Shown here: in pieces, positions 1-64,000 of the stretch
How the letters are laid out: the number at the start of each line of letters is the position of its first letter
How positions within the stretch are numbered: the stretch's first letter is position 1
DNA from: Petasospora fabianii
Lineage: Eukaryota; Ascomycota; Saccharomycetes; Phaffomycetales; Wickerhamomycetaceae
DNA: 64,000 nucleotides
Reading direction: 5' to 3'
Assembly (NCBI GenBank): GCA_022641835.1
Contig: CP048718.1
Span: 806,001 to 870,000 of the forward strand
The notes under the pieces: model-generated
What the model saw: the letters and a program-made list of their open reading frames with translations, nothing else
Database searches by the model: none
Told to the model about the DNA's origin: nothing
Made by a program: the position numbers and the translations under genes

Positions 1-911
1 TCTATGTTCATGGTGGAGATTGGTCTATTGCCTCTTGGAAAGTTGTCTATCTTGTTATTGGTTGTTGGAACATTGTTATCTCCATTCTCTTCTACTTCCA
101 TATCCCAGATACTCCATCTGGTGCTTGGTTCTTGACTGAAGAGGAGAAACTCATGGCTGTTAAGAGAATTAAGGAGAACAATCAAGGTTATGGTAATAAG
201 ACTTTCAAGAAGGAACAATTTATGGAGTGTTTGAAAGACTATAGAATCTGGTTGATCTTTGTGTTTGGTGTTGTTAATGAGATTCCAAATGGTGGTATCA
301 CTAACTTCTCTTCTATCTTGTTCAACTCTGACTTTGGATTCTCCGTCAAGAGATCACTCCTCCTCTCGGCACAAAAGTCCACATGTGGCTTTGTCATCAT
401 TGTTGCCTTTGGATCTCTCTACTCTTTAGGATTGATCAAGAGCAGAATCTTTGCCTCTCTCTTAGCAACATGTGTCTCCTTGACTGGGGCAAGTATGCTT
501 GCATTTTCCGATTCTAAGAAGGCTCGTCTAGGTGGTCTCTTCATCATGACAACCTCTGACTTGGGTATAATCTGTATGTTATCCATCTTCCAGTCTAATG
601 TTGCAGGTCATACAAAGAAAGTTGTTGGTAATGCTATCTTCTTGATTGCCTATTGTACTGGTAATGTTATTGGTCCTCAGACTTTCAAGGCTAATGAGGC
701 TCCAAACTATCCAACAGCTAAAGGTGCTATTGTCGGATGCTACGCTGCTTCTATTTTCTTAATGCTGGTCATGTTTGCCTCATACTATTTTGAGAATAAG
801 ATGAGGGACAAGAAAAGAGACGCTTTGGGTGATGCTTATGTTAAGCAAGAGAACATCGAGTTTGCTGACTTGACTGATAAGCAGAACCCAGAGTTCAGAT
901 ATTCGTTGTGA
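1..911 (+). CDS. Dal5-family MFS permease, C-terminal part (runs off the window)
   Basis: The reading frame is open from base 3, so the gene starts before the window and only about its last 300 residues are present. The visible part starts in a membrane segment, then PDTPSGAWFLTEEEKLM, a motif typical of the allantoate permease (Dal5/Tna1/Thi73) anion:cation symporter family at the end of transmembrane segment 6. Next comes a charged central loop and about six hydrophobic helices. The C-terminus is short, charged and cytosolic. The family imports small organic anions such as allantoate, nicotinate, pantothenate or vitamin precursors across the plasma membrane; the substrate cannot be told from this fragment. 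Family assignment is firm, substrate unknown. Confidence 0.88.
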   Translation, partial: YVHGGDWSIASWKVVYLVIGCWNIVISILFYFHIPDTPSGAWFLTEEEKLMAVKRIKENNQGYGNKTFKKEQFMECLKDYRIWLIFVFGVVNEIPNGGITNFSSILFNSDFGFSVKRSLLLSAQKSTCGFVIIVAFGSLYSLGLIKSRIFASLLATCVSLTGASMLAFSDSKKARLGGLFIMTTSDLGIICMLSIFQSNVAGHTKKVVGNAIFLIAYCTGNVIGPQTFKANEAPNYPTAKGAIVGCYAASIFLMLVMFASYYFENKMRDKKRDALGDAYVKQENIEFADLTDKQNPEFRYSL

Positions 912-1386
912 TGTATCCTATTAGTGTATCTCTAACAACCAAATAATCAATATTCCTATTTTTAGTTAACAGGCAGTGCCTATTGTCAGTGTGTACTTCT
1001 TATTGCAGTAGTGTCTCAACACAGCCGACAGTTTCCACCCCAACCCGTAGTAGCCGCAAGGACCCATCAGGACACCCCATAACTGACTTAATGACATAAT
1101 GTCTTCCTCTATATTCACCTATATGACGGTTCAGACGGAATATCTTTTGCTTATTCCTCAGATTCAATCAATGAGTGGTGGCTGGTTCTTCTTCTGCCCC
1201 GCGTTACCAAATTTGGCACATCTGCCCGCCATTTTGTCTTGGACGCGTGAACCTGCAGCTGCGCCCCGATGATCTTATTCCCCTGACTGATCTGGGGATA
1301 AATAAAAGAAACTGATCTCCTATATATAATCTTCCTCATCTGTTGCTTATACCCTAAGCTACACTTATTAAAGCTTACCCAACACT
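912..1386. promoter_or_regulatory. Intergenic, promoter of the SUR7-like gene
   Basis: No convincing gene here. A TATATATAA sequence at about 1320-1328 lies some 60 bp before the next start codon and could be its TATA box. The only small open frame, on the minus strand at 1151-1339, has no recognisable features. Confidence 0.5.
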
Positions 1387-2202
1387 ATGGTCTCCGTCTT
1401 TAGAGGATTCGTCGTCGTCGTGCCCCTTCTGTGCTCCATCGCAGCTATTGTTCTATCGGCATTGGCCATTGCAGGCCAAACAAAGGCAGCTCAACCAGTT
1501 AAGGACATCTATATGCTTCAGATTAACCTCACAGAGGCCACTTCTACTTTCTCCTCACTCACTTCTGGTTCTGTGAACCTCGAATCTTATGGTATCGGTG
1601 AGATCTATTCATTCGGTATGTGGGGTTATTGTAAAGGTGATTCCCAGGATGGCAAGTATAATGTTACATACTGTTCTAAGCCAAAGTCCATGTATGTCTT
1701 TGACCCAGTGAGTCTCTTCGAGGATGAACTCAACGTTTCCGTCACTCTTCCAGATAAAGTCAAAGATTACATCACCGTTTCTAAAGTTGTTTCCAAGTTG
1801 ATCTTCATCACTGGTCTCATTGGTGCCTGCTCTGCTGTCTTAACTGGTGTATTCACCATTGTTTCATTCAAGTCCCATATGGTCTCCTGTATCGCCATGT
1901 TCTTTGGAATCATCTCCTTTGTGGCACTAGCTCTCTGTGCTGCGGCTTCCACTGCCATGTTCTCCATCTTTGAGAAATACTTCAATGATGAGGCCTCGAC
2001 ATATGGTATCACCGCTTCCCTTGGAGATAAACACTTCTACGCCTTCATCTGGGCTGCAACTGCCGCTGCTCTCATTGCCTGTATCCTTAACTTCTTTGCA
2101 ATCTGTTGTGGTAGTACAAGATCTAGGGGAGGTGAACCAAAGATGGAGTATCATGAGAGAGGTTACTCTTCTGATTATAAGCATGGATCTGACTCTGATT
2201 AA
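1387..2202 (+). CDS. SUR7/PalI-family four-pass membrane protein
   Basis: A 271-residue protein with the SUR7/PalI layout: an N-terminal transmembrane helix (about 7-29), an extracellular loop with the claudin-like W-G-Y-C motif followed by a second cysteine, then three helices (about 137-159, 164-190, 220-243) and a polar cytosolic tail. SUR7 relatives (Sur7, Fmp45, Pun1, Ynl194c) sit in eisosomes/MCC patches of the plasma membrane and support cell-wall integrity; PalI/Rim9 relatives act in pH signalling. The short tail and loop fit the Sur7/Fmp45/Pun1 branch better than Rim9, but I cannot choose one member. The start is the first ATG after a likely TATA box. Confidence 0.8.
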   Translation: MVSVFRGFVVVVPLLCSIAAIVLSALAIAGQTKAAQPVKDIYMLQINLTEATSTFSSLTSGSVNLESYGIGEIYSFGMWGYCKGDSQDGKYNVTYCSKPKSMYVFDPVSLFEDELNVSVTLPDKVKDYITVSKVVSKLIFITGLIGACSAVLTGVFTIVSFKSHMVSCIAMFFGIISFVALALCAAASTAMFSIFEKYFNDEASTYGITASLGDKHFYAFIWAATAAALIACILNFFAICCGSTRSRGGEPKMEYHERGYSSDYKHGSDSD

Positions 2203-2477
2203 GTCTTGTCTTAAACAACTTGTCTTCCAGCTTCAAGGGTTCTATCTCCCACTGGCATCTCACCTCTTTTCATTTCGCTTCTCTTAACTACGTTGCATGT
2301 TCTTCTCTTTCACTTTCTATCTCCGTTATTATTGTCGTTCACACATTCGCTTGGATCAAATGGGTTTATACATAGGTTTCATATATTCAAATCAACTTTA
2401 CGCATTGTTTTCTTATGTCATAAGATGTCTTGTAGTACATCTTTTGAAAGCACCTTGTATAACACATTTATAGCACC

Positions 2478-3065
2478 TTATACAACAACAGCAACATCTT
2501 CTGGCTTATAAACAACTTTCCAATTCAATGAGTTAACATTTTCAGCATTTGGAACGTTCAAACAACTCTCATCCAAGATCAAATTAGCATTAAATCCAAG
2601 CCATGATCCCCAAATGTTTCTCACTGATAATCCACCTGTTGGTGCAGCGGGGATACCCACATCAACGTCTGCCGTCTCGCCCAATTTAGTCTTACCAGAT
2701 TCGTCAAACCGCACTTTACCAGAAACATTAACAATTAAGGTATTTGTTCCTGGAATTACATGATAATCGAGAGACGTAACACTATGTTGTGTCAAGGGGA
2801 ACTTTAACCAATGTTGTTGGAATGCAGATTTGCCTCCAATGGGATTACCATTAAGAATCACAGGAGATGTCTGTTTCAGTTGTGGGAAAATAGAAGCACA
2901 ATATGTGTCAAGTGGTGTGGAAGGAGTATAAGCCCTATCGAGGGAAAGGAAGAGATCCTTAATGAGCTTCTCGAGTTGTGTTCCTGTTAAAACAGTGTTA
3001 GTCAGAACCATTCGAGCGGGGGAAGGAGCGAAGTCGGTGCAATATGACATACCTGGATCAACCAT
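2478..3065 (-). CDS. MTR2: mRNA export factor Mtr2 (NTF2-like)
   Basis: A 195-residue protein (184 in S. cerevisiae) matching Mtr2 through the signature stretch around DYHVIPGTNTLIVNVSGKV then RFDESG, a W-G-x-x-x-G-F segment and the ending NWKVVYKPED. Mtr2 adopts an NTF2-like fold and forms a heterodimer with the NTF2-like domain of Mex67. The pair carries mRNPs and pre-60S subunits through the nuclear pore. Mtr2 replaces p15/Nxt1 in budding yeasts, which supports a Saccharomycotina origin for the window. The gene is divergent from GCV1 and convergent with the SUR7-like gene. Confidence 0.93.
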   Translation of the reverse strand: MVDPGMSYCTDFAPSPARMVLTNTVLTGTQLEKLIKDLFLSLDRAYTPSTPLDTYCASIFPQLKQTSPVILNGNPIGGKSAFQQHWLKFPLTQHSVTSLDYHVIPGTNTLIVNVSGKVRFDESGKTKLGETADVDVGIPAAPTGGLSVRNIWGSWLGFNANLILDESCLNVPNAENVNSLNWKVVYKPEDVAVVV

Positions 3066-3771
3066 TGTGTAAGACGTCGGATCAGATTAATGGAATAACT
3101 AGTTCAAATGATCTTTCTAAGTTTAAATGATTAGTACTTGAGCTTCATCTGTCAAAAAAATCCAGAGATTTTAACGCTAACACCCGGACCTCACATGGAA
3201 ACCCGTACACCTTTCACTACCTACTTATTATGACCTTAAGTAATTTCTTAAGCGATATATATGTGGATTTAATTGAGATAATAATGCTTATCTGACTCTC
3301 TAATGTTGAATCATACTGATATGACCTTTTAATGGCGTTGGTGCTTGGAATTCAAAACCATTCAGAACATGTTTATCAGCATGCCTTTAACTGATACTGG
3401 ATATTAAATGTACCCTTTTGTCTATTAATTCTGAAAATCTTTTATAAACAAAGTAGCCCTATAACCGCTGCTAACTATGAAGTAGATATATCCATCTAAA
3501 GTAATGATATATTGAAACTCATTTTATCTACCAATAATGATACCAAAGCATAAGTAAACCGAGATACCCCACTTATCTGATTGCACTACAAAAATTGACT
3601 CTGACCCAATCACATGCTGACTCGGGGAAGTCTTGTCTTGGAAGGAGTCAACATTAACCCACAATAATTTAAAACAACAAGATATCTTTCTCTTCTCCTT
3701 TTCTTATACACTTAAGTACCCAGTCTCACCAAGGTACTTTCTTCAATTACTGTCAGACACCGTCACACACC
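3066..3771. promoter_or_regulatory. MTR2/GCV1 divergent promoter with three TGACTC sites
   Basis: A 706-bp gene-free divergent promoter. Three TGACTC/GAGTCA hexamers lie at 3596-3601, 3618-3623 and 3645-3650, about 120-175 bp before the GCV1 start. TGACTC is the core recognised by Gcn4 and Bas1, which control glycine cleavage genes in S. cerevisiae. The rest shows no recognisable element. Confidence 0.6.
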
Positions 3772-4941
3772 ATGTTTAAACGCGCCTACTCCACAGCAGC
3801 ATCTCAGTTGCTCAAGACCCCATTATACGACCTTCACGTCTCCCTTGGTGGTGATATGGTTGAATTTGCCGGGTATGCCATGCCAGTGTTGTACAAGGGT
3901 CAATCACACATTGAATCTCATCTTTGGACACGTTCACATGCTGGTCTCTTTGATGTGTCACACATGCTCCAGCAAAAGATCAATGGTGATGATGTCATTC
4001 CATTCTTGGAGAAAGTTACACCTACGGATTTTAAGGCACTTGGTCAATGGAATTCACAGCTCAGTGTATTGCTCAATGAGAATGGTGGTATTGTTGACGA
4101 TACAATGGTCACTAAGCACGAGGATGATAAGCATTTTTACATTGTGACTAATGCAGGTACCCGGGCTAAGGATTTAGCTTTCTTCAAGGAGATGAGCAAA
4201 GGTTATGATGTCAATTTTGAACATGTTGATACCACTTTGTTAGCATTGCAAGGTCCTTCTGCCTCGAGTGTTTTGCAAAAGTTTACAAACACTGACCTTT
4301 CCAAGATCTATTTTGGTAATGCCACTTATATTAAGATCCCATCTTTCAACAATGCCGAGTTGCATTTGGCAAGAGGTGGATACACTGGTGAAGATGGATT
4401 TGAGATTTCAATTCCAAATAATGTTGCCGTGGAATTGACACAGGCATTATTGGAGGATCCAGAGCTTAAGCCAATTGGTCTCGCAGCTAGAGATTCTCTG
4501 AGATTGGAAGCTGGTATGTGTCTTTATGGTCATGACTTGAATGATAACACAACACCAGTGGAGGCTTCTCTTGCCTGGGTTGTCTCAAAGTCTAGAAGAA
4601 CTCCAGATGCTACATTCAATGGTGCTTCCAAGATTCTTGCTCAGCTGGCTGACAGAAAGCTTGTGAAGCAACAAAGAATTGGATTCCAGATGAAAGGTCC
4701 TGCTGCAAGAGAAGGTTGTGAGATCTTTGACTTTGAAGATAAGTCCAAGAAGATTGGTACTGTCACTTCTGGATCTGCTTCTCCATCTCTTGAAGGAAGA
4801 GTTAACATCGGTCAGGCTTATATCGACAGAGGATACCACAAGTCTGGTACTAAAGTGTTGATCAACATCAGAAACAAGTTCAGAGAGGCAGTGGTAGCTA
4901 AGCAGCCATTCATCCAGCCAAGCTACTACAGAAAGCCATAA
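3772..4941 (+). CDS. GCV1: Glycine cleavage system T protein (aminomethyltransferase), mitochondrial
   Basis: A 389-residue protein, close to the usual 400. The first about 15 residues (MFKRAYSTAASQLLK) form a basic, serine-rich mitochondrial presequence. The GcvT fold follows: LYDLHVSLGGDMVEFAGYAMPV, SHMLQQ, the tetrahydrofolate-binding region, GYTGEDGFEIS and LGLAARDSLRLEAGMCLYGHD-like text, then the C-terminal barrel. It moves the methylamine carbon of glycine from the H protein to tetrahydrofolate, releasing ammonia and making 5,10-methylene-THF in the matrix. The three TGACTC motifs upstream suggest Gcn4/Bas1 control, as for S. cerevisiae GCV genes. Confidence 0.97.
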   Translation: MFKRAYSTAASQLLKTPLYDLHVSLGGDMVEFAGYAMPVLYKGQSHIESHLWTRSHAGLFDVSHMLQQKINGDDVIPFLEKVTPTDFKALGQWNSQLSVLLNENGGIVDDTMVTKHEDDKHFYIVTNAGTRAKDLAFFKEMSKGYDVNFEHVDTTLLALQGPSASSVLQKFTNTDLSKIYFGNATYIKIPSFNNAELHLARGGYTGEDGFEISIPNNVAVELTQALLEDPELKPIGLAARDSLRLEAGMCLYGHDLNDNTTPVEASLAWVVSKSRRTPDATFNGASKILAQLADRKLVKQQRIGFQMKGPAAREGCEIFDFEDKSKKIGTVTSGSASPSLEGRVNIGQAYIDRGYHKSGTKVLINIRNKFREAVVAKQPFIQPSYYRKP

Positions 4942-4954
4942 TTCTCAATAATGT

Positions 4955-5185
4955 ATAGTTGAAATGCAATATGACACAGATACTGTTATGTAGATTATAT
5001 ATATAGTTGCAATATGACACACATACAATGCTATATAGATTATATATATAGTTTCAATATGATGCACATAAATTATATATATAGTTGGGTGCAATATAAT
5101 ATATAGTTCAGCGATGGGATATGACACGCTAATATCGCTATGTAGATAAATATATATAGTTTATAGTTTAATGCAATATATCAAA
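4955..5185. repeat. Degenerate AT-rich tandem repeat after GCV1
   Basis: About five imperfect units of 22-52 bp, each beginning with ATAGTT, most holding GCAATATGACAC-like text and TATATATA. The array fills the gap behind the GCV1 stop codon and ends about 185 bp before ATP3. It resembles no mobile element I know. The AT-rich runs may serve as the GCV1 3'-end signal. Confidence 0.75.
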
Positions 5186-5209
5186 TAAAGAGTATTTGTT
5201 GTGTCCCCC

Positions 5210-5217
5210 ACCAATAA
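5210..5217 (+). promoter_or_regulatory. HAP-type CCAAT box of ATP3
   Basis: ACCAATAA matches the Hap2/3/4/5 consensus ACCAATNA and lies about 150 bp before the ATP3 start. HAP complexes activate respiratory genes in yeasts, which fits an ATP synthase subunit. A single match only. Confidence 0.45.
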
Positions 5218-5258
5218 ATTCGCGCTGGCCAACCAAAGCGCAGCGTTGGCGGCTTCAA

Positions 5259-5268
5259 TTTCGCGAAA
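5259..5268. promoter_or_regulatory. TTTCGCGAAA palindrome in the ATP3 promoter
   Basis: A perfect 10-bp palindrome ending about 100 bp before the ATP3 start codon. It contains TTCGCGAA, which recurs in six other intergenic regions of this window. Confidence 0.5.
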
Positions 5269-5368
5269 TCTTCTTTTGGCCAAAATTCTTCGAAAAAGTG
5301 GACAAGCTTTGAGAGGAGGTTTTGGTATTTAAAGGTTTTGAATAGATCAGTATCTACTACAGCAAAAG

Positions 5369-6730
5369 ATGTTCAGACTCGGTGTTAACGCTGCTCGTCC
5401 AGCTGCTCGTCAGGCTAGGTATGTTTCCAGTCCCCTTTTCACAGCGTGATTGCCGTGCGCAGGTTGTGTCGTTGGAAGTTGAACAAGTGGCCCGCCAACT
5501 CACCATGGCAAGACAAATTAGGGTGTACCATATTACACCCGCTTCACAAACTCATGAAACAAAATCAATTGATCGGGAATTGCATTCGGAAAAGTCATAA
5601 TATCAATAACAAATCATACTTGGGACCCATCAAAGACTTAATTGAAGTCACAAACGCGTTCAATTGCGTGCGGAGAACGCGGGTGTTTAGATCCAAAGGT
5701 CAAATGTCCACATAGAGACGACCAGCAAGACCATTGAATTGGCGGATTGTTTTCACTTAATGCCTCGACATGCCATACACATATCACTCCATTTATTACA
5801 CTGCAATTGTCTTCCCTCGAGAAACCACTGCCTCCCCACAATATGCCACCTGGCTTCACCGCACTATCCTTAAAGTGAAGGACGAATACTAACACCAATT
5901 CCAGAACCTATGCCACCTTGCGTGACATTGAGATGCGTCTCAAGTCTACCAAGAACATTGAGAAGATCACCAACACCATGAAGATTGTTGCTTCCACCAG
6001 ATTGAACAAGGCTGAGCGTGCTAAGAACAGTGCTCGTGCTTACTCTGTTGCCGACAGAGAAGTTTACACTCACGCTGAGACTGCTCCAATCGAGAGCGAG
6101 GAGAAGAGCAACCTCTTGATTGTCTGTTCTTCTGACAAGGGTCTTTGTGGTTCTATCCACTCTCAGATCGCTAAGGCTGCTAGAAACAGAATCAACGAGT
6201 TGGGAGGCTCTGTTGACATTGTTGCCGTTGGTGACAAGGTTAGAACTCAGCTTAACAGAACTCACCCAAACAACCTTACTTTGGCCTTCAACGGTATCGG
6301 TAAGGAGACCCCAACTTTTGCCGAGTGTGCCTTGATCTCTGACGAGATCTTTAAGCTCCAGAAGTCTTACACCAACGTTGAGATCCTTTACAACAAGCCA
6401 GTTTCCTCTTTGTCCTTTGAGCCAACTGCTGCCCCAGTCTTTGATGCTGAATCCATTGCTGAGTCCCCAGCTCTCTCTCAGTACGAGGTTGATGAGGATG
6501 CTAAGGTTCCAGCTACTCTTTCTGAGTTCTCCTTGGCTAACGCTCTTTACGCTGCTCTTGCCGATGGTTACTCTGCCGAGGTTTCCGCTAGAAGAAACGC
6601 TATGGATAACGCCTCCAAGAACGCTGGTGATATGATCTCCAAGTTCTCCATTCTTTACAACAGAACCAGACAGGCTGTCATTACCAACGAGTTGGTTGAT
6701 ATTGTCACTGGTGCTTCCTCCTTGGACTAA
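5369..6730 (+). CDS. ATP3: F1F0 ATP synthase gamma subunit, mitochondrial (spliced)
   Basis: Exons 5369-5418 and 5905-6730 give a 291-residue protein (311 in S. cerevisiae). Exon 1 encodes the presequence start MFRLGVNAARPAARQA and ends after two bases of an Arg codon. The donor is GTATGT, the branch point TACTAAC (5887-5893) and the acceptor CAG (5902-5904). Exon 2 resumes with RTYATLRDIEMRLKSTKNIEKITNTMK, the hallmark N-terminal helix of the gamma subunit. It ends with the matching C-terminal helix (SARRNAMDNASKNAGDMI, then ITNELVDIVTGA). Gamma is the central rotor shaft linking F0 rotation to catalysis in the alpha3beta3 head. Codon use is strongly biased, as expected for high expression. 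Confidence 0.97.
5419..5904 (+). other. ATP3 intron, 486 nt
   Basis: Bounded by GTATGT and CAG with branch point TACTAAC 11 nt before the acceptor. It is the longest intron in the window; the others are 50-103 nt. It holds a perfect 7-bp stem, GGGTGTA (5521-5527) with TACACCC (5534-5540), around a 6-nt loop. I saw no C/D or H/ACA snoRNA boxes. Confidence 0.9.
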
Positions 6731-6941
6731 ACGACCGGCTAGACCGTGCCGTGGTTCAACCCTTCCACTCACACACAAACAAATATTCAGATTTTGGTAA
6801 ACAGATATGAACTAGACTACGATTACTTACTTTTCATACGACTGAATCTATCACGAAGTTAGGTTTAAGCAAAAGATGTAGTGTTATATAGGTAGAACCT
6901 ATAGTTATAGACTTCATTCGCGGTATAGGTCTCGAGGACCA

Positions 6942-6950
6942 ATGTTGTGA
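6942..6950 (+). promoter_or_regulatory. Three-codon upstream ORF (ATG TTG TGA)
   Basis: A minimal start-Leu-stop frame 74 bp before the likely start codon of the hydrolase gene at 7025. No other ATG lies between them. If the transcript includes it, it would lower translation of the main frame. Confidence 0.4.
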
Positions 6951-7024
6951 CTATAAGCCTCACCCCGCAAAGCATCTACTTCGCCTCGTTAAAGCAGCAT
7001 TCGACAACTGAAGAGCTACGAGAA

Positions 7025-8209
7025 ATGCCACCAGAGTCATCATCTAGTGATAGCAGAACACGGGTACACGCACCCAAGTCAGCGTACCCGACAATGTACA
7101 GAGACTTTGACTCGTCAATGGTGTCGATAGATGACATGGAGGGAGACATATCCAACATGGCACACGACCTGAGTGATATTAAGATCGATACTAATGGTCT
7201 CCACGATGATCTTGACCTTAGTGATGACTCCTCCTTTGATGATCTACTCGATGGAACGTCAAGGTCAGTGCCCGGATCACCAGTTGTCTTCAAGGAACAA
7301 GCACACACAGCACCCCATGGACATCTCTTCAATCTTAAACAATCAGGAGCACCTGTATATCTCACATACCCATCAACGAGTGACTCACATAACGTTGATA
7401 ACTATGGTCGCATCGAGTATGAACTCCAAACGAAAGAGAACGCAATGGTTGTAATCATTCCAAACTCACGTGGTCTTAGTGTTAACAACCAGAAACTAGC
7501 AGATGCATATGCTACACGTACTGGTTGTGTCACTGCCATCTTGGATATCTACTTTGATGACCCATTGGGAGAGCCACAATCATCATCGACTCCATCGACA
7601 CCGGCTGATAATGCTGATGAGACTGCTGGAAGTTTCATCTCAAAGTTCAAGAGCATGACTGTTGACATGGCTGCATCGTGGAAGAGAACTTATTGGTTAC
7701 AAAGTCATAGCATCTTTGGACCATATGAGAACGATCTTAAGAGATTCCAAACAACTTCAAACTGGGTTGAAGTACAAAAGACCATCGATGAATTGCTAAA
7801 GACTCATGATGTTCAATCTGCTGTTATCATCGGATTCTCATTCGGTGCTAATGCTGCTGCACGTGTGGCTATCGAAGGTACAAATATATGTCAAAAGAGT
7901 GTTGTTAAAGGTGTTGTTCTTGTGCATCCAATCTATATGCCCGTGGAGGCTACCACTCTTGTGAGGATCCCAACTTATCTTATTGTTGGTGGGGAGGATG
8001 CATTCTATACCAAGGTTGATCTTGAGACGATGACGAAGGCTTTAAAGGATAAGAAAGACAGACATAGTTTCAAGTACTCACGGATTAAGACAAAAGAAGG
8101 TACACCTCATGGATTTGCTATTGCCGGTGACTACCTGCCTATGAAGATTGGTGATCTACCGGTGAAGACATGTCAAAGAATTGTAACATGGGTATTAGGA
8201 AGGATCTAA
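7025..8209 (+). CDS. Alpha/beta hydrolase, dienelactone-hydrolase-like
   Basis: 394 residues from the first ATG (7025). The frame is open further upstream, but only with non-ATG starts. The first about 110 residues are Ser/Asp-rich and probably disordered. After them comes an alpha/beta-hydrolase core resembling dienelactone hydrolases. The likely triad is Ser in GFSFGANAA, Asp in IVGGEDAFY and His in GTPHGFA. Classical dienelactone hydrolases use cysteine as nucleophile, so serine here points to an esterase or lipase activity. A roughly 60-residue insert lies before the nucleophile strand. Substrate and place in the cell are unknown. The gene ends 32 bp from the convergent FIG1-like gene. 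Confidence 0.7.
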   Translation: MPPESSSSDSRTRVHAPKSAYPTMYRDFDSSMVSIDDMEGDISNMAHDLSDIKIDTNGLHDDLDLSDDSSFDDLLDGTSRSVPGSPVVFKEQAHTAPHGHLFNLKQSGAPVYLTYPSTSDSHNVDNYGRIEYELQTKENAMVVIIPNSRGLSVNNQKLADAYATRTGCVTAILDIYFDDPLGEPQSSSTPSTPADNADETAGSFISKFKSMTVDMAASWKRTYWLQSHSIFGPYENDLKRFQTTSNWVEVQKTIDELLKTHDVQSAVIIGFSFGANAAARVAIEGTNICQKSVVKGVVLVHPIYMPVEATTLVRIPTYLIVGGEDAFYTKVDLETMTKALKDKKDRHSFKYSRIKTKEGTPHGFAIAGDYLPMKIGDLPVKTCQRIVTWVLGRI

Positions 8210-8241
8210 ATCACAGAAAGCATCGATAACAACTAGATGCA

Positions 8242-9021
8242 TCAAACCTTTGGATCAACAGCATCTATGATCTTGTTTAGATCTCTGAAGTACAGACCAA
8301 CCACAGTCAAAGCCACAATCAACAGGAAAGTGAATGGTGTCCAAATCAACGCAGCAGCCTTTTTACCAATATGTGCCTGGACAATACCCATACTTGCCTT
8401 TTCAACAAAACTCTGACCAGCATCAGCAGCAACGTGTGTCCACATGGAGCCAAATCCCCATAGGAGTGCTAGTACCGGTGCAAGGATGAGATTGAACTTT
8501 GTAATGATGTGCTTCGCTGGGAGACCTGGGATGACAACATAGAACAAAGCGAGGAACTGAACTATGGAAAGCACGATTGTGGCTATGAGGACGTATGGAT
8601 GGACGATATCATCTGTGAAGTCAGCAGCGAGGGCGATGAGGTCAAGTGTTGTAGATGAGGTGTTGGAGTTAACTGTGTACACATTCACAGCGGAGATTGA
8701 ATTCAATACAGAAAGGTCCTTACGTCCAGTACATGTAATATCATCACCAACATCAACACAGAGACCGAGGTATCCCGTGCGGACGATCATATCTTCGTAA
8801 CCTGTGAGGTTCTTTGATGTGAAGGATTTCTCGATGAGGGGGAAGACGGAGGATGATTTGTTGAAGGAGTAACGAATAAGGAAAGTTGAGGAATATACTG
8901 AGCTCTCTTGAGTACAACCGAGTAGAAGGAATGCAAGAAGGAAGATTGTGATGAATAAGAACACGAGACACATGATTCGAGGCATACGCTTTAGGGCGAA
9001 CCAAGCAACGGAGAGCATCAT
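8242..9021 (-). CDS. FIG1: Fig1-family membrane protein (Ca2+ regulator, mating)
   Basis: 259 residues with the Fig1/claudin-like layout: a first transmembrane helix near residues 15-36, a large extracytosolic loop, then three more helices (about 141-163, 175-195, 227-247). The loop carries GYLGLCVDVGDDITC, matching the family motif (hydrophobic-hydrophobic-G-hydrophobic-C, later C). Fig1 acts in the low-affinity Ca2+ influx system during mating and in membrane fusion. A TGTTTCA site (pheromone response element) lies at 9179-9185. The protein starts MML, so one of two adjacent ATGs is used. Family is confident; strict orthology to S. cerevisiae FIG1 is inferred. Confidence 0.78.
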   Translation of the reverse strand: MMLSVAWFALKRMPRIMCLVFLFITIFLLAFLLLGCTQESSVYSSTFLIRYSFNKSSSVFPLIEKSFTSKNLTGYEDMIVRTGYLGLCVDVGDDITCTGRKDLSVLNSISAVNVYTVNSNTSSTTLDLIALAADFTDDIVHPYVLIATIVLSIVQFLALFYVVIPGLPAKHIITKFNLILAPVLALLWGFGSMWTHVAADAGQSFVEKASMGIVQAHIGKKAAALIWTPFTFLLIVALTVVGLYFRDLNKIIDAVDPKV

Positions 9022-9436
9022 ATTGACTGGCGTTTAGTGTGTGGTTAATGAGAATGTGACTATAGATATTGCATCAAATGTAGAAAGAGGTGTTTATATA
9101 GTGATATATATAACTCCAGGACCGTATCGGTGTGCCTGCCACGTTGTAAGAGACTTGTTTTGTGATGGTAGTGATCCATGTTTCAAGATGGTGACAGATG
9201 TGACACATCTCCCCTTGCGGACATGCGCACATCATAAGTAGGGAATATATGAAAAAGTAGACAACTCGAAGCATCTTATAGGCAGTGAAGGTCTTCAGTT
9301 TCATATGTTGGATGCGTATGAGATATAACCTGGTGCGGTGCCTTATGTCAGACCTGCTTCTCAGATCTCCAAGTTTCATGCTACATTGGTGACCTACACA
9401 CTCCTATAGTGATACTATTTGAATATAGAGATGATA
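9022..9436. promoter_or_regulatory. FIG1-like promoter and PPX1 3' flank
   Basis: 415 bp without a gene between two minus-strand genes. It contains TGTTTCA at 9179-9185, a match to the Ste12 pheromone response element on the minus strand, about 160 bp before the FIG1-like start. It also has AT-rich TATATATAA-like text at about 9104-9113. Confidence 0.45.
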
Positions 9437-10519
9437 TTACAAGGACTCCAGAGCCTGCTTGAGAGCTGGAACCACTTGTTTTCTACTAGCCTTTATGTTC
9501 TTTTGATTGTAAATCGTAAGCCCAGACTCAGTTGTCTGCTCAACCTCAAGATCTAGCTCCTTATCGAGTTTAGAATCCTTTGCAAGCTTGATCAAGAGTT
9601 TATCAGATTCATCTTTTGCAATGAAGACGATCTGTCTGCAAAAGTTACCATTTTTTTCGAAAGAAGTCATTACGACAAGGATGTCAAGTGATAGATCTGA
9701 CAAGTACTTCTTCATCTGATCTTTAAAATCTGTGTGGTGCTCAAGCAGCCATTCAAATGGTTTCACAACAGAGCTGAAACCAACATTCTTCTCCACTTCA
9801 GCACTTCCAACACCAAATTCAAAGAACTTGTAATCTTTAGTTAAGATTTCTCTTGCAGTTAAACTTGAGATGTCTTCTTTAGCCTCTTGCAATTGCGTGA
9901 ACCATGTAGTTGTATCCTGTGCCGGGATGAAGCTAGCATATTTCTTAGCCATCTCATAGTCTTGTGTTTCCATTCTTGAGGTTAGATTACGAGTATCAAT
10001 GACCAATGGGGCTAGTAACAACCTTACAACTTCAGAGTCGAGAGTAGCACCTTTCTCAAGCCAATACTTTGCGACGAGAGTTGAGCAACTCCCCGTTTTT
10101 TCAATGATACGAGGCTCTGAATTCAGAAACAGACCTTCATCTTCATGATGATCAATGATTCCAGTGACTTCAAGTTCCAACTCTGCAATCTTACCCTGTG
10201 GAGAGTTATGGTCCACAAGGACTAATTCATTAGGAGACAGATGCTCGAGGTCATCAACGTAGTACAATTGGTTTGCATCGAGACCATTAGACGAAAAGAC
10301 AAGCTCAATATCCTTTCTTGCACTGAGATCTGCCCTGGCAAAGTTTAGAAAGGGAAGTAATGGTTTTTGGGGATCAACTTGATGGGAGAAGTATGCGTAT
10401 GTTATGGCACAGATTACTGAGTCGAGGTCACCTGATTGATTACCGGAGACGAGTCCATACTTCTGAGTTGAGCCAATGGAGGTTCTCAATGTCTTAAGAA
10501 AGTTATTAATCTTGGACAT
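9437..10519 (-). CDS. PPX1: Exopolyphosphatase (DHH family)
   Basis: A 360-residue protein (397 in S. cerevisiae). The N-terminal DHH domain shows SGNQSGDLDSVICAITYAY (motif I with the metal-binding Asp residues), LVDHNSPQG (motif II) and IIDHHEDE (the DHH motif). A DHHA2-type C-terminal domain follows, with the expected acidic and lysine-rich substrate region. Ppx1 removes terminal phosphate from inorganic polyphosphate in the cytosol and mitochondria using divalent metal. It is divergent from the TMEM205-like gene across only 154 bp. Confidence 0.95.
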   Translation of the reverse strand: MSKINNFLKTLRTSIGSTQKYGLVSGNQSGDLDSVICAITYAYFSHQVDPQKPLLPFLNFARADLSARKDIELVFSSNGLDANQLYYVDDLEHLSPNELVLVDHNSPQGKIAELELEVTGIIDHHEDEGLFLNSEPRIIEKTGSCSTLVAKYWLEKGATLDSEVVRLLLAPLVIDTRNLTSRMETQDYEMAKKYASFIPAQDTTTWFTQLQEAKEDISSLTAREILTKDYKFFEFGVGSAEVEKNVGFSSVVKPFEWLLEHHTDFKDQMKKYLSDLSLDILVVMTSFEKNGNFCRQIVFIAKDESDKLLIKLAKDSKLDKELDLEVEQTTESGLTIYNQKNIKASRKQVVPALKQALESL

Positions 10520-10673
10520 AGTGAGTTACTTATTGAGTAGTATAAAGTGTGGTTAACTGTTATGACTGTTCTGAGGGTCGCGTTATGTGCGGTGATATAT
10601 TTCACGCCACTTTCTCTTCGACAACTACACTACAACTACTACTTAGAGAACAACCATAACTACACACAACAAC

Positions 10674-11144
10674 ATGTCTGCTCTTCTTCCTGCTGCTCAT
10701 CTTTATTCCTGGGCTGCCATTTGGGGTGGTTCAGGTTATTACTCTTATGTTGCTTCTCCAATTGCATTTAAGACCCTTTCTCGTAAGGAGTTTGGTGCTT
10801 TGCAAAACAAGGTGTTCCCACATTTCTTCCTTGCACAGACTCTTGCTCCATTAGTAATTGGTGCCACTGCACCATATTTACTCGGTACAGGTGCTCTTGC
10901 TACTCTTGGAGTTGCTTTTATCGGTGGTGCTGCTAACAAATGGTGGCTTCTCCCAGTTTGTAAGGACATTAAGGAGAAACGTTTCATCCTTGAAGATGCT
11001 GGTCAAACAGACTCTGAAGAACACAAGAGACTCACTAAGGAGTTTGGTAAGATGCATGGTTTGTCACTTGCTTTTAACATGGTTAACTTCTTGGCCTTAA
11101 CCGGATACGGTTATATCTTGCTTAAGGGTTTGATCCGTAAGTGA
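10674..11144 (+). CDS. TMEM205-like (DUF4149) membrane protein
   Basis: 156 residues with four hydrophobic segments (about 10-30, 50-72, 76-95, 130-152). The layout matches the TMEM205/DUF4149 family: an N-terminal helix beginning LYSWAAIWGGSGYYSYVASPIAF, a SRKEFGALQNKVFPHFF linker, two central helices, then a hydrophilic EEHKRLTKEFGKMHGLS loop before the last helix. Family function is poorly known; human TMEM205 is linked to drug export. Expected in an internal or plasma membrane. Start taken at the ATG just after a CAACA-rich leader. Confidence 0.75.
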   Translation: MSALLPAAHLYSWAAIWGGSGYYSYVASPIAFKTLSRKEFGALQNKVFPHFFLAQTLAPLVIGATAPYLLGTGALATLGVAFIGGAANKWWLLPVCKDIKEKRFILEDAGQTDSEEHKRLTKEFGKMHGLSLAFNMVNFLALTGYGYILLKGLIRK

Positions 11145-11419
11145 GTAACTACTCATAACTCTACTGTATATACAACTTTCAATACGAAGACATGATTACA
11201 ACTCTTTCATCCTCTTTATGATGACATTGCATGATATGTACACAAATATATGGGCAATTTTTGGACGTTAGTTGTAAAGGTGGTAACATAACGCTGAAGT
11301 GAAACAAGTGTTGTCGTTAAAGTCTGGGCATAGTTCAAGTGTATAGTTGGGAATGTGGTTTTGTTCATCACAGCGTAAGACAAGGAGGGCAATTGGTCAA
11401 TGACATATAGAGGATAAGT

Positions 11420-11926
11420 TTAATCCTGCTCCTCTGCATCAAGCTGAACAGAGTCACCACCAAGGAAGGAGGCGATACTGAGTGGAGGTTCCATAGCCAT
11501 CATCATGATGATATACTCGTAAATCTCCTGTGGAACAGATTTCTGGTAAACATTAAGGATATCAGTAGGGTTAGGATACACAGCAAGGGCTCTATAGAAG
11601 CAAAGAGCAGATTTGATTTCATTACCCGGCACAGCAGCGAGTTGTTCACCCATAGTGACTTGGGTCATAAAGTATTGCTCCTTAGCAGCAGCATCTGTTG
11701 GGATTGGATCCTCTTCAAGTGACTTTGTAAGCAATTCCTTAACCTCATTGACCTTAACTTGCTTAGCCTTAGAAGCTTGTTCTTCAACTTGTTTCTGTTG
11801 TTGCTTCTTAGACTTTCTAAGCTTTCTTCTAAAGTCTGCATTGTGGCGACGAGAGTAGTCGAAGTAGACGGCATAGCCGAGGGCAACAGCGCCAACGGTG
11901 GCAAGAACAGCTGTGACTTTGGACAT
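11420..11926 (-). CDS. TOM20: Mitochondrial import receptor Tom20
   Basis: 168 residues from the ATG at 11926. An upstream extension to 11968 would place a second hydrophobic stretch before the anchor and is unlikely. The N-terminal signal anchor (VTAVLATVGAVALGYAVYF) is followed by a basic linker (DYSRRHNADFRRKLRKSKKQ) typical of Tom20. A single TPR-like receptor domain follows (EIKSALCFYRALAVYPNPTDILNVYQKSVPQEIYEYI). The tail is short and acidic. Tom20 sits in the outer membrane and binds presequences for the TOM complex. It shares a 249-bp bidirectional promoter with SLX9, holding a TTCGCGAA site. Confidence 0.96.
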   Translation of the reverse strand: MSKVTAVLATVGAVALGYAVYFDYSRRHNADFRRKLRKSKKQQQKQVEEQASKAKQVKVNEVKELLTKSLEEDPIPTDAAAKEQYFMTQVTMGEQLAAVPGNEIKSALCFYRALAVYPNPTDILNVYQKSVPQEIYEYIIMMMAMEPPLSIASFLGGDSVQLDAEEQD

Positions 11927-12052
11927 TATAGAAATAGAACAAGTTATGAATACTTTGAAAAGACTCAAATATACTTCAAATAGAAGAAAACAACCGAAAA
12001 GAGACGATTTATTGGTGAATCAGTGGTTCGTCCAAAGGCTCAAATTTTTCAG

Positions 12053-12060
12053 TTCGCGAA
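12053..12060. promoter_or_regulatory. TTCGCGAA element between TOM20 and SLX9
   Basis: TTCGCGAA lies almost midway between the two divergent start codons, 127 bp from TOM20 and about 116 bp from SLX9. Confidence 0.5.
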
Positions 12061-12175
12061 AATATGTTGGTTATGAGCCCTGGCCTCTTTATAGAGAGAG
12101 AGAAATTTACTAAGACATAAACTTATAATCTCTATTTATCTTAGTCTGTTAGTCTATTGATCGGTATATTAAGAG

Positions 12176-12732
12176 ATGGTATGTTATATCGTTATACTTT
12201 GGTAGTATGATAACTAACACAAGCATAGGCTAAGAGAACTCAGCTTAGAACTAAGGTTGCTAGGGCCTCTACAAAGTCTTCTAAGGCCACGGCAGAAGAC
12301 CTTCCAGAAGATCCACAAGCTTTCCTTCATGCTTATAAGGAGACTAAGAAGGAGAAATTACAGAATAAGCGTTCTCAACTCTTGAATAAGTTGAATGCCC
12401 ATGATGGTATCTCTAAATCGTCACAACGCAGAATTAAGCGTAAACAGAGAGATGAGTTAAAGCCAAAGATGCAAGACCTTTTAGAGACATTAGAATCAGA
12501 AGTTGGTAAAGATACTATAAATCTTGTTGATTCTAAGGAGTTTATCGCTTCAAAGACCAAAAGAGTTAATGCTCCATCTACAAAAACAAGAAAAGGTATT
12601 AAAAAAGTTGAAGATATGGAACGACAGAGATTTGGTGCAGTGTTAAAAGATGCCACTTTTAAGAAGTCTCCATTCCAAGCTTTAAAGGAGAGTATAGCTA
12701 ACAGAATCGCTGCTGAGAATACTTCAAAATGA
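12176..12732 (+). CDS. SLX9: Ribosome biogenesis protein Slx9 (spliced)
   Basis: Exon 1 is only the ATG (12176-12178), followed directly by donor GTATGT. The intron is 50 nt with AACTAAC (12212-12218) and acceptor TAG (12226-12228). Exon 2 (12229-12732) begins AKRTQLRTKVARAS. The 168-residue product has the Slx9 pattern: a basic N-terminus, DPQAFLHAYKETKKEKL, then GISKSSQRRIKRKQRDELK leading to a PKMQDLLETLE helix, and the closing SPFQALKESIANRIA. Slx9 joins pre-40S particles in the nucleolus and assists 18S rRNA maturation and export. Without the intron there is no in-frame ATG before residue 50, which supports the model. Convergent with the GPD1-type gene. Confidence 0.9.
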
Positions 12733-12783
12733 CTTTTAATGATTGTATAATATAAAATAGCATAAGTTTTTAATGATAAGATG

Positions 12784-13932
12784 TCAACTCGAGTAGTTTG
12801 GCTTAGTAATACTCCACTTGTTCTCAAGCATATAAGGAAGAATACCAATCTTAACACCATGGAAAAGGATTTGATAAGTTGTTTCGAATAATGGGAACTC
12901 CTCTTCAAACCCTCTGTTCTTAATCACAGTATGAATCTCCTTAGCCGTGATTAATCCCTGTGCACTTTGACCATTCAACAATTCCTTCTCAACTTCATGA
13001 GCTGACTTACCAGTTTGTGCCATCGTCTTTGCCAACTTGAAGTTTCTACCACCAGTACAAGTGGTAAACAGGTCTGCAACACCAGCACTCTCCTCAGTGA
13101 AAGAACTCACTTTACAATCTGGGAAGAATTTTCTTCCAAATTTGATCATCTCTAACAATCCTCTTCTCATGATTGCAGCTTTAGCATTATCACCCCATTC
13201 CAAACCTTCAACAAAACCAACACTAATAGCAATGATGTTCTTTAAGGCACCAGCAACAGAGATACCAGCAATATCTTCAATAACATGAACATGGAAATAT
13301 GGTCTGTGGAAAAGTGTGTATAACACAGTTGGGTCAACATCACCAGGAACATAATCATCAGGGAGTGGGTATGCAATTGTAGTCTCTGAGAATCTTTGCT
13401 CTGCGACTTCTTGTGCAAGATTAGCACCTGCTAAGACACCACAATGGATTCCAAGTGAATCCTGGATCAAATCAGATAAAAGTTCAATGGAATCAGCAGT
13501 AACACGTAACCCCTTCAGACAAGATATAGCACGAGTCTTTGGATTGATTTTACCCTTTAATTGAGCCATGATCGATTCAAGATGTTGATGTGGAACGTTG
13601 AAAATGATGATATTTGCATCTTGAACAGCTTCAAGGAGATCAGGAACTGCAATAAGATTCTCTGGAAGTTTGATCCCCGGTAGATACTTCTTATTGATAT
13701 GATCCCTATTGATAATCTCTGAAAGCTTCTCACCTTCAAACTCTTCCTCATACACCCACATCTTAGTAGTCTCTTCAAACAACAATGGATTCTCCCTTGT
13801 GTTCTCTGCAATGATCTTTGCAACGACTGTCCCCCAATTACCAGAACCGATAATGGCAACATTGAAAGGTGAGTCCTGGATATTGGTATAGTGAACCGAG
13901 CTATCGACTGTCATTTGTTGTGAATCTGTCAT
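12784..13932 (-). CDS. GPD1: NAD-dependent glycerol-3-phosphate dehydrogenase
   Basis: 382 residues, the usual size. The Rossmann motif is GSGNWG (29-34). Substrate-domain motifs CLKGLRV, GVLAGANLAQEVAEQ, VAGALKNIIAISVGFVEGLEWGDNAKAAIM and FTTCTGGRNFKLA follow in order; the catalytic Lys is in GALKN. It reduces dihydroxyacetone phosphate to glycerol 3-phosphate, feeding glycerol (osmolyte, redox sink) and glycerolipid synthesis. The N-terminus lacks the PTS2-like peptide of S. cerevisiae Gpd1. With one gene in view I cannot separate GPD1 from GPD2. Confidence 0.95.
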   Translation of the reverse strand: MTDSQQMTVDSSVHYTNIQDSPFNVAIIGSGNWGTVVAKIIAENTRENPLLFEETTKMWVYEEEFEGEKLSEIINRDHINKKYLPGIKLPENLIAVPDLLEAVQDANIIIFNVPHQHLESIMAQLKGKINPKTRAISCLKGLRVTADSIELLSDLIQDSLGIHCGVLAGANLAQEVAEQRFSETTIAYPLPDDYVPGDVDPTVLYTLFHRPYFHVHVIEDIAGISVAGALKNIIAISVGFVEGLEWGDNAKAAIMRRGLLEMIKFGRKFFPDCKVSSFTEESAGVADLFTTCTGGRNFKLAKTMAQTGKSAHEVEKELLNGQSAQGLITAKEIHTVIKNRGFEEEFPLFETTYQILFHGVKIGILPYMLENKWSITKPNYSS

Positions 13933-14639
13933 ATTAATTAGTTCTTCTTCACCTCTCTCAAATCACTCCTTTGACCATAATATTGGGCAATCAGAGCTGT
14001 TTTTAAAGGCTCCATATCGGATGATAGAATTAGGAAAGAGGTGATCTCACATGGTGACACATTTAATGATGCGGGTTGCCCGGGTAATCATGACAGAGAC
14101 ATCAGATGCTGTCTTCTTTTTTTCAATGACTAATGAGGAAATATAAGGGGAATAGCGTATGATTTAATTGAAAATGACTTGATTAAATTGATTAATTGAA
14201 TCTCTAAGGGAGTGGCTATCACCCGATATGATTATTGTTAATTTGGTATCATCGGACACCGAATGGTGTGGATCAGACTATTGTTTGAGATTTAAGACAA
14301 CTTGCATCAACTGAAGGTCGGCTCTCCACCACTTTTAGTCGTACGTGATTATTGAATGGGTAATTTGTTCACAGAAGCATGACCAGGTCCATGTGATGAA
14401 CTTCTGATTACTAGGTTTGTGACCAGATGGCCATGACCTATTAGTAGGGGTCCTGGTAGTAACAAGCCGAAGGTGTAACCTAACAGTATAGTTGTCAGGA
14501 GAACTACAGTCTATCAGAGATATACAGCTAACCTTTATCAGGTTATCTCACTCTACTAGATATCTAGGTGTCTTTCTATCATATAGAAAGCCAATAACAA
14601 AATGATCACTTTTGATGGAGTCATTATTCTTTAGTATGT

Positions 14640-14694
14640 ATTACATAATCCTTAAAATGGATTACATAATCATTAGGCTCTATATTACATAATC
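14640..14694. repeat. Three copies of ATTACATAATC
   Basis: An 11-bp element repeated three times at 21- and 23-bp spacing, 140-190 bp before DIS3. Each copy is nearly its own inverse (GATTA-CA-TAATC in the middle one), suggesting paired protein-binding half sites. Confidence 0.7.
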
Positions 14695-14713
14695 CGGTAC
14701 ACACCACACTTTA

Positions 14714-14721
14714 TTCGCGAA
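14714..14721. promoter_or_regulatory. TTCGCGAA element of DIS3
   Basis: TTCGCGAA 112 bp before the DIS3 start, the same octamer as in other promoters of this window. Confidence 0.5.
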
Positions 14722-14832
14722 CTCGTTTGATGTCCCCCCAAAAAGATGCTCATCGAAAATTTTGTATGTAAGCGCCACTGAGGAACTACACTTAAGAGAC
14801 ACATTTGTACCATAAGACCTATAAGAATAGCC

Positions 14833-17769
14833 ATGTCTGCATCTACTGTTAGTAGAAAGAGACTATCAGATGGCCTTACTGTTACATCAAAGGTCTTTGT
14901 GAGGTCGAGAAATGGAAATGCTTCTAAGATTGTCAGAGAACACTATCTCAGAAACGATATCCCGTGCTTGTCAAAAGCCTGTACTGAATGTGGTAGCATT
15001 GCTGCTCCAGATGCCCATGGTGAGCTACCCAAGTTCATCTTAAGTGAAGCCCCATTGAAATTGAAAGAGATTGGGAACCATTACGTTGTCGTTGATACAA
15101 ACATTGTGCTTCAGTCTATTGATCTCTTGGAAAACAACCAGATCTTCTTTGATGTCATCGTCCCACAGACTACACTCGATAAAGTTAGAAATAAGAGTTT
15201 CCCAATCTACAACAGAATAAGAACATTGTGTAAAGACAATGAGAAAAGATTCATTGTCTTCCACAACGAGTTCCATGAAGAGACATTCACTAAGAGACTT
15301 GATTCTGAAACCATCAATGATAGAAACGATAGAGCTATTAGAAATGTTACAAAATGGTTCCAATCACATCTCGAATCAACAGGAATCAAGATTGTGCTAA
15401 TCACAAATGACAAACTCAACAAAGAAGCTGCCATCAAGGAAGGTATCACTACAAAGACACTCCAGGAGTACGTTGATTTGTATCCAAACGCTAATGAGCT
15501 TAAGGACCTCATCCCAACAGAAGATACATTCAAGGCAAGGGAAAAGAAAGAGACATTCTTTAATGATTACTACTCTACTGCCAGACTCATGGGTGGACTT
15601 AAAAACGGTACATTGTACCAGGGTTCAATGAGTATCTCCTCTTACAACTTTCTTGAAGGTGAGATCTCAATCTCATCCTTGCCAAAGCCACTTCTCATCA
15701 TAGGTAGTGAAAACCTCAACAGAGCATTCAATGGAGACTCAGTCATCGTGGAGATTCTGCCAAAGTCTCAATGGAAGAAGGCTTCTACTATGATCATCGA
15801 TGATGACAATCTCAACACTAATGAAGATCCAGATAACGAAGAGTCACCTTTCATCTCTGATAAAGAAAGACGTCTTCTCACCCAGGATGCAATCAACACT
15901 CAAAACTCTACATTGGAGCTCCAACCAACCGGTCGTGTCGTTGGTATCGTAAAGAGATCATGGAGACTTTATGCTGGTCAAATTGTTGAGAATTCTGTCT
16001 CGAAGACCATCTCCAATTCGGCAAAATCATGCTTTGTTAAGTTGATGGATAAGTGTCTCCCACGTGTCCGTATCCGTACACGTCGTGCTAATGAGCTTCT
16101 CGGTAAGAAGATCGTTGTTGCCATTGACTCTTGGTCCACACATACCAAATACCCAGAGGGTCATTTCGTCAGATGTCTAGGTGAATCTGAGTCTGTCGAA
16201 GCTGAAACTGAAGCATTATTGCTTGAGCATGACGTTGAATACCGTCCTTTCTCCAAAGCTGTTCTCGATTGTTTGCCTGCAGAAGGTCACGATTGGACAG
16301 TACCAGAGGATTTACAGGATCCTGCTGTACTAGCTAAAGACCCACTATTGCCACAGAGAAAGGACTTTAGAGATAAACTTGTTTGTTCTATTGATCCTCC
16401 AGGTTGTGTTGATATCGATGATGCTCTGCATGCTAAGAAGTTGCCAAATGGTAACTGGGAGGTTGGTGTCCATATTGCTGACGTTACTCACTTTGTTAAG
16501 CCAGGTACAGCATTAGATGCTGAAGGTGCTTCGAGAGCCACATCTGTCTACTTGGTTGATAAGAGAATTGATATGTTGCCAATGTTATTGGGTACCAACC
16601 TGTGTTCTTTGAAGCCATACGTTGAGAGATTTGCCTTCTCTGTTATCTGGGAACTTGATGATGATGCAAACATTGTCAATGTCGAGTTCAACAAATCTAT
16701 CATTAAGTCCCGTGAGGCATTCTCATACGAGCAGGCTCAGCTCCGTATTGATGATGCTAACCAAAAGGATGAGTTAACCCAAGGTATGAGAGCACTTCTT
16801 CACCTATCTAAGAAGCTCAAGCAACAAAGATTGGATGCTGGTGCATTGAATTTGGCATCTCCAGAAGTTAAGGTGCACATGGATAGTGAGACGTCTGACC
16901 CAGGTGAAGTCGAGATTAAGAAACTCTTCGAGACTAACTCTCTCGTTGAAGAGTTCATGTTGTTGGCAAATATCTCTGTTGCTCGTAAGATCTACAGTGA
17001 ATACCCACAGACTGCCATGCTTAGAAGACATAATTCCCCACCAGCAACCAACTTTGAGAAGTTGAACGATATGCTCAGAGTCCGCAAGAACTTGTCAATC
17101 TCCATCGAGTCATCCAAGGCTCTTGCTGATTCTCTTGATCGTTGTATCGATCCATCTGATGAATATTTCAACACATTGGTTCGTATCATGTCTACCCGTT
17201 CCATGACCGCTGCTGAGTACTTCTCCTCTGGTTCGTTCGGATACCCAGAGTTCCGCCATTACGGTCTCGCTGTGGACATCTACACCCATTTCACATCTCC
17301 AATCAGACGTTACTGTGATGTTGTCGCTCATCGTCAACTTGCCGCTGCTATTGGATATGAACCACTTGATCTTTCCCATAGAGATAAACAGAAGATGGAA
17401 TTGATCTGCAAGAACTTGAACAAGAGACACAGAAATGCCCAGTTTGCCGGTAGAGCATCTATCGAGTACTATGTTGGTCAGGTTATGAAGAATAATGAGT
17501 CTACAGAGACCGGATATGTGATCAGAGTGTTCAGCAATGGTATTGTCGTTCTCGTTCCAAAGTTTGGTGTTGAGAGTTTGATCAAGTTGGATGATTTGAC
17601 AACACATGTTAATGATGCCAAGTTTGAGGAGGACAAGTACGAGTTGACTTTCAAGCAGCAAGATGGTTCTATTAGAAGTGTCGCTGTGTTTGATAAGGTT
17701 CAGGTTGAGGTTAGATCTGTGTTAGATCAGAGTGTTGGTAAGCGTAAAGCTCAGCTCATTTTGAAGTGA
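14833..17769 (+). CDS. DIS3: Exosome catalytic subunit Dis3/Rrp44
   Basis: 978 residues (1001 in S. cerevisiae) with every Dis3 domain in order. The CR3 motif has Cys45, Cys50 and Cys53. The PIN endonuclease shows [18 protein letters not shown] and later acidic residues ([19 protein letters not shown]). Two cold-shock domains follow, then the RNB exonuclease with DIDDALH (527-533) and HIADVTHFV, and a C-terminal S1 domain. It degrades RNA 3'-5' and cuts it internally as the active subunit of nuclear and cytosolic exosomes. Leu532 of DIDDALH is encoded by CTG, evidence for standard decoding. Confidence 0.98.
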
Positions 17770-17868
17770 TGCTTTGGTCGGTCTTTTACGAATCCTGTTT
17801 AATGACGAATGTAAAATGCAATTAACTTGTAATTTTAATAGAGTTCCATGTAGCAAAAAGGAATATAA

Positions 17869-19152
17869 CTAAGCGTAAACCTTCTCGTAGTTCTTCATCT
17901 CATCAACGAGGTACTTGTTGAACTCGGAGTAGTTGTCCAAGTAGATGTGGTGACCTGAGCTGCTAAACTCGATGACATCACTCTTGTATGGGGTATGTTC
18001 TGTGATCTTCTTGGTACAATCAATACCACCTTGACGTGGCATCCAATCCTCATCACCATAGGCCCAGACCGTGTCACAAGTGATTTGCTCTATCTTGTCG
18101 ACAAGTGGAGTCTTTGGAACACCACCAGCAGCAAGAATCCGAGGCATGTAATACTCACCTGCACCTGGAGCGTTGAAGATTCTATAGGTGTAGTCATGTA
18201 GAAGGTTCTGCTCCTTTTGGGTAAGCTTAGCAAATCTTCTAGATGTCCAACCAGAAGTCACCATGGATCCGAATGGACCAGCGTTTCTGACGAGAGCAAA
18301 GGGAGAAACACTCTTCTCCCAAAGCCAGTCAAACCAGACTGGGATCTCACCAGGTGGCTTTGGGTCTCTGTAAATACCAGCAGGTGAAATACAGAGCAGT
18401 TTCTGCACGTGCCCTGGGTACTTCATAGTGTAAAGAGCAGAGACATATGCACCAAGAGAATGGGAGCACATGAGCATCTTGTCGATTCCACGCTTTTGTC
18501 TCCATGTCTCAAGAGTGTCGAGGAAGTAGGTCTCGATAGACTCTGCCTTGTCAAACTTTGGTCTCGAGGAACAACCATAGCCCAACAAGTCAAGGGCATG
18601 GATACACCAGTTTGGGTTCTTGCTGATCTCGTCAAAGTTTTTCAAGTAGAAACCAAGACCGGCACCGTATCCATGGATCAAGACGAAATGATTAAGTTTG
18701 CTTGGGTCGGCGTTCTTTGGGTATATCGTAAATTCATTCATGTATCTGCCTTTAGAGACTTCAACTTTCAACACTTCAGAGGTTCTTGGGTCTGTAGAGT
18801 CCTGTGTATCAGCATTAACAGCGGCATTTGTGTCTGCGTATGTGCTTGAACCCGTGTAGAAGGGCAAGAGACGCAAGAGGGCGTCTTGAGCTCTATCGAG
18901 CTCCTTTCTCTTCATGTAATCCTTGAAACTTGTTGTGGCATCTAGTGGAAACAGCTTTGCGGTAACTATCTTGTGTAGTGGGAGGGCCGTTGGCGCTGTG
19001 GATCTCTTGTACCCATCAGCCTGGTTGTGGTTGTGAACAGATGGACTCGTGGGCTTGGGTTGCACCATCTTTGCTGGGGCGCCTGGGGCCGCCGTCTCAG
19101 AGATGAGAGTGTGGAAAGTAGTGAAGAGACTGCTCTTGCGGATTCTGGACAT
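17869..19152 (-). CDS. CLD1: CLD1/ECM18/ICT1-family mitochondrial alpha/beta hydrolase
   Basis: 427 residues from the first ATG (19152). The N-terminus (MSRIRKSSLFTTFHTLISET) is basic and lacks acidic residues early on, a likely mitochondrial signal. The alpha/beta fold shows LIHGYGAGLGFYLKNFDEIS (oxyanion region), CSHSLGAYVSALY (Ser nucleophile), an Asp in WAYGDEDWM and His in GHHIYLDN. The last fits the H-x4-D motif shared by CGI-58, Ict1 and Cld1. Cld1 removes an acyl chain from cardiolipin before remodelling by Taz1; Ict1 is a lysophosphatidic acid acyltransferase. Most yeasts outside the whole-genome-duplication clade have one member, usually called CLD1; that choice is inferred. Confidence 0.82.
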   Translation of the reverse strand: MSRIRKSSLFTTFHTLISETAAPGAPAKMVQPKPTSPSVHNHNQADGYKRSTAPTALPLHKIVTAKLFPLDATTSFKDYMKRKELDRAQDALLRLLPFYTGSSTYADTNAAVNADTQDSTDPRTSEVLKVEVSKGRYMNEFTIYPKNADPSKLNHFVLIHGYGAGLGFYLKNFDEISKNPNWCIHALDLLGYGCSSRPKFDKAESIETYFLDTLETWRQKRGIDKMLMCSHSLGAYVSALYTMKYPGHVQKLLCISPAGIYRDPKPPGEIPVWFDWLWEKSVSPFALVRNAGPFGSMVTSGWTSRRFAKLTQKEQNLLHDYTYRIFNAPGAGEYYMPRILAAGGVPKTPLVDKIEQITCDTVWAYGDEDWMPRQGGIDCTKKITEHTPYKSDVIEFSSSGHHIYLDNYSEFNKYLVDEMKNYEKVYA

Positions 19153-19485
19153 GATCACAATGTTTGCATCCTCTGTTTAGACGTCAAAGTTGGTAAGAAG
19201 TGAGCGATGAGGTGGAATTTATGTGTCAGATTCTCGGCTCGGGGAAGTCTCAAGTCTCGAAGCTGTTGAGATGTTGGCACTGGTGTTTGGGTGTTTTGGG
19301 GGTGTGGTCCCTGACTATGTGTCTCGTACCAGAGAATGGTTGGGGAAGCAAAGATCACGTGCTTCAACTAAGAGTTAGTATTAGTTCCAATATTATACTA
19401 CAATGGTGATTTACATGACTAAAAACGTCGATTAGAAAGGGAAAAAGGGCAGAAAACAGATATTAATATGTAAACCAAGGGTAAT
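19153..19485. promoter_or_regulatory. CLD1-like promoter, FET3 3' flank
   Basis: 333 bp between two minus-strand genes. It has an E-box CACGTG at 19356-19361 and CTCGGGGAAGT at 19238-19248, an 11-mer also found before GCV1 and THR4. No gene seen. Confidence 0.4.
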
Positions 19486-21375
19486 TTAATGAAGCTTCTC
19501 AGCCTCAGAGGAGTTGTTCAACTCGTTGGAGCCGGAGGAACCAGCATCGTGATCATCAACCAAGTCAATGTTGTAGTCCTCAACGAAGTCCTCAACAACT
19601 CTGGTGTTCTTGATGTCCATGAGACCATAGACAGCAATGGTAGCAAGACCAAGGACACCGGCAACACAGGAGAAGACAAAGGCAACGTAACCCTTAGCGG
19701 TGAAACCAGTTGGAATGTTCTTTCTCTGAACGTTCTGACCAGTCAAGTCGAGGAAGTCGGTGTTACCAGCAGCGTTGGTGTCAACGTTGATACCGAGGTT
19801 CTCACAGATGGCTTTGTGGTTATCAGTGAGGTGCTGAGAAGCGTTCTTCTGAATCTCTTCTGGAGCCTCAACGAAAGTAAGGGCAAGACCCTGCTCCAAA
19901 TGCCACTCAATGTGACAATGGAAGAACCAAACACCTGGGTTGTCAGCCTTGAAACGGAGAACCATGTTACTTTGCTCACGGACGTAGACAGTGTCTCTCA
20001 TCATTGGGTACTCTGGGAAGGCAGTGTGGTTGTCCTCGTTGAAGTGAACGAATGGATCAGCATCGTCAACAGCTGGAGCACGGTCAATGAGCTGGAAGAC
20101 GTGTCCGTGCAAATGGAATGGATGCTTACCGGTATCCTCGTTGTTCAGGACAATGTCAATGATATCATCCTTCTGCAAGACAATGGCGTGAGTGTTGGTA
20201 CCATAGACAACCTCGTTGGTGGAGAGGTTTCCAGCAGCCAAGGCAGTCAACAAGGTTGGGGTCTTTGGAGTCGTGTAGGTAATGTTGTTGAAGAAGGCGT
20301 AGTTGACACCGTTGAGCAAGTTATCCATAACGACGGAAATGGTGAGGGTGTAATCAGCGTCGTCATAGAGCTCCACTTTGTTAACAGGCACCAATAATAA
20401 ATCATCCAAGTAACAGTCATCGTCAAGACAGTCAACGTAGGCCTCATCGGGGGTCTCATTATCGGCATCGTACACAAGGTAGTGGGTGGAATTGACAATC
20501 AGATCAGATGGCTGAACATCAAGCATACCGGTATCACAAAGTTGCATGATGGCATAGTTCTTTGAGGTGTCAGACTTGGTCTTAAGCAAGACAGTGTAAC
20601 GCTGAGCAACAGTGATGTAAATGATACTGGTGTTGTATCTCTCAACAGGGACACCATCAACTTCAATAACTTCAAACTCGTGGTCCTCAATGAAGAACCA
20701 ATAGGATGTGAAACCACCAATATTGATCAATCTGAGCAAGTAGGTTGTATCTGGCTCAACTTCCCATGTAGCATTTCTTGTCCCGTTCATGAGGAAGTTC
20801 TGTGGGATAGGTTCAGCACCAGTTGGATTGTTCTTATTAAGGAATTTTGGCAGGAGTTCCATAGTGGTGTCGTGGTACCATTCACTGAAGAAGAGGGAGG
20901 CCTCTTGATCATAATCTTTACCCTGCTCGTATGGGTAATCCTCGTCGTGGATAATGAACAAACCTCTCATACCATCCATGTACTGACCACCTGTGTGAGA
21001 GTGGTACCAGTAAGAACCGTGCTGGTCATCGACAGTAAAGTTGTAGAGGAATGTCTGACCTGGACCAATTGGACACTGAGTAACCATCTCTGGACCATCC
21101 ATTTGAGCGGAACCGTGCTGGAACAAACCGTGGAAATGAAGAGATGTGTTCATGTCGGTGAAACCATTGGTGAGGTAAAGGTTGACAGTGTCACCCTTGT
21201 TGATCTGGATATCTGGCCATGGGAATTCACCGTTACATGTGATAACTGGTCTCTCTTTCATGTTGTCGAGATTAGCAGTACCCCAACCGGTGGTCCAGTT
21301 GAAGACGTGAGTCTCTGCGTGCACAAGGGCACCGAAGGCCATCACGGCAGTGAGCTGCTTGAGGAATCCCACCAT
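19486..21375 (-). CDS. FET3: Multicopper ferroxidase Fet3
   Basis: 629 residues (636 in S. cerevisiae). A signal peptide (MVGFLKQLTAVMAFGALVHA) precedes three cupredoxin domains. The copper ligands appear as HFHGLFQHGSAQMDG, WYHSHTGGQYMDGMRG, HPFHLHGHVFQ and WFFHCHIEWHLEQGL. There are many N-glycosylation sites. A transmembrane helix near the C-terminus (GYVAFVFSCVAGVLGLATIA) leaves a cytosolic acidic tail. Fet3 oxidises Fe2+ to Fe3+ at the plasma membrane for uptake through Ftr1, which is not in the window. GGCACCC at 21486-21492, about 110 bp upstream, resembles an Aft1-type core but is a weak match. Confidence 0.96.
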   Translation of the reverse strand: MVGFLKQLTAVMAFGALVHAETHVFNWTTGWGTANLDNMKERPVITCNGEFPWPDIQINKGDTVNLYLTNGFTDMNTSLHFHGLFQHGSAQMDGPEMVTQCPIGPGQTFLYNFTVDDQHGSYWYHSHTGGQYMDGMRGLFIIHDEDYPYEQGKDYDQEASLFFSEWYHDTTMELLPKFLNKNNPTGAEPIPQNFLMNGTRNATWEVEPDTTYLLRLINIGGFTSYWFFIEDHEFEVIEVDGVPVERYNTSIIYITVAQRYTVLLKTKSDTSKNYAIMQLCDTGMLDVQPSDLIVNSTHYLVYDADNETPDEAYVDCLDDDCYLDDLLLVPVNKVELYDDADYTLTISVVMDNLLNGVNYAFFNNITYTTPKTPTLLTALAAGNLSTNEVVYGTNTHAIVLQKDDIIDIVLNNEDTGKHPFHLHGHVFQLIDRAPAVDDADPFVHFNEDNHTAFPEYPMMRDTVYVREQSNMVLRFKADNPGVWFFHCHIEWHLEQGLALTFVEAPEEIQKNASQHLTDNHKAICENLGINVDTNAAGNTDFLDLTGQNVQRKNIPTGFTAKGYVAFVFSCVAGVLGLATIAVYGLMDIKNTRVVEDFVEDYNIDLVDDHDAGSSGSNELNNSSEAEKLH

Positions 21376-23921
21376 TCTGCTCGTGTTGGATGCTAGTTAT
21401 GGGGCGGATCTTACAAGAGACTGTGTGATTGCAGAGTTACATGGGGGGACACACTTGGCCATATATATGTTCACACGGAAAGAAGGGCACCCTGCCGCGA
21501 GCGGTCCAGAGGGCAGATGGACTTCGGTGCAAGAAGCTGCTGCAAGGTGAAGCAGCCCCAGTTTTGGTGGCCTAGCGCTGTGGGACTCGAAGGCGAGACT
21601 CGTGTCCTTATGCGATGGGACAAGGCGCTAGCCCTTGACATACACACACAAACACATACAAAAGGCGCCGACTGGCACTGGGACTTGGACAAGGGGACAA
21701 AGAGAGGTTAAGGCGTGCAGTAGTTGATCTGCCGGTCCGCATAGATATACGGGGCTAAATGTTCATAGAGATGAACATTTACAATGCTAGGAAAACATCT
21801 TTGTATTGGTTTCGTATCGGGGAAACTTGGGCTCTACCTTTCTAGGTTGCTACTCGATAGTCTACTGGCACTGTAGAAGTTGTTGCTTGAAACGGAGAGA
21901 GACATAGACAGAGCGTCTAACCTATGGAATAAAATAATAACTCTTTTAGCTGACCCCAAGGGAAAATTTTAATCTCGCTTCTTGCGGCCGAGGAGGGTAC
22001 GAGTCAGAGACTTTTCCAAATCTGTATGTCCACCTATTGCTCCATTTCAGGCCGTGGCTATCTGTCAGGGCAGCCAAGTCTGATGAAGGATCTACGAAAG
22101 AAAATTTTCCACTCGTCTGCGCGTCTGGTCGCCTAAGCTAGGCCAATCATACTGTGAGCTGGGGAATTAACGTTATCTGATTGATCAGATGCTTACCCAC
22201 TGCATGAGGCGGGCGGAACTTTACAGCGCACTTGACCCGACCCGCAGGCCCCTGCTCCTTGGATTTAAAAAAAAGACAGATGATGTGCTTAGAAGGAGAA
22301 AGATATGAACAGTCTGCGAAGCAACTCTTTGGAACTATGTTTGTTGGATTTAGTATACTCCAAGAATGTTACAAGATGCAGGTATAGCTTTCTAGCTCAT
22401 TAAAGATGCACAGCAAAGGGTCCTTGTCCACATACTGCAAAGAGAACAGCCTTTCCTACGGCACTCAATCGGCCCACTATTCTCCACAGGCCCAAAAAAA
22501 AAAGTTTTTTAGGGCCTAAAAGTTGCAATGGGTGGCCCTGGTCTGGGTGTTCATCGAGTCCCATGTCCTGACAACAAAATGTCCCATTCAGACGAAGAGA
22601 CATCCTGAGCCATTTTTTGTCCAGAATCTGATCTGTCGCGACAACTCAAAATATTTGGCGAAAAAACATCTAAAAGCTTTCTGGACCCTCGCCAGACATT
22701 TTCGCCAGAGTGCCCATTTTTTCGCCAGTGGACAAGAACACTTTGCGGACACAAGAGGCCGGACAAGAACCTGGGACTAGTCCAGCACTGGGACTCACCC
22801 TAGACCCTCAAGACATAGGAACCTCAACGAGCTCGCAGAAGACGCCCAAGATGCAGTATTATGTGCATATAACCACAGAACGCACACCCACAAATCGCGT
22901 ACTCTAGCCACTCAGGAGGAGGGAAATAACCTTAATTCGGTAACATTTTTTGAGAGTTAAAGTACTTTGCAGGGTGTGTTGCTGACTCTCTCCCAACATA
23001 GACCTTATGTTTGGTTGGATTTTTTCAATTGAGGGTGTTTGAAATTATTGGTAGTCGTACTTCATGTGAGATTGGTTGTTTTATGGATCATTCGGACGTT
23101 GCGTGTGGTCTTTTCTCGTAAGGCAATTGTGCTGTTGTAAATGTCTCAAGTTTGAGAAAGTGACAGAGATGGTGAGAGAAGTTATACGGAACCGGCTTGC
23201 ATGTGGTTGTAGATCATAGAGACTATAGCGGAGCCGAGTTGAGGAGAAAGAAAAGATCTCCAGTCATTGATCGTAAGTCGGTGGAACCATATGAAGATGT
23301 AGAAATAAATCTTCAAATCTTAGAGAAAGCTGCACTCTTATATACATCTCAAGAGTTGAGGAATATTTGCTCAGTGCTTTGAGTGAAATAAGAGATCTAC
23401 AAGAGTTATTTGCTCGTCGACACCCTTCTGGATAGGGCCTAGCCCGTCCAATGTCCACCTCTCACCTTCATACCAATATCTAAGAAACCTAATATCCTCC
23501 ACTAGTGGTTGTGATTAATTCAGTAAGTAACTACTGGCTATCTGCAACCAAGCATTTTTCTATTTGATCTCAAACCTAGCTTAGAGAGCAAAGAGACTGC
23601 AACTGCAACTACATGTAGAGATCGACAAGTCTGTATCCACAAGTAACCAGAGATTGACTATGACTACACGATATGACTAAAAATTAAGCCAACATCTAAT
23701 TAAAATGAGGACTCATAACCATAAGAAAGAACTGCGTATTTGGATATCATAGAAGTCATGTGTCGTGATCGTTGCATTAATCCGGTGGACAATGAAGTAA
23801 CATGAAGAAAATTGGGGGTACTATTAGTGAACTTGATGGTCCGATCTTGGACAGTAGAAGAAAATAAATATAACGATCATCATCGACAAGAGTTAATTAA
23901 AAAGACTGATTAAAGAAAAAT
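21376..23921. other. 2.5-kb gene-free region upstream of FET3
   Basis: The longest stretch without a gene in the window. All open frames are under 90 codons and none looks coding. Contents: GC-rich text with paired segments CTAGCGC (21572-21578) and GCGCTAG (21625-21631). A perfect hairpin lies at 21756-21781 and a dyad ATCTGAT/ATCAGAT at 22175-22190. TCGCCAG occurs three times between about 22688 and 22730. A CACACCCA site near 22885 matches the Aft1 pattern. No tRNA boxes, LTR or transposon text found. It may be a long regulatory region or hold a noncoding RNA. Confidence 0.55.
21756..21781. other. Perfect 11-bp hairpin
   Basis: TAAATGTTCAT, a 4-nt AGAG loop, then ATGAACATTTA. It is the strongest inverted repeat I found, about 380 bp upstream of FET3. 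It could be a protein-binding dyad or part of an RNA. Confidence 0.75.
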
Positions 23922-24842
23922 CTAAGCCTGAGCCTCAGTCTGTTGAGCTGGAGCATCATGAGCAGCTGTTTCACCAGAGTGTCTAAGTTCTGGAGGGCTG
24001 TTCAAGTTCTTCTCAACATCATGTCTTGGGATAGCAGTTGAAGAGACACCATCGATGAAAGTACCGTTCTTTGTACCATCAATGACAACGACCCATGGAA
24101 TGATCCAGAAGACAATCAAATCCAAGACACCATAGAAGACAGCTTCGGAGTCTGGTTGGATGACATTACCACCTTCAGACAAACCCCAAGCAACTGGGTA
24201 CAAGATAAGACAAACTGTGTAGAAGGCCAGAGCGATACTGTTCAAGGCAGTAGTTGCTCTAACATCACTGAACAACTGTCTGTGAAGCAAGAGAGCAAGG
24301 GCAAACAACAAAGCACTTGCGGCAAAAGTCCAGTAACCCCATTTGTAAGAAGACTTAATCAAAGAACCAATCAAGAGACCAAGGACAAATACCCATGTAG
24401 AAGTGAGTTGCAAGATCAAGTGGTGGAACACTTCGACAAAGTTATAAGAAGCCAAGACGTGTTGAGCAGCGGCGTTGAGTTCAAAGAGGTAAAGAACAGA
24501 AGGGAACGCAAGGAACCAACCAATGTATCTAGCGTAGAAGATCTGTCTCTCATCATCACCAATGGTGATGTGGTTGAACTCAACAGGGACACCAGCCCAA
24601 CCCAAGTTGGAAGCAGTGGTGAAGTAAGCATAAGCCAAAGTAGCAGAGGCACAAAGAGGACCAACGTGCAAATAAGAGACACCTTTCTCACCTCTATGGA
24701 AGTTGTAAAGAGTGAGAGCAGCATGAACAATGGCGTTTAGGGCCAAGACGGCGAAGACAGCCCAGAGCCAATCGGAACCATGCTCTGTGAGAGCAATGCC
24801 CACGTCTGCGGAGTTGATGCTAACAGCTTGGTTTCCAGCCAT
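23922..24842 (-). CDS. HSP30/MRH1-family opsin-related membrane protein (no retinal lysine)
   Basis: 306 residues with seven hydrophobic helices and the microbial-rhodopsin fold. Helix C reads ARYIGWFLAFPSVLYLFELN, aligning with bacteriorhodopsin ARYADWLFTTPLLLLDL; Gly replaces the Schiff-base counter-ion Asp85. Helix G reads GVLDLIVFW, where Phe stands at the retinal-binding Lys position. So it cannot bind retinal the usual way. It belongs to the Hsp30/Yro2/Mrh1 group, plasma-membrane proteins induced by heat, weak acids and stationary phase. The C-terminal tail is hydrophilic. Two TTCTAGAA heat-shock-like elements lie upstream. Which of Hsp30, Yro2 or Mrh1 it equals is unclear. Confidence 0.88.
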   Translation of the reverse strand: MAGNQAVSINSADVGIALTEHGSDWLWAVFAVLALNAIVHAALTLYNFHRGEKGVSYLHVGPLCASATLAYAYFTTASNLGWAGVPVEFNHITIGDDERQIFYARYIGWFLAFPSVLYLFELNAAAQHVLASYNFVEVFHHLILQLTSTWVFVLGLLIGSLIKSSYKWGYWTFAASALLFALALLLHRQLFSDVRATTALNSIALAFYTVCLILYPVAWGLSEGGNVIQPDSEAVFYGVLDLIVFWIIPWVVVIDGTKNGTFIDGVSSTAIPRHDVEKNLNSPPELRHSGETAAHDAPAQQTEAQA

Positions 24843-25859
24843 TGTGTAAGAGTTGGAGAATGTATCTGTAAGTGTTTGTTAAACCTTGTAGTTGTAGTTG
24901 ACTGTCATGACAGAATCTGGGGACATTAGTAAAGGTGAAGGGACCACCTTTATATACACGACAAGACCCCGTTGGCTGCCCATCAACGGAAGAGACGGGA
25001 TTGGTTTCTAATGAGTGGTTTTTAGTATAATGCCTATGGGCCCTGTGGAGAGAGAGACATACACACATAACTTCTAGAAAAATGGATAATTAGAGAAAGA
25101 GAAAGAGACTTAATGTGGCGATCTCGGCTTCGGGAAGTTCGGAATTGTGCGGCCGGACCCCCACAAATGTGTCACTGTCAAGTCAACTACAACAATGTGT
25201 CGATTGAGGAAGACGCAGGGCCTAGCAGGTACTTTCTATTGAGAGATGAGACTAGAGAAGAGATGAAGTACTCATTGGTATCCTTTTCTAGATGTCTTCT
25301 GGGTCCATAACACCCATTAACACCTGTAGACACCGTCTTACCCATTGTAAGACAAGAGTGGATCTTAATGGTGTGAGGATTATGTGACACCACATTTCTA
25401 GAAAGCCGGCTGAACCGCATGACAAACTACCGGCTGGCCCGCTTCTTGCCGGGGTGCCCAGCTGACAAACTGAGCTGATTGTTGCAAAGCTATAGGAAAC
25501 TCAGTTAATGTCATATCGATGAAGATGACATAGATTGCAGCCTCTTCCCGAGATGGACCTAGTGGTTTGAGCGATTTCTATTCACCTCATCCACTCTGTA
25601 ATACTCGTCTCATAGGTCATTATGGAATAAAAGGCATTAGAAGGCACTCGGGTGTCCGGTGTTAACTCCAGGTTTGCTGTAGACAAAGAGCTTCCTGTTG
25701 ATTACGCGCATATGTTGCTGTGTGTTAATGTGTGATGTGTAGTATTACCGTTTACAGATTAGCTAGAAGCCATAATACATCATACAGTAATCAGCTTAGC
25801 ATTCTATCTTTGTAGTACAGTTTCCCTAACTCATAACAGTCATAGCATTCGTTATATTC
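24843..25859. promoter_or_regulatory. HSP30-like promoter with heat-shock-type elements
   Basis: 1017 bp without a gene. TTCTAGAA (tail-to-tail TTC/GAA units) occurs at 25072-25079 and 25396-25403, with a related TTCTAGATGTCTTC near 25286. These match the unit layout of heat-shock elements and fit an HSP30-type gene. CTTCGGGAAGT lies at about 25129, a variant of a motif seen in other promoters here. Confidence 0.55.
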
Positions 25860-28034
25860 TTAAAAGCCATTGAAGTTTAGTTCATCACTCTCATCAACTT
25901 CATCTTCCTCGCCCTCCTCTCCAGTCTCATTAGCTACAACATGTCTACCTCTTGTTAAGAACCCTCTTAAAGTCTCACCAATTGACATTGACGGTCTCAT
26001 ATTACCATCATCCTCATCTCCACCGGAATCACTCATAAATGTCGATCTAGTTGACTTCAATGCCTTGTTTATCCTCAAAATATTAGCATCATCTTCATCA
26101 TCTTCATCATCTGTTGTGGAGGTACCCATGCTTTGTAAGTAATGATCAAAGTTATTCATCAACTGCTGAGGAATCGTAAGCACTCTCTCCTCGGTATCAG
26201 CAGTCATCCGATCATTATTCAATGCATTACCAGAAACACCAGCACCAGCATTCGAATCAACATCACTCTCAATGTTTTCAATGTTGTAATTCGTACTAAG
26301 CAGATGTGAACTGAGTGGGATATTTCTCAAATTACGCACATTTAGTCTCGTCCGAAGTTGATTAGTTGTAGTGGAAACATCACTATCATCATCAGTCTCC
26401 TCTGGCTTAATCAATTTCTGTTGCACAGTGTTATAACTCTTGCAATTATCACATTTCAACCCAAGGACATGATATGAACATGATGATCTGGCATTGCAAT
26501 CGTTACAAGTCAAGATACATCTCCATTGACAATATGGTTCAGGTAATGGCTGAAGTGAAATCTCCATATCAAGTACTCTGAATTGGGCCTCCATGTTTAA
26601 CACAGTCTTTTGACATGTTGGACACTTGTATGAATGCTTAGAATGATCATCAAAACAAGTTTGATGGATAGCATGACCACAACTCATAAACACAACTGGT
26701 TTAGTTGAAGTAAACATATACTCACCACAGATTGGACAATCAGATTGTGTAGCTCTTTCAATGCATCTATGCTCATTTTGAAGTTCAATGGATAAACAAG
26801 CATTACATCCCTTGCAATGGAAGAAATCTTGACCGAGACCAAGACCAAGACGACAAATACCACAATCATCACAATGATATATATCCTTATTCTCATCATT
26901 ATCATATAGCACACATTTCTCACAGAAATATAATGCCAATTGAGCATCACACTCATCACAAAACTGAGATGGTGCCTGTACGTTCCAACAATGCATACAC
27001 ATCACATGTCTAGTTCTCTCACGTTTAAACTTGTGATCAGTGACAATTTCATCATGACACTTTGGACAACAACACCATTTACGACAATCGGGACACTCCA
27101 TCTTACAATTTCTCTGATAATGTGCACAACCAAGAACTAATTCATCCTCATCATGATATGAAGGTTGAGTATCCTCTTCAAGCACAACAACGAGATCCGG
27201 ATCTTCTTCATCATCGTCCTCTTCATCGTCATCGTCATCATCATCATCATCAGTATGACCTCTGGTATTAATTTGAACAACTTCATTACCATCATTATCA
27301 ACAAACTTAACCTTATCATAGTGTGCACCCATCATCAACTTCTGCATTAGTCTGTTCTTAGCCTCTTCTGCAATGTCCAATTGACGAATCTTGATGATAC
27401 GCTTCCGTAGAAACAATTCATCTTCTTTATGTGAGTCTGGGAGCACCGCAAGCTTCATAACTTCTGGATTTTGATTATGAAGTGCATGTTGATGTTGATA
27501 TTTCCGTTGTTTCTTCTTCTGTTTCCGTCCTGGTTCCTTACCCTGTGGGATAATCACTTGCTCAAGCATTGGAACATCACGAGGTTCAGCTGCTGGTCTA
27601 ATGACATGTGGTTCATCTTCGGCATATTCAATATCGGAATCAACATTATTCTCTATAGCATCTTCAATTTGACTCTCCAACACTGATCGAATCGTCTGGA
27701 ATCTATCAAGTGCAGATTGAAGAGACCATCCACTCTTCAAGTCCTCAATGAGATTAGTAAGTTGCTCTCTTCTCGACACTGTTTGATCGTTGGAAACTGT
27801 TTGTGACGACCAGTTGAAAGTTGGGAGCCGTAGGCGTGTGAAGGAACCAATGTTATTAAGGTCACGCGTCACAGAATCCTCCGAATCACTGCGTTCATCA
27901 TCAACAATGCCATCCTCGGACTCTTCTCCTTGAGAGACATATCCTGCGTCTGTACCAACGTCCTGTTTATTCGGTGCAGCCGGTGAATCCCAAGAGAAAC
28001 TCGTGATCCGTGTCATAGCTTCACCTAGTGACAT
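25860..28034 (-). CDS. CHY/CTCHY/RING zinc-finger E3 ubiquitin ligase (Pirh2-type)
   Basis: 724 residues. The N-terminal 250 residues are polar with short helices, followed by an almost pure Asp/Glu run near 262-280. Then come the Pirh2 (RCHY1) zinc modules: CHY finger from LGCAHYQRNCKMECPDCRKW (about 300-372), CTCHY finger (YHCDDCGICRLG, FHCKGCNACLS), RING-H2 (CPICGEYMF, SCGHAIHQTCF, YKCPTC; about 435-480) and a zinc ribbon (CNDCNAR ... LKCDNCKSYN). The acidic, Asn-rich tail of about 170 residues is unusual. Pirh2 proteins ubiquitinate nuclear targets; the yeast substrate is unknown. I know of no S. cerevisiae counterpart. Confidence 0.88.
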   Translation of the reverse strand: MSLGEAMTRITSFSWDSPAAPNKQDVGTDAGYVSQGEESEDGIVDDERSDSEDSVTRDLNNIGSFTRLRLPTFNWSSQTVSNDQTVSRREQLTNLIEDLKSGWSLQSALDRFQTIRSVLESQIEDAIENNVDSDIEYAEDEPHVIRPAAEPRDVPMLEQVIIPQGKEPGRKQKKKQRKYQHQHALHNQNPEVMKLAVLPDSHKEDELFLRKRIIKIRQLDIAEEAKNRLMQKLMMGAHYDKVKFVDNDGNEVVQINTRGHTDDDDDDDDDEEDDDEEDPDLVVVLEEDTQPSYHDEDELVLGCAHYQRNCKMECPDCRKWCCCPKCHDEIVTDHKFKRERTRHVMCMHCWNVQAPSQFCDECDAQLALYFCEKCVLYDNDENKDIYHCDDCGICRLGLGLGQDFFHCKGCNACLSIELQNEHRCIERATQSDCPICGEYMFTSTKPVVFMSCGHAIHQTCFDDHSKHSYKCPTCQKTVLNMEAQFRVLDMEISLQPLPEPYCQWRCILTCNDCNARSSCSYHVLGLKCDNCKSYNTVQQKLIKPEETDDDSDVSTTTNQLRTRLNVRNLRNIPLSSHLLSTNYNIENIESDVDSNAGAGVSGNALNNDRMTADTEERVLTIPQQLMNNFDHYLQSMGTSTTDDEDDEDDANILRINKALKSTRSTFMSDSGGDEDDGNMRPSMSIGETLRGFLTRGRHVVANETGEEGEEDEVDESDELNFNGF

Positions 28035-28359
28035 GTTGCAAGCAATGAAACTAGACTAAGAAACGATGTGTATAGATATTTCTGGGTGTCAGGGGTAAAT
28101 TAGTTTGTCTCTACTCGGGCCCACCCCTCTATAGAATTGTCTTCTCGGGGAGGTGGCGCTTCCTAAAGGGGCACGTGATTAAGCACGTGAATAGTCACAT
28201 GACCAAAAAAGACCCTCTTTTCGCGAAAATTAAAATTAAAAAAAAAAAAAAAAAACAACAAAGAACAGGCAGTGCGGGCGCTACTTGACACATTTCTACT
28301 ACAATTATAGAGTTAAAAGAAGACGATAACAAGATTGATTATTATAATAATAGTGCACA
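28035..28359. promoter_or_regulatory. Divergent RING/TVP18 promoter: E-boxes, TTTTCGCGAAAA, poly(A)
   Basis: 325 bp shared by two divergent genes. Two CACGTG boxes lie at 28172-28177 and 28184-28189, 12 bp apart. A perfect 12-bp palindrome TTTTCGCGAAAA is at 28218-28229, and an 18-A run at 28238-28255, which would disfavour nucleosomes. Confidence 0.6.
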
Positions 28360-29010
28360 ATGGCTCTCAAAATCACAAACTTCATCAATATGGAAGGAAT
28401 CAAAGAGGATTTCCATTCCAAGAACTTTAGGTACGTCATCTATCTCTCCACACTTATCCCAAATGGGTGGCATGTTCACATGCGCCCCTTCCCATTAGTG
28501 AACTCTATACTAACAACAACACAGTGTCTATGCTCAATGGTGAGTCTACTCATATCTTGATTCCTTCAAACAATAACTAACATATTTGACAGGAACGGTA
28601 TTCTTTGTATCTTTCTCTGCATCGCTCTCGGTGTCGCTAACTTGTTCCACGCTAACGCTGTGATCGTGTTTGGAATCATCGCCATTATCCAAGGTGCCCT
28701 TCTCGTATTCGTTGAGATTCCATTCCTTCTTAAGATCTGTCCAATGAGTGAAAACTTTAACACTTTTGTGAAAAAATTCAATCAAAATTGGCCACGTGCA
28801 GGCTTCTACTTGGTCATGTCTATCATCCAATGGGTATCATTGACATGTATGACAACTTCCCTCCTTGTGCCTGCTATCTTTTTGCTTTTCTCCGCTGTGT
28901 GTTATGCACTAGCTGCTTTCAAACATCAAAAGTTCCAAAACTCTGCAGGTAATGTTATGCATACAGCTGAAACTTTCCCAACAGATGCTGCTATCAGAGA
29001 GATCTTGTGA
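28360..29010 (+). CDS. TVP18: Golgi membrane protein Tvp18 (three exons, one of 15 nt)
   Basis: Exons 28360-28430, 28525-28539 and 28593-29010 give 167 residues, the length of S. cerevisiae Tvp18. Intron 1 is 94 nt (GTACGT, TACTAAC at 28508-28514, CAG). Intron 2 is 53 nt (GTGAGT, AACTAAC at 28575-28581, CAG). The joined text around the junctions, SKNFSVYAQWNGILC, then FLCIALGVANLFHANAVIVFGII, matches the family well. Four hydrophobic segments are present, including VEIPFLLKICPMSENFNTFVKKF, a Tvp18 hallmark. Tvp18 rides in Tlg2-positive late Golgi vesicles. Skipping exon 2 keeps the frame and would drop five residues. Confidence 0.93.
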
Positions 29011-29596
29011 GTATTTTCTTCTCATCATTTTATTAATTCAACAAGAACTATACAGTCAAAAACAAAAAAAAGTCTGCCCATATTGTAGATATAATCATAG
29101 ATATACCGGTGCACTAACTAAACTGGCCATTTTAATGAATAAATATGAAACCCTGATAAAAATATCTGTCGAGAGTTGCCAAAAAACACTTTTCAAGGGG
29201 GTAGACCAAATAATGGTATGCACGGACGAATAAAAAGAAACCTAACCAAGGAATGAAATAATGACCTGAAAATGAAGATGAATGCAATAATGTAAAGAAA
29301 AAAGTGCAATTGATGTGTGTGGAGTGTTGCCGGTGTGCTCCGAGTACAGCAGCAACAAAGGATGAACAAAACTTATGGAAAGACAAGTGAGTGGTGACTA
29401 TTTGGAGAGGCGACATGCAATGAGTGGGACTCAAATGAGTTTTTTCAAGACGAAAAAGAGGGAAACCAAGATGAATTGAGAAACAATGAAGTTGACAACA
29501 AATGGAGGCACAAGAAACACTTGATGGTAGAGCAGATTCCACTCAGTAGGACCTTCACAGAAGACTATCAGAATGGGAAATCTAAGTCCTGAGCCC
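29011..29596. other. Intergenic 3' region between TVP18 and the C2H2 gene
   Basis: 586 bp lying between the ends of two convergent genes. I see no gene, repeat or clear regulatory element. Confidence 0.5.
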
Positions 29597-30967
29597 TCAA
29601 ACATCACGACCATGGATCTTTCTCAAGTGTGCCTTCATATTATCACCTCTGTTAAATCTCTTACCACAACCTGGTTCATCACAAACAAATGGTTTCTCAC
29701 TAGAATGAGATCTCATGTGTCTCTTGACGTGTTCAGGTCTCTGGAAAATTGCATTACACAAGGGACAAGAGTGTACTTTCTTTGGTTTCTTATTTGAAGT
29801 GAGAGAAGCATCCGTTGGTAGTGCAGTTGTAGATTGGGATTTTGAAAGTCTGGATTGCTTACGTGGGGTAATGATATCATACTTTGTGATCTCTGGTGGG
29901 ATCAGTTTTGGGTTGTTTGTAAGGGAGGAGATGTCGATAGAGGTTTGAGAACGATGAAGTCTAGGTCCGGAGCTAGTACCACTTGTTGATGGAATGACAC
30001 TAATGCTGCTTGCCCTTTGATGAGTCGTGACTGGTGTAGAGAAGGATTCTTTTGATTGAACAGAGTCGATAGTGGAGTTCGTGGTCTCTTCAGTGAGATC
30101 AGTGAGCTCAGTGAAATCGGTATTGTGTGTGTCCCCAAAGTATGGATGTGATGAGGTTGTTGGGAAAGACGAATGTTCCGATGGGAACGAGTAAGAGGCA
30201 GAATGACGATGTGTTGTTGTAGCATTACGCCGTGGTGAAGATGATGATTTGGTCTGTTGTTTGGTCGTGTCGGGATTATTGGCACTGTATCCAAAGTGAG
30301 ATGCCATTCTCAAGGTCATATCGGCAGCCTCGGCAAAGACATCTGGAGACAAAGTATCTTCTTGGGAGGCAGAAATGGCAGTTTTGCGATCTTGTTGGTT
30401 AATAAGCATCATTGGTGAAATAGCGTGTGAACTTGGAGGCTCCCTCTGTCTGTCAACACTTGGTGTAGCCAATGGTGTAGTGTTTGCAGAGTCATGATGT
30501 GGAGATTGGTAGATATTGGAGGTGTAGAAAGGGTTTGTACCACTAGTGCTAGATGGAGCAGGTGATCTTGAGTTATTAGTCGAAGTTGATGGCTGTAAAG
30601 ACATCAATGCAATTCCAGTAGCGTCCACAGATAGACGAGAACGAGTTCTGCGATGGGATTTGGTGATGCGAGTTGAAGGGGTTTTCTTTAACTGTGGGGT
30701 ATGAATTGCTTGAGGAGCAGGAGTATTGTGAATTGAAGTGTTTCTTGAATGCCCTCTTCTAGGAGTTGCTGTAGTGAAGTTTTGGTATGACATAGATGAA
30801 GCCAATGAAGTTTCAGACTGAGATGATGGCATCGTTGTTGATTGAAATGCTTGTGGCATCGATGAGATGGAGGATACAGTAGATGCAGAGTAAGATGAGG
30901 GCAGTTGAGATGTTTGATCGAGACCCAGTGGGATATCTTGATCCACAATTGTAGGTGATGCCATCAT
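29597..30967 (-). CDS. C2H2 zinc-finger transcription factor, C-terminal frame
   Basis: 456 residues from the first ATG; the frame stays open upstream through [14 protein letters not shown] and eight Gln codons to a stop at 31031-31033. Ser/Thr/Pro-rich, low-complexity text fills most of it. The C-terminus holds two C2H2 fingers: [23 protein letters not shown] and [27 protein letters not shown]. The helix residues (RPEH-KR, RGDN-KA) resemble the Msn2/Com2/Mnl1 class that binds AGGGG-type elements. The frame at 31053-31511 on the same strand looks like its N-terminus, split off by a disturbed CAA repeat. So the real start is uncertain: internal ATG, an intron I cannot see, or a sequence error. 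Confidence 0.75.
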
Positions 30968-30990
30968 AGACGGATAGAGGTTTTGTTGTG

Positions 30991-31054
30991 TCTGAGAATA
31001 TTGACGTTGTTGTTGTTGTTGTTGTTGTTGTTATTGTGTGTTGTTTATTGTATT

Positions 31055-31105
<51 letters not shown>

Positions 31106-31106
31106 G
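30991..31106. repeat. Interrupted (CAA)n polyglutamine tract, minus strand
   Basis: Seventeen CAA codons (31056-31106) and eight more (31007-31030), separated by 25 nt of CAA-like but degraded text (31031-31055). The spacer has stops in all three minus-strand frames and shifts the frame by one. Between-allele length change is likely in such a tract. Confidence 0.8.
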
Positions 31107-31511
31107 ATGATACATCTGAGACGATCCAGGTTGATTTGAGAATGGATCATTCACTTGAGACGCATAGAATGGAGTTGATGCTGCACTTGTTGAAGATGAT
31201 GGGGCAAAGTATCCAGTTTGAAGATCATATTTTGGTGGGTATTGAAGTTGTTGAGAGTTTGAAGAACCATATATGAGATCATTTCTTGAAGCGGGGACCA
31301 CGAGATCAGCATCGCTATCCAATTGCGATTGTGGTTCATAAATGAAATCTGTGTTGAAAAGGTCGATTTCATCTTCAGGTCTCAAAGTGAATTGATCTTC
31401 GTTGGAATCCCTATCAGTTTCTTGATTGGAGTAATTTTTATATGGCGATGACGGCATCCCTGAGAATATGGGGAGATGGGAAGCCAGTTGAACGTGTGGG
31501 GGTGTGTTCAT
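31053..31511 (-). CDS. Probable N-terminal part of the C2H2 factor, ending in polyglutamine
   Basis: 152 residues: MNTPPHVQLASHLPIFSGMP, an acidic middle (RPEDEIDLFNTDFIYEP, like an activation region), Ser/Thr-rich text, then 17 glutamines and a stop at 31053-31055. It has no known domain. Low complexity and position directly before the zinc-finger frame suggest both belong to one gene. No consensus donor lies in this part with a phase that would join the two frames; GTGAAT after Gln at about 31151 is the best and is weak. As an independent protein it would be unusual. Confidence 0.5.
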
Positions 31512-32606
31512 AGCGACAACACCCTTTTAAGAGTGCTCTGTTTGCTTGCTATGGATCGGTATAATCCCTATTGCCGTGGCAGAATAGACCGTTGGTGATG
31601 GTTATATCCGTTGTAAATGAGTGCGATCCTGAAACAAACTGCAAATACCACAGCGGGCGGCACGCTGACAGATAGGCAGATTTAGACTTCTGCGGGCGGC
31701 TAATCAATAAGCCAGCAGCTGTAACCGATAGGTAATGACCTGACTTTTATCAAAGAGTGCGTCTTGAACTCTTATAGTGAGAGTTGTAGCGAAGCGCGTG
31801 CCTGTTAGTGTTTGAGTTGGAGAGATGAAGCCACCAATCAGAGAGGGATAGGCGGGCGAGATCTGGCACGACGCGCGGTAGATGGAGGTGGAAAGGTGAG
31901 GAGGGAGGAAGGGGAGGACCAAGCAGAAGAAGAGGAGAAGATAAGCTAAGATCTGATGTCTAAGCTTTTGTAAACAACTGCAACAAATAAGCGCCCTATT
32001 GTGTGGGGTGTTACTAATGAAGCGCTATGTCAGGTGAGTGGGTTGGATGGTTTGTTTATACTACAAAATTATACAGGTGAAAACATGCACCGGCGCGATC
32101 TCTTACAAACAAAAAACTCTTGCCGCTATGGCAACTTGAGAGGGGGGGGGGCTGTGGTCGATGTGCGGGCGCTTTAGTCGCCGTGAGGCTCTGGAAATTT
32201 CAAAGTGGTGCCTACGGCACCATAGCAAATCCCAAACATTGGTTGGGAGTATTCTGTGCATGTGGGGGTTTTCCCTTACACTTAGCGTCAAGTGTTCATT
32301 GTCTTAACCTTTCGCTTTGTTATGGAATGGGGTAATCGCTGACATGCGGAATCGGCGCGATAAGCCAAGCGGAGCCACCATCTCTGATCTACTGTGGCCT
32401 GGAGATTTCGAAGGTTTCCCCGATAAAATGAAACCTCAACTATTGAGAAGTTTGCTACGGGTACCTTACTAATTTCTTCCTCGAATCCCCGCAATCACGT
32501 CTCAAGCAGTCAGACATACATATAACTCTCTCAGTTCTTGCTTAGTTATTGCGCCAGTCTTTTAGTTTCCCCAGCGATGAGCTCGAGGTTTATTTTAGGC
32601 ATTTTA

Positions 32607-32637
<31 letters not shown>

Positions 32638-32986
32638 CACACCACAACACCGTTACCCCAGGAACAAAACAAAGCGGCGGAGTCGATGGTTCGCGCAACA
32701 AAAGGTCTTCACTATGGAGCTTGGGGTTAAGGGGATCAAGGGTAGCAACATGGGGGCAAGTGCATACACTTGTATATCGGTAGACTAAGAAAATATCGGG
32801 GATCAGCGATCGTATTAGCGGGTTTACCGTGTATATCGTATTTTTAACTTAGGGTTCAAGCTATATATGGAGACGGGTTGCCTTCGCTGGATGTCTAATG
32901 TGTTACTCTTGCAGCTTTCATTTCTTTTAAAAGTCATCATTGTCATGTTACAGATATGCATTTTAACTAAGTAAGTCTGCTTCACT
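31512..32986. other. 1.5-kb gene-free region upstream of the C2H2 gene
   Basis: Long upstream region typical of a regulated transcription factor. It has a purine-rich stretch near 31850-31950, a run of ten G at 32142-32151, and several short hairpins from 32170 to 32450. The best is TGGTGCC/GGCACCA (32206-32222). An 18-A run (32606-32623) continues into (AC)n to about 32642. GTTTCCCCGAT (32414-32424) is the inverse of ATCGGGGAAAC at 21816-21826. No convincing gene. Confidence 0.5.
32606..32642. repeat. Poly(A)18 joined to an (AC)n microsatellite
   Basis: Eighteen A residues run straight into about ten AC dinucleotides. A simple sequence repeat, probably variable in length. Confidence 0.9.
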
Positions 32987-33808
32987 TTACAACTTGGTTC
33001 CAGTTGAGAATGCATCACCGAGATATGATCCTCCATCAATAGGAATCACTGCACCGTTGATGTAATCAGATTCCTTAGCAGAGAAGAACAATACAACACT
33101 TTCCAAATCTTCTTGTCTTCCTAATCTTCTCTTTGGGTTTGCTGCAATCATTCTTTCACCAACTTTTTCCAATAGTCCATTAGCCATCTTAGTTGGGAAG
33201 AAACCAGGTGCCAAAATATTAACATTAATGTTTTGAGGACCAAGTTCCATTGCTAATGCCTTACCCATATGCATAACACCAGCTTTAGATGCAGTGTATC
33301 CATAAGTACCACTACCCATGGCATCTGTTCTTAACCCTGTCACAGAACCAGTGATTAAGATTCTTGAAGAATAGTCCTTGGTACCAGCTTTCTTCAATAA
33401 TGGATAGAAAGCCTGGATAGTTAGGAAAACACCCTTGACGTTTAAAGCCAAAACTTTATCAAATGCCTCTTCTGGATGTTGTGTTAATGGAGCACCCCAT
33501 GAAGCACCAGCATTAGCAATGAGAATATCAACTTGACTTTCACTCTCAGCAACAAAATCATAAAGCTTCTTGTTACCAGCCTTTGTTGAACAATCAGTAC
33601 CGATACCAGCAATCTTACAATCAGTGTTATTGTATTGCTTTGCCAAATCTTGTAAGAATTTAACAGATTCTTGAACAGCTTTATCCTTACGTGAAGTGAT
33701 GTATACTGCCTTAGCACCGTTCTTAACAAGTACCTCAGCACAGTTCAATCCAAGTCCTCTAGAACCACCGGTCACAACAGCAACTTTACCATCAACGTTG
33801 AGTTTCAT
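32987..33808 (-). CDS. Short-chain dehydrogenase/reductase
   Basis: 273 residues from the ATG at 33808. A longer frame to 33913 adds a low-complexity His/Thr-rich leader that is more likely 5' UTR. The cofactor motif is TGGSRGLG (TGxxxGxG), then IANAGA, the catalytic Ser in ITGSVTGL and the Tyr-x3-Lys in YGYTASKAG. The C-terminal INGAVIPIDGGSYLGD text is typical of classical SDRs of the 3-oxoacyl-ACP-reductase/RhlG-like group. NADP(H) preference is likely from the Arg after the glycine motif. Substrate unknown; cytosolic, with no transit peptide. GTK-L at the C-terminus is not a peroxisomal signal. Confidence 0.85.
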   Translation of the reverse strand: MKLNVDGKVAVVTGGSRGLGLNCAEVLVKNGAKAVYITSRKDKAVQESVKFLQDLAKQYNNTDCKIAGIGTDCSTKAGNKKLYDFVAESESQVDILIANAGASWGAPLTQHPEEAFDKVLALNVKGVFLTIQAFYPLLKKAGTKDYSSRILITGSVTGLRTDAMGSGTYGYTASKAGVMHMGKALAMELGPQNINVNILAPGFFPTKMANGLLEKVGERMIAANPKRRLGRQEDLESVVLFFSAKESDYINGAVIPIDGGSYLGDAFSTGTKL

Positions 33809-34830
33809 TGTGTAGGTGTCTTTTGTTCTTTGTGTTAGAAAGAGAGAGTGTGTGTAGGTGTGAGTATCTGTTGAGTGATAGCTATGTGTGGAAAGATGCG
33901 GTGTTTTATACAAGATTATCTGTTCTCAATGACTAGTATCCCCCCAATTTAGCGTGACTTGCCTCGGTTGGAAATCATCGCCTTCTCCACAATTCATGCA
34001 GCGAAGTTTGTGGGGCAGAAGTTGAGAGCCGTGGTTTAAATGGGTCACGAGGGTATTCACGTGATGCTTTGCTTGATTAGGAAGTTTTCCCGATTAGGAA
34101 ATATTTTCCTTGTTGTGAAGGTTTCGCGAATGAGTTAAGTTAGTATAGTACTATTTGATCTCGTTAATCTTTATAGTTCTTTTATCTTATGATGAGTTCC
34201 TGAGTTATTGTAGAGTCAATGACTCTATGTATATGTAACAGATTCTTTGGAATCCGAGAAACCCAAGGGAAGTAACTTCAATTGACTCTATACGTACATA
34301 GGAGGGGTGAAAGGATTGACTATAGTATAATATGTAGTAACTCCTCCATTATATACCCTTTTAAGCCTGCGCTTGTTAAGAGATTAAGACATCAACAGCC
34401 TTTGATTCTATAGAACTAAGTAATAAAGAGATCACCTTCACATAAGAACTCCCTTAAACTACTCTTTGTTGGTGCGGCGACCATCCGTAGACGCAACCGC
34501 GAACGAGACCAACGGTTGGGTAAACAAAGATGGCAACCTGTCACTGTGCTCTACCCAACCAACTGCTTCACAAAGACTTACCATTGCTTCTTTCTCACTT
34601 TACACACACACCCATCAATCACATATCATCGAGTAGACTTAATAATCTGTCATACTCCGAGACACCTTTTTACCTTTCATATCCCATCAAACACGGCTTG
34701 CAAACTAGCAATCACGGAGAAGCAGCATCAAACATCTACCCCTTCGTCTCCGAGTGCCGTTTCCTTTCAATCACATAACACTCACACATCATCATCATCT
34801 CCATCTTTGCATAGAACTTAAGAACAAACA
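33809..34830. promoter_or_regulatory. Divergent SDR/NEM1 intergenic region
   Basis: 1022 bp without a gene. It holds an E-box CACGTG (34057-34062), TTCGCGAA (34123-34130), and a perfect 17-bp inverted repeat TAGAGTCA-A-TGACTCTA (34211-34227) with a further TTGACTCTA at 34282-34290. The NEM1-proximal 250 bp are AC-rich, as in long yeast leaders. Confidence 0.55.
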
Positions 34831-35946
34831 ATGAATTCGATTCAATACATCACACAAAGGGTTGAAGGTGCGCTCCACCCGGCTGATCTGGAAGGCGTAA
34901 TACCCAAGGAGAACACATCACAATCTACACCGCTTCGAACACAAGCTATACCGGAGAAACAAGGGCTAGCAATCAAAAATCAAGAGGAATCCCTAGTTTC
35001 ACGCCTTATACAATTAATTCTCTACGTACCAGATCTCTTGATATTTCGTCCTCTCTCATACATTTGGTATGTCATCACTTTCCCCTTGACACTACTTGAG
35101 AGACGCAGAGTTTCTGAGCATCAAGACTCGGATACAACGATATCAACCTCCACGACAGAAGACGATGACAACAATACAAAAGTCGAGGGACAACGTCCAT
35201 CATTCGAACGGTCTTCATCACAAACTATCCTCGAAATAGATGAAGATGAGAAACTCGAAGCATCTCAACGCGATGACGCCAATGATACCGATCTTAAATC
35301 ACCAACATCACCATCAACTCAAGGGATCCTTTCACATAATTCGAAATTATTCACTTTTCCACGAACAGTATACCCAGTAAACCTCGCAACAACAGGTTTC
35401 AAAAAAACACTCATCCTTGACCTTGACGAGACACTTGTACACTCCGTCTCACGAGGCAAGAGACTTGCATCATCTTCATACCAAGTTGAAATCAAACTTA
35501 AGGATCAAGTCGCTACTCTATACTATGTCCAGAAACGACCATATTGTGACATGTTCCTTAAACAGGTTTCTAAATGGTTTAATCTCATCATATTCACCGC
35601 AAGTGTTAAGGAGTATGCGGATCCTGTCATTGACCTCTTAGAGACCGAGAAGAAATACTTCTCTCAAAGATACTACAGAGATCATTGCACATTAAGAGAA
35701 GGCCAGGGGTATATCAAGGATTTGACAACAGTGGATCGTAATCTGAATCATGTTATCATTGTTGATAACTCACCAATATCATATGCATTACATGAGAATA
35801 ATGCCGTTTCCGTTGAAGGTTGGATTAGTGATTCTACAGATACCGACTTGCTTAATTTGATCCCAGTGTTGTACTCGTTGAGATATACTACTGATGTGAG
35901 AACGATCTTATCTTTAAAGAATGGTGAGGCTGCATTCGAGAGATGA
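34831..35946 (+). CDS. NEM1: Nem1 catalytic subunit of the nuclear-envelope lipin phosphatase
   Basis: 371 residues (446 in S. cerevisiae). A hydrophobic region at about 62-90 (LIQLILYVPDLLIFRPLSYIWYVITF) anchors it in the ER/nuclear envelope. After an acidic linker comes the FCP/HAD phosphatase domain with DLDETLVHS (nucleophile Asp197, second Asp199), FTASVKEYADPVID and VDNSP...HENNAV. Nem1 with Spo7 dephosphorylates lipin Pah1, directing phosphatidate to diacylglycerol and storage lipid. The catalytic residues are all present. Convergent with the kinesin gene across 116 bp. Confidence 0.9.
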   Translation: MNSIQYITQRVEGALHPADLEGVIPKENTSQSTPLRTQAIPEKQGLAIKNQEESLVSRLIQLILYVPDLLIFRPLSYIWYVITFPLTLLERRRVSEHQDSDTTISTSTTEDDDNNTKVEGQRPSFERSSSQTILEIDEDEKLEASQRDDANDTDLKSPTSPSTQGILSHNSKLFTFPRTVYPVNLATTGFKKTLILDLDETLVHSVSRGKRLASSSYQVEIKLKDQVATLYYVQKRPYCDMFLKQVSKWFNLIIFTASVKEYADPVIDLLETEKKYFSQRYYRDHCTLREGQGYIKDLTTVDRNLNHVIIVDNSPISYALHENNAVSVEGWISDSTDTDLLNLIPVLYSLRYTTDVRTILSLKNGEAAFER

Positions 35947-36062
35947 TATAAACCATCTCACAAATACCTTGAATGATACACGCATATAATGAGCTTGCAG
36001 ATTGCTACTTTCAAATATAACGACATTATTGACCTTGAAGAATTATCTGAGTGTAGCCTTTA

Positions 36063-38336
36063 TCATTCGTCAACAACCGGTTTCACAACATTCAAACTAA
36101 ACCCTGATCTGTATCCTGCATTTCCACCACTCGTGGCACTACTCGCAATGCTCGTTCTTCGGCTAGTACTTGAACCATTAGACCCTTTCATACTCAATTC
36201 ATCACTTGAGGCATTCCCACTTCCACTATTTGACCTTCTTGGTGCAAAGTCAGTCATATTTGCGGAGTATAATGCGTTCTCTTCATCAATCTTGGACATC
36301 CCAGCTCCCATACCCTGTCCTGCGCTTAAAGATCCAGTGTATTGGTAAGAAGGGACCGTTGACGAACTAAGTTTCCTCACAGTCGAGAGTCGTTCACGGA
36401 GAGAGAAAAGCTTGAACTCAAAATTTGCAGTTTCAGATTGTACTTTTGATTGTGCCTCTTTCAGCAGCTCTTCGAGAGTCTTGATACGTTCTTGACGTGT
36501 CTCGGAGATCTTGCGAGTTGTCAAGATTTCCTTTTGAAGCATATGGTTGTGGTTCTGAATCTCAGCCATTTGAAGACTGAGCTTACCAATGGATTGCTCA
36601 AGTTGTGCTAGACGCTTTGTGTCGATCGGTGGTTGGTTCTGGATCTCCGTAGTGAGATTGTCAATTTCTTGCTGCATCTCAAACAGGTGTACACATTTTT
36701 CATTAAGATCTTGGATAAGTTCAGCATTCATAGCTTGTGATGCCTCAAGTTGATAAGCCAACGGTTGGTCCTCTTCTGATGCTTTCAAAGACGGAACACG
36801 GGAGATCATCGCTGTGAGTTCCTGGATTCTATTCTCCAAGAATGGAATCTTCTTGACATCTTCCACTGACAGTTTTGGTGTAAGATCTTTTGGTGGAGGA
36901 GGTGGTGGTGGAATAGGTTTAGCCACTGGCTCTTTATCGAGCTTATTAAAACCTGACTTCCAAAGATCTAACTCGAACTCCAACTCTTTTGCACGGAGCA
37001 CATGTTCTTCGTTGAGCCGAGTGAGATGGTCAATGCGCTTGAGTAAATCCAATTGAGACGGTTCAGAATTGATATGGGCAGTATTCTTGATCTTCTTTGC
37101 TCTAGTACCAAACCTCAAAGTAGAGATAGTTTCAGTCTCGTTGTATGCAGCTGGTGAGCAATTGACAATCAAGCTGGTTCTAGAGTTACCACCAAGTGAC
37201 TGTTGGAGGATTCTTGTGAGTTTGGAGTCTCTGTATGGGATGTGCGATGATTTGTTATCTGTAAGTGCATTAATGACAATACCCAATTGTGTCAATGAAC
37301 TGTTAATCTTTTTCGCTTCTTCAAATGTCTGACCAGATGCACCTGTCTTTCCAACTTTTTCACTACCAGCAAGGTCCACAAGAAAAAGCTTGGACCTCTT
37401 GACACCTTCTCTTATGTTTTCCTGAGTTAAATCCAATTGGAAGATGGTATGAGACCGGGAGGACTCCTGATTCATTTCTGTAGATCCAACAGCTCTCAGC
37501 TGTGCACCTTTCTCCAATATAGCATACAACTCCTCCGATGAACCAGCATATTTCTTAGTCAAGTTACGAACATGGATACCATTAGCACCATCTTCATGAA
37601 TTGTGAGTGGTAGTTCAGACTCCGGATTGAGCAAGTCTTTGACCTGTTCCATGTATATCTCCATGTATGAGGCAGTCAATGTATACTCTGTTGCGTCAAC
37701 TTTTTGAGATTTCTGCTCTGCTGAGATTCTATCAAAGAGTGCATCGACTATCCGAGGCACGACACCCTTCATCTCACCGTGCAGCTTAGGACCCATCATA
37801 GTGAATGTCTTACCAGAACCTGTTTGGCCATATGCTAAAACTGTACCGTTGTATCCTGCGAACAAGTCCTCGACTGTGGGTTCGACTGAGTACTCAAACA
37901 ACTCCAGCTGGGAGGCAGTGGGGCCAAAGACACGATCATAGGTATACACATCACCACCGAGGGATAGACTCTTGTTATCAATGATCTGGAGAGTTGACTT
38001 GCTTTCCCAATGCTTCTCCTTCTCCAGCTCTGGTCTGAAGCGGGCGATGACCTTAATGGTATCTCTGTTTCTGCGGGGTGTGGAGGTGCCTGTGGAAGAC
38101 TGGGCGGGTGAGTCTGGAGCCACCCCACGGGCGGGAGTCCTCGTTGGAGTGCCAGATCCCATATTTGTAGATGAAGTTTCTATCGACTGCGAGGAAAGGG
38201 CTTTCCTCTGCCGCGTGCTGGTTTTATGGGTAGGTGTTGGAGGTTGATGAGGAGAGCAGTCTGCCGCTGGAGACGTCTGGCGTCTGCGCCTCTGCTTGAC
38301 GGGCGTCGTAGTGCGGGACTGAGGTATAGAGGACAT
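36063..38336 (-). CDS. Kinesin-1-type motor protein
   Basis: 757 residues. A 90-residue Ser/Thr/Pro- and Arg-rich N-terminal extension precedes the motor domain (about 91-415). Motor motifs: GYNGTVLAYGQTGSGKTFTM (P-loop), NQESSRSHTIF (switch I), LVDLAGSEKVGKTGA (switch II) and HIPYRDSKLTRILQQSLGGNSRT. The neck begins FGTRAKKIKNTAHIN, as in conventional fungal kinesin (NKin). A proline run (KPIPPPPPPPKD), coiled coils (about 500-650) and a Ser-rich tail follow. Kinesin-1 moves cargo to microtubule plus ends. S. cerevisiae has no kinesin-1, but many other fungi do. The tail is short compared with the about 930 residues of NKin. Confidence 0.85.
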   Translation of the reverse strand: MSSIPQSRTTTPVKQRRRRQTSPAADCSPHQPPTPTHKTSTRQRKALSSQSIETSSTNMGSGTPTRTPARGVAPDSPAQSSTGTSTPRRNRDTIKVIARFRPELEKEKHWESKSTLQIIDNKSLSLGGDVYTYDRVFGPTASQLELFEYSVEPTVEDLFAGYNGTVLAYGQTGSGKTFTMMGPKLHGEMKGVVPRIVDALFDRISAEQKSQKVDATEYTLTASYMEIYMEQVKDLLNPESELPLTIHEDGANGIHVRNLTKKYAGSSEELYAILEKGAQLRAVGSTEMNQESSRSHTIFQLDLTQENIREGVKRSKLFLVDLAGSEKVGKTGASGQTFEEAKKINSSLTQLGIVINALTDNKSSHIPYRDSKLTRILQQSLGGNSRTSLIVNCSPAAYNETETISTLRFGTRAKKIKNTAHINSEPSQLDLLKRIDHLTRLNEEHVLRAKELEFELDLWKSGFNKLDKEPVAKPIPPPPPPPKDLTPKLSVEDVKKIPFLENRIQELTAMISRVPSLKASEEDQPLAYQLEASQAMNAELIQDLNEKCVHLFEMQQEIDNLTTEIQNQPPIDTKRLAQLEQSIGKLSLQMAEIQNHNHMLQKEILTTRKISETRQERIKTLEELLKEAQSKVQSETANFEFKLFSLRERLSTVRKLSSSTVPSYQYTGSLSAGQGMGAGMSKIDEENALYSANMTDFAPRRSNSGSGNASSDELSMKGSNGSSTSRRTSIASSATSGGNAGYRSGFSLNVVKPVVDE

Positions 38337-38925
38337 TTACCAGGATATTAAGCTCTCAATCTGTGTAGTGTCTACTACTGAACCGCTCTATTAGAGAACT
38401 AACCGCCAGTCTGTTTTCTTTATGACGCGTCGGGTTTGTTGTTTGGAGATGTCGAATGTTTTGAGGGAATGAATGCGATGGAATGGGGCAACAAACAATG
38501 GGGCATACCGCGGGGACCGTTTTATGTCACGATCTGCGGTTGATTGCCATGTCAAATGTACAGCCATCACCAGTTGCTATTGTAATCAGTGTTTGAATTG
38601 CTTATCTAAACCATTTCCTTTACTCTAATTTTAATATTCTTTGCTATTTATGTCTTAATCCGGAATACATTGTACATAGTGGAGTTGAAGATGCATTTAT
38701 AGGCAAGAGTGTTTTACAGACAAGTGCATCCGTAGTCTAAATGAGGCCGGCCTTAAGTTGAATGTAGTTTTGAGGCTATCCAATAGATGTGTCATCTTGA
38801 GCTTCCTATCTTTGTGAGCCTCCCGCTTCTACAGCACACATACCAGCTACAAATCCCAACCAAACAGACGTACGAAATGTATTTCACAACTCTAAACTCT
38901 TAAGATGCAACACACTTTCACTAAT
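38337..38925. promoter_or_regulatory. Kinesin promoter and VMA5 3' flank
   Basis: 589 bp between two minus-strand genes. I see no gene or consensus motif I can defend. Confidence 0.4.
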
Positions 38926-40101
38926 TCACTTAATCTCAACTTCATAGACAACAAATGGTTCATACTCGGTGTCCACAATTGATGCATACTCGTTAAGGGC
39001 ACCATCTTTAACAACTTTACCCTTTTTATCGACACTGAAAGCAGCACCACCCAAATAACCAAACTCATGAATCAATTCCTTCTTGGCTTGCTCAGCAGCC
39101 TTAATATTAGGCAATTTAATGACACTAGTGACAAAGTCTGGTGGGAGTCCGTATCTCAAGACACTCTCAACAAAGATACGGATGGCCTTAATGTGGAACC
39201 AATTGGAAGTGATGTCTGAGTATGCAGCTTTAGCCAATCTGATAAGTTCTCCCCTAAGTCTGTTCTCTGTCTGTGCGGCAACCTCGTGCTCCCGGCGCAT
39301 CTGGTTTAGGACATCCTCAGAGTAAACAAAGTCACGAGGAACAAACTTACGTTCACGACATGCCTGATAAAAGTCTGGAACGTACTTCTTGAACAGTGTA
39401 GTAGTGTACAACACGTATTCTTGATCGCTTTTAATAACATGAGCAGAACGTGGGACAGTCATCTTGACAAGAGACTCGTAACAGTTGAGGTAATCTTTCT
39501 CAAGTGACTTTGGAACGGCAATCAACACCGTTTGTAAATGTTCGGAACCGAGAACAAAGTCAGATGGAGAAACAATATCGTGCAAGGATCTAACACTGAG
39601 ATCGCCAGTTTGCTTACGCTCAGCAGCGGCCAAGTTGGATTTGGCAGTGTTATAGTTGGAGAATGTGTTTCTAACGTCGGAATCGAGTTGGAATGCCTCA
39701 TCGGAGATGGTCTTGATAAGGTCCTTGATTGGCTTATCAACTCTGTACTTGGCGGTCTTCCAGGTAAACTTCTCAAGGTACTCAGTCACAGAGTTATCAT
39801 CAACTCTCTTAGCACTGTTGATCAATGGTTGATTTCCATCATACAAACTGGAAAGCACTTCAAGAACCTTACCGACAGAGTTACCCAACTGTTCGTCAAT
39901 CTTTTGAAGTTCCTCACTTTGAAGCACAAGGGAGTCGAGTGTACCAATTTTGAACTGTGGAATTGTGATGTTGGAGATGACAGTCTTCCCCTGAAGCAGC
40001 TCACGCTCAATCCACTGTGTGGAAGGCGTACTTGGAGCCGATTCTGGAGCCGCCTTGGTTGGAAGCGAAAGCAAGAGATAGCTGGCGATAGGGTCAGACA
40101 T
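38926..40101 (-). CDS. VMA5: V-ATPase V1 subunit C
   Basis: 391 residues (392 in S. cerevisiae). It opens SDPIASYLLLSLPTKA and contains IPQFKIGTLDSLVLQSEELQKID, YLEKFTWKTAKY, VPRSAHVIKSDQEYVLYTTTLFKKYV, then FRENRF-type text (KFVPRDFVYSEDVLNQMRRE) and the C-terminal LRYGLPPDFV segment. Subunit C links the V1 and V0 sectors through the peripheral stalks and is released when the vacuolar proton pump is disassembled on glucose loss. Shares a divergent promoter with RRP14. Confidence 0.97.
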   Translation of the reverse strand: MSDPIASYLLLSLPTKAAPESAPSTPSTQWIERELLQGKTVISNITIPQFKIGTLDSLVLQSEELQKIDEQLGNSVGKVLEVLSSLYDGNQPLINSAKRVDDNSVTEYLEKFTWKTAKYRVDKPIKDLIKTISDEAFQLDSDVRNTFSNYNTAKSNLAAAERKQTGDLSVRSLHDIVSPSDFVLGSEHLQTVLIAVPKSLEKDYLNCYESLVKMTVPRSAHVIKSDQEYVLYTTTLFKKYVPDFYQACRERKFVPRDFVYSEDVLNQMRREHEVAAQTENRLRGELIRLAKAAYSDITSNWFHIKAIRIFVESVLRYGLPPDFVTSVIKLPNIKAAEQAKKELIHEFGYLGGAAFSVDKKGKVVKDGALNEYASIVDTEYEPFVVYEVEIK

Positions 40102-40565
40102 GGCTTCGTTTGTGAAGATCTAAATCAGACAATTATCGCAGAGACGATGGATGTGTGTACTCCTGATAGATATCGACAACTGAAGGTCGAGAGGAGAATG
40201 CAATTGGCTCGGAAGACCTTGCCCGTGAAGCTCTATGATGAGTCCTGTTTAGTGACGATTCCGCCCGTGGCTGCCCGTGTGCTGCTTTTGGAATTTTGGG
40301 CTTCTCCCGAGAGACACGACTTCTTCGCGAAAGTATTTATTAGATCACCACGACGACGACGTGGTAAGGAGGAGTTCCTATTGACACGTGATAAAATGGC
40401 AGAAGAGCCTATTGACACGTATCCAAATGACAGATACTGAAGTGTCCCTACCATCTTCGCGATGGGCTCAAATTTTTTTTTTATTAGGAGAAGTAGTATA
40501 TATGCGGGTTTCTCTCTCTCTCTTGAGAAGGATAATTTATCTTTACAGAGGCTTTGTCGTACGGA
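40102..40565. promoter_or_regulatory. Divergent VMA5/RRP14 promoter with TTCGCGAA
   Basis: 464 bp without a gene. TTCGCGAA lies at 40324-40331, about 223 bp from VMA5 and 235 bp from RRP14, close to the middle. A run of T near 40471 may help keep the promoter open. Confidence 0.5.
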
Positions 40566-42035
40566 ATGAGCTCCACTTTAGAAGTGAGTACCCTCAAACG
40601 GCTGTGTGCTGGGAATCCACCGTGTCCCCATTGTGTGACTTTGGAGTACTAACACCCGTTTTAGGAACGACTCAAGAATAACTCATCAGCCTTTGATGGG
40701 CTTCTCTCATTGATTCCGGCCAAGTACTATTACGACGACGATACACAGGAGCAATGGAAGGCTAAGAAGAAGTCCAAGGATGAATTGAAACAGAACAAGA
40801 GAGCCAAGCTCGATCCAGAACTGGCTAAGGAGAGTGATAAGTCTTCCTCTGCTGCTCAAGTGCAACAGAAAAGGGCCAAGACAGCAAAGCCTGCTGTGAT
40901 ACCTGGTAAGAAGAAGATGCATGCAATCGTTGAGTCTGAGTCTGGTGATGAAGAGGAGCAGGAACAACAGGATGACTCTGAAGTTGAAGCTTCCGAAAGC
41001 GAACTTGAGGAGGAATCTGAAGATGACACTATCGCAGAGCCAGAGACTGTGACAAATGGCAAGTCTAAGCATGAAGGAAATGATTCTGAAGAGGATATTA
41101 ATGTGATTTTTGATGACGAAGGTAATGAGATCGATACGAGTACACAAAAGGTAACACCACAACCACAACAACAGCAACAAAAACCAAAGCCAACATCTTC
41201 TTCAACGACAACCACACCGAAGGAGTCTAATGACAAGAAGCAAAAGAAAGAGCTTACAGAAGAGGAGAAAAAGAGAAAAGAAGAATCGCTTAGAGCCCTC
41301 AAGGAGAAACTCGAGAGTAAGATCAATAACATGAGAGAGAAGAGAAAAGCACCAGGATCCAAGGCTTCCGGTGCTCCATCATCCAGAGAGGCCATCTTGG
41401 AAGAACGTCGTAAGAAGGCTGAAATCAAAGCTGAGAGAAAGAGAAAACTCGCTGAGATGCAAGATAAGTCAGATGGTTCTGATGCATCTGATGATGACGA
41501 GAGTGAGGCTGAAAAGGACAATGCTAAAGCTGATGGTGTCATCTTCCAAAACATTGTCTTTGACGATAAGACGAGGGCTACTTCTGATTTGTCCAATGTG
41601 AGAGTGAATAAGAAGAAAGGTCCAGCTAAGAATGATATCAAGGCTCACCTCAAATTATTGGAGAAGAAGAAGCAGAAACTTGCTGAACTTGATTCTGATA
41701 AGAAAGAGGATCTTGCTGAGAAGGAGAGATGGAATAAGACACTTGCTGCTGCTGAAGGTCAGAAACTCAAAGATGACGAGAAGTTGTTGAAGAAAGCCCT
41801 TAAGAGAAAGGAAGCACAGAAGAGAAAATCTGAGATCCAGTGGCAAGAACGTAAGGATCATGTTCAGAACATGATCTCCATGAAGGCTAAGAGAAGAGAA
41901 GAGAACTTGGAAATCAGAAAGCAGAATAAGGGTCTCAAGCGTAAGAGTCAGCAGAAGCAGTTGAGAAAGTTCAAGACTAAGATTGCTCCAAAGAGACCAG
42001 GATTTGAAGGTAGAAGAACTACAAAGGGCAAATGA
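40566..42035 (+). CDS. RRP14: Ribosome biogenesis protein Rrp14 (SURF6 family, spliced)
   Basis: Exons 40566-40583 and 40665-42035 give 462 residues (434 in S. cerevisiae). Exon 1 encodes only MSSTLE; the 81-nt intron has GTGAGT, TACTAAC (40647-40653) and TAG. Across the junction the protein reads MSSTLEERLKNNSSAFDGLL, then SLIPAKYYYDDDTQEQWKAKK, matching the Rrp14 N-terminus. Next is a long acidic, low-complexity middle, then the SURF6 domain (ADGVIFQNIVFDD, KGPAKNDIKAHLKLLE, WQERKDHVQNMI) and a basic end (KRPGFEGRR). Nucleolar, needed for both pre-40S and pre-60S assembly and cell polarity. Confidence 0.95.
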
Positions 42036-42138
42036 GTGTCTACTGATGGTGAGGGTGAACTAAAAAGAAGTAATTGCATTGTTTAACTAAGTTTTATGAC
42101 ATGTCCTGCATATTGTTACATTGAAGAGTAGTAGATCA

Positions 42139-43062
42139 TTATGTCAAAAGTAGTATCACTTTTGTAAAGGCAATCACTGTAGAAACGGCAAATTGACCAA
42201 TTCCAAGAATAACAAGAGACACAGTCAATGCCACTGCAGCTTGTTCTTGATTGTTAAGAGCTTGTGGTTCTTGTTGACGCATCAGGGAATTGAAGGCAAT
42301 AGCATTTCTTAAGAGTGCTCTCTCCCTTGTTTCACCAATTTTGATCCAGGGACGACGATCCTGTTTAAATGCATCCCTAACTGATGCTTCTTTACTATAA
42401 GCTTTACTCGAGAGGATTGTTCCAACGCTTCTTGTCTCGAGCTGAGCAGCGCAACGGACTCTTTCACAATGATGGATCAGTATCATTGAAGTTCTACCAC
42501 TAAGAGTTCCGTTTCCTGTGAGCCTCCATTGACGCCAATCAGTGATGTAAACAAAGTGATGTGGTTTAATCAGTGTGTAGTCACTCATTGATCCATTATC
42601 CTCATTCCAGAATGGAGGTATGTTGTACTTCTTGTTTGGTGCGTTGACGGTGAAGTCAAACACGGTGATGAGGCTCTGTTGCTTAATATTCCGGAAGGCT
42701 CCAAGAGTAACACGTCTGACATGTGGAAGGTTCATCATGGATAGAAGGCTCATACTATACATAGGGTCATCCTCGACAATAAGGATAAACTCACGCAGAT
42801 GACTGTTGCTTTGTACTGCGGCGATGAAGCTGCGAAGGGTTAACATGTCAAGCTCGCATATCACCTTGGTGATGAGTTCAGGTGGAAGAGCCCTAAAATA
42901 CTTAAAAGAAGGAGGAGTGTGCACTTTAGTTAAGTACGTCTTTCTGCTCTTCTGTAAACTGATAGTGTTAAATCCATGTTGAGCGGAGGACCCCACAGAT
43001 TTCATAGACACGTAGGATGTGGAGCGTTTCTCCAGATGGCTCGATAAAAAGGATCTCTTCAT
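42139..43062 (-). CDS. Unrecognised protein with an F-box-like motif and C-terminal membrane helix
   Basis: 307 residues from the first ATG (43062); a longer frame would need a non-ATG start. I do not recognise the family. About residues 58-95 read FRALPPELITKVICELDMLT then LRSFIAAVQSNSHLREFI, an F-box-like pattern (LP-E-L---I---L----L--------S--LR). The middle is rich in aromatic residues and tryptophan (FVYITDWRQWRL). The last about 34 residues are hydrophobic, a likely tail anchor. An F-box protein fixed in a membrane would be unusual, so the F-box call is tentative. Convergent with RRP14. Confidence 0.6.
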   Translation of the reverse strand: MKRSFLSSHLEKRSTSYVSMKSVGSSAQHGFNTISLQKSRKTYLTKVHTPPSFKYFRALPPELITKVICELDMLTLRSFIAAVQSNSHLREFILIVEDDPMYSMSLLSMMNLPHVRRVTLGAFRNIKQQSLITVFDFTVNAPNKKYNIPPFWNEDNGSMSDYTLIKPHHFVYITDWRQWRLTGNGTLSGRTSMILIHHCERVRCAAQLETRSVGTILSSKAYSKEASVRDAFKQDRRPWIKIGETRERALLRNAIAFNSLMRQQEPQALNNQEQAAVALTVSLVILGIGQFAVSTVIAFTKVILLLT

Positions 43063-43420
43063 GTGGTCAAGATTAGTTCTTGTATTATATCCTTTGTAAG
43101 TTATAAACAAGAATCTTCAACAGTCATTTCTCCTCTTTAAATACTTGGGGTTCGAAATTGGACAGATTTTCCTATACCTAACAAGTTTCTGTCCGCATGG
43201 CCAGGAGCTGACGAATATCAGCTCTAAGCTCTACTCTTGAGACAATACACATCTACATGATTGCTTCCCCTTGGAGTATGTATACTACTCTGTGTAACAA
43301 CCTAAACCTTAAAAGATTCCTAGCATGGATGGAGAAGTTGAGCTTCTCCAGGTCAATAGATTGACCTATAGTAGTCAGTCTCCCTACATTAACAACATAT
43401 AAAATCATCAGTTCTAATCA
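43063..43420. other. Hairpin-rich intergenic region between F-box-like gene and YSH1
   Basis: 358 bp. Three perfect stem-loops: GAGCTGA/TCAGCTC (43205-43224), GGAGAAG/CTTCTCC (43331-43349) and AGGTCAAT/ATTGACCT (43350-43367). A shorter dyad AGTAT/ATACT lies near 43277-43288. This density is more than I would expect by chance and suggests a structured noncoding RNA or a 3'-end signal for YSH1. Confidence 0.5.
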
Positions 43421-45590
43421 TTAAACAGTAGTCTTACCGGTTTGAGCAAGTGGTGCGACGAGACCAGTTGCCCTGTTCAACACCGTCTCAATTCTTCCCT
43501 TCAACACGTTTGATCCACACTCAACACTCATCTTATAGTAATCGATAATAGCCTCGCTCTTTCCAATCTTGACGGTAGCACCACTTCCATCTTCTTTAGC
43601 AGTCAATGTATCACCAAACTGTGCCTCAAGCATAGTATTGATTCTCTTAATTCTTGTCGGAATAGAGGAATCAGTAAGAGTGCTTGGCTCTTGATCATGG
43701 GAACATGATTTGGAGGACATCTTGACGGAAGCAGGTGAAGAGTCCACAGACATCAAAATGGCCACCACGGAGTCGGCGATGGTGTCATTAATGATACCAC
43801 TCATCCATTCGATGGTACAAACATTCTTAATGATACTGACCGTAATCTCATTCATGATCTTAACCTCATATTCCTCAGGATCATCAATCAGGACATCAAC
43901 ATGACCAAACATTTGGAGCAAATGCCACTGAACCAAATCTCTACCTGCTTCAATGAATATTGTCTGGCGTTCCTTCACCACAGTCGATGTCAGACCAGCA
44001 TACTCTCTAACATCATCAACTTTCATCAAGTTTAGATCAAAGTCCTTAGCAACAAGCACACCGGTAAGTGTTTTATTACCCTTCTCCTCCACAATAGCAC
44101 CTAATGCCTTAGCAACCTTAGATCCCTTGAAATGCAAACTCACCTCATCACAGTTTCTTGGGTTATAAACCTTGACCTCCTTATCCGTTCCTTTAAACTT
44201 GGAATACTTGGACAAGAGGGCAGATTTGAGTCTACCCATTGGGTTTGATTCACCATGCACCAAGATAATAGACTTTGGATCCACTTGCTCGATGAATTTG
44301 GAGTTCTGCTCATAGTCGACATGAGCAGCAAATGAGATCTCCTCAATAGTGAGACGTCTTGGGATCTGTGAATCTGGATTATTCACCGCTGGGATTGTAT
44401 CAGGTTCAGTGATGAGTGCCTTAGCGAGTGTTCCCTCGACAGAATAACCAGTCAAAATGACAGAGTTACGTGAGTCTGGAGCCCATCTCTCGAGAAGTTC
44501 ACGAGATACACCATTTTGGAGCATTCCGGGACTTGCAATGACGACTGATGGACCAAAATCGTCGAAACGATCAAGATTCTTGATGTTCTTGACGTGCTTG
44601 AACTGGAATGGGTTAGAGTTTGAATCTCTGAATTGTTTACGAATCTTATCATTCATCATGTTAATGTACGTTTGGAACACAGAGAGACACTTCTTAGCCA
44701 GTGATGAGGCATAGTACACGTTAACATGATCGAGATCTGTATGTGTGCTCCAGTACTCATCAAGGATCAGCAAAAGTTCTTGTGCGGTACCAAGTGCAAA
44801 CACGGGAAGTAGGACACGACCACCTTTATTAAGCGTTGAATGGATCAAATTTGTGAGTCTCAGTTCCTTCTCTAGTCGAGGTTCGTGTGTAGCTGTACCA
44901 AATGTTGATTCTGTAATCAATACGTCTGGCTTCATTGGAGGAATCTCTGCTTGGTTCAAATGACGACTTTCCTCTCTGGAATAATCACCCGTGAATAAGA
45001 TCTTCAACCCACTGATTTCAATCATGTACATAGCAGCACCAAGAACGTGACCAGCATGGTATGCTGTGAATCTGATACCATCCACCTCATTTGTTGAATG
45101 ATAGTCCACAGTTTCAATCTTGTCAAAGGACTCGAGAAGATCCTCGTCACTATATAACGTCGTTGAGGACCCAATGGAGGTGACTTTGACGAAATCTGTT
45201 AATAACCATCGATAAATAGCCTTTGTAGGGTGTGTCATGAACACTCGACCGTTGAAATTGGTGTGTTGCATCACATATGGTAGGGAGGCGGCGTGGTCGA
45301 GATGAAAGTGAGAGATGAGAAGGATGTCCACCGTGGAGAGGTCAAACTCATCGTAGAACGGCAACGCAGAGATACCTGTATTGGCTGGATGAACACCAGC
45401 ATCGAGCATGATGGTTTTGCCCTTGTATTGGATGATATGACACGATCTACCAACCTCGGAGCCACCACCGAGGGCGATGAACTTGAAAGCATCCGCATCG
45501 TTGGCCGGCTGGACCTAATGTTAGTACTACGCTAATAAAACTGAAGGTAGCTTTCATCAGTATACTCACCTCTGGTGGATCAAATGACAT
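43421..45590 (-). CDS. YSH1: mRNA 3'-end endonuclease Ysh1 (CPSF73, spliced)
   Basis: Exon 1 (45570-45590) encodes MSFDPPE. A 55-nt intron (45515-45569) follows with GTGAGT, TACTAAC and TAG; exon 2 is 43421-45514. The product is 704 residues (779 in S. cerevisiae). The metallo-beta-lactamase core shows [13 protein letters not shown], then [13 protein letters not shown] (zinc ligands), FTGDYSREE and [11 protein letters not shown]. The beta-CASP insert has FASPGMLQ-type text ([19 protein letters not shown]) and HVDYEQN, then HGE. Ysh1 cuts pre-mRNA at the poly(A) site in CPF. Only 5 nt separate branch point and acceptor, the shortest here. Confidence 0.96.
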
Positions 45591-45786
45591 GATTTCCTAA
45601 GGATACTCAAGAGTCAATCAAGAAGGTTGTTAAGAGACCATTGTTTGTTAAGAGAAGTGTTGATTCTTTTCCTCCAACTTTTCGCGTCCAGTGACTGGCG
45701 AGGTTAAAGGGCACTGGCCTCAATTAACACTTCATATCCATTGACCAGCTGGTTATTCTCTCTATTTAAGGTCATATTTATCATCT

Positions 45787-46527
45787 ATGGCTGCTACTAC
45801 GAAGATCCTGCTTGTACCAGTCGCCACTATCGGTTGCGGGAAGACCACTACAGCACAGACGTTGGTTAACGTCGCCCCACATGTCTTTGGGTCCGTCGCC
45901 AACGACGACATGCCCTCCGGTGCCAGTGGTCGCAGGAGGTTCTTCCGAACAGGACTTAATGAGCTAGTTGAGCATAACGTTGTGATTCTGGATAAGAATA
46001 ATCATCAGTACCGAGAAAGGACAATGGTGTTCGACGAAGTGGCGAAACATCGTGCGGACTTCCTTAGTGATGATGTACGACTCAAAGTGATATGCTTATC
46101 GTTTGTCAAGGGAAGCCCGAGAGAACCTACGTTATGGAAGACTACAACAACGAGGGTGATCGAGAGAGGTGATAACCATCAATCTATCAAGGCGAATAAA
46201 GATGGGCCCGGTGTCGTATACAGGATCATGGGAGGGTTTGCAAAGAGGTTTGAACCGATCGACAAGATGAAGAAACCTGATAATCTCTTTGATTTGGTGA
46301 TACAATTAGAAGTTGAAGGCGACTCATCGCTAAGGAATGCCCGAAAGATCCTTAGAGTGTTATCGGAAAGGTTCCCAGAGGTTGTATCGATGTACCCATC
46401 TGATGAAGAGTGGAAACAAGCCTTCACCAAGGCTCTTAACTATACACCAGATCACACCAAGTTGATACGGAAAAGAGCTGGAGCACAAACTACGTCAAGG
46501 AAAGAGAACAATGTTTCCCAAAATTGA
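45787..46527 (+). CDS. Stand-alone polynucleotide kinase resembling the tRNA ligase (Trl1) kinase domain
   Basis: 246 residues. The text matches the central kinase domain of fungal tRNA ligase: LLVPVATIGCGKTTTAQTL (P-loop, Lys19), ILDKNNHQYRER (Asp69, Arg76), TTRVIERGDNHQSI (lid, Arg123/Arg127) and FAKRFEPIDKMKKPDNLFDL. Motifs look intact. In Trl1 this domain phosphorylates the 5'-OH of the 3' exon with GTP, between an N-terminal ligase and a C-terminal cyclic phosphodiesterase. Here the protein starts just before the P-loop and stops about where the phosphodiesterase would begin; neither partner domain is in the flanks. It may be half of a split tRNA ligase or a freed paralogue. Divergent from YSH1 over 196 bp. 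Confidence 0.8.
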   Translation: MAATTKILLVPVATIGCGKTTTAQTLVNVAPHVFGSVANDDMPSGASGRRRFFRTGLNELVEHNVVILDKNNHQYRERTMVFDEVAKHRADFLSDDVRLKVICLSFVKGSPREPTLWKTTTTRVIERGDNHQSIKANKDGPGVVYRIMGGFAKRFEPIDKMKKPDNLFDLVIQLEVEGDSSLRNARKILRVLSERFPEVVSMYPSDEEWKQAFTKALNYTPDHTKLIRKRAGAQTTSRKENNVSQN

Positions 46528-46640
46528 ACGAAACTAGTATTAATAATAGAGAGAGACAAATAGAGAAGTGAAAACCAAACCAAACAAACACCAGCATCTA
46601 GAGACACAAATAACAATCAAACAAAACCATTCATAAGATA

Positions 46641-48797
46641 TCATGGACCAGATCTCAAAACATTTTGTCTTTGGAATCTCATCGTGATGGTCTCCTGACG
46701 TTCCATAGCATACAATGCCTTATCTAGAGAAAGTTGATTGTACTCCTTACCAACAACAAACTCTCTCTTCAAAGTATCGTAAGTGGTTGAGAAACCAATT
46801 GGTAGTCTCTTTCTAATCTCCCTCTCAATCTTTCTGACCTCTTCAAGAGTCTCAGGTGACATGTTAATGATACCTTGAGATGCTGCATCCATTGTAGAAG
46901 CCTGGAACAATCTGATAGCTTCATCAACGTGCTCCTCCTTAGCAACAGGTGAGAGCTCCAGTTTAGCAAGAGACTCGGCAATACGAATAATGGCCTCGAG
47001 TTGACGTACTGTGATAGGAATTGAGGATCTCTCATCAGCCTCAACTTCCTTGTCATGCACCTGCTTTCTAATCTCAACGAAATGGGAACTTAGTTTCTCA
47101 GCAGCATCTGGTGACAGTCTTGGAGCACATTTGGCACGACAATAGGAAATGTATCTTCTCATTGTATCGAGTGGGATCTCACCTGCAACCTCCTGGTTAT
47201 TTGTTCTTCCCATGTGAATGTTTAAGACGTGATTAGCAATAGAAACATCTCTTGCTTCATTATGATCATCCTTAACAATGAAAATCATATCAAATCTAGA
47301 CATGACAGAAGCTGCAAAGTCAATGTTCTCACCAGGGGTCTTGGTATCGTCATATCTACCATACACTGGGTTTGCTGCAGCGAGAACAGAAGTTCTGGAA
47401 TTGAGCACTGTAGTAATACCAGCTTTAGCAATGGAAATGGTCTGCTGTTCCATGGCTTCATGAATAGCAACCCTATCTTCTTCTCTCATCTTATCAAACT
47501 CGTCGATACAAACAACACCACCATCAGCTAACACCATAGCACCACCTTCTAGATAAAATTCTCTAGTGGATGAGTCTCTCTGAACAGAAGCTGTCAAACC
47601 GGCAGCAGATGAACCTTTACCCGAAGTGTAAATGGAGATGGGACTCACCTTATCAACGAACTTGAGTAATTGGGACTTGGCAGTACCAGGGTCACCAAGC
47701 ATAAGAACGTTAACATCACCTCTTAGTCTCATGCCGTCTGGGAGTAATTTCTTAGAACCACCCATTAGCAGACAAGCAATGGCCTTCTTAATGTCTTCAT
47801 TACCGTAGATGGAAGGAGCGATAGATTTAGCAAATGCCTCGTAAAGGTCCGGTCTTCTTGATAATTCCAAGAACTCTTCTTCCTCCTCTTCAGTGAAGAT
47901 GACATTACCAGCAGCATTATGATCGACATCGGTTTCGATACCAATAACTTTGACATAAGGGTTTCTGATAGCGACTGATGAAGGTCCCTTCATTTTAGAC
48001 TGGAACGTAGAGTAGATACCAGTAATAGTACAACGTGTTCCTGGAATAACCTTATTAGTCAAGTAACGATCAGCAGATAGAAGGACGTGTCTTGGCATCT
48101 CACCAACTGGGACCATCTCGGGCAATTCCTGAAGCTTAAGCGACTGTTGATCGATGAAGAGAGACTTGTCATGGACGATAACGTATGGATCTCTTGGACA
48201 TTGACTCTTTTCACCATCAGCTGGGATAGCTGCACATGCTGATGGTAACACAACACCACCAAAGCTCGAATTGACATTTATACGTTGTGTATGTCTGCAA
48301 GAGCGACACATGATTTGAACAGATGTGGCCTTAGAATGCAAAACTGAGGCAGAGATTACAATACCACTGATACGGATGATCTTTGAAATGTGGTCAGCGT
48401 CGAGCTCTCTAAGGGTAAGTTTTGCTGCTCCTGACTTGAGGATAAGCTGGCATGTTGGAAAATTTGGTGGAATCTCCGACTCAGTAAGGTAGACGATTCT
48501 CTTTGCAACGTCGGTGATGGCTCTTTCGAACAATGGAACCATCTCCGTAGGAGCATCCATAAGGTGTTTGTTCAAGTTTTCCTGATAACCGATGAGATCA
48601 GCAGCATCAACGGTGAGAGAGTACTCCTTGACAAGAAGCCTTTCTCTGAGCTGATTACGGTAAATGAACTCAGATCCAACACGGAACTCCAAAATGAACT
48701 TTCTGAAGGCTGCGATGAACTCCTGGTTGGTGTCCTGGTCATTCTCTTCACCTGGAAGGACACTGGCGGTGTACACGTCTCCACGATCGAACGACAT
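46641..48797 (-). CDS. MCM5: MCM5, subunit of the replicative helicase
   Basis: 718 residues (775 in S. cerevisiae, CDC46). N-terminal domain with a zinc finger ([13 protein letters not shown] ... [19 protein letters not shown]). The AAA+ core has Walker [14 protein letters not shown], Walker [10 protein letters not shown], sensor 1 [12 protein letters not shown] and the arginine finger SRFD. It starts [17 protein letters not shown], like other Mcm5 proteins. Part of the Mcm2-7 ring loaded at origins. Upstream ACGCGT (48987-48992) suggests G1/S expression. Confidence 0.98.
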
Positions 48798-49195
48798 CGT
48801 ATAGTCTGTTTATGAAAGAAGTGTGGGTGTGTTGGTGTGTTATAGCTGTTCGTAGAAGTCCTGTTGAAGTACGAAAGACAAAGACTGCACTATTTGTTTT
48901 CCTTCACTGGCGCACGAGCTTGTTCAAGCTGCAATTCATTTCCTCAATTGGGAAGGTTATTCTAAATCTCCCACACGCGCGTGAAGACGCGTCAGAATTT
49001 TTCGCGTTTTTTCGCGTTGTTCGTTGTATCAGGTAATTGCCTAAACTAGACATTTTAGAAACTTTCGCGACATTTGCAAAAGTTGTATCCTAAAGGAGCA
49101 CAGCTCAACAGACAGTATTCTCTTTTATAGGCTAGATATACTCTGCTTTTGTCGGAGTTTGAAGGACCTTTGATACCCCAATCATCACGATCACA
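48798..49195. promoter_or_regulatory. Divergent MCM5/SMD2 promoter with an MCB box
   Basis: 398 bp. ACGCGT (MluI cell-cycle box) is at 48987-48992, about 190 bp before MCM5, with the related CACGCGCGTG-like text just beside it (about 48973-48983). TTTTTCGCGTT occurs twice in tandem (near 48998-49018), and TTTCGCGAC, a near match of TTCGCGAA, at about 49063-49071, some 130 bp before SMD2. Confidence 0.6.
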
Positions 49196-49696
49196 ATGGC
49201 GTAAGTCTCACTTTCGTGGGTTTGTCATTATCTCGAAGAATGATTGACGCCAGTACACTACTCTCACACACCCCAACAGACTACTAACATCATCTCTTCA
49301 CAGTGAACTTGTTGACCGTCCACGCGCTGACCTCTCTGAGGCCGAGCTTCATAGACTCGAAGAATACGAATTCACACATGGACCTATGTCTGTGCTGCAA
49401 GATGCTGTGCAGAACGGGACACACGTTCTGATAAGTTGCAGAAATAATCATAAACTTCTTGCCAAAGTGAGGGCCTTTGATAGACATTCAAATCTTGTCT
49501 TGGAGAACGTTAAGGAGGTAAGTCTTGCCCCATATGCTCTTTTACATGAAGCAAAATACTAACTATACTGCAGCTCTGGACTGAGATCCCAAGAAATGCT
49601 AATGGAAAGAAGGGCAAGCCGGTGCCAAAGGAGAGATTCATTTCAAAGCTCTTCCTTAGAGGAGACTCTGTTATTGTGGTATTAAAAGCTGCTTGA
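49196..49696 (+). CDS. SMD2: Spliceosomal Sm protein SmD2 (two introns)
   Basis: Exons 49196-49200, 49304-49517 and 49574-49696 give 113 residues (110 in S. cerevisiae). Exon 1 is 5 nt (ATGGC). Intron 1 is 103 nt (GTAAGT, TACTAAC at 49282-49288, CAG); intron 2 is 56 nt (GTAAGT, TACTAAC at 49557-49563, CAG). Sm motif 1 is present in [20 protein letters not shown] then [19 protein letters not shown], followed by [12 protein letters not shown]; Sm2 appears as [18 protein letters not shown]. SmD2 is one of seven core proteins of U1, U2, U4 and U5 snRNPs. That a splicing protein gene is itself spliced allows feedback, though none is shown here. Confidence 0.95.
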
Positions 49697-49881
49697 AGAA
49701 CACAAAAGATTATAGATCGTTCTATTTAATGATGTTATGCATATGAAATTGTAATCTAGAGCTGTGTTTTTTCGCTTTGTAGTATCTACAGGATGTGGGG
49801 ATTCCTATGTACAGTGTATGGCATTAAACTCATTTTAGACCAATGGTTACTCTATTTTTACATATACCATTCAGAGGCAAT

Positions 49882-50595
49882 TCAAGCACTGACCTGAATT
49901 GTCTTGGTGACAACGCTCTGAGATCCTTCTTGTGATATCGTGAGTTTGTACGTTCCCTCAATTGAAATCTCCTCAATCTCTTCCTTCTTGGCATTGGTGA
50001 GCTTGATGTCGGAGACAGGCGTCGTCAAACCGACACTCTGTGTAATCTTATCAGACACTGTAGCCTTTGTGATTGGATTAGTTTCGTTAAGAGAGAACTG
50101 AAGAGTTCCAAGTGTAATATTGAGTGTGAGCATCGAGTATCCGGAAGATGGTGTGATGTTTCCACTAGAGCCACTAGCTTCTGATGGGATATCAAATAAC
50201 AGACCTTTAAGTTCCACTGGATTAATCTTCTGTGGGGTCTTCTTCGTTGTATCAGCCTCCTTTTCTAGAGCCTTCTGAGCAGCGACCTGTGCAGTCTGTT
50301 GTTTAAGAGATTGTTGTCTCTGAGTCTGGACCTGCTGTTGTCTGACATCTCTCTTAACAACTGGAATCTTGGGACCAAGACCAAGTTTAGGGTCAATGTA
50401 TGTGGCACCATTGTTTGGATGAAGTCTGTTTCTCATGAGACCTGGAAGAACTTCAATGATCTCTCCCTTCTGACCAAATTGTGGGAAGTCTTTCAAGAGT
50501 TGCACACTGATTCTGTTCTCACGCTTCGTGCGGGCGGAGTATCTCACGAGTGGAACTCGCTTAAATGCTGGTTGACGAAATAGAACACTACTCAT
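49882..50595 (-). CDS. MRPL50: Mitochondrial ribosomal protein bL9m
   Basis: 237 residues. The N-terminal domain carries the L9 pattern: [20 protein letters not shown] then [19 protein letters not shown]. It follows a basic presequence ([25 protein letters not shown]). A Gln/Lys-rich helix links to a C-terminal part ([14 protein letters not shown] ... [11 protein letters not shown]) that looks like the L9 C-terminal domain. S. cerevisiae Mrpl50 has only about 139 residues, so this protein is longer and closer to the bacterial two-domain layout. Role: large subunit of the mitochondrial ribosome. Confidence 0.85.
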
Positions 50596-50790
50596 TGTAA
50601 TTGGATAAGATGTCGAGGCTTATAAGCAAGATCCTGTAGAGATCGATGTCTCTCAATATGGTTGTTGATGGAGGAATTTTTCAGCGCTCGAAGGCCCCAG
50701 CGCCCCGGTGCAGAAATTTACGCCGCGGTCTGACCTCTGCGCACTCTTCCTAGGCAAGGGGAACTACTCTCTACATTAGCCATTTACACA

Positions 50791-50809
50791 ACATAATCGT
50801 CCATTATGT
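50791..50809. terminator. Inverted repeat at the HAT2 3' end
   Basis: ACATAAT (50791-50797), 5-nt loop, ATTATGT (50803-50809), beginning 2 bp after the HAT2 stop codon on the minus strand. It may take part in 3'-end formation; AT-rich efficiency elements act there in yeasts. Confidence 0.35.
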
Positions 50810-50811
50810 AA

Positions 50812-52134
50812 TTATTCCAAGGAGAAGATATCAATCTCATCTACATACCTTCCTGAGTACTCATCAGTCAGCTTGCGTGAGATCTTCCACAGATGGATGA
50901 TGTTATCATCAGCAGTAGAGGCGACCATAAATGGAATATGTGGGTTGAAAGAGATATCGGTAACAGGAGCAGTATGGCCAGCGTGCATCATGAATAATTC
51001 TGGAGCACCATCGTCTTCATCCTCTTGAACTTGCTCTTCACCAATTTTCTTAATGTCCCAAAGGATAACACGACGATCATTGGATCCCGAGGCTAGAATT
51101 CCGTCATTGTGTGGATCCCACTCTAAGGAAGAGATTGATTCGGTATGTCCCATGATTGTGTGAAGCTTTTCCGTTGGTCTTCTCAAGTCAAAAAGTTCAA
51201 TAGTGGAGTCTTCAAGACCAACTGCATAAAGATTTGATGAGAATTTAGAGAAAGAAATTGTGTTAATGGCTGCATTGCGCTTAATTGTCTGTGTAGAAGC
51301 CTGATTTCTATAGTCCCAGATCCTGATCGTCTTATCGTCTGAGACAGAACCGAAAATGTGAGGATTCTTGTTGTGCCATTGAACTTCGTTAACAATGTCG
51401 GTGTGATTAGTGAAAACCATTTGTGGGGTGGTTGTATTGTTCAATGTATCCCACAATGCAACTGTCTTGTCATCGGAGGATGTTAAGAGATGGCCATTGA
51501 TAAGTGGGTTCCATGAGAGACCGTAACCGTTCTCTTTGTGATGTTTCAGATGTGTTGGTTTTTGCTTCTTGTCTCCGTCAATGTCGTAAAGGTATACATC
51601 ACCAGAACCAGAGATGGTAGCAACTGTGGCTGGTGCAAGTGGGTTATGGCGAGCTCTGTTGACTTCAAGAGTATGTTTGAATTTTTTTGTAACTTTGAGA
51701 CGAGCATTTGTTGTTTGTTCCTTCTTCACATCAACTATTTCTTGAATTGTTTTCTTCTCTACCACTTCTGATTCGGCCTCCTTGCCCTTGGATGACGGTG
51801 TCTGGTTCACAAGAGTCTCTGGGAGTACTGTAGAGGACACCTTCAAGTAGTCTGTATCTTCACCGGATGTGTGAGTTCCAATGACAAGTCTCTGTGGGAT
51901 ACCAGCACTGTCAGATGTATCAAGTGGATCTGGAAGCCACTGTACGGTAAGTGAAGGCCACGTGAGAGCTGTCTCGGAGACGAACTCGTACATAACTGGA
52001 CAGTTCTTTCTCCAAAGCTGATACTCCTCCTGTATAGTCAACTCCCTATTCTCCTCCTGTTGTTGTTCAGGGGTGGCATCTTTTCCGTTGGCCGCAGCTG
52101 AGGCATCAGCAGTCTCATCAAAGTGCACAGCCAT
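50812..52134 (-). CDS. HAT2: Histone acetyltransferase subunit Hat2 (RbAp46/48 family)
   Basis: 440 residues. After a short acidic/Gln start comes the family signature YQLWRKNCPVMYEFVSETALTW then PSLTVQWLPDP, a long N-terminal helix that packs against the propeller. Seven WD repeats follow (GYGLSWNPLINGHLLTSSDD, DIVNEVQWHNKNPHIFGSVSDD, SISSLEWDPHNDGILASGSNDR, PVTDISFNPHIPFMVASTADD). A Lys/Glu-rich insert of about 40 residues (near 108-150) is longer than in S. cerevisiae (401 residues total). Hat2 binds histone H4 and directs Hat1 to acetylate Lys12/Lys5 of new H4. MSI1 is the close alternative, less likely by the text. Confidence 0.9.
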   Translation of the reverse strand: MAVHFDETADASAAANGKDATPEQQQEENRELTIQEEYQLWRKNCPVMYEFVSETALTWPSLTVQWLPDPLDTSDSAGIPQRLVIGTHTSGEDTDYLKVSSTVLPETLVNQTPSSKGKEAESEVVEKKTIQEIVDVKKEQTTNARLKVTKKFKHTLEVNRARHNPLAPATVATISGSGDVYLYDIDGDKKQKPTHLKHHKENGYGLSWNPLINGHLLTSSDDKTVALWDTLNNTTTPQMVFTNHTDIVNEVQWHNKNPHIFGSVSDDKTIRIWDYRNQASTQTIKRNAAINTISFSKFSSNLYAVGLEDSTIELFDLRRPTEKLHTIMGHTESISSLEWDPHNDGILASGSNDRRVILWDIKKIGEEQVQEDEDDGAPELFMMHAGHTAPVTDISFNPHIPFMVASTADDNIIHLWKISRKLTDEYSGRYVDEIDIFSLE

Positions 52135-52202
52135 GGTCGATTGTGGTTTTTATTCCTTCTCAATGTCCTTAACAGGAAGAGAAAGAGACATATCTATAGG
52201 TA

Positions 52203-52236
52203 ACGCGTTTATTCAACGCGTGGACGCGTGCACGTG
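52203..52236. promoter_or_regulatory. Triple ACGCGT (MCB) cluster plus E-box
   Basis: ACGCGT at 52203-52208, 52216-52221 and 52224-52229, then CACGTG at 52231-52236, all within 34 bp. The cluster sits about 70 bp before HAT2 and 127 bp before the divergent remodeller gene. MCB boxes bind MBF (Mbp1/Swi6) and give G1/S peaks. Confidence 0.7.
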
Positions 52237-52362
52237 CGAAAATGGCAGAAAAAGTTTGGCTTAACCAAATTGACAGAAACGTCGAAGACAAACAACAACA
52301 CATTAAACAACGCAAAACAGAACAGAAGCTTGATATCATAGCACTTTCAAGTCCCAAATACA

Positions 52363-53640
52363 ATGAGTAAGACTCCTGCTCGTGCACCACAGCCGCCGGT
52401 TGCTGTCGCTCAGGCGCGTCCTACCGACATTGCCATTCCACATTCAATCGATCCCATTGTGCCGGAGGTTGACCTCTACAGACGTCTTCATGATGCAGAG
52501 AAGCGCGTTGACATCTTCACCACACGTAAGATGAACGACCTCTCCGACACATTGGTTAAAGTTCCTCGTAAGAAGCAGCTTCTGCGTATCTTTGTTTACA
52601 ATACTGCTGAGAACCAACCATGGCAGCCACCAGCACAGCAACAACCAACTAGCCTTATTCCAGGACAGGCACCTACATCTTCCGAGACACCATCATGGAC
52701 GTTAAGGGTTGAAGGAAGACTTGTCAATGGCCAAGATGCTACTGATCCAACGAGAAGAAAATTCAGTTCCTTCATCTCAGGCATCTCTGTGGATCTCATT
52801 CCAAATGATCAAAATCAGACACAGCTAGACAATGGTCTCCCACCTCTGCAACCAACATCTATCCCAAAGGAGAACGTTATAGAATGGCATGAAAATTCGG
52901 ATCCAAAGATTAAAGGAGTTGAGTTTGATGGTCTAGATGTCAAGAGAACAGGCTCGGAGAACATCAAAGCCAGAATTACCATTCAGCCAAAGGAGTACCC
53001 AGTCAAACTTAGGGCCTCACCAGATCTCTCAAGACTCCTAGGAGTTTCTGAAACAACACAACACGACGCTGTCTACGCTATCTGGCAATATGTCCAGCTT
53101 AACAACCTACAAGCTGCTGAAGACAAGAGAATTATCAACTGTGATGAGAATCTCTCCAAATTGTTTGGTGTACCAAGATTCAACTTCAAGGATGTGATAG
53201 AGTTCTTGAGCAAACACTTACTTCCAAACAGACCAATCGAGCTTGAATATCTCATTAGAGTTGATAGAGCCACCACCCTCGGTGACGTTGTCATTGACAT
53301 CGAAGTTCCAGTTGAAGACCTCTCTGTTCAGGAAACATGGAAGGTTGAAAGCAAGAGACTCGTTGCTGAACACGATGAGGCAATTAAAGAACTTAACACA
53401 AAAATCATTCTTGGTATTCAGGGTCTTCACACCTCACACAGAAAGTATCAGTTCTACGAAAAACTCTCGAAGGACCCAGCCAACTTCTTCCAGGAGTTCA
53501 CTGAGTCACACTCAAAGCTGCTCAAGATACTTGCTGGTGACGAGGGATATAATGAGGAGACCGTAAGAAGATCTGAGTTCTACACTGATGAGATGCTTGC
53601 CGAGAACGTTGATATCTTGCTCAAGACGAACCGTATGTAA
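52363..53640 (+). CDS. RSC6/SNF12-family chromatin remodelling subunit (BAF60)
   Basis: 425 residues. N-terminal Pro/Ala-rich start, then VDLYRRLHDAEKRVDIFTTR and KMNDLSDTL, a BAF60 signature helix. The middle holds the W-T-L-R-V-E-G-R-L beta region. A SWIB domain lies at about 205-285 (YPVKLRASPDLSRLLGVSET ... LFGVPRFNFKDVIEFLSKHL). C-terminal helices end in LAENVDILLKTNRM. BAF60 proteins are Rsc6 in RSC and Snf12 in SWI/SNF; this shorter protein could be either, and I cannot choose. Nuclear. Shares its promoter with HAT2. Confidence 0.85.
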   Translation: MSKTPARAPQPPVAVAQARPTDIAIPHSIDPIVPEVDLYRRLHDAEKRVDIFTTRKMNDLSDTLVKVPRKKQLLRIFVYNTAENQPWQPPAQQQPTSLIPGQAPTSSETPSWTLRVEGRLVNGQDATDPTRRKFSSFISGISVDLIPNDQNQTQLDNGLPPLQPTSIPKENVIEWHENSDPKIKGVEFDGLDVKRTGSENIKARITIQPKEYPVKLRASPDLSRLLGVSETTQHDAVYAIWQYVQLNNLQAAEDKRIINCDENLSKLFGVPRFNFKDVIEFLSKHLLPNRPIELEYLIRVDRATTLGDVVIDIEVPVEDLSVQETWKVESKRLVAEHDEAIKELNTKIILGIQGLHTSHRKYQFYEKLSKDPANFFQEFTESHSKLLKILAGDEGYNEETVRRSEFYTDEMLAENVDILLKTNRM

Positions 53641-53976
53641 AGTTGTGGGGGGCATTGTTAAAGATAGGTTGCTACCAGCTACCACGGGCACTCGGGGAAG
53701 TTGCTCGAAAGCTCAATATGTACTATATTAAGGAAATCCTTCAATTTAGAATCCACAGGTCAAAATAATCATGTCAAACTCGAGATCAGTAGAGTAATAA
53801 AGGACCTTAAGATCCCTCGGATATATTATTTCCGAGGGTGGAAAAGTGTGCGCGTACCACCAACATTTCTTTTCCGAGCAGCACCGAACGAGTCATCGCC
53901 AACGAGACATAAACACGTTTTACTCGACTACAAAGTACTATTGTCAGGTACATTACCACATAAGACACCCATAAGT
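53641..53976. promoter_or_regulatory. THR4 promoter with a Gcn4 site
   Basis: 336 bp. GAGTCAT (53890-53896; ATGACTC on the other strand) matches the Gcn4 consensus 81 bp before THR4. CTCGGGGAAGT lies at 53691-53701. An in-frame extension of THR4 to 53701 exists, but its text has no relation to threonine synthase. Confidence 0.6.
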
Positions 53977-55500
53977 ATGTCCTCCCATACATATCGTTCC
54001 ACTCGTTGTGCTACTGAGCAGAATGTCTCCTTCGAGGCTGCTGTGCTCCAAGGTTTGGCCACCGATGGTGGTCTCTTTGTCCCATCAGTGATCCCACAAC
54101 TTGAGCCTGATTTCCTCACAAAGTGGAAGGATCTTTCCTTCCAGGAACTCGCCTTTGAGGTTATGAGACTCTACATCAACCCATCTGAGATCTCCGATGC
54201 TGACCTCAAGGAGCTCGTTAAGAAGTCTTACTCCACTTTCAGACATGACGATGTTACCCCAGTGCAACCCATCGATGAGGCTGCTGGTCTCTACCTCCTT
54301 GAACTCTTCCATGGTCCAACATATGCCTTCAAGGACGTTGCTCTTCAGTTCGTCGGTAACTTGTTTGAGTACTTCCTCACCCGTAAGAACGAGGGTAAGT
54401 CAGATGAGGAGAAGGATGTCCTCACCGTTGTTGGTGCCACCTCAGGTGACACCGGTTCCGCTGCCATTTATGGTTTGAGAGGTAAGAAGGACGTCTCCGT
54501 CTTCATCCTTTACCCAACCGGCCGTATCTCTCCAATCCAGGAGCAACAGATGGCTACCGTTTTGGACAAGAACGTGCACACATTGTCTGTCAAGGGTACC
54601 TTTGATGACTGTCAAGACATTGTCAAGCAGATCTTTGGTGATTCCGATTTCAACAAGAAGTACCACGTTGGTGCTGTCAACTCTATCAACTGGGCCCGTA
54701 TCTTAGCTCAGCAGACATACTACTTCTACGCTTACTTCCAATTGGTCAAGAAGCTTGGAAATGACGCCAAGATCAGATTTACCGTTCCATCTGGTAACTT
54801 TGGTGACATCCTCGCTGGTTTCTACGCCAAGGAGATGGGTTTGCCAATTGACAAGTTGATCATTGCTACAAATGAAAACGATATCCTCGACAGATTCTTG
54901 AAGTCTGGTAAGTACGAGAAGGGTGGTGATGTCAAGGCTACACTCTCCCCAGCTATGGACATTTTGATCTCCTCCAACTTTGAGAGACTTTTGTGGTACC
55001 TCGCCAGACAGAACGTTGCTGATGGTTCTGATGAGAAGGCTGGTGCCACTGTCAATGATTGGTTTGCTCAGTTGAAGTCCACTGGTGGATTTGAGGTTCC
55101 AGAGGCTGCTATCGCTGCTGCCCGCAAGGACTTTGCCTCCGAGAGAGTTGACGATGCTGACATCACCAAGGCCATCAAGAAGGTGTATGCTGCCTCTAAG
55201 TACGTTTTGGACCCACATACCGCTGTTGGTGTTGAGACATCCTACAGAAACATTGAAGAGGACAAGAAGGCCGCTGTTGAGAACGTGAAGTACATTTCTC
55301 TCTCCACTGCTCATCCAGCCAAGTTTGCCGATGCTGTTAACGAGGCTTTGAATGAGTTCGATGGTTACTCTTTCGAGAAGGATGTTTTGCCAGAAGAGTT
55401 GAAGCAGCTTGCTGCTAAGGAGATGAAGAGAGTGTTCATTGAGAAGGCTGATGTTGAACTCGTCAAGGCTGCTATTGTCGACGAGCTCACAAAGGAGTAA
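53977..55500 (+). CDS. THR4: Threonine synthase
   Basis: 507 residues from the ATG at 53977 (514 in S. cerevisiae). It opens HTYRSTRCATEQNVSFEAAV then LQGLATDGGLFVP, the usual fungal and bacterial start. The PLP lysine is Lys119 in HGPTYAFKDVALQF; the phosphate-binding text TSGDTGSAAIYGL follows. It converts O-phosphohomoserine to threonine and phosphate with pyridoxal phosphate, the last step of threonine synthesis. The upstream frame is open but is rejected as start because it has no family similarity. Strong codon bias indicates high expression; a Gcn4 site lies upstream. Confidence 0.98.
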   Translation: MSSHTYRSTRCATEQNVSFEAAVLQGLATDGGLFVPSVIPQLEPDFLTKWKDLSFQELAFEVMRLYINPSEISDADLKELVKKSYSTFRHDDVTPVQPIDEAAGLYLLELFHGPTYAFKDVALQFVGNLFEYFLTRKNEGKSDEEKDVLTVVGATSGDTGSAAIYGLRGKKDVSVFILYPTGRISPIQEQQMATVLDKNVHTLSVKGTFDDCQDIVKQIFGDSDFNKKYHVGAVNSINWARILAQQTYYFYAYFQLVKKLGNDAKIRFTVPSGNFGDILAGFYAKEMGLPIDKLIIATNENDILDRFLKSGKYEKGGDVKATLSPAMDILISSNFERLLWYLARQNVADGSDEKAGATVNDWFAQLKSTGGFEVPEAAIAAARKDFASERVDDADITKAIKKVYAASKYVLDPHTAVGVETSYRNIEEDKKAAVENVKYISLSTAHPAKFADAVNEALNEFDGYSFEKDVLPEELKQLAAKEMKRVFIEKADVELVKAAIVDELTKE

Positions 55501-55598
55501 AAAAGCAGGTTTGGGGTTTCAATCTTACATATTAATTGCGTCATTATCAATCAAACTGTAGTCTATTGCAAGATAGATAGTTCAAGTGTTGTCAATAA

Positions 55599-57056
55599 TC
55601 AGTTGATCTCCTCAACCTTAGGTTTCTTCTTCATCTGAACCTTACCATCAATGATCTCAACTTCGAAACCAATGTCATCAAGATCCTCGTTTGGTATCAC
55701 CTCTTTAGCCTCTAATTTGGCAACAAAGTCCTGATTCTTCTGATTGTCCTTAAGCAAAAACCTCAGGCAGACAATAGCACGCTCTTTAATGAATGGTTCG
55801 TTATCGTCAATTATGCAACACGACAGAATAACAGGTAAGCCATGTGTCTCACGGATCAACTCTTGCACCTCAAAATTGTCATGAACGAGTGACGTCAAAG
55901 TCTCAATGACCATTGACTTGATATGCGGGAAGTTTTTGATATCAGCAACCTTATCTTTAGTGTTCTCTTGATCCTTAAGTTTAGATTTCGGTTTGACGTT
56001 CTTGTGGATAGTCCCGAGAAGAGAGACAAGAAGCTCAACACCGTGATATGATAGAAGGAACTTCCTCGTGTGTTCCAAATGGGAAAGTGTGGATAATACA
56101 TCCATTACACTGAATATTTTGCCATAAATGAACTTGGGCTCATCTGTGGCCTTCGACTCGAAGTAGTGTTGGACCTCCACAAGTGTCTTCTGGAACAACT
56201 CAAAGTTCCATGATAGCACAACGGTCAACTCGAAGACCTCCCAATTCGTTCTGCTGGTAATGATGGCCTCAGCAACTTTGAGATAGCGTAGTGTATCCTC
56301 TGGTGTGTTGTATGTTGTTATGAACTTAAGGAAGGACTCGTGGAGAACAAGTTTGGTGAAGATACCGACGATGAGTGTTCCATATCGAGTAAGGTCTTGC
56401 TCGATATTGAGGCTTTCAAACTCCTTGAGGGCAACTCCAAGAAGTGGCTTACCTTCACCTTTCGAGAGAGCTAAGTATAATACATCTGTGTCGCTGAAGA
56501 GGTTGTCAACGTAAGCAAATGCTGGGTGAAGAACTTGTTCTGTCCATACATGGTGCTCATTTGCCCTTTGGAACAGCGTGACAACTTCATCGAGGGCCTC
56601 AGTATTGTGACGCTTCTGATTCATGGACATGTTGGCGACAAGCTGGAACACACTCGTTAGTGTGTTCATCTCAACGCTTTCTTCAACGTTGAGTTCCTCG
56701 AGATAGTTGGCGAAAGCAAAGACATGTTGTCTAATTTGAAGCTTCTCCGCTTGTTCCCTATCCACCGATAGAAGGTTTCTCCCCAGAACGATCACTCCTC
56801 GTACGAGACGAACCTTCAAAGTCTTTTGTTCATTATCAGCAACCTTGACCTCCAAGACAGCTCGGATAAGTCTCCATATCCGTTCTGAACAAGAGAGCTC
56901 TACGCGGAGCTTCTCTGACTGTAATGTGATTGGTAAGAGCTCACTAAACGCAGCGATCTCAGCCATCAAACGTTCCTCCGAAGCATGAGCATCGTCCACG
57001 ACAATCAATGTCGAGCTGATTAGTTCACCAACCTGTGTCTCTGTTGGGATCTTCAT
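55599..57056 (-). CDS. CTR86: Ctr86, ataxin-10-type armadillo protein
   Basis: 485 residues (563 in S. cerevisiae). Mostly alpha-helical armadillo-like text, ending in the ataxin-10 domain: LIRETHGLPVILSCCIIDDN then EPFIKERAIVCLRFLLKDNQ and KNQDFVAKLEAKEVIPNEDL. The tail is basic-acidic (KVQMKKKPKVEEIN). The family is conserved from yeast to human; Ctr86 is essential in S. cerevisiae but its exact job is unclear (links to copper transport gene naming and translation). No signal or membrane segment. Convergent with THR4. Confidence 0.88.
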   Translation of the reverse strand: MKIPTETQVGELISSTLIVVDDAHASEERLMAEIAAFSELLPITLQSEKLRVELSCSERIWRLIRAVLEVKVADNEQKTLKVRLVRGVIVLGRNLLSVDREQAEKLQIRQHVFAFANYLEELNVEESVEMNTLTSVFQLVANMSMNQKRHNTEALDEVVTLFQRANEHHVWTEQVLHPAFAYVDNLFSDTDVLYLALSKGEGKPLLGVALKEFESLNIEQDLTRYGTLIVGIFTKLVLHESFLKFITTYNTPEDTLRYLKVAEAIITSRTNWEVFELTVVLSWNFELFQKTLVEVQHYFESKATDEPKFIYGKIFSVMDVLSTLSHLEHTRKFLLSYHGVELLVSLLGTIHKNVKPKSKLKDQENTKDKVADIKNFPHIKSMVIETLTSLVHDNFEVQELIRETHGLPVILSCCIIDDNEPFIKERAIVCLRFLLKDNQKNQDFVAKLEAKEVIPNEDLDDIGFEVEIIDGKVQMKKKPKVEEIN

Positions 57057-57239
57057 TGATGTTGTTGCCTATTGTGATTGATATGTGTTCAATAGTAGTA
57101 TCATTATGTCCTCATCGTCTTTGAAAAAAATGGCCGCGACATCGTCAAACCCCACACTTTAAGCCTTTGGATATTCTACAGATAAACGAGTATTTAACAA
57201 TATGCAAATGTGGTATTACCTATAGACTTTTATGCTCGT

Positions 57240-60008
57240 TTACTCCATTTCCTCGTCAGAATCTTCTTCGCTGGAGGATTCATCTGGTGAATCCACAGGT
57301 AGGTTCTTGGCCTTAGCACCGAACCAACCACCATTCTCATCATCACTCTCTTCGATATCCTCCTCATCATCGTCTTCAGCATCGTTATCACTAGCCTCCG
57401 ATCCAGAAACATCCATAACAACATCCTCTTGATCCTCCTCGATGCCGGCCTCGACATGCTTAGCACCGGACTTCAGGAACAAGTATGAGTACTCGTTCTC
57501 CTTACCAGTCTTTGCAACGTCCTTAGCGACACGGGCAATGACTCTCTGAACAGCTCTCAGTGATTTTGAGAACTCGTGCTTATGTGTGTTGATGTACTTA
57601 CCATGGGACTGAACAAGTGCGCTGACCCACAGGAGATGGTATTCGATATGCTGGGAACTCATGGCCTGTTCACCAATAAAGGAAAGAAGACGCTCAACGT
57701 AGACGATTGGCAAATCAGAGGCAATCAATTTCACATCCTTGACTGGAATGGCCTCATAGACTCTGTGAATCAAGTGGGCCTCATTGAGACGGAAGGACAT
57801 CACGAGAGCCGTGAGGAAATCCTTCTTCTTGAGTGTCTCCAAAGTAGTCTCAGTAGTCACATCCATATCTAAATCGAATGGGTCAAACACAACACGGTCA
57901 TCGACAGAGAATATCAGCACACCTTCAGTTGCAGCAGCAGCAAATGCAGAAGCAGTTGGCGAGAACTGAATATGTGTGACTCTAACTTCTGGCCTTGTCG
58001 AACGAAGAGATGGATCACCACCACGTTTTGATCCAGGGAGAGAGTTATCGATACGATCCTCCAAATCTGAGTTCTCACCATCTCTATCAATCAAATCAAG
58101 AGAACCAGCTTCAGTCATCCTGGAACTGTTCAAGAACTTCTGTGTACCATCGAGTTCCATGTTCAAGGAAACTGTGAAACGCTTGAGCAACACACCGTTC
58201 GGCACATCATATAGGCAGATGGAGTTATTGTTACCAGCAGCAACAAGAGATAGACCATCGAAAGAGTAGTCCAAAGTGGTGAAGTTCTTACCCCTGGCAG
58301 AGTTCTTAGCAGAGAAACGATCCTCCAAGTAACGACCCATTATAATATCTCTGCGAGCATCAATGTGACCAGTCTCCTTAGCTTCTTCAACGTCCCAGAA
58401 TTGGATCTGACCACTCAGCGTACTCACAGCAATCTGCTTGGAGTCTGGTCTCATGGCCAAGGCAAGAACATCATTATGAACATCGAATGGTTCAGTGTGC
58501 TGAGAGCGGCCAAACAAGTGCCAGACACGGACAGTCTTATCCCAAGATGCCGAGGCCAACACAGAGTTCTCAACACCAAATGCAAGGCAAGAGACAGGCC
58601 CCGTGTGTCCTGAGAGTGTCTCAACAAGCTGAGCGGTCTGTACGGACCAAACGTAGATCTCAAACGTGTCCTGAGAAGCTGCACAGACAACCTCACCAGA
58701 TGGGTCCACAGCAAGTGATGAGAATTTGATACGTTCAGTTGCAGTAAAAGTTCTAAAGTTACGGTATCTCACCAAGTCCCAGGCTTTAACTGTACCATCA
58801 AGAGAAGCAGAGAAGAGAACTTGACCACGCTTAGCAAATTTGACTGCAGTGACAGATGATGAGTGTTCCTCGAATGTAGCAAGACAGAATCCGGAAACAA
58901 CATCCCATATCTTGATCTTTCCATCATCTGAAGCTGTGACTACTCTGGATCCATCTGGAGAGTAACAAAGAGCGTTTGTGGAATCAAAGTGACCCTGTTG
59001 TTTTAGGATGTAGGACTCTGATTGCCATTCATACACTAGCAACTGACCAAGCTTAGCAGAGCCGAAAGCGAGCCATTCACCGGTTGAGTTCACCGATACT
59101 GTATCCACACCATCCTGACCCATACTGAGTTGTTGAATCATGTTGAACTCTGGGAGCTCATACAAACGGAACTCACCATTACTGAAACCAACGATGAGCA
59201 CGTTAGACTCTGGATGGAAAGTGGCACATTTAAGCTTTGCCTCCGAGAAGAAGAAATCCTTTTTATGGATTCTCCATGACATTGGAGTATCATCATCTTC
59301 ATCATCTTCACTGTCTTCGTCGTCGTCACTATCGTCTGATGGTTTTTTAGTGTACTTCCAAGTGAACAGGGCACCATCCTTAGAGATGGTGTATATCGTC
59401 TCTTGATCCTGTGAGAAGAATGCACGCACCACAGTGTCTCTGTGTCCAGCAAGTGTCATCTTAACTTCACTTTCGGCGGAATCCAATGACCAGAGCCTTG
59501 ATGTGAGATCTTTTGATGTTGTGATGAAGAATCTTGAATCACTAGACCATGAGATCGAAGTGATGTCACCAAAGTGGCCCGCATGCACTCTGTGGCGAAC
59601 AAATGGCGCAAATACACGGTCTTCAGCAATGGATGGAGTCTTCCAGACTTGAACGAAACGACCACATGCTATGGCGAAATGCTGAGAGTCTGGGGAGAAT
59701 TGAAGGTCACGAACTGCGTCTTTAAAGTTGAAATGATGAAGCACAGCTCTTGACTTGAAGTTCACAAGGATAGCACGTCCATCAACGTCCACTGATAAAA
59801 GCAGTGTCTCCTGCTTATTGATTGCAATACGGGCAACTCTTCTGCGATGCTCGTAAGGGAATGTGCAAGACTTGTTCTGCACAAGATCGAAGCACGACAC
59901 TCTGTTTCCAACTGGGGAGAGAAGCTGTGTGCCGTCACTGGTGAACACAAGGTTACCCTGTGCGTACACGGTTCCCAAGAGGTTCGAAAGCTTGAAATCG
60001 GACTTCAT
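57240..60008 (-). CDS. PWP2: Pwp2 (Utp1), UTP-B subunit of the SSU processome
   Basis: 922 residues, as in S. cerevisiae (923). It opens MKSDFKLSNLLGTVYAQGNL and holds two WD40 propellers (GHFGDITSISWSSDSRFFIT, GHFDSTNALCYSPDGSRVVT-like, GHTGPVSCLAFGVENSVLAS). Next is the Utp12 domain (about 720-830; LKKKDFLTALVMSFRLNEAH, LLSFIGEQAMSSQHIEYHLL). The acidic tail (SDNDAEDDDEEDIEESDDE) is typical. Needed for early 18S rRNA cleavages in the nucleolus. TTCGCGAA lies 117 bp upstream. Confidence 0.97.
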   Translation of the reverse strand: MKSDFKLSNLLGTVYAQGNLVFTSDGTQLLSPVGNRVSCFDLVQNKSCTFPYEHRRRVARIAINKQETLLLSVDVDGRAILVNFKSRAVLHHFNFKDAVRDLQFSPDSQHFAIACGRFVQVWKTPSIAEDRVFAPFVRHRVHAGHFGDITSISWSSDSRFFITTSKDLTSRLWSLDSAESEVKMTLAGHRDTVVRAFFSQDQETIYTISKDGALFTWKYTKKPSDDSDDDEDSEDDEDDDTPMSWRIHKKDFFFSEAKLKCATFHPESNVLIVGFSNGEFRLYELPEFNMIQQLSMGQDGVDTVSVNSTGEWLAFGSAKLGQLLVYEWQSESYILKQQGHFDSTNALCYSPDGSRVVTASDDGKIKIWDVVSGFCLATFEEHSSSVTAVKFAKRGQVLFSASLDGTVKAWDLVRYRNFRTFTATERIKFSSLAVDPSGEVVCAASQDTFEIYVWSVQTAQLVETLSGHTGPVSCLAFGVENSVLASASWDKTVRVWHLFGRSQHTEPFDVHNDVLALAMRPDSKQIAVSTLSGQIQFWDVEEAKETGHIDARRDIIMGRYLEDRFSAKNSARGKNFTTLDYSFDGLSLVAAGNNNSICLYDVPNGVLLKRFTVSLNMELDGTQKFLNSSRMTEAGSLDLIDRDGENSDLEDRIDNSLPGSKRGGDPSLRSTRPEVRVTHIQFSPTASAFAAAATEGVLIFSVDDRVVFDPFDLDMDVTTETTLETLKKKDFLTALVMSFRLNEAHLIHRVYEAIPVKDVKLIASDLPIVYVERLLSFIGEQAMSSQHIEYHLLWVSALVQSHGKYINTHKHEFSKSLRAVQRVIARVAKDVAKTGKENEYSYLFLKSGAKHVEAGIEEDQEDVVMDVSGSEASDNDAEDDDEEDIEESDDENGGWFGAKAKNLPVDSPDESSSEEDSDEEME

Positions 60009-60124
60009 GGCAGTGTCTTGTCCTGTGTAATTGCTAAAGATGGGTCACTAAAGTACGTCTAAAGTGGTTTTTAAGCTCATCGCTCCCAGAAATTTTTATG
60101 TGGTTATGCGGCGCCTACCATTCT

Positions 60125-60132
60125 TTCGCGAA
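60125..60132. promoter_or_regulatory. TTCGCGAA element of PWP2
   Basis: TTCGCGAA 117 bp before the PWP2 start, in the 258-bp gap behind the next gene. Confidence 0.5.
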
Positions 60133-60266
60133 CCTATTCGATTTCCCCAGATCTGATAAAGTACTCTCTCTATCTTTTCCTCTATGGCTCTATCTAGAGC
60201 TATTGACTCTTAATTTTCACTCGTGAAGTATTTATGCATTTCTAATAGTATTTGAGGCAGGTTTGT

Positions 60267-61859
60267 TCAGCCAACTCTCTGCGACGACGGCTCGAACGGC
60301 ATGAATAGAGAAAATGCACCAATTACACCAACAAAGGCACCACAAGTCCATACTGGAACTGGTGAAGAAGTGTCAGCATAATAGGCAATCACAGGGACAA
60401 TAATAGCAGCTAGTCGAGTACAAGCCACAGCAATCGAGTTACCAGTAGCTCTGGCTGAGGATGGCATCACCTCCGGGGTGTAAGCGTAAAGACAAGAGTA
60501 GTAAATGTAGATCGTGACATAGATGGCACTTGAGAAACCAACGTTTGCAGAACGGGTCTTGACTGTAGTGTATCCAAAGAAGAGTGCCATAGATGAAAGG
60601 CCACCAAATGCCATCACACCACGTCGTCCGATCTTTGGGAAGATGATGAGTGAGATACCACCAATAAGACCACCACCAATAGATGCAGCATTGGAAATGA
60701 CAGAATCGGCATAGACATCAGCAAGCGAATCACCTTGAACCTTGGCACCACGTGCAGAAAGAAGCTGTGGTAAGAAGTTTGAGTAAAGTGGGTAAGAGAG
60801 ACCAAGGAGGAACCAAGACGCAAACACCAGGGATGAAGAGATAGCCATTTTCTTAGTTGAGAAGAGAATCTTAACATGGTGCTTAATCAAGTACCACGTC
60901 TCTTTCAAAGATGGGTTATCATAATAGTTATCATTCTCAGTGATTTCACCGCATTCCTTTAACATATCAAGAGTCAAGGAACACTGTCTTCCGTATTTGG
61001 CTGCAATACTTTGTAACACTTCAACAGCTTCAGCGTCTCTCTTGTTAGTGATCAAAAACTTTGGGGTTTCCTGAAGTCTAATAACAGTGACTCTGAGAAT
61101 ACCAAGTACCAGTACAAAGGCACTATTAACGAACCAAACGTATCTCCAACCCATATTGCCTCCACTTGGACAAAACTCTGCAGAGTTACAGTAATACTTT
61201 GGCATGGAAAAGAACAACCAAGCAGATAACACAGCAAGGACCTGACCTAGAGACCACCATGTGGCCATGAATGTCACTAGCCACTGCTTCTTTGATGGTA
61301 AGAATTCCAAGAAGACAGTAGAATCCAACACTAAATTACCACCACTAGCAGCAGCACTAAGTGCAACAAACAAGCAATATGTTTCAAAATTACCCATGCA
61401 TCCTGATAAGAATCCAAAAATGGCACTCAGAAACAAGGAGGAGTTGAATGCAACTTTTCTTCCAATCAAATCTGCACCGAACCCCCACATCAAAGCACCA
61501 GCGAGCATACCAGCATACAAAGCATGCGTATCAGCTGGGTAAACTCTATCAAACTGATAACGGACATAAATTGCAACCGAAGACTGAACATAGGTCAACT
61601 GTGAGTCGACTGCATATCCCATACCGTTCAAACAGAATAGTTTGAAATGGTACCAAGTGAATCCAATCTCATCAAGTGCATCATTGATGAGTTTGATCTT
61701 AGCGGTGAGTACCGGGTCCTGGGACGTGAGATCAGCAATATCGGTGTGTCCAGTTTGGAAGAACCCTCTGCTACTACCAGATGAGTACGCATCAGAAGAC
61801 CTACTGGCTACTCTGGCAATGACAGTGTGCTTCTCTGGGTCCTCTTCGATATGAGACAT
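60267..61859 (-). CDS. SV2-like / sugar-porter-type MFS transporter
   Basis: 530 residues with about twelve hydrophobic segments. The start of the membrane part, DEIGFTWYHFKLFCLNGMGY then AVDSQLTYVQS, is a hallmark of fungal SV2-like MFS proteins. GADLIGRKVAFN is the loop 2-3 MFS motif, and PKIGRRGVMAFGG its repeat in the second half. A large central loop holds ETPKFLITNKRDAEAVEVLQ. The N-terminal 60 residues are cytosolic. Substrates are unknown; relatives move organic cations, sugars or phosphate esters. I do not recognise a specific S. cerevisiae orthologue. Confidence 0.8.
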   Translation of the reverse strand: MSHIEEDPEKHTVIARVASRSSDAYSSGSSRGFFQTGHTDIADLTSQDPVLTAKIKLINDALDEIGFTWYHFKLFCLNGMGYAVDSQLTYVQSSVAIYVRYQFDRVYPADTHALYAGMLAGALMWGFGADLIGRKVAFNSSLFLSAIFGFLSGCMGNFETYCLFVALSAAASGGNLVLDSTVFLEFLPSKKQWLVTFMATWWSLGQVLAVLSAWLFFSMPKYYCNSAEFCPSGGNMGWRYVWFVNSAFVLVLGILRVTVIRLQETPKFLITNKRDAEAVEVLQSIAAKYGRQCSLTLDMLKECGEITENDNYYDNPSLKETWYLIKHHVKILFSTKKMAISSSLVFASWFLLGLSYPLYSNFLPQLLSARGAKVQGDSLADVYADSVISNAASIGGGLIGGISLIIFPKIGRRGVMAFGGLSSMALFFGYTTVKTRSANVGFSSAIYVTIYIYYSCLYAYTPEVMPSSARATGNSIAVACTRLAAIIVPVIAYYADTSSPVPVWTCGAFVGVIGAFSLFMPFEPSSQRVG

Positions 61860-62423
61860 ATTCGTTGTGAGTTGAGCGATATTGGAGGTATCCCGGTTAT
61901 GTCGAGAAGTAAAACATGTGAAAGAAACTTACAACAAACGATGTCAGTAACTTTGCAGCACGTGCGCTTTTAAATGAGAAGAGAAGAAGACATATCTATC
62001 AGCGATGATAAGACTGATAAGCTTGATGACCGAGTTCACTGGATGCTACCAACAAAAGGATTAGCGGTTTTCCCGGCCTACTTCGGTCTTATCACGAACA
62101 TTTGAAAGATTTAAGTTCACCAGTTGTCCCGGTTTGAATAACCTGTCCTAGTAATAAGACCCCGCTGTACACGTTTTCAGATCTACGGATGGAGGACCGA
62201 GGCCCTCGAAGCCGTAAGGTACAAGGTTTTTTTACGAGTCACGTGATATTACATGTGACTAAAACATGGAGTAATGGCATGTGATAGTCACGTGACTATA
62301 TGAACACCCGGACATCACAAGAAAACGGAAACAAGCAGAACACGCTGTACTTCACCAGATCAAACCCTCGTCATAGACACGTCTCGTTCCTATTTAGCTC
62401 TCTTCCCCAGTCCTTCTCATCCC
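61860..62423. promoter_or_regulatory. Divergent transporter/GAB1 promoter with E-box palindromes
   Basis: 564 bp without a gene. CACGTG occurs at 61959-61964, 62240-62245 and 62289-62294. The last lies in a perfect 16-bp palindrome ATAGTCACGTGACTAT (62284-62299), about 125 bp before GAB1. The second lies in an imperfect inverted repeat AGTCACGTG ... CATGTGACT (62237-62260). Cbf1, Pho4 or a related bHLH protein is the likely binder. Confidence 0.65.
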
Positions 62424-63590
62424 ATGAACACATACGAGGCTGCCACTGTGGCAGTAGCCTTTACCTTGCGAACTGCGCCATTTGTTGCCCTTCCACAACT
62501 AACAACCTCTCTCCAAGGAGCCGTTGAGTTCTCCACACTCATCTCATCATGGCGTGCCCTACAAGAAGCGATATTCCTTTATGAAAACGGGATGAACGTT
62601 TACGATGGTGGTGTGGTACATCATCCACCTTTGCTGGTGCTCGCAATGGATATCCTGAGTCCCGCATACGCCCTGCTATACCCATTACTCGACGCGTACG
62701 TAACATACACACTCATACTCCTCGCAAAGAAACTCAAGATCGGAATCAAGCCATGGATCATTGGATTGGCATTTGCTGCTAACCCAATCAGTGTACTGGC
62801 TAACAACGGCCTGTCAACTATGAACATTACAAATGCTGTAATCATCACTGGATTGTACCAAGCTGTCAATGCTAATGCTGTGTTGTCTGCATTCATGATC
62901 GCAATTGCTGGATATTTGAGTTATACGCCGATCTTCTTGGCGTTGCCACTGTGTAAAGTTGTCTCTGAAAGAGGTGGAAGTATGGCTGTCTACTGTGCGT
63001 CATTGGTTGCCACCCTTATCACTCTGTTTGGTTTGAGTTATCAAGTCACTGGTGATTGGAAGTTCCTTAATGCCACATATGGTACCATCATCACTTTTAG
63101 CAAAATTGCACCAAATTTGGGACTTTGGTGGTATTTCTTCACAGAGATGTTCTCCTTCTTTATCCCATTCTACACACTAGTGTTCAACTTATTCAACATT
63201 GCATTTATCGCACCATTGACCATCAACACGGAAGGTGTCATTGCATTTATCATGTCCCTTGGTTGTCTCAACTTTGGTAAGCCATACCCTGAGCTTACTG
63301 ACCTCCCGTTGTATCTTTCATTCCTGCTTTTGCTTCAACCATACTTCAAGTATTTGGGATACCCATTGATTTACGTGCTATTGTTTGTGCACTCCATCAT
63401 CCTCTCTCCAATCTTTTACCATCTTTGGATTGATCTAGGTTCTGGTAATGCCAACTTCTTCTACGCTATCACTTTGGTTTACTCATTAGGTGTTGCTGCT
63501 ACAGTCTCTGACTTCTTATGGGCTTATTTCCAAAAGGCATACTATGATGAGCATCCAGAACATGCTGGAAAGAAACTTTCCCAGTTTTGA
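62424..63590 (+). CDS. GAB1: GPI transamidase subunit Gab1 (PIG-U)
   Basis: 388 residues (394 in S. cerevisiae) with many hydrophobic helices. Family marks: LRTAPFVALPQLTTSLQGAV near the N-terminus, then SSWRALQEAIFLYENGMNVY and DGGVVHHPPLLV. The segment LWWYFFTEMFSFFIPFYTLV matches the conserved PIG-U region (WYFFxExF). Gab1 is part of the ER complex that swaps the C-terminal signal of precursor proteins for a GPI anchor. Start chosen at the ATG giving the conserved N-terminus; a frame from 62300 is out of phase. Confidence 0.95.
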   Translation: MNTYEAATVAVAFTLRTAPFVALPQLTTSLQGAVEFSTLISSWRALQEAIFLYENGMNVYDGGVVHHPPLLVLAMDILSPAYALLYPLLDAYVTYTLILLAKKLKIGIKPWIIGLAFAANPISVLANNGLSTMNITNAVIITGLYQAVNANAVLSAFMIAIAGYLSYTPIFLALPLCKVVSERGGSMAVYCASLVATLITLFGLSYQVTGDWKFLNATYGTIITFSKIAPNLGLWWYFFTEMFSFFIPFYTLVFNLFNIAFIAPLTINTEGVIAFIMSLGCLNFGKPYPELTDLPLYLSFLLLLQPYFKYLGYPLIYVLLFVHSIILSPIFYHLWIDLGSGNANFFYAITLVYSLGVAATVSDFLWAYFQKAYYDEHPEHAGKKLSQF

Positions 63591-64000
63591 TAAGGTTAAA
63601 AAGGACTTAATCTGCATATCACTATCGTCATCGTACTTTCGTAGATCTGATGACTCTTTACATCGTTTCCACAGACTTAGGTCTTTAGTTCAAGAGGTTG
63701 CAACTACCTCAAATAAATAAAGGACCATGGATCGGAAGATTTCTGACCCTATTCAACCCAATAAGGTGTCATGTAGGCAATAATAAAGGACTGGTTACTA
63801 ATTGATGCTAATGCCATCTTTACTTCAAGACATGGAAAGTTTTCAGGAGGCACTGTATAAGCCTTGCCCCCCCCCCCACTATAAGATGCAATCATGAGCC
63901 GTGTTTGAAGAGGTTGAGCTAACAGCGGTGCCCATCATAGCAGCTAAAAGCAGAAAAGAGCGCACGGTGACCAAGAGTTTCAGAAAGCAAAGTGGTAGGA
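63591..64000. other. 3' flank of GAB1 to window end
   Basis: 410 bp. An 11-C run is at 63867-63877. A short plus-strand frame (63490-63720) overlaps the GAB1 end and ends in basic text; no homology recognised. No gene call made. Confidence 0.4.

What the first reader, a model, noticed from the sequence alone, without database searches (positions are those of the whole stretch)
45787..46527. A free-standing tRNA-ligase-type kinase
The protein holds all recognisable motifs of the Trl1 kinase domain (P-loop TIGCGKTT, ILDKNNHQYRER, RVIERGDNHQSI) but no ligase and no phosphodiesterase part. Fungal Trl1 normally carries all three on one chain. Either this yeast has a split tRNA ligase, with the other domains elsewhere, or it has kept a paralogous RNA 5'-kinase with a new task such as RNA repair or HAC1 splicing. 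Both options would be new to me.
Basis: partly seen in the sequence, partly recalled or inferred. Interest (0 to 1): 0.75.

Follow-up and report, generated by a model that had tools for sequence, protein, structure and literature searches.

The report
Stand-alone copy of tRNA-ligase kinase
This yeast keeps its complete tRNA ligase and also a separate gene for just the kinase part of that enzyme, which looks intact and may prepare broken RNAs for disposal without any chance of rejoining them.

The parts
45787..46527 (+). Free-standing Trl1-type 5'-OH polynucleotide kinase gene, 246 aa, apparently intron-free, stop codon included
   Evidence: open reading frame and PF08303 E 1e-53; no N in the window and none of the searched 5' splice-site or branch-point words on this strand within the gene.
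45808..46314 (+). PF08303 tRNA_lig_kinase domain (residues 8-176)
   Evidence: profile positions 1-167 of 168; genome-level hit (C4:851808-852314).
45826..45849 (+). P-loop TIGCGKTT (residues 14-21)
   Evidence: residues 16-21 match columns at least 97% conserved in 118 Trl1 kinases.
45985..46020 (+). ILDKNNHQYRER motif (residues 67-78)
   Evidence: D69, N71, N72, E77 and R78 keep the Trl1 residue.
46153..46188 (+). RVIERGDNHQSI motif (residues 123-134); a guanine-recognition role of this loop in Trl1 is recalled, not tested
   Evidence: R123, R127, G128, D129, H131, Q132 and I134 keep the Trl1 residue.
46324..46506 (+). C-terminal segment matching only the first 62 of 250 positions of PF08302; most of the phosphodiesterase domain is absent. 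Its last predicted helix (206-217) is part of the confidently folded region and the end is of low confidence
   Evidence: (secondary structure; pLDDT blocks 68, 56 and 57 for the last 26 residues).

Best explanation
A piece of the tRNA-ligase gene TRL1 coding for the kinase alone was duplicated and kept as its own gene. The product is an active, GTP-preferring kinase that puts a phosphate on the 5'-OH ends left by RNA-cleaving enzymes such as the tRNA-splicing endonuclease, Ire1 or the no-go-decay nuclease. Trl1 can pass its phosphorylated end on to its own ligase domain. This kinase has none, so its products would mostly go to the 5'-phosphate-dependent exonuclease Xrn1. The cell thereby gains 5'-kinase capacity for kinase-mediated RNA decay without more ligation. 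Shown: an intact gene, conserved active-site residues, coexistence with a full Trl1. Predicted: the kinase fold. Suggested: recent constraint. Inferred: enzymatic activity and GTP preference (strong), RNA as substrate (fairly strong), decay as the pathway (weak).
Against: No expression, activity or localisation data exist here. The codon-usage comparison did not single out this frame (in-frame correlation with neighbours 0.21, the five other frames 0.14 to 0.37). S. cerevisiae does kinase-mediated decay with Trl1 alone, so a dedicated kinase is not required. No interaction motif or partner points to Xrn1. The long end branch (0.89 against 0.28 for the own Trl1) shows much more change since duplication, which fits a changed task as well as a shared one.
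Confidence: 0.45

Rival explanations
1. Extra kinase dosage: it simply adds to the Trl1 kinase step in tRNA and HAC1 splicing, with no separate pathway.
For: Same conserved residues as Trl1 (27 of 27); a full Trl1 with ligase and phosphodiesterase is present.
Against: Only 42-47% identity to the seven Trl1 proteins of the same clade (P0006 to P0018) and a long branch, so it has diverged far for a mere dosage copy.
Confidence: 0.2
2. A DNA 5'-OH kinase: the copy took over the 5'-kinase half of polynucleotide kinase/phosphatase, which this yeast seems to lack.
For: The one PNK3P hit in the genome is a 238-aa 3'-phosphatase with no other Pfam domain at E 1e-5. One kinase-only relative, P0003, has a canonical PCNA-binding motif, QASIHDFF, at its N-terminus; a strict match arises somewhere in shuffled tails of the 14 relatives with probability 0.011.
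Against: The same pattern also matches in 14 of 117 full Trl1 proteins, 11 of them at one shared ..PFY/PYY site, so the pattern alone is weak evidence. The window protein has no such motif or added tail. P0003 is not shown to be its orthologue. S. cerevisiae also lacks this kinase and has no such copy (recalled).
Confidence: 0.1
3. RNA repair against anticodon-nuclease killer toxins: it speeds healing of tRNAs cut by toxins so that Trl1 can reseal them.
For: Such toxins leave 5'-OH and cyclic-phosphate ends (recalled), and kinase copies look scattered and recurrent among yeasts, as a defence gene might be.
Against: Nothing seen at the locus points to a toxin system: the annotated neighbours are housekeeping genes (YSH1- and MCM5-type). 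Phosphodiesterase and ligase are not duplicated.
Confidence: 0.08
4. A split tRNA ligase whose other domains lie elsewhere.
For: The frame indeed lacks ligase and most of the phosphodiesterase.
Against: A single 814-aa ORF holds all three domains, and its kinase keeps all 27 conserved positions.
Confidence: 0.02
5. A decaying gene fragment without function.
For: More change than Trl1 over the long term; codon usage not distinctive.
Against: Intact frame, all 27 conserved positions kept, and 1.6% protein difference to the relative's copy against 1.8% for Trl1.
Confidence: 0.05

Closest known systems
Fungal tRNA ligase Trl1 (Rlg1), kinase domain; structures 5u32, 6tzx, 6u03
   Different: No ligase domain; no phosphodiesterase beyond its first 62 profile positions; a separate gene in a genome with a full Trl1.
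Kinases of Lichtheimia corymbifera (9drz) and Rhizopus azygosporus (9d8a), both bound to GDP
   Different: Only 21 and 18% identity over 159 and 164 aligned residues, and the chains are shorter (165 and 176 aa). That these fungi (Mucorales) lack a trifunctional Trl1, so that theirs is a true split, is recalled and was not found in the held library.
Kinase-only proteins of other yeasts (Wickerhamomyces mucosus P0130, W. pijperi P0134, Kockiozyma suomiensis P0133, Sugiyamaella lignohabitans P0156, Scheffersomyces xylosifermentans P0004)
   Same: About the same extent, kinase alone; full Trl1 also annotated in the two Wickerhamomyces.
   Different: 32-40% identity to the window protein; one common origin of the 14 kinase-only rows of the tree rejected. 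Gene models were not checked on DNA.
Clp1/Grc3 RNA 5'-kinases and PNKP
   Same: 5'-OH polynucleotide kinases with a P-loop (recalled); PNKP appears among weaker fold matches (1yj5).
   Different: Different sequence families (recalled); PNKP matches at TM about 0.45 of the query length only.

Membership tests
Trifunctional fungal tRNA ligase Trl1 | N-terminal RNA ligase domain PF09511 | tested here: not met
   No PF09511 match in the 246 aa; the only genome hit found is at C1:1330951-1331625 in the full Trl1.
Trifunctional fungal tRNA ligase Trl1 | Central kinase domain PF08303 | tested here: met
   182.3 bits, E 1e-53, profile 1-167 of 168.
Trifunctional fungal tRNA ligase Trl1 | C-terminal cyclic phosphodiesterase PF08302 | tested here: not met
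   Only profile positions 1-62 of 250 matched; the genome search hit covers 1-63 and runs over the stop, counting one TGA.
Trl1-type RNA 5'-OH kinase (kinase domain family) | Conserved residues of Trl1 kinases | tested here: met
   27 of 27 columns at least 97% conserved in 118 Trl1 kinases.
Trl1-type RNA 5'-OH kinase (kinase domain family) | Trl1 kinase fold | tested here: met
Trl1-type RNA 5'-OH kinase (kinase domain family) | GTP-dependent phosphorylation of 5'-OH RNA | not testable with these tools
   Needs an enzyme assay.
Split tRNA ligase of the Mucorales kind (definition recalled) | Kinase encoded apart from the ligase | tested here: met
   Kinase-only ORF.
Split tRNA ligase of the Mucorales kind (definition recalled) | No trifunctional Trl1 in the genome | tested here: not met
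   Complete 814-aa Trl1 on C1.
Kinase-mediated decay factor | 5'-phosphorylation that commits cleaved RNA to Xrn1 | not testable with these tools
   Known for Trl1 itself (PMC6456296, PMC6949252, passages); not shown for this copy.
PNKP-type DNA 5'-kinase | Fusion with a 3'-phosphatase (PNK3P) domain | tested here: not met
   No PNK3P match in the protein; the genome's one PNK3P hit is a separate gene on C3.

The most novel reading that the evidence does not exclude
Budding yeasts have carved the kinase out of tRNA ligase several times as a stand-alone enzyme that commits cleaved RNAs to decay. The ratio of kinase-only enzyme to full Trl1 would then set whether a broken tRNA or HAC1 mRNA is resealed or destroyed. 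In some lineages the copy gained short docking motifs (a PCNA-type motif in P0003, a shared C-terminal motif in P0002, P0126, P0128 and P0129) and moved to new partners.
Probability: 0.25. Interest if true: 0.65.

Novelty: new variant of a known kind. Interest (0 to 1): 0.4.

Why it matters
In S. cerevisiae one protein both reseals cleaved RNA and starts its decay, so the two fates are hard to separate. A natural kinase without a ligase, in a cell that also has the complete enzyme, offers a ready-made separation of function and makes the choice between repair and decay directly testable. It also shows that a kinase hit alone must not be read as a split or missing tRNA ligase.

Tried and rejected
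Split ligase: rejected. Missing exons or an assembly break: no N in the window and none of the searched splice words in the gene on its strand. Pseudogene: unlikely. RtcB as another ligase: no hit in this genome. A PNKP-type kinase elsewhere: the one PNK3P hit is phosphatase-only. AAA_33 gave 13 hits; I read three of the eight loci returned and judged them by eye to be KTI12-, APS-kinase- and phosphofructo-2-kinase-like. The other ten hits were not examined, so a PNKP-like kinase is not fully excluded.

Date of the duplication: not resolved. In the tree the window kinase joins P0129, P0002, P0126 and P0128 with weak support (81/66), and these with the three Wickerhamomyces-type copies with weaker support (52/47). 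A recent copy of the own Trl1 is 9.6 log units worse but not rejected (p 0.26). A wider clade that adds P0003 is not rejected (p 0.42), nor is an origin inside the Wickerhamomyces-related Trl1 clade (p 0.45), nor the Wickerhamomyces copies joined with three Trl1 rows (p 0.105). One clade of the 14 kinase-only rows of the tree (window plus 13) is rejected (p 1e-81). Groups were named after seeing the tree, and P0005 and P0151 lie on contigs under 2 kb, so they may be Trl1 pieces.

Selection of rows: of 45 proteins I took 14 as kinase-only by length, ends and Pfam domains; 31 were dropped as Trl1 pieces, proteins with other Trl1 domains, or partial. P0001, one of the 14, was left out of the tree as a near copy of the window protein. 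The tree's other 49 rows were the own Trl1 and 48 proteins I chose. One search listed 120 of 344; 117 of these (700-950 aa; three others were outside this range) plus the own Trl1 made the 118. Codon usage did not help. The bacterial promoter scan does not apply to yeast.

Full report
What is there. The frame at 45787-46527 (+) encodes 246 aa and starts and ends near the borders of the Trl1 kinase domain. It matches PF08303 over profile positions 1-167 of 168 (E 1e-53) and PF08302 over positions 1-62 of 250, the stretch in which the last predicted kinase helices and a low-confidence tail lie. There is no ligase match. The window has no N. On the gene's strand in 45301-46900 there is no GTATGT, GTACGT, TACTAAC or CTAAC; the single GTAAGT lies downstream of the stop, and CTAAT occurs at 45515 and 45532, upstream, and at 46813, downstream. 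The neighbours are, on the minus strand, a CPSF73/YSH1-type gene upstream and an MCM5-type gene downstream, then an LSM-domain protein on the plus strand.

Not a split enzyme. The window lies in a 12.3-Mb assembly of 16 contigs. Searching it gave one hit for the ligase family, two for the kinase family and two for the phosphodiesterase family (the tool scores only the best candidates). One full set falls on a single 814-aa frame on contig C1; the second kinase hit and the truncated second phosphodiesterase hit are the window gene. The own Trl1 kinase keeps all 27 near-invariant positions, so it does not look dead. The genome gave no RtcB hit.

How widespread. The first search found 5 relatives of similar length among 450 candidates at E 1e-5. 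A profile search found 45 proteins among 4227 candidates, of which I judged 14 to be kinase-only. Named ones are from Wickerhamomyces mucosus and W. pijperi (both also with an annotated full Trl1), Kockiozyma suomiensis, Sugiyamaella lignohabitans and Scheffersomyces xylosifermentans. Gene models were not checked on DNA, and P0005 and P0151 sit on contigs under 2 kb. In a 63-row tree the 14 kinase-only rows (window plus 13) need 7 changes, with at least 5 forced by starred branches, and one clade of them is rejected (p 1e-81). So kinase-only genes, or kinase-only gene models, arose more than once. The window gene groups weakly (81/66) with four unnamed proteins; whether its duplication is recent or old is open. 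The own Trl1 falls in a clade with named Wickerhamomyces Trl1 (95/95), so the host is probably a Phaffomycetales-type yeast (taxonomy recalled); its name was not given.

How it probably works. In S. cerevisiae the Trl1 kinase phosphorylates 5'-OH ends, preferring GTP (PMC6592678, passages). Those 5'-phosphorylated RNAs are either ligated or degraded by Xrn1: HAC1 exon and intron fragments (PMC6456296, passages) and no-go-decay fragments (PMC6949252, passages). A kinase without ligase or phosphodiesterase raises the 5'-phosphate supply without raising sealing. In a cell that already has Trl1, the simplest role is thus extra or targeted kinase-mediated decay. The steps from predicted fold and residues to 5'-kinase activity are well supported; RNA as the substrate is likely; the decay pathway is an inference without direct evidence. 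The DNA-repair reading has some support from the apparent absence of a PNKP kinase and from a PCNA-type motif in the relative P0003. But the same pattern also occurs in 14 of 117 full Trl1 proteins, and the window protein itself has no docking motif.

Known or new. Separate sealing and healing enzymes are known for amphioxus (passage in PMC10598085), and kinases of Lichtheimia and Rhizopus have deposited structures as short chains. That they belong to a split Mucorales system is recalled; a paper on it that I looked up by DOI was not held. Ten library searches were answered. One found no paper, one listed its only paper, and the other eight showed only the top 10 to 15 of 14 to 202 papers. No listed title or start of abstract describes a kinase-only paralogue beside a full Trl1 in yeasts. 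Subscription papers are largely outside that library, so absence from print is not shown. I therefore rate it a new variant of a known kind, of moderate interest.

Noticed in passing
Relative P0003, residues 17-24: A kinase-only relative (252 aa) carries a canonical PCNA-binding motif, QASIHDFF, in an N-terminal extension. It would suggest a nuclear, replication-linked role for that copy; the pattern also matches in 14 of 117 full Trl1 proteins, so it needs a test.
   Followed up: partly
Relatives P0002, P0126, P0128, P0129, last 11-14 residues: After a variable linker these four share a short C-terminal motif (DIVHML, DIVQFL, DIRELL, DIIQML), mostly followed by basic residues, which looks like a docking motif of unknown partner (by eye). 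The window protein lacks it.
   Followed up: partly
Relatives P0158 (Rhizophagus irregularis, 385 aa) and P0142 (Piedraia hortae, 413 aa): Proteins annotated with kinase and phosphodiesterase domains but no ligase domain, longest contigs 2.3 Mb and 407 kb. They may be separate healing enzymes or truncated gene models.
   Followed up: no
Relative P0112 (Pichia inconspicua, 1083 aa): A gene model joins a full Trl1 to a phosphatase (PF00702, PF12710) and one source names its cluster O-phosphoserine phosphohydrolase. It is probably two neighbouring genes annotated as one.
   Followed up: no
window 43421-50595: The YSH1-type, MCM5-type and LSM-domain (by eye SmD2-type) genes lie together here. From memory, MCM5, SMD2 and YSH1 are also close neighbours in S. 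cerevisiae, so the kinase gene sits in an otherwise conserved block.
   Followed up: no
window 45515-45590 (-): Read by eye, the YSH1-type gene has a short first exon (45570-45590) and an intron with a TACTAAC branch site (at 45520). Its start codon lies 196 bases from that of the kinase gene, so the two may share a divergent promoter.
   Followed up: partly
window 42139-43062 (-): A 307-aa ORF beside the YSH1-type gene has no Pfam match at E 1e-5.
   Followed up: no
L007:1498-2211 (-): The genome's one PNK3P hit is a 238-aa phosphatase with no other Pfam domain at E 1e-5, so no PNKP-type DNA 5'-kinase was found.
   Followed up: partly
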